Shown here one piece after another: positions 1 through 14,404 of a stretch of DNA of 14,404 nucleotides. Source of the stretch: an uncultured beta proteobacterium. Its GTDB lineage: Bacteria > Pseudomonadota > Gammaproteobacteria > Burkholderiales > Burkholderiaceae_C. A model generated the notes under the pieces. That model made no database searches, was not told where the DNA came from, and saw only the letters and a list, made by a program, of their open reading frames with translations. The DNA lies in the NCBI GenBank assembly GCA_903927495.1, contig CAIYNH010000283.1:1-14404 (forward strand), given 5' to 3'. Made by a program: the position numbers and the translations under genes. The first letter of the stretch is position 1. Every line of letters starts with the position of its first letter.

Positions 1-269
1 AAATAACCCAAAGGAGCAAACTCATATAAGTCCGCATACTTGTCCCGTGACGCTTCGAGTTCTTGTTGGGTTCGGCGGAGTTCCTCGTTTTGCATCTCCA
101 GTTCGATCTGATACACCTGCAGTTCGTGTACGGTTTGGGTTGTACCGGTTGAATTTGCTCCATCCAGGGCCGGCAGTGCAGATGCAGACCTTTTTCTAAA
201 CGCATCTTCAGCGCGCTGGCGAAGTAAAAGTGCATCTTGGGGAGTGATCTGCTTGGGCATGGGTGGCAT
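1..269 (-). CDS. PAS-type sensor protein, N-terminal part (probable histidine kinase), runs off left edge
   Basis: This is a partial gene read leftward from ATG 269 with no stop before the window edge, giving about 89 residues. An AAGG ribosome-binding site lies 8 bases upstream (278-281), and a second in-frame ATG is at 260. The protein begins MPPMPKQITPQDALLLRQ. It then has a charged coiled-coil segment (HELQVYQIELEMQNEELRR) followed by the typical opening of a PAS domain (DKYADLYEFAPLGYF). In this family that arrangement precedes PAS sensor modules of hybrid or classical histidine kinases, and less often diguanylate cyclases. The start is only 18 bases after the stop of the NarL-type regulator gene upstream, so the two are probably co-transcribed as a two-component pair. 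The catalytic part is outside the window, so the output domain is an inference. Confidence 0.75.
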   Translation of the reverse strand, partial: MPPMPKQITPQDALLLRQRAEDAFRKRSASALPALDGANSTGTTQTVHELQVYQIELEMQNEELRRTQQELEASRDKYADLYEFAPLGY

Positions 270-287
270 GCAGTGCGCCTTAAAAGG

Positions 288-971
288 TCATCGAGGCGCG
301 AGCTCCGGCTGGACGCTGTGCGGCTGGTTGTATAGCATGCCCAACTTGATCAGGCTGGCCTTGTTTTTGACGTTGAGTTTTTCCATTAGGCGCACTTTGT
401 GGGTGCTGATGGTTTTGATGCTCAGGTTCAATGCTGTGGCAATTTCACTGACACGCTGGCCTTCACACAGCATCACCATGACCTCACGTTCACGCCGGGT
501 CAGTGCTGCTGCATCCCATACGTTGTTGACCGGCAGGGCTCGTCGGGCGGCGATTGGGGCAACCAGAGCAGGGTCGAGAAAGCGGCGACCTTCATGGACA
601 TGGCGAATGGCTTCGTGCAAGATGTCCACAGAGCTGGCTTTGGAGACAAAGCCGCGCGCGCCCCGCTGAATGGCGCTGCTGATGATTTCAGGGTCGTCGT
701 GCATCGAAACCACCACGATCTGAAGACCGGGTTTTAGCGTCATCAATTGTTGGATGAGGTCAATGCCGGCGCTCAGTCTGTCCGAACCCAGGTTCAGATC
801 CAGCAGCAGTACATCAAATTCAATAGCCGTCTGGTTTATCAGTTTGAGCAGTTCCTCACTGCTGGCCACTGCGGCAAGCACTTGGCAGCGGTGGTTCATC
901 TCCAGCACCCGGGTCAATGCGGTTCTGATCATGTCGTGATCATCACAGAGGATCAATCGGATTGCGTTCAT
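288..971 (-). CDS. NarL/LuxR-family two-component response regulator
   Basis: The 227-residue protein is a complete DNA-binding response regulator. The receiver domain (about residues 4-120) has the acidic pair D10-D11, the phospho-acceptor D58 in DVLLLDLNL, S89 and K111. The C-terminal LuxR-type helix-turn-helix (about 155-212) contains LTRREREVMVMLCEG followed by SEIATALNLSIKTISTHK, the standard recognition-helix signature. It probably controls transcription in response to the PAS sensor encoded just downstream. The start at ATG 971 has no good Shine-Dalgarno sequence. Its ATG overlaps the stop of a 13-codon upstream reading frame (968-1009), which might supply translational coupling. The upstream region holds a palindrome of the type bound by NarL-family proteins such as BvgA and RcsB, so autoregulation is possible. 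The regulon, and any control of the divergent che operon, is inferred from position only. Confidence 0.92.
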   Translation of the reverse strand: MNAIRLILCDDHDMIRTALTRVLEMNHRCQVLAAVASSEELLKLINQTAIEFDVLLLDLNLGSDRLSAGIDLIQQLMTLKPGLQIVVVSMHDDPEIISSAIQRGARGFVSKASSVDILHEAIRHVHEGRRFLDPALVAPIAARRALPVNNVWDAAALTRREREVMVMLCEGQRVSEIATALNLSIKTISTHKVRLMEKLNVKNKASLIKLGMLYNQPHSVQPELAPR

Positions 972-1009
972 AGGGGTACTGCCATTTCGTCCATCGTCAT
1001 AGTGCGCAT
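968..1009 (-). CDS. possible 13-codon leader reading frame overlapping the regulator start
   Basis: Read leftward from ATG 1009, the frame encodes MRTMTMDEMAVPL. It stops at a TGA (970-968) that overlaps the ATG of the response regulator as ATGA. The regulator itself lacks a clear ribosome-binding site, so coupling through this short frame is plausible. There are four in-frame ATGs in thirteen codons. No ribosome-binding site is evident for the leader either. It could be chance, and I see no conserved attenuator structure. Confidence 0.25.
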   Translation of the reverse strand: MRTMTMDEMAVPL

Positions 1010-1022
1010 GGTTATAAGTCTA

Positions 1023-1051
1023 AACACATTTTCAAGCGTGGTTGTTGTCAA
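1023..1051 (-). promoter_or_regulatory. candidate sigma-70-type promoter for the NarL regulator / PAS sensor pair
   Basis: On the minus strand a perfect TTGACA (complement of 1046-1051) is followed after 17 bases by TGTGTT (complement of 1023-1028), a weak -10 element. Transcription would start near 1016, just ahead of the short leader frame. A TATAAC lies nearer the gene but at the wrong distance from the -35. The -35 is convincing and the -10 is not, so confidence is low. Confidence 0.3.
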
Positions 1052-1073
1052 AGTTAGAAAAAATCCGACAACT

Positions 1074-1125
1074 CAGGAAACCAAAAAATAGGAAAAATCC
1101 TAAATTTTTTCAGAGAAATGTCCTA
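1074..1125. promoter_or_regulatory. palindrome TAGGA-N4-TCCTA with flanking half-sites, candidate NarL-family operator
   Basis: The core is a perfect inverted repeat, TAGGA (1089-1093), AAAA, TCCTA (1098-1102). One half read outward, TTTCCTA, matches the heptad known for BvgA, and the overall shape resembles RcsB/RcsAB boxes. Both of those are NarL/FixJ-family regulators. Further similar heptads are CAGGAAA (1074-1080) and TGTCCTA (1119-1125). The site lies upstream of the candidate promoter of a NarL-family regulator gene, which suggests autoregulation. The rest of the 972-1266 region is AT-rich. It shows no convincing rightward promoter for the che operon and no FliA-type (sigma-28) element. 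Confidence 0.4.
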
Positions 1126-1266
1126 CCCATTTTCAGAATCGGACTACTGACAAGTGCAGTCTTCCTCGGTAGCATGAGTTGTCTTGAGAGTCATTCGATC
1201 AGGCGAAACAGGCAAGCAGTTTGGACTCCAGGTTGGCCTTTTAAAACTAGATATTGGCTTGCATCC

Positions 1267-1659
1267 ATGAATTCAGCAGTTAAACGCACGATTCTGACAA
1301 TCGAAGATACCCACAGTTTTCGCCAGTTGATTCGCATGACACTTGAATTTGTCGGTTTCCGCGTGCTAGAAGCCAGTGACGGCCAAAGTGGTCTTGATCT
1401 GGCGTTTGCCAGCTGCCCTGACCTGATCTTGCTCGACCTCAAAATGCCTGGTCTGGACGGTTTGCAGGTGTGCCAGAAAATGAGGGCTGACCCGCGTTTG
1501 CGCAACATTCCCATCGTGGTGCTCTCGTCTTCAGACGACTCTGACGAAATTGAGGCCTGCCTGCAGCTCGGTGCGCAGGGCTACCTGATGAAGCCATTTC
1601 GCCCCAAGATGCTGCTCGATATCGTTCGCGAAAAAATGACTGCCGCTGTCGCGCAATGA
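1267..1659 (+). CDS. single-domain response regulator (CheY-like receiver)
   Basis: The 130-residue protein consists of one receiver domain and no output domain. Conserved residues are E13-D14, the phospho-acceptor D57 in LILLDLKMPGLDG, S87 and K109 in GYLMKPF. The loop after the acidic pair (DTHSFRQLI) differs from a typical flagellar CheY, so binding to a flagellar motor should not be assumed. The ATG at 1267 is chosen because homology to receivers begins right after it. The frame is open back to 1042, but that upstream part is AT-rich and does not look like protein. There is no strong ribosome-binding site. It is the first plus-strand gene, 71 bases before the soluble receptor gene. It may be phosphorylated by the operon's CheA or by the divergently encoded sensor. 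Confidence 0.85.
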   Translation: MNSAVKRTILTIEDTHSFRQLIRMTLEFVGFRVLEASDGQSGLDLAFASCPDLILLDLKMPGLDGLQVCQKMRADPRLRNIPIVVLSSSDDSDEIEACLQLGAQGYLMKPFRPKMLLDIVREKMTAAVAQ

Positions 1660-1730
1660 CCGTTTTTCTGCTTTTCATCGTTTCCCATCTCCCCTTTTTT
1701 TAAGCCAACCCACTAACTCTGGAGAACCCC

Positions 1731-3659
1731 ATGGCCCTTGTCAAGAAATCTGTCAGCAGCAATTCCAGTTCCACCGTTGCAGACGCGCCCGGTGGACGTG
1801 CGTCTGCCAGCGCTGCACGTGATGCCGAAGTTCAGCGCAAACGCGCCCGTACCCTGGCCAAACAACAGCAGGCGGCTGAGCGTATTGCAGCGGCCACTGG
1901 CCAGATGGCTTCGGGCATCGCCGAAGCTTCTTCGGCGGCTGAGGAACTTAAACGCGCCGCCGACCAGATCGCTACTGGTGCCGAAGAAGCCTCGGGTGCA
2001 GCACAAGAATCTTTGGCGGCCTTCAAGCAGGTCGAGGGCTCGATTGCCCGGCAATTGCAAAATGCGGATCTTTCTCGGACCAAGGCTGAAGCAGCTCAAA
2101 CCCTGGTCGCCACCACCAGTGCCGATGTGGCCGCTACCATTACCAACGTGGGTATCTCGGCGCAGCGCCAGGCCGCATCAGTCGGCATGGTAGCTGAGCT
2201 GGAAAAGCAGGCCGCCAACATTGGTGACATCGTCAAAGCCGTGGCGCGAATTGCCGATCAGACCAATCTGCTGGCCCTGAACGCCGCCATTGAAGCTGCC
2301 CGCGCCGGTCAGCATGGCAAGGGTTTTGCTGTGGTCGCCGACGAGGTCCGCACCCTGGCTGAAACGTCTGAGAAAAGCGCCAAGCAAATTCAGGATTTGG
2401 TGGGCCAAATTCAACAAGAAGTCAAAGTGATTGCCGACGGCATTGGCCAGTCTGCCAAAACCGTTGAAGTGGAAGTTGAAAACGGCAAGGTCATCACCCA
2501 GCAGCTTGAGCAGATTCGCCTCGATGCCATTGAAATCGTCAAGGGCGTGGGCGAAATCGCCGTCGGCGCGCAGCAGTCACAAACCGCATCGCGCCAAGCC
2601 TTGAAAGGCTCAGAAGACATCGCCGCTGCCGCGCAAGAGCAGTCTGCTGCAGCTGAAGAAGCTGCAAAAACTGTAGCGGAACAAGCCCAGGCACTGGCCA
2701 CCAGTGAGCAAACGGCCCAACATTTATCAGAGTTGTCGGAGGACCTGAAAAACTCCACTGACGTAGCCAAGAGCGCTGAAGAAGTGGCATCTGCTGCCGA
2801 AGAGTTGTCTTCAGCGGTGCAGGAGATCAGCCGTTCGGGCTCGCAGATCATGACCGCCATTGACCAGATTCGTCGGGGTGCCGATGTGCAGTCGGCCGGT
2901 TGCGAGGAGTCCTCAGCGGCCATCACCCAAATCGAGCGTGGTGCCCAGATGGCCATGCAACGCGGTACCGCCAGCGCTGAAAAGGTGGGTGCTATCCGCA
3001 CATTGCTGGCCACCAACAAGAATTCTGTAGACTCACTTATTACCAATGTGCTGGCTTCGGCGGAGGCCAGCAAGGTCAGTATCAAGCAGGTCAAAGAGCT
3101 GGAGTTGGTGTCACGCCGAATTGACAAAATCGTCGATGCAATCACCACAGTTTCGATTCAGACTAATATGCTGGCCGTCAATGGCTCGATTGAAGCTGCC
3201 CGAGCCGGTGAATTTGGCAAAGGCTTTGTTGTGGTTGCCACCGACATTCGCAATCTGGCGCAGGACTCCGCAGAAAATGCCGACCGTATCAAGGACCTGG
3301 TCAAAGCGGTGCAAGACCAAATTGGCATTGTGGGGCGTGACCTCGACGAGATCGTGGCCACTGCCTTGTCTGAAGTTGAAAAAGCCAAGGCCACGACGAT
3401 TAACCTGGTGACGATTGAAACCAACATTGCGGATGTCGAAAAAGGGGCCAGTGAAATCTTGGCTGCGGCCAACGAAATTGGTGCAGCCGTGGCACAGGTC
3501 AAGCGAGGCGTGGAGCAAATTTCTGCTGCTGCACAGGAGGCTGCCAAAGCCTCAGACGAAGCTGCCGCCGCCGCCAAGCAACAGTCACAAGGGGCAGAGG
3601 AACTGGCCAGCGCAATCGAAGAAATATCTTCTCTGGCCGACGAGCTGCAAAGCGCCTGA
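1731..3659 (+). CDS. soluble methyl-accepting chemotaxis protein with two signalling domains (DosM-like)
   Basis: This 642-residue receptor has no signal peptide, transmembrane segment, PAS, GAF or HAMP-like sensor. After a basic, Ser/Ala-rich N-terminus (RKRAR at 37-41) it is almost wholly Ala/Glu/Gln-rich coiled coil. It has two complete MCP hairpin tips. The first (about 174-212) has [17 protein letters not shown] and the second (about 474-512) has [17 protein letters not shown]. They are exactly 300 residues apart, and the whole protein after about residue 43 reads as two 300-residue units without gaps. Possible methylation stretches flank both tips (AEEL near 70 and 356, AAAQE near 299 and 599). 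There is no C-terminal xWxxF CheR-docking motif. GGAG at 1721-1724 supports ATG 1731. A double-hairpin receptor is known from Vibrio cholerae DosM, which stabilises cytoplasmic arrays. A like role here is inferred. Confidence 0.93.
1857..3656 (+). repeat. internal tandem duplication, two 900-base units within the soluble MCP gene
   Basis: Residues 43-342 and 343-642 align at a constant offset of 300. Matched anchors are DQI at 78/378, ITNV at 137/437, QTN at 177/477, NxxIEAARAG at 184/484, EVE at 248/548 and AAAQE at 299/599. At DNA level the tip sequences around 2291 and 3191 are nearly identical and exactly 900 bases apart. Most of the rest has diverged, so the duplication is old. Confidence 0.85.
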
Positions 3660-3675
3660 GTGAGGGCCACTCAAA

Positions 3676-5232
3676 ATGACCAGTGAAACAACTGTAGAAC
3701 CGTCTGCGGTTGACGACATCAGCGTTGTCGCCCAGGCATCTGACACGCGTCAGTACGTGACCTTTATTGCGGGCGACGAGGTCTTCGCGGTGGAAATGGC
3801 ACCGGTGCAGGAAATCATCCGTGTGCCCAGCGTGGTGCGGGTGCCACTGTCGCCACCCACCTTGAACGGCTTGGCCAATCTGCGTGGCAAAGTGCTGCCG
3901 ATTGTGTCGCTGCGCCGGGCGCTCGGCTTTGTCGAGCGTGACTCCGATGATGCCTCGCGCGCGGTGGTGATTGACCTGGGCCAACCCTTGGGCTTTGTGG
4001 TGGACCGGGTGGCCAGCGTGGTCGGTGTGGATGCCAGCAAGATTGAAGGTGTTGAAGGTATTCGGGGCACGGTGAATACCGAACTGCTGACCGGCCTGAT
4101 CAAAGACATCGGCGGGCACGCCATGGTGATGATTCTCAATTTCGAGAAACTCATCGCTCAGGAGTTTGCGCAGATTGCGGCACTCAGCAGCAAGCAGGGG
4201 ACAGTGGCAGCGCAAGGTCTGGGCAAGAGCGCCGGGGATGAGTCGTTGCGTGCCATTGACGCCGAACTGCACTTGGTCAGTTTCGATGTGGCGGCTCAGG
4301 AATATGCCATTGCCATTGAAGATGTGCAGGAAATTGTGCAAATTCCAGAGCAAATCGTGCAGGTGCCACATGCCCAGTCGCATGTTTTGGGGGTCATGAC
4401 CCTGCGCAACCGTTTGTTGCCCCTGGTGGCACTGCGTCGCATGTTTGGCTTGAGTGAGCAAGATGCCAATGAACAAAGCCGCATTGTGGTGGTGGCCATT
4501 GGCGGGGCCTCAGTGGGTATAGTGGTGGACAACGTCAACGAAGTGCTGCGGGTAGCCAAGCGTGACGTGGAAGCCATGCCCAGCATGCTGGCGCGTGACG
4601 GCGACATGGCAGACATTACCGACATTTGCCGCCTCGACAAAGGCCAGCGGCTGGTGTCCATCATTTCAACGGCAAACTTGTTCCGCCACTCGGCGATAAA
4701 AGAGGCATTGACCACAGTGAATGCAAATACCGGTAAAACAACTGACGCTAAATCGGGTTCTGACGGGATTGCGGATGACGAACAAGTGGTGGTGTTCCGT
4801 CTGGGCGCTGAAGAGTTTGGGGTGCCGATTGACAGCGTGCAGGAAATTGTGCGCGTGCCACAAACCCTGACCCATGTGCCCAAAGCACCGACTTCGGTGG
4901 AGGGTGTCATTAACCTGCGTGGCAGCGTGCTGCCGGTGGTGGACTTGCGCCGACGCCTGGGGCTTGACACCATTGCCCGCAACGACGGTCAGCGCATTGT
5001 GGTGTTTTTGATTCGCGGTGTGCGTACCGGCTTTATTGTCGATGCCGTGGCAGAAGTGCTTAAGGTGCCACGCCATTCCATTGAGCCCGCGCCCAGTCTG
5101 TCGGCTGAGCAGTCAACCCTGTTGGCCCGCATGGCCAACCTGGAGAAGCAAAAACGCATGTTGCAACTGATTGATCCGGTCTATTTGTTGGGTGAGGGCG
5201 AGTTATCTGGCATGGTTGGGTTGGCGGCCTGA
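3676..5232 (+). CDS. cheW: chemotaxis adaptor with three CheW domains
   Basis: The 518-residue cytoplasmic protein is three CheW domains in a row, at about 25-165, 196-340 and 368-512. They are joined by short linkers (about 170-195 and 341-367). Each has the receptor/CheA-binding CheW core. NLRGKVLPI (68-76) and NLRGSVLPV (413-421) are canonical, while the middle domain has TLRNRLLPL (242-250). CheW normally has one domain and links MCP tips to CheA P5 in hexagonal arrays, so a three-domain form could bridge several positions. The gene starts 16 bases after the double-tip receptor gene, with a GAGGG ribosome-binding site. It is the only free CheW in the window, so it presumably serves both receptors. 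Separate functions for the three domains are an inference. Confidence 0.95.
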   Translation: MTSETTVEPSAVDDISVVAQASDTRQYVTFIAGDEVFAVEMAPVQEIIRVPSVVRVPLSPPTLNGLANLRGKVLPIVSLRRALGFVERDSDDASRAVVIDLGQPLGFVVDRVASVVGVDASKIEGVEGIRGTVNTELLTGLIKDIGGHAMVMILNFEKLIAQEFAQIAALSSKQGTVAAQGLGKSAGDESLRAIDAELHLVSFDVAAQEYAIAIEDVQEIVQIPEQIVQVPHAQSHVLGVMTLRNRLLPLVALRRMFGLSEQDANEQSRIVVVAIGGASVGIVVDNVNEVLRVAKRDVEAMPSMLARDGDMADITDICRLDKGQRLVSIISTANLFRHSAIKEALTTVNANTGKTTDAKSGSDGIADDEQVVVFRLGAEEFGVPIDSVQEIVRVPQTLTHVPKAPTSVEGVINLRGSVLPVVDLRRRLGLDTIARNDGQRIVVFLIRGVRTGFIVDAVAEVLKVPRHSIEPAPSLSAEQSTLLARMANLEKQKRMLQLIDPVYLLGEGELSGMVGLAA

Positions 5233-5253
5233 GTTGCCTCAGGTGTGATTTTC

Positions 5254-6342
5254 ATGATCAAACTGCTCGTCGTTGACGACTCGGCGCTGATGCGCCGCCA
5301 ACTCACCCTGTTGTTTCAGGCTGAGGGCGATTTTGAAATCCGCCAGGCCCGAAACGGGCAGGAAGCGGTGGATGAAAACCGCTTGTTTCAGCCCGACGTG
5401 GTGACGCTGGACATTAACATGCCCGAGATGGATGGGATTACCGCTTTGTCGCTGATCATGGCCGAGCGTCCAGTGCCAGTGGTGATGGTCTCGTCACTCA
5501 CTGAAAAATGTGCATTGGCCACCTTTGAGGCGCTGAACCTGGGGGCGGTGGACTACGTGGCCAAGCCTGGAGGCACGATTTCGCTCACGCTCGATCAGGT
5601 CAAGGTGGACTTGCTGGCCAAAGTGCGCTCAGCCGCCCGTGCAAAGCTGGGTAAGAGCCGCACACCAGCCAAACCCGCTGGCTCTGTGCAGGGTTTGCGC
5701 CAGCGCATTCAGCAGGAGCGTGAAACTGCTCAGCGCAGCGCAGCCACTGCGCCGGGTGCGTTCAGCGAAGGGTTGCTGATCATTGGCGTTTCCACCGGTG
5801 GCCCACGGGCTTTGGAGCAAGTTCTGCCAGTTCTGCCAGCCAATTTCCCGTGGCCGGTGTTGGTGGCGCAGCATATGCCGGGCAGTTTTACTGGCCCATT
5901 TGCAGCGCGCCTGAATAGTCTGTGCGAGCTTGAAGTGGTGGAGGTGACACGGCCCATGCCGGTGCAGACCGGTACGATTTATATTGGCAAAGGTGGAGCC
6001 GACATGGTAGTGACGCGCCGTGGCAGTGTGCTCACTGTCTTGCCCAAGCCGGAATCGCCGCTGCACTTGTGGCACCCGTCTGTGGAACTATTGGCGCGCA
6101 GTGCGCTGGAGCACGTCAAACCGCATCACCTGGTGGGCGTGATGCTGACCGGCATGGGTTATGACGGTGCCGATGGCTTTACCGCCATCAAAACAGCTGG
6201 TGGCCGCACCATTGCCGAATCTGAAGAAACCGCGGTCGTTTTTGGTATGCCGGCGGTGTTGATTGAAAAAGGCGGGGCCTCTTTGGTGGTGCCCCTGGAC
6301 AAAGTGGCAGCACAGGTCAAGGCCTGGGCATTGCGTGGATAA
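5254..6342 (+). CDS. cheB: chemotaxis response regulator protein-glutamate methylesterase CheB
   Basis: The 362-residue enzyme removes methyl groups from receptor glutamates (and deamidates glutamines) during adaptation and is activated by CheA phosphorylation. The receiver domain (1-120) has D8-D9, the phospho-acceptor D53 and K104. After a linker rich in R, Q and A (about 125-170), the methylesterase domain (172-360) shows the catalytic triad: S180 in GVSTGGPRAL, H207 in AQHMPG and D304 in LTGMGYDGADG. The spacing matches that of the enterobacterial enzyme. ATG 5254 is chosen because it lies about ten bases from an AGG and begins right at the receiver fold. A GTG at 5245 is possible. It lies 21 bases after the CheW gene. 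Confidence 0.96.
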   Translation: MIKLLVVDDSALMRRQLTLLFQAEGDFEIRQARNGQEAVDENRLFQPDVVTLDINMPEMDGITALSLIMAERPVPVVMVSSLTEKCALATFEALNLGAVDYVAKPGGTISLTLDQVKVDLLAKVRSAARAKLGKSRTPAKPAGSVQGLRQRIQQERETAQRSAATAPGAFSEGLLIIGVSTGGPRALEQVLPVLPANFPWPVLVAQHMPGSFTGPFAARLNSLCELEVVEVTRPMPVQTGTIYIGKGGADMVVTRRGSVLTVLPKPESPLHLWHPSVELLARSALEHVKPHHLVGVMLTGMGYDGADGFTAIKTAGGRTIAESEETAVVFGMPAVLIEKGGASLVVPLDKVAAQVKAWALRG

Positions 6343-6353
6343 GGACACTCACC

Positions 6354-6977
6354 ATGGCATTGATCAAATCCTCGCGCTCTGCAGATTCTGCAAATCCCGC
6401 CCGCGAGCAGGAGCGCGACTGTGCGAGCTTGGAGAAAAACCTGAGTAACCCCAGCTCGGCAACCCGGCGCTGGGCAGCGCGAGACCTGGTGAATTGCCCC
6501 GGCAGCTCCGCGGCCCTGGTTGCTTGTCTGCGCAGCGAGGTCGAGCCTTCAGTGCGGGAAGTCATTTTGACCACCTTGACCCGCTTGGGTGACAGCACGG
6601 CGGTGACGGGCCTGGTGGAGTGCATGCGCAGTGAAGATGCCGCCTTGCGCAATGAAGCCATCGAGGCCATGAAACTGTTGCCCGATGCCGTGGCCCCCAT
6701 CATGCGCGACTTGCTCGCTGATGCAAATAGCGATATGCGCATTTTTGCCGTGAACATTTTGGAGTCCCTCAAGCACCCTGATGTCGAACTGTGGCTGCGC
6801 GAGGTGATCGAGCGTGACCCTCACGTGAATGTCTGCGCTACAGCGGTGGACTTGCTCGGTGAAGTCGGTTCCGAAGGCGCGCTGGAATCTCTGCGGCACC
6901 TGAAAGCACGTTTTGCGGGTCAAACCTACATCCAGTTTGCAGCTGATCTGGCCATCAAACGCATTCTGGAAGATTGA
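6354..6977 (+). CDS. HEAT-repeat protein of the che operon
   Basis: The 207-residue, probably cytoplasmic protein is built from about six helical HEAT-type repeats (about residues 24-205). Recurrent patterns include SVREVILTTLTRLGD, ALRNEAIEAMKLL, DMRIFAVNILESL and HVNVCATAVDLLGEVG. Such repeats form a curved solenoid that binds other proteins, and no catalytic motif is visible. It sits between CheB and CheR, with an AAGGA site (6341-6345) eight bases before ATG 6354 and gaps of 11 and 8 bases to its neighbours. This strongly suggests a partner role in adaptation or array assembly. It could be a scaffold for the methylation enzymes or a receiver-binding protein. Function is unknown; the fold assignment is fairly secure. 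Confidence 0.85.
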   Translation: MALIKSSRSADSANPAREQERDCASLEKNLSNPSSATRRWAARDLVNCPGSSAALVACLRSEVEPSVREVILTTLTRLGDSTAVTGLVECMRSEDAALRNEAIEAMKLLPDAVAPIMRDLLADANSDMRIFAVNILESLKHPDVELWLREVIERDPHVNVCATAVDLLGEVGSEGALESLRHLKARFAGQTYIQFAADLAIKRILED

Positions 6978-6985
6978 CCTGTCCC

Positions 6986-7822
6986 ATGGCTCTACCCAGC
7001 ATCAGCGAAGAAGACTTCCACAAGTTCCGGGAGTTTTTCTACCGTAAGACCGGTATTCAGTTTGAGGAGTCCAAGCGCTACTTTGTTGACAAGCGGCTGC
7101 TTGAGCGCATGGCTGCGACCAACAACGCCCTGTTCAGAAGTTATTTCACAATGTTGCGATTTCAAGCCACGGGTGAGGAATTGCAGGTACTGACCAACCT
7201 GATGACGGTCAACGAGACCTATTTTTTCCGCGAGGAATACCAGTTCAAGTGCCTGGTCAATTCGATCCTGCCGCATCTGGTGGAACGTAAACGTGACCAG
7301 GGGCCGATTCGTATCTGGGTGATACCGTCATCGTCGGGTGAAGAGCCTTATTCAATTGCCATTTATTTGCTTGAAAAATGGGCTGGCATTCATCACTATG
7401 ACGTGGAGATTATTGCCTCGGACATTGACACCAAAATTCTGGAGCAGGCCAAACGCGGGTTTTACTCAGACCGCTCGGTTGGGCAGATGCCCCTGCCTTA
7501 TTTGCAAAAGTACTTTCGCAGTTCCCGTGATGGACATCAGATGTGTGACGACTTGCGTGGGGCGGTGGAGTTCACCCGCGTCAATTTGTCAGAGCCTGCC
7601 GACACCCGGCCCTACCGCAATTTTGATGTGGTGTTTTGCCGCAATTTGTTGATTTATTTTGATGATTTATCGCGCAAGACAGCAGCGGAGACTTTTTTTG
7701 ATGCACTCAAGCCGGGCGGCTTTATTTGTCTTGGACATTCCGAGTCGATGAGCCGCATCTCATCTTTGTACAAGGTGGTCAAGTTCCCGGAAGCCATCGT
7801 TTATCAGAAGCCCACGGAGTAG
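6986..7822 (+). CDS. cheR: chemotaxis protein-glutamate O-methyltransferase CheR
   Basis: The 278-residue enzyme transfers methyl groups from S-adenosylmethionine to receptor glutamates. An all-helical N-terminal CheR domain (about 6-60) is followed by the methyltransferase fold. Family hallmarks are TVNETYFFRE (74-83), GEEPYS (118-123), ASDID with D146, FCRNLLIYFD (217-226) and GGFICLGHSES (244-254). The glycine motif reads IPSSSGEEPYS, where many CheRs have a Cys-Ser/Thr-Gly form. There is no tetratricopeptide or other extra domain. ATG 6986 is chosen. A TTG at 6974 is in frame but would overlap the upstream stop and has no proper ribosome-binding spacing. It lies 8 bases after the HEAT gene, so translational coupling is likely. 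Confidence 0.95.
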   Translation: MALPSISEEDFHKFREFFYRKTGIQFEESKRYFVDKRLLERMAATNNALFRSYFTMLRFQATGEELQVLTNLMTVNETYFFREEYQFKCLVNSILPHLVERKRDQGPIRIWVIPSSSGEEPYSIAIYLLEKWAGIHHYDVEIIASDIDTKILEQAKRGFYSDRSVGQMPLPYLQKYFRSSRDGHQMCDDLRGAVEFTRVNLSEPADTRPYRNFDVVFCRNLLIYFDDLSRKTAAETFFDALKPGGFICLGHSESMSRISSLYKVVKFPEAIVYQKPTE

Positions 7823-7827
7823 AAACA

Positions 7828-8199
7828 ATGAAACGGATTTTGATCATTGATGATGCTGCCACGGTACGCATGTACCACCGAAGCATTTTGCAAGAGGCGG
7901 GCTATGAGGTTGAAGAGGCCATCAACGGCATGGAAGCGCTTGAGAAAGCCCTGCAAAGCCAGTTTGATTTGTACTTGGTGGACGTGAATATGCCCAAGCT
8001 CGATGGTTATGGTTTTTTGCGGGAACTGCGTCTTCAGGACATGGCGCAGGCGCCAGCCATCATGATTTCGACCGAAGCCTCGGGCGCTGACCGCCAGCGG
8101 GCCTATGCTGCCGGTGCCAACTTGTACATCGTCAAACCCATTCAGCCAGAGCAGCTGCTGGCGCCAATTGCCCTGCTGCTGGGGGAGTTGAACCCATGA
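7828..8199 (+). CDS. cheY: CheY-like response regulator (first of two in the operon)
   Basis: The 123-residue protein is a single receiver domain. Key residues are D8-D9, the phospho-acceptor D52 in YLVDVNMPKLDG, S81 (a Ser where CheY usually has Thr) and K103 in IVKPI. GGAG at 7816-7819 lies eight bases before ATG 7828. The CheR stop is 5 bases upstream, and the gene overlaps cheA by four bases (ATGA), which indicates coupled translation with the kinase. It is a likely phosphoryl acceptor of this CheA. Whether it acts on a motor, on another output, or as a phosphate sink cannot be told from sequence. Confidence 0.93.
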   Translation: MKRILIIDDAATVRMYHRSILQEAGYEVEEAINGMEALEKALQSQFDLYLVDVNMPKLDGYGFLRELRLQDMAQAPAIMISTEASGADRQRAYAAGANLYIVKPIQPEQLLAPIALLLGELNP

Positions 8200-10946
8200 A
8201 CGCCTTGCTGGAGCAGTTTTTAAGTGAATCCAGAGAAGCCCTTCAGGGCATTGGCGAGAAGCTGATGGCGCTCGAAAACGCCCCGGATGACCAGGAACTG
8301 ATGACGCAACTGTTCCGTCTGGTGCATACCTTGAAGGGCAACAGTGGGCTGTTTGAGTTTCCTGAGATGACCCGAGTGTTGCATGCTGGGGAAGACTTGA
8401 TGGATGCCGTGCGCAATGGGCGGGTTCACTATTCACAAGGTTTGGCCGACTGTCTGCTCGATGCCATGGACTTCGTGGGCATGCTGTGCGACGACGTTGA
8501 GGCTGAACGTCCTACCCCGGGAAGTGTCGCCGGTGACGCGGCTGCGCTGGCGCGCTCATTGCGAGCCCTGATTGGCTCCGACGCTGAGGCTTCCGAAGCA
8601 ACTGATCCTGTGCTCTCCAAGCAGACTCTAGGGCCTGAAGCAGTCAGCGTCAATCCGACTGCTGCGCCGGATCGTGCCTGGCTACTGCGCGTGCCGGAAG
8701 TCGTGCGGCTGGCTGCCTGGCGTGCCGCGCAAACGGCTGCGCCCTTGTTCTGGGTGCGGTATCGGCCGACTGAAGAGTGCTTTTATCAGGGTGAAGACCC
8801 GCTGCATCAGGCTAAGCTGACCCCTGGCTTGTTGTGGGGGGGTATGGCCGCCCGCTCAGACTGGCCGGCGTTGAATGAGCTCGATGCCTACCGTTGCATG
8901 CTCGATTTTGATTTGCTGGTGAGCACCTCGAAAGTGGATATTGAGCAGCATTACCGCTATGTGCCCGATCAGATCGAAATTCTGAACGTCGCTGCCCTGG
9001 CCCTGGTGCTGCCGCAAGGTGACCCCAACGGCGGCCCGGTTTATGAAGATTTTGTGGCCGATGCGCTGGGTTTTCTGGATCGTAACGATCTGGTGGGATT
9101 GGGCCGGGCGGTGCGCAGCATGCTAGAGCTCTCCAGCAGTGCGCTGTGGTTGTCCTCGGATTTGCGCTGGATTGCGGCGCTCATGGAATCGCCGTCGGTG
9201 CATCTGCAAGCGGTGCGCCTGCTGATCGAATCGCTGCGTACTCTGACACCGCCAGATTGGGCTGCAATGCCCATTGATAAAGCACAGGCTGCTCCTAAAA
9301 TAAAAGCAACTAAATACGCTACAGCAGCCCCGGTGGTGCGGCCCATGACTAGCCCCGAGGCACCATTGGACGCGCGCACCCAGGCCATTGCCAATGTGCT
9401 GGAGGTGCAGCGTGAAATTCTCGCGTTGCCTGACGATGCCGCCTGGCTGGCCGGGCGCATCAAGGCGGCGGTGGCCTCATTGGCGGGATGTCTGCGTGCC
9501 AGTGGCCGTGCCGGCGAAGAAGCTGGGCTGACTACAGCGGCCAGTGCGGCCTTGCAGTGCGGCAGCGCAGCGCCCTTGGCGCACTGGTTGGCACTGGCGT
9601 TTCCCGACACGCGAGAGCCTGAAAACTTAAGCTTGCCCCCAAGTGCCCCTGCCAGCGCGCTGCCAAGCGCGCCTGTTGTCACCGCAACGAATGCTACCTT
9701 GGATGTCAGCGAAGCTGCTGATGCCCCCGAGCAGATTGGCCGCATGAACCGTCGTGCAGAAGATGCCAACAGCGCCAAAACGCTCAAAGTTGATCAGGTC
9801 AAGGTGGACCGGTTAATGAACCTGATTGGTGAAATGGTGGTGGCTAAAAACGCAATTCCGTACCTTGCCAACCGGGCCGAAACCGTGTTTGGCGTGCGCG
9901 AGTTGTCGCGGGAGATCAAGGCGCAATACGCGGTGATCAACCGCATCTCTGAAGAAATGCAGGATGCCATCATGCAGGTGCGCATGATGCCGGTGTCGTT
10001 TGTGATGCAACGCTTTCCGCGCCTGGTGCGCGACACCTCTCGCAAACTCGGCAAAGAGGTTAACTTGGTGCTTGAAGGCCAAGAGACCGCTGCCGACAAG
10101 AACATTATTGAGTCACTGGGTGACCCGTTGGTTCACATTGTGCGCAATAGTCTGGATCACGGGCTTGAGATGCCTGAAGTGCGGCTGGAGGCCGGCAAGC
10201 CGCCAATCGGCACTCTAAAAATAATAGCTAAGCAGGAATCTGATCGAGTCATCATCGAGATCATTGACGACGGCAAAGGCATTGACCCGGTGGTCATCAA
10301 GAAAAAAGCCTACCAAAAAGGTCTGATCGACGAGGCCATGCTGGAGCGCATCAGCGACCAGGAAGCTGTCAACTTGGTCTTTGCCGCCGGATTCTCCACT
10401 GCTGAAGTGGTTTCCGATCTGTCAGGCCGCGGGGTCGGCATGGATGTGGTGCGCACTGCGGTGGAACGGGTGAACGGCAGCATTGCGCTGGAGAGCGTCA
10501 AAGGGCAGGGCACACGCCTGCGTTTGTCCTTGCCGCTGTCGATGGCGGTAACCAATGTGATGACGATCGCCTCTGACGGCCAGATGTTTGGCGTGCCGAT
10601 GGATATGGTGGTGGAGACCGTGCGCGTGCCGATCGTCAATGTGCGCACCATCAAACGGCGTCAGGCCACCGTGCTGCGCGGTCGCATCGTGCCCTTGATG
10701 TCACTCAATTCGTTACTGGGCCTGGCCGCGCCGCAGCTGTCCAATGATGATGATGAGATGGCGGCTCTGGTGGTGCGTGTGGGTGAAGAGACTGTTGGCT
10801 TGTTGGTTGATGAATTTCATGGCACTGCCGACATCATTTTGAAACCTCTGGGTGGTGTGCTTGGGCACTTGAAAACCTATTCCGGATCGGCGCTGATGGG
10901 TGACGGATCAGTGCTGATGGTGCTTAACCTCAAGGAGATGTTTTGA
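8196..10946 (+). CDS. cheA: chemotaxis histidine kinase CheA with an enlarged central region
   Basis: The 916-residue kinase phosphorylates the operon's receivers and CheB. The N-terminal HPt domain (about 1-105) has the phospho-accepting H44 in VHTLKGNS. Residues 160-350 form a folded region (WVRYRPTEECFYQGEDP, FRC-like AYRCMLDF, YRYVPDQIEILNV) in place of a recognisable enterobacterial P2 domain. It is followed by a helical stretch (390-470) and a Pro/Ala-rich linker to about 525. The P3 dimerisation helices (about 528-595) contain KVDRLMNLIGEMVV. The P4 ATPase has the N box HIVRNSLDHGLE, G1 DDGKGI (691-696), F box FSTAE (733-737) and G2 GRGVGMDVV (744-752). The C-terminal P5 CheW-like domain covers 780-916. 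It is longer than typical CheA (about 650). Two AT-rich rare-codon islands lie at residues 364-378 and 672-681. Confidence 0.96.
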   Translation: MNALLEQFLSESREALQGIGEKLMALENAPDDQELMTQLFRLVHTLKGNSGLFEFPEMTRVLHAGEDLMDAVRNGRVHYSQGLADCLLDAMDFVGMLCDDVEAERPTPGSVAGDAAALARSLRALIGSDAEASEATDPVLSKQTLGPEAVSVNPTAAPDRAWLLRVPEVVRLAAWRAAQTAAPLFWVRYRPTEECFYQGEDPLHQAKLTPGLLWGGMAARSDWPALNELDAYRCMLDFDLLVSTSKVDIEQHYRYVPDQIEILNVAALALVLPQGDPNGGPVYEDFVADALGFLDRNDLVGLGRAVRSMLELSSSALWLSSDLRWIAALMESPSVHLQAVRLLIESLRTLTPPDWAAMPIDKAQAAPKIKATKYATAAPVVRPMTSPEAPLDARTQAIANVLEVQREILALPDDAAWLAGRIKAAVASLAGCLRASGRAGEEAGLTTAASAALQCGSAAPLAHWLALAFPDTREPENLSLPPSAPASALPSAPVVTATNATLDVSEAADAPEQIGRMNRRAEDANSAKTLKVDQVKVDRLMNLIGEMVVAKNAIPYLANRAETVFGVRELSREIKAQYAVINRISEEMQDAIMQVRMMPVSFVMQRFPRLVRDTSRKLGKEVNLVLEGQETAADKNIIESLGDPLVHIVRNSLDHGLEMPEVRLEAGKPPIGTLKIIAKQESDRVIIEIIDDGKGIDPVVIKKKAYQKGLIDEAMLERISDQEAVNLVFAAGFSTAEVVSDLSGRGVGMDVVRTAVERVNGSIALESVKGQGTRLRLSLPLSMAVTNVMTIASDGQMFGVPMDMVVETVRVPIVNVRTIKRRQATVLRGRIVPLMSLNSLLGLAAPQLSNDDDEMAALVVRVGEETVGLLVDEFHGTADIILKPLGGVLGHLKTYSGSALMGDGSVLMVLNLKEMF
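9287..9329. repeat. 43-base AT-rich element with 7-base terminal inverted repeats inside cheA
   Basis: GGCTGCT (9287-9293) and AGCAGCC (9323-9329) are perfect inverted repeats. They flank a 29-base AT-rich core (CCTAAAATAAAAGC and onward) in an otherwise GC-rich gene. The insert reads through in frame as a linker (APKIKATKYATA) using rare codons such as ATA. It looks like a small inserted repeat unit. AT-rich dispersed repeats with a similar CTAAAA...AGC core occur, to my recollection, in Comamonadaceae genomes. Confidence 0.5.
10211..10236. repeat. second AT-rich island in cheA, related to the 9287 element
   Basis: The bases CTCTAAAAATAATAGCTAAG give the rare codons CTA AAA ATA ATA in a conserved strand of the ATPase domain (residues TLKIIAK). 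The core CT(A)n-TAA-AGC resembles the element at 9291-9306. No flanking inverted repeat is visible here, so the relation may be coincidental. Confidence 0.3.
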
Positions 10947-11188
10947 TGACCATGGAATTCAAAAAAAAGCTGGCGTTGCTCAGTGGCACGGTGGGCGTGG
11001 AAGACGCTGAAAAACTGTTGGAGTGGCTGCAAACCAAACCCGCCGCCAGGGTTGACTTGTCGGCTTGCACGCATATTCACCCGGCCAATATCCAGGTCCT
11101 GCTGGCAGCCGGTACCACCGTCAGCGCCTGGCCAGCCGATGCCGATCTGGCCCGCTGGCTGCAATCGGCGCTGGTATCGAACAAATAG
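10946..11188 (+). CDS. small STAS-like protein
   Basis: The 80-residue protein starts at ATG 10946, sharing one base with the cheA stop (TGATG), nine bases after AGGAG. The sequence has the features of a minimal STAS-type fold: an N-terminal strand (KLALLSGTVGVEDAEKLLEWL), a core strand-loop VDLSACTHIHPANIQVLL carrying Ser at the usual phosphorylation position, and a C-terminal helix (DADLARWLQSAL). STAS proteins act as phospho-switches or anti-sigma antagonists. Small proteins of this look sit beside cheA in some proteobacterial clusters. There is no transmembrane segment or signal peptide. The position between CheA and CheY-2 suggests a role in array assembly or output. The STAS call is moderate, since the domain is short. 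A further ATG at 10952 is less likely as start. Confidence 0.7.
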   Translation: MTMEFKKKLALLSGTVGVEDAEKLLEWLQTKPAARVDLSACTHIHPANIQVLLAAGTTVSAWPADADLARWLQSALVSNK

Positions 11189-11205
11189 AATTTAAGGAGT
11201 TTTTA

Positions 11206-11580
11206 ATGGCTAAAACAATTTTGATCGTCGATGATTCAGCCACCATGACGATGAGCGTGAAATCCACGCTGCAAATGAACGGCTTTGTGGTGCAAACAGC
11301 CGGTGATGGCGTGCAGGCACTGGCCAAGCTCAAGGCTGGCTTGAAGCCTGACCTGATCATCACTGACATCAACATGCCCAACATGGGCGGGCTGGAGTTG
11401 ATCAAGAACGTCAAGGCGCTGCCAGGCTACCGCTTTGTGCCGATTTTGACGCTCACCACCGAAAGCGATTCCAAAAAGCGCGACGAGGGCAAAAAGCTCG
11501 GTGCCACCGGCTGGCTGGTCAAGCCGGTGTCGGGGGTGGATCTGGTCAAGGTCATCAAACAGGTGGTGCCCGGTGCCTGA
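11206..11580 (+). CDS. cheY: CheY-like response regulator (second of two in the operon)
   Basis: The 124-residue receiver has D9-D10, the phospho-acceptor D54 in LIITDINMPNMGG, T84 in ILTLTTES and K106 in WLVKPV. It is closer to canonical CheY than the first receiver in the operon, with DDSATMTMSVK after the first strand. This form is common among CheYs encoded beside cheA in many proteobacteria. A strong AAGGAG (11194-11199) lies six bases before ATG 11206, better than that of most genes here, so it may be made at higher level. It lies 17 bases after the STAS-like gene. It may be the main output receiver, with the other as modulator; that is inference. Confidence 0.94.
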   Translation: MAKTILIVDDSATMTMSVKSTLQMNGFVVQTAGDGVQALAKLKAGLKPDLIITDINMPNMGGLELIKNVKALPGYRFVPILTLTTESDSKKRDEGKKLGATGWLVKPVSGVDLVKVIKQVVPGA

Positions 11581-11616
11581 AATGGCGGGCCAGCCAATCA
11601 CTTTTTGGAGGTGGTG

Positions 11617-12858
11617 ATGTTCAAGTCACAACCCAGAGTTTTTCCGTCTCCACTTGGCATTGCCGCCATTGCCATCACCAGCACTGTGATGGTTTGGCTG
11701 GCGCCATGGCTTCATGAGGTGGTCTTTGCAGGGATGGGAGTGGACTTGCGCTGGCAGGTTGCCTCAGCATTGATGACGGTATTTGCCGCGTCGTCCCTGC
11801 TGGCGCTGGTCTTCAAGTGGTTCTCCAAACGGGAGTCGCTGGATGACGAGTGGCTGATGCTGACGAAGCACATGCCGCGCCAACAGGTGGTGCAAGAGGT
11901 GCGCGAAGTGGCACCTTATCTGGATCTGATGAGCAAGCAGCTTGATGGTGCCGTCAAGGAAACCGAGCACGGTGTGCTGGGCCTTATCACTTCGCTCAAT
12001 GCGATCCATCAGGTGTCTGACCAGCAATTGCGGCGCATCAATGCCTCGGAAGAAAGCGGCTCCGAACTTGCTGCGGCACTGCAGGAAAAGGTCTTGGTGG
12101 ACAAGCAGCTCGGGTTGATCCTGCAAATGTTTGTTGACAAGCAGCAGCAGGACGTGGCGGTGCACCTGGGGCGCATCAAGCGGCTGCAAGAGGTCAAGAG
12201 CCTGAGCACGCTGGTGGCCGATATTTCACAGGTGGCCAAACAAACCAATATTCTGGCCATCAATGCGGCGGTGGAAGCGGCCCGAGCCGGTGATGCCGGT
12301 CGTGGCTTTGCAGTGCTGGCGGCAGAAATCAGGGAGCTGTCGAACCGTACGGCCGGTGCTGCGGTCAACATTTCACTCAAGATCAAGACCGCCACCGAAG
12401 GTATTGACGAAGAGCTGAAAAATGCCACCGATGTAGACGAGCGAAACACGGCCTCTGGCAGCATGCGCCAGGTGATTGCCGACGTGGACGAGATGCAGCA
12501 GCGCTTTTCGGCCGCATCCCAAAGCCTGATGGAGATCATTGAAAGCGTCAAGACCGGGCACCAGGACATTGTGACGGGTCTATCGGAAGCCTTGGGGCAA
12601 ATTCAGTTCCAGGACGTGATTCGCCAGCGCGTGGAGCAGGTGCAAAAAGCACAGCAAGAACTTAATGAACATCTGCAATGCATGGCCGACCAATTGGTGG
12701 ACAAACCCTGGGACCCACAATCCATGGTCACGCTGCGCCAGCGGCTTGAGCAACAGGTGGCCAGCTACGTGATGCAAAGTCAACGCGAAACCCATCAGGC
12801 GGTGACCGGCACAACGTCGACCAAAACCAACGACCGACCCAATATTGAGTTGTTTTAG
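11617..12858 (+). CDS. membrane-anchored methyl-accepting chemotaxis protein without a periplasmic sensor
   Basis: The 413-residue receptor has two hydrophobic segments near the N-terminus (about 12-36 and 47-69), separated by only about ten residues, so there is no ligand-binding domain outside the membrane. The cytoplasmic part includes a short MCP signalling hairpin whose tip is [17 protein letters not shown] (209-225), followed by [18 protein letters not shown]. Towards the C-terminus [16 protein letters not shown] (328-343) is a signature seen in a subgroup of small MCPs. The tail has no xWxxF motif. GGAGG (11607-11611) is five bases before ATG 11617. A TTG at 11605 is in frame but overlaps that site. 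It may sense an intracellular or membrane signal, or anchor the array to the membrane. Confidence 0.92.
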
Positions 12859-12863
12859 CACCT

Positions 12864-13622
12864 ATGGCACGCACACTGGTCATTAGCAACCGCAAGGGCG
12901 GTTCCGGCAAATCTTCGACCTCAGTCAACGTCGCGGCTGAATTGGCGGCACAGGGACAACGGGTTTTGCTGATTGACTTGGACACCCAAGGCCACTGCGC
13001 TGTTGGTTTGGGTATCAAGCCGGCGCGTGATGCCGCCACCGTGCATGGTTTTCTGGCCGGGCGGAGCAGCTTGCGCCAGGCGCTGGTCGAGTCGGCTTGG
13101 CCGGGGCTGCACCTGATACCGGCGGACCCCTTGTTTGAACACGGCGGGGTTGGTGAGAGTGAGTCCAAGCTGCGCGATGCGCTGGCCGCTGAAGGGCTGC
13201 TGGCTGACTACGACACTATTGTGCTCGACACACCGCCGTCGCTGGACGGCTTGTTGCTCAACGCGCTGTGCGCCGCAGACCGGGTGCTGGTGCCGTTTGT
13301 GCCGCATTACCTCTCGGGCGAAGGCGTACGTCAACTGGCCCGGATTTTGTTCAAGGTGGCCAGCCGTGGTTTGAACGACCGGATCAGAGTGCTGGGTTTT
13401 TTGCCAATCATGATCGACCTGCGCATTGGTCAGCACCGCGAGGTCAACGCCAGCCTGTCACACCAGTTTGGTGCGGCACGTTTGTTGCCGGGCATTCGCA
13501 CCGACATCAAGGTGGCAGAGGCGTTCGCCGTGGGTAAGCCGGTGCGCGAGCATGCGCCCAACAGCCGTGCTGCAGCCGATTACGCTGCGGCCGTAAAGTC
13601 GCTTGAAACCCTTTGGGTTTGA
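12864..13622 (+). CDS. ParA/MinD-family ATPase of the che cluster (probable array-positioning protein)
   Basis: The 252-residue protein is a ParA-type P-loop ATPase. It has the deviant Walker A motif RKGGSGKSS with signature K11 and K16, the Walker A' strand LLIDLDTQGH (35-44) and Walker B IVLDTPPSLDG (119-129). It lacks an N-terminal helix-turn-helix, so it is not a plasmid or chromosome-partition ParA of the type that binds its own promoter, and there is no parB next to it. The start is 5 bases after the MCP stop and 2 bases precede the next gene. ParA homologues in che loci position arrays: PpfA segregates the cytoplasmic cluster of Rhodobacter sphaeroides, and Vibrio ParC places polar arrays. 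That role is inferred here from context. The basic N-terminus of the soluble MCP is a candidate partner. Confidence 0.92.
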   Translation: MARTLVISNRKGGSGKSSTSVNVAAELAAQGQRVLLIDLDTQGHCAVGLGIKPARDAATVHGFLAGRSSLRQALVESAWPGLHLIPADPLFEHGGVGESESKLRDALAAEGLLADYDTIVLDTPPSLDGLLLNALCAADRVLVPFVPHYLSGEGVRQLARILFKVASRGLNDRIRVLGFLPIMIDLRIGQHREVNASLSHQFGAARLLPGIRTDIKVAEAFAVGKPVREHAPNSRAAADYAAAVKSLETLWV

Positions 13623-13624
13623 TC

Positions 13625-14404
13625 ATGAATTTTGCGGATCCTCCCGCTTTGGCATTGGCCATCAAGCGTTGCGAGACCGATCACGTTGAATTGATTGGCT
13701 CGGTTCAGAGCTATGGCATTTTGCTGGCGGTCGATGAAGTTGCCAGGGTGCGCTGGGTCAGCGCCAATCTGGCCGAGGTGTTTGCCATGCAGGCCCAGAC
13801 TGCGCTGGGCCTGCTCGCCAGTGAGGTCCTGGGTGAATTGGCCTGGCGCAGCATAGAAGCTTTGGGGCCGCTGGCGGCCAATCAGTCACCTGTGGGACTG
13901 ACCTTGCCGGTTTCAAGCGCTGTTGGTATTGTTAACAAGCAGGCTTTTGTCCATCGTTGCGAGCTTTTTCTGGTGATCGAACTGGGCTGCGTTGACCCGA
14001 CAGAGCCCGAGCGCCAGCGCAACATGGACAGTACCAGCCGAGTGCTCAATGCCTTATTGGCAGAGACCGCCAGCTTGGCCGTTTATACCGATGTGCTGGT
14101 CGAGCAAGTTCAGTTGCTGACTGGTTTTGACAGGGTCATGGTCTACCGGTTTGATGCGGCCTGGAATGGCGAGGTGATCGCCCAACGCGCCCAACCCATG
14201 ATGCGCTTTGGCCGCGCTAATGTGCCTTTGCCCGTCGGGGCCTTTTTGCAACCCACGGCCGAAGGCGAAGCAGCCCTTCTGGCCAGTGTGAAAGCGGCCG
14301 TAGGCCCTGCCCGCCGTATCATCGACCTGTTCGCAGGTATCGGCACTTTCGGCCTGCCTTTGGCCGAGAACGCCGAAATCCACGCGGTTGAGGGGGATGT
14401 TGCC
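13625..14404 (+). CDS. phytochrome-like photosensor N-terminus, fused in frame to foreign sequence, runs off right edge
   Basis: The frame is open from ATG 13625 to the end of the window (260 codons). Residues 1-188 are phytochrome-like. A PAS-type N-terminus has RCETDHVELIGSVQSYG, in which C16 aligns with the biliverdin-attaching Cys of bacteriophytochromes, while the usual PIHIPG and QPHG motifs are degenerate. The start of the GAF domain has LTGFDRVMVYRFDAAWNGEV. A real phytochrome would continue with the rest of GAF, PHY and an output module. Here the sequence changes after about residue 187 to an unrelated RNA methyltransferase-like part. The gene follows the ParA stop by two bases and so probably belongs to the operon, giving possible light or redox input to the array. 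Chromophore binding is uncertain. Confidence 0.75.
   Translation, partial: MNFADPPALALAIKRCETDHVELIGSVQSYGILLAVDEVARVRWVSANLAEVFAMQAQTALGLLASEVLGELAWRSIEALGPLAANQSPVGLTLPVSSAVGIVNKQAFVHRCELFLVIELGCVDPTEPERQRNMDSTSRVLNALLAETASLAVYTDVLVEQVQLLTGFDRVMVYRFDAAWNGEVIAQRAQPMMRFGRANVPLPVGAFLQPTAEGEAALLASVKAAVGPARRIIDLFAGIGTFGLPLAENAEIHAVEGDVA
14188..14404 (+). other. TrmA/RlmD-type RNA methyltransferase fragment, apparently foreign to the locus
   Basis: From about residue 189 of the last reading frame the translation no longer looks like phytochrome. It contains MMRFGRANVPLPVGAFLQPT and then RRIIDLFAGIGTFGLPLAE followed by HAVEGD, which is the SAM-binding motif I and following strand of class I RNA m5U-type methyltransferases. 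The form with this spacing reminds me of alphaproteobacterial members. It lacks the N-terminal part of that family, and the C-terminus is beyond the edge. The left limit is approximate; an 8-base direct repeat, CGCCCAAC (14179-14186 and 14188-14195), lies at the junction. Confidence 0.65.

Follow-up and report, generated by a model that had tools for sequence, protein, structure and literature searches.

A DosM-type double-signalling receptor in an F9-type chemosensory cluster: co-variation suggests that its two hairpins pair in one four-helix bundle

The window studied here, a 14,404-nucleotide stretch of DNA from an uncultured beta proteobacterium, encodes a soluble MCP of 642 residues with two signalling domains (dosM; positions 1731–3659 on the forward strand, as are all features given below). 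Going by its signature genes and their order, the locus is a full, not a partial, F9-type chemosensory cluster, and by sequence the receptor is a DosM. Its kind is already known, and the window protein a new member of it, because the F9 class is recognised by a DosM accompanied by a concatenated triple CheW (PMC9321776; here and below, papers are cited from those parts of their text that were accessible). We judge it probable that this DosM is an array receptor adapted by CheB and CheR, its hairpin 1 lying on hairpin 2 in a bundle that arises either by fold-back of one chain or in an antiparallel dimer. It would most likely serve a cytoplasmic two-layer array as a soluble core receptor that has no sensor, with CheA and the triple CheW making up the baseplates.

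The receptor was delineated from its open reading frame, Pfam, the alignment of the protein with itself and the alignment of its homologues. Pfam found MCPsignal (PF00015) in two stretches and nothing else at E ≤ 0.01, and a simple scan detected no long hydrophobic or TM-like run in the protein. Thus, no sensory or membrane domain was found, as the preliminary description of this DNA had said. It had also read the protein as 42 residues plus two units of 300, with tips exactly one unit apart and a gap-free self-alignment over nearly the whole chain, and these readings hold. Tip 1 starts at Q177 and tip 2 at Q477, a distance of exactly 300 residues or 900 bases, and the ungapped self-alignment at an offset of 300 scored 463 (342 pairs, 32% identical), compared with 166 for the runner-up among 450 offsets (293, one heptad away from 300).

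Hairpin 1 comprises residues 43–341 (1857–2753; AlphaFold2 helix 25–341, PF00015 stretch 149–297) and bears a canonical tip 1 (residues 176–193; 2256–2309), whereas the tip 2 borne by hairpin 2 (residues 345–642; 2763–3656) is a variant one (residues 476–493; 3156–3209); both tips were placed from the homologue alignment. Two AlphaFold2 models predict a helix break halfway between the tips, at a junction with the residues STD (342–344; 2754–2762). Rfam gave no match at the gathering threshold over the whole window.

Directly downstream of dosM lies cheW3 (3676–5232), whose 518-residue product has three CheW domains. It is followed by cheB (receiver and methylesterase; 5245–6342), a gene for a HEAT-repeat protein with the N-terminus MALIKS (6354–6977), cheR (6974–7822), a first cheY-like receiver (7828–8199) and cheA (8196–10946), which encodes 916 residues with Hpt, dimerisation, ATPase and CheW-like domains. 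Beyond cheA come a small STAS-like protein (10943–11188; a weak Pfam match, below the cut-off), a second cheY-like receiver (11191–11580), a membrane MCP with one signalling domain and, in the scan, two TM-like runs (11605–12858), and a ParA-like ATPase (12864–13622). The che genes and the HEAT protein were assigned by Pfam, with tblastn in addition for the HEAT protein and both receivers. The class marks of DosM are present: tandem signalling domains, the absence of a sensory domain, an adjoining triple CheW, and CheA, CheB, CheR and CheY. Among DosM homologues, 98% have no sensory domain (PMC9321776), and the role of DosM as scaffold in two-layer cytoplasmic arrays is described as apparently essential (PMC7534058, PMC9321776). 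The membrane MCP at the end of the cluster resembles VC1394 of Vibrio cholerae and is unexpected in a purely cytoplasmic array.

The suspected likeness to DosM was corroborated by the triple CheW partner and the F9-type gene order. We searched the cluster proteins by tblastn against the loci of the best 80 of 260 confirmed GTDB relatives. The order DosM-CheW3-CheB-HEAT-CheR-CheY-CheA was found in 65 of these 80 loci. Fourteen of the remaining 15 keep the order as far as their matches go, mostly on short contigs or loci, and one (L072) departs from it after CheB, with a CheA-like match (44%) directly next and HEAT, CheR and CheY matches absent. CheW3 follows DosM immediately in 79/80 loci, the exception being a 4.3-kb contig (L061). 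The genes 3' of CheA vary more among loci than the part from DosM to CheA. Between cheA and cheY, most loci with enough sequence also encode the small STAS-like protein. A ParA-like gene (>100 bits) was found in 31 of the 83 loci searched, some of them cut short, and this count does not support ParA as an obligate partner; because similar genes do occur at these loci, the ATPase may act in positioning in some lineages.

DosM homologues (E ≤ 1e-40) are also carried on 25 PLSDB plasmid records (e.g. L133, L134, L135), six of them predicted to be conjugative. The three plasmid regions examined have the F9-type gene order, and the order DosM-CheW3-CheB-HEAT-CheR can be read from the annotation of plasmids from Azospirillum brasilense, Methylobacterium currus and Methylosinus trichosporium. 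In the left halves of L031 and L030, the first chemotaxis gene set is adjoined, on the other strand, by a second, diverged set, which in L031 contains DosM- and CheW3-like matches. Two different F9 clusters (L027 and L044) lie on contigs of one metagenome-assembled genome.

The spacing of 300 residues is not due to chance, because an open full-length frame with this spacing is kept in 79 of the best 80 GTDB loci (80 of 260 confirmed relatives); in the 80th (L033) the reading frame is broken by a frame change. The search for homologues with the same 2 × 300 layout, which the preliminary description had proposed, returned a period of 300 in 341 of 343 aligned homologues, with 286 (P0028) and 304 (P0104) in the other two. 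This alignment holds 335 distinct sequences plus 8 repeats; L033, L130 (internal stop) and the copies L106, L116, L121 and L122 were left out. The period is kept in a homologue with 37% identity to the window DosM (L120), and in each of three Vibrio homologues, V. cholerae DosM itself not being among them. At the thresholds used, DosM was found in 7/274 genomes of the window's class and 8/299 of its phylum (the window's own included in both), in 2/295 genomes of the order of G536, and in 10/246 of the family of G536, one with an internal stop. In the genus Vibrio it was found in 3/227 genomes (E ≤ 1e-50). The nearest relatives of the window DosM are labelled beta-proteobacterial.

Tips 1 and 2 differ consistently across homologues. 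Tip 1 has the same 10-residue motif in 343/343 homologues, and tip 2 has LAVxG in 343/343, one 11-residue form being the commonest. Mean pairwise identity in the tip regions was 0.97 (tip 1) and 0.96 (tip 2) over 80 rows. Position 1 of the motif is D in tip 1 and I, V or L in tip 2; we take this position to correspond to F373 of Tsr, a trimer-contact residue. A tree of the tip regions was built from 101 columns and 96 rows, which covered a hand-picked set of 21 DosM out of the 343 and the 54 of 57 other MCP rows that were found. It resolved each unit as a clade of its own (100/100), so the difference between the tips is old. The lone ungrouped row within the unit 1 clade is a second pick of unit 1 of L133 itself. 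A group joining units 1 and 2 had a support of just 83/72, and one old tandem duplication behind both units is likely, though not proven, from these sequences. We infer that the tips divide the labour between them.

Co-variation in the homologue alignment points to a single four-helix bundle formed by hairpin 1 together with hairpin 2. Arms are labelled N1 and C1 for the N- and C-arm of hairpin 1, and N2 and C2 for those of hairpin 2. In the raw data, the offset d=300 ranked first, and when independent-site evolution was simulated on the same tree, d=300 again had rank 1 of 301 in 4/4 simulations. The raw peak was rejected as proof of side-by-side packing, being an artefact of similar column variability. 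Because the simulations reproduce it, it was discarded, and only null-corrected, double-centred and face-resolved tests were used, in which each residue pair was standardised against 24 simulations and each helix-by-helix block was double-centred. The effective number of sequences was ~200 for 613 columns.

Co-variation between hairpins 1 and 2 at equal depth was about as strong as that between the arms of one hairpin. The null-corrected equal-depth bands reached z 5.0 (N1C1) and 4.1 (N2C2) in the positive controls, and 4.1 (N1C2) and 5.1 (C1N2) in the antiparallel pairs between hairpins; the diagonal pairs were weaker (N1N2, 2.0; C1C2, 2.6), and 3 held-out simulations gave −1.9 to 1.6 across the same six blocks. 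The real bands were 0.313, 0.303, 0.319 and 0.231, compared with maxima of 0.098, 0.094, 0.072 and 0.065 in 12 simulations. The signal between hairpins extends from the vicinity of the tips down to the base but is uneven, C1N2 being weak in the base half (0.08, 0.12). Residues 79 and 607, at equal depth in hairpins 1 and 2, are an example of a pair with high co-variation.

The partners of a residue also tended to lie on the face that such a bundle predicts. In the face-resolved test, most own-hairpin partners were on the + face, and most partners in the other hairpin on the − face. Measured from the core, the own-hairpin angles were +59 degrees (C1→N1, p 0.17), +64 degrees (N2→C2, p 0.13) and +84 degrees (C2→N2, p 0.001), and the other-hairpin angles −78 degrees (N1→C2, p 0.001), −61 degrees (C1→N2, p 0.043) and −66 degrees (N2→C1, p 0.035), these p-values being nominal, for 12 tests on a summed score. 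N1→C1 (157 degrees), C2→N1 (−142 degrees) and all four diagonal pairs were not significant. The joint face contrast was 13.3 with MI and 10.9 with DCA, compared with depth-shifted bands that averaged −1.5 with MI (38 bands, sd 2.8, max 2.7) and −1.35 with DCA (38 bands, sd 2.06, max 3.35), and with simulated alignments, whose maximum was 2.56 in a set of 12 and 4.34 among 3 held-out ones. Scored without null correction, the signs of the contrasts agreed between a near subset of the homologues (n=227) and a far one (n=116), the own-hairpin contrasts in the far subset being near zero (0.14, 0.66). Thus, co-variation at equal depth and on specific faces argues for a four-helix bundle of hairpin 1 and hairpin 2, as such a bundle would produce it, and the two hairpins may pack into what is the standard MCP bundle. 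In the DosM literature, largely outside subscription papers and including the accessible parts of PMC9321776, PMC7534058, PMC7184735 and PMC11940527, we found no test of hairpin pairing.

The same signal could be indirect if both hairpins adapted at equal depth to the same partners without touching each other. The two tips presumably share CheW3 and CheA as contacts, and the raw peak at offset 300 did prove to be an artefact of column variability; yet the signal extends along the arms rather than being confined to the tips, the diagonal helix pairs are weaker than the adjacent ones, and own- and other-hairpin partners lie mostly on opposite faces. We therefore regard an indirect origin as unlikely, and return to pairing of hairpin 1 with hairpin 2.

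Length bears on how the chain runs through such a bundle. A helix rises by ~0.15 nm per residue, and 300 residues laid out straight would measure ~45 nm. The distance between baseplates has been reported as 35 nm, and a straight 300-residue rod is a poor fit because of this mismatch. The preliminary description had favoured a rod with its tips at opposite ends, and in this it agrees with the published view of V. cholerae DosM, for which an extended rod reaching across two CheA/CheW layers has been described (PMC7534058); the simple form of that rod is unsupported here, as the hairpins co-vary at equal depth. In a parallel extended homodimer, the plainest version of that proposal, like hairpins would pair in a polar rod of ~45 nm, with tip 1 and tip 2 in different baseplates. 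The published rod is consistent with this arrangement, and unlike tips would suit two unlike baseplates. However, it predicts no contact between hairpin 1 and hairpin 2, where face-specific co-variation at equal depth is present, and its length exceeds the reported 35 nm; the Vibrio homologues have the period of 300 as well (V. cholerae DosM not among them). A parallel homodimer is quite improbable.

Two topologies remain that pair hairpin 1 with hairpin 2: (i) a folded-back single-chain dimer and (ii) an antiparallel homodimer of extended rods. The co-variation fits both equally, because both give the same contacts; we lean slightly to (i). In (i), the chain would turn at the conserved STD break, so that the hairpins fold on each other and the unlike tips sit at the same baseplate; the conserved base would meet the opposite layer, and the two layers would be held base-to-base, possibly interdigitating, and by the N-terminal tags, with no rod running through. 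We put this forward tentatively. It is favoured by the monomer models, by the conservation of STD, by the length conflict of the rod and by its simplicity as a fusion of two subunits, C-terminus to N-terminus.

AlphaFold2 monomer models of the window protein and of a Vibrio homologue both have a helix break at the junction, whose residues are kept in 338/343 (S342), 324/343 (T343) and 328/343 (D344) homologues. Both models align across both hairpins to compact single-chain four-helix bundles, e.g. ClyA, and judged by the ends of the aligned ranges they appear folded back. Their pTM was only 0.62 and 0.59, helix bundles often give a middling Z, and an AlphaFold2 monomer run has the bias that it can place repeat 2 where a dimer partner belongs. 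Structural matches to toxins and membrane proteins were set aside as generic long-helix bundles, and no relationship is claimed. The apparent fold-back comes close to the arrangement that the preliminary description had set against its own proposal, both tips on one side of a single bundle. This does not refute the rod, because in an antiparallel dimer each end would still carry tips, and because predictions made on a monomer have the bias just described.

Topology (ii), which overlaps with our preferred explanation, would be a symmetric rod with one tip of each kind at each end, bridging equivalent baseplates. It accounts for the co-variation as well as fold-back does and agrees with the published description of DosM as a rod, but it too would span ~45 nm where 35 nm is reported, and it offers no plain reason for near-universal residues at the predicted break at mid-point. 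We consider it possible but doubtful.

In either of the two topologies with paired hairpins, DosM would probably be adapted by CheB and CheR rather than act as a passive spacer. Methylation-type E/Q pairs at heptad spacing were identified by conservation in all four arms: in the N-arm of hairpin 1 at residues 71, 85 and 92 (1941–2009), in its C-arm at 302–318 (2634–2684), in the N-arm of hairpin 2 at 350, 357, 364 and 392 (2778–2909), and in its C-arm at 595–631 (3513–3623). Pairs such as those at 85, 303, 309, 357, 617 and 630 are each present in at least 93% of homologues. The earlier suggestion that the protein is mainly structural is weakened, since these sites are conserved in all four arms and cheB and cheR are present in the cluster.

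The bundle is more conserved at its base than along most of the arms, with a mean entropy of 0.68, 0.47 and 0.54 at residues 41–60, 341–360 and 621–640; a conserved basic stretch of 17 residues (35–51; 1833–1883) lies at the base of hairpin 1. At its N-terminus, DosM has a tag, MALVKK (1731–1748), of a form common to the HEAT protein. The pattern M[AGPS][LFI][IV][KR], with V or L starts allowed, was found in 71/80 DosM and 56/73 HEAT proteins, and in 0/83 CheW3, 0/69 CheA, 0/64 STAS and 0/31 ParA. It also occurred in 25/83 rows labelled MCP2, which were left uncounted; because the commonest length there was 639, these rows were taken to include DosM as the best hit in loci without an MCP2 gene. 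Among 2031 long ORFs in the loci, 116 matched the tag, and all but five were DosM or HEAT starts already counted; the five were two DosM frames (L033, L098) and three others. The MALxK-type tag of DosM and the HEAT protein spans phyla, and the stretch next to it is variable. Our guess is that the shared tag is a common docking site at the array mid-plane.

In a trimer of dimers, the receptor subunits have two different tasks, some working at the trimer axis and others toward CheW/CheA (PMC4692393), and homodimers hide which subunit does which. If the pairing proposed here is true, each receptor 'dimer' of DosM would bear one canonical and one variant tip with separate roles, possibly one toward the trimer axis and the other toward CheW/CheA. 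Such a natural receptor, with halves in fixed partnership and unlike, conserved tips, would open the division between subunits to direct testing. The way in which two-layer cytoplasmic arrays hold together would also deserve re-examination, given a straight rod of ~45 nm and a distance of 35 nm, and side-by-side halves would mean revising the usual view, in which a simple rod separates two sensor sheets.

Among known systems, the soluble MCP of Thermotoga maritima (PDB 2ch7) matches one DosM unit over 303 residues, also by sequence; unlike DosM, it has one hairpin per chain (309 residues). The cytoplasmic receptors of Rhodobacter sphaeroides have single signalling domains, unlike DosM, and the ParA-like PpfA presumably has a role in the cytoplasmic cluster of that bacterium. 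As a ParA-like gene adjoins the window cluster, so one is found with the R. sphaeroides cluster, which forms a two-layer array with baseplates ~30 nm apart (PMC3964821).

Closer in chain layout are the engineered Tsr~Tsr and the soluble single-chain MCPs already noted in Rhodospirillum centenum, which, like DosM, join two signalling subunits C-terminus to N-terminus; one four-helix bundle from one chain, as in Tsr~Tsr, is the fold-back topology considered for DosM (PMC4692393). Tsr~Tsr works with linkers of at least 22 residues and is locked on by linkers of 9 or fewer, a point against our reading, for which its authors blame the HAMP domain (PMC4692393). In DosM, unlike Tsr~Tsr, no HAMP or sensor domain was found; it is natural and soluble, its halves have diverged, and it has a three-residue predicted break in place of a long linker.

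The closest parallel is V. cholerae DosM (VC1403, cluster I / F9; Briegel et al. 2016), which likewise has tandem signalling domains and an adjoining triple CheW, in a cluster that also holds CheA and a membrane MCP (VC1394), as the window does (PMC7534058, PMC9321776). The window cluster belongs to another lineage and adds genes for HEAT, STAS-like and ParA-like proteins, which are not discussed in the accessible parts of PMC7534058 and PMC9321776. The pairing of hairpin 1 with hairpin 2 that we propose would set this receptor apart from the simple rod described for V. cholerae.
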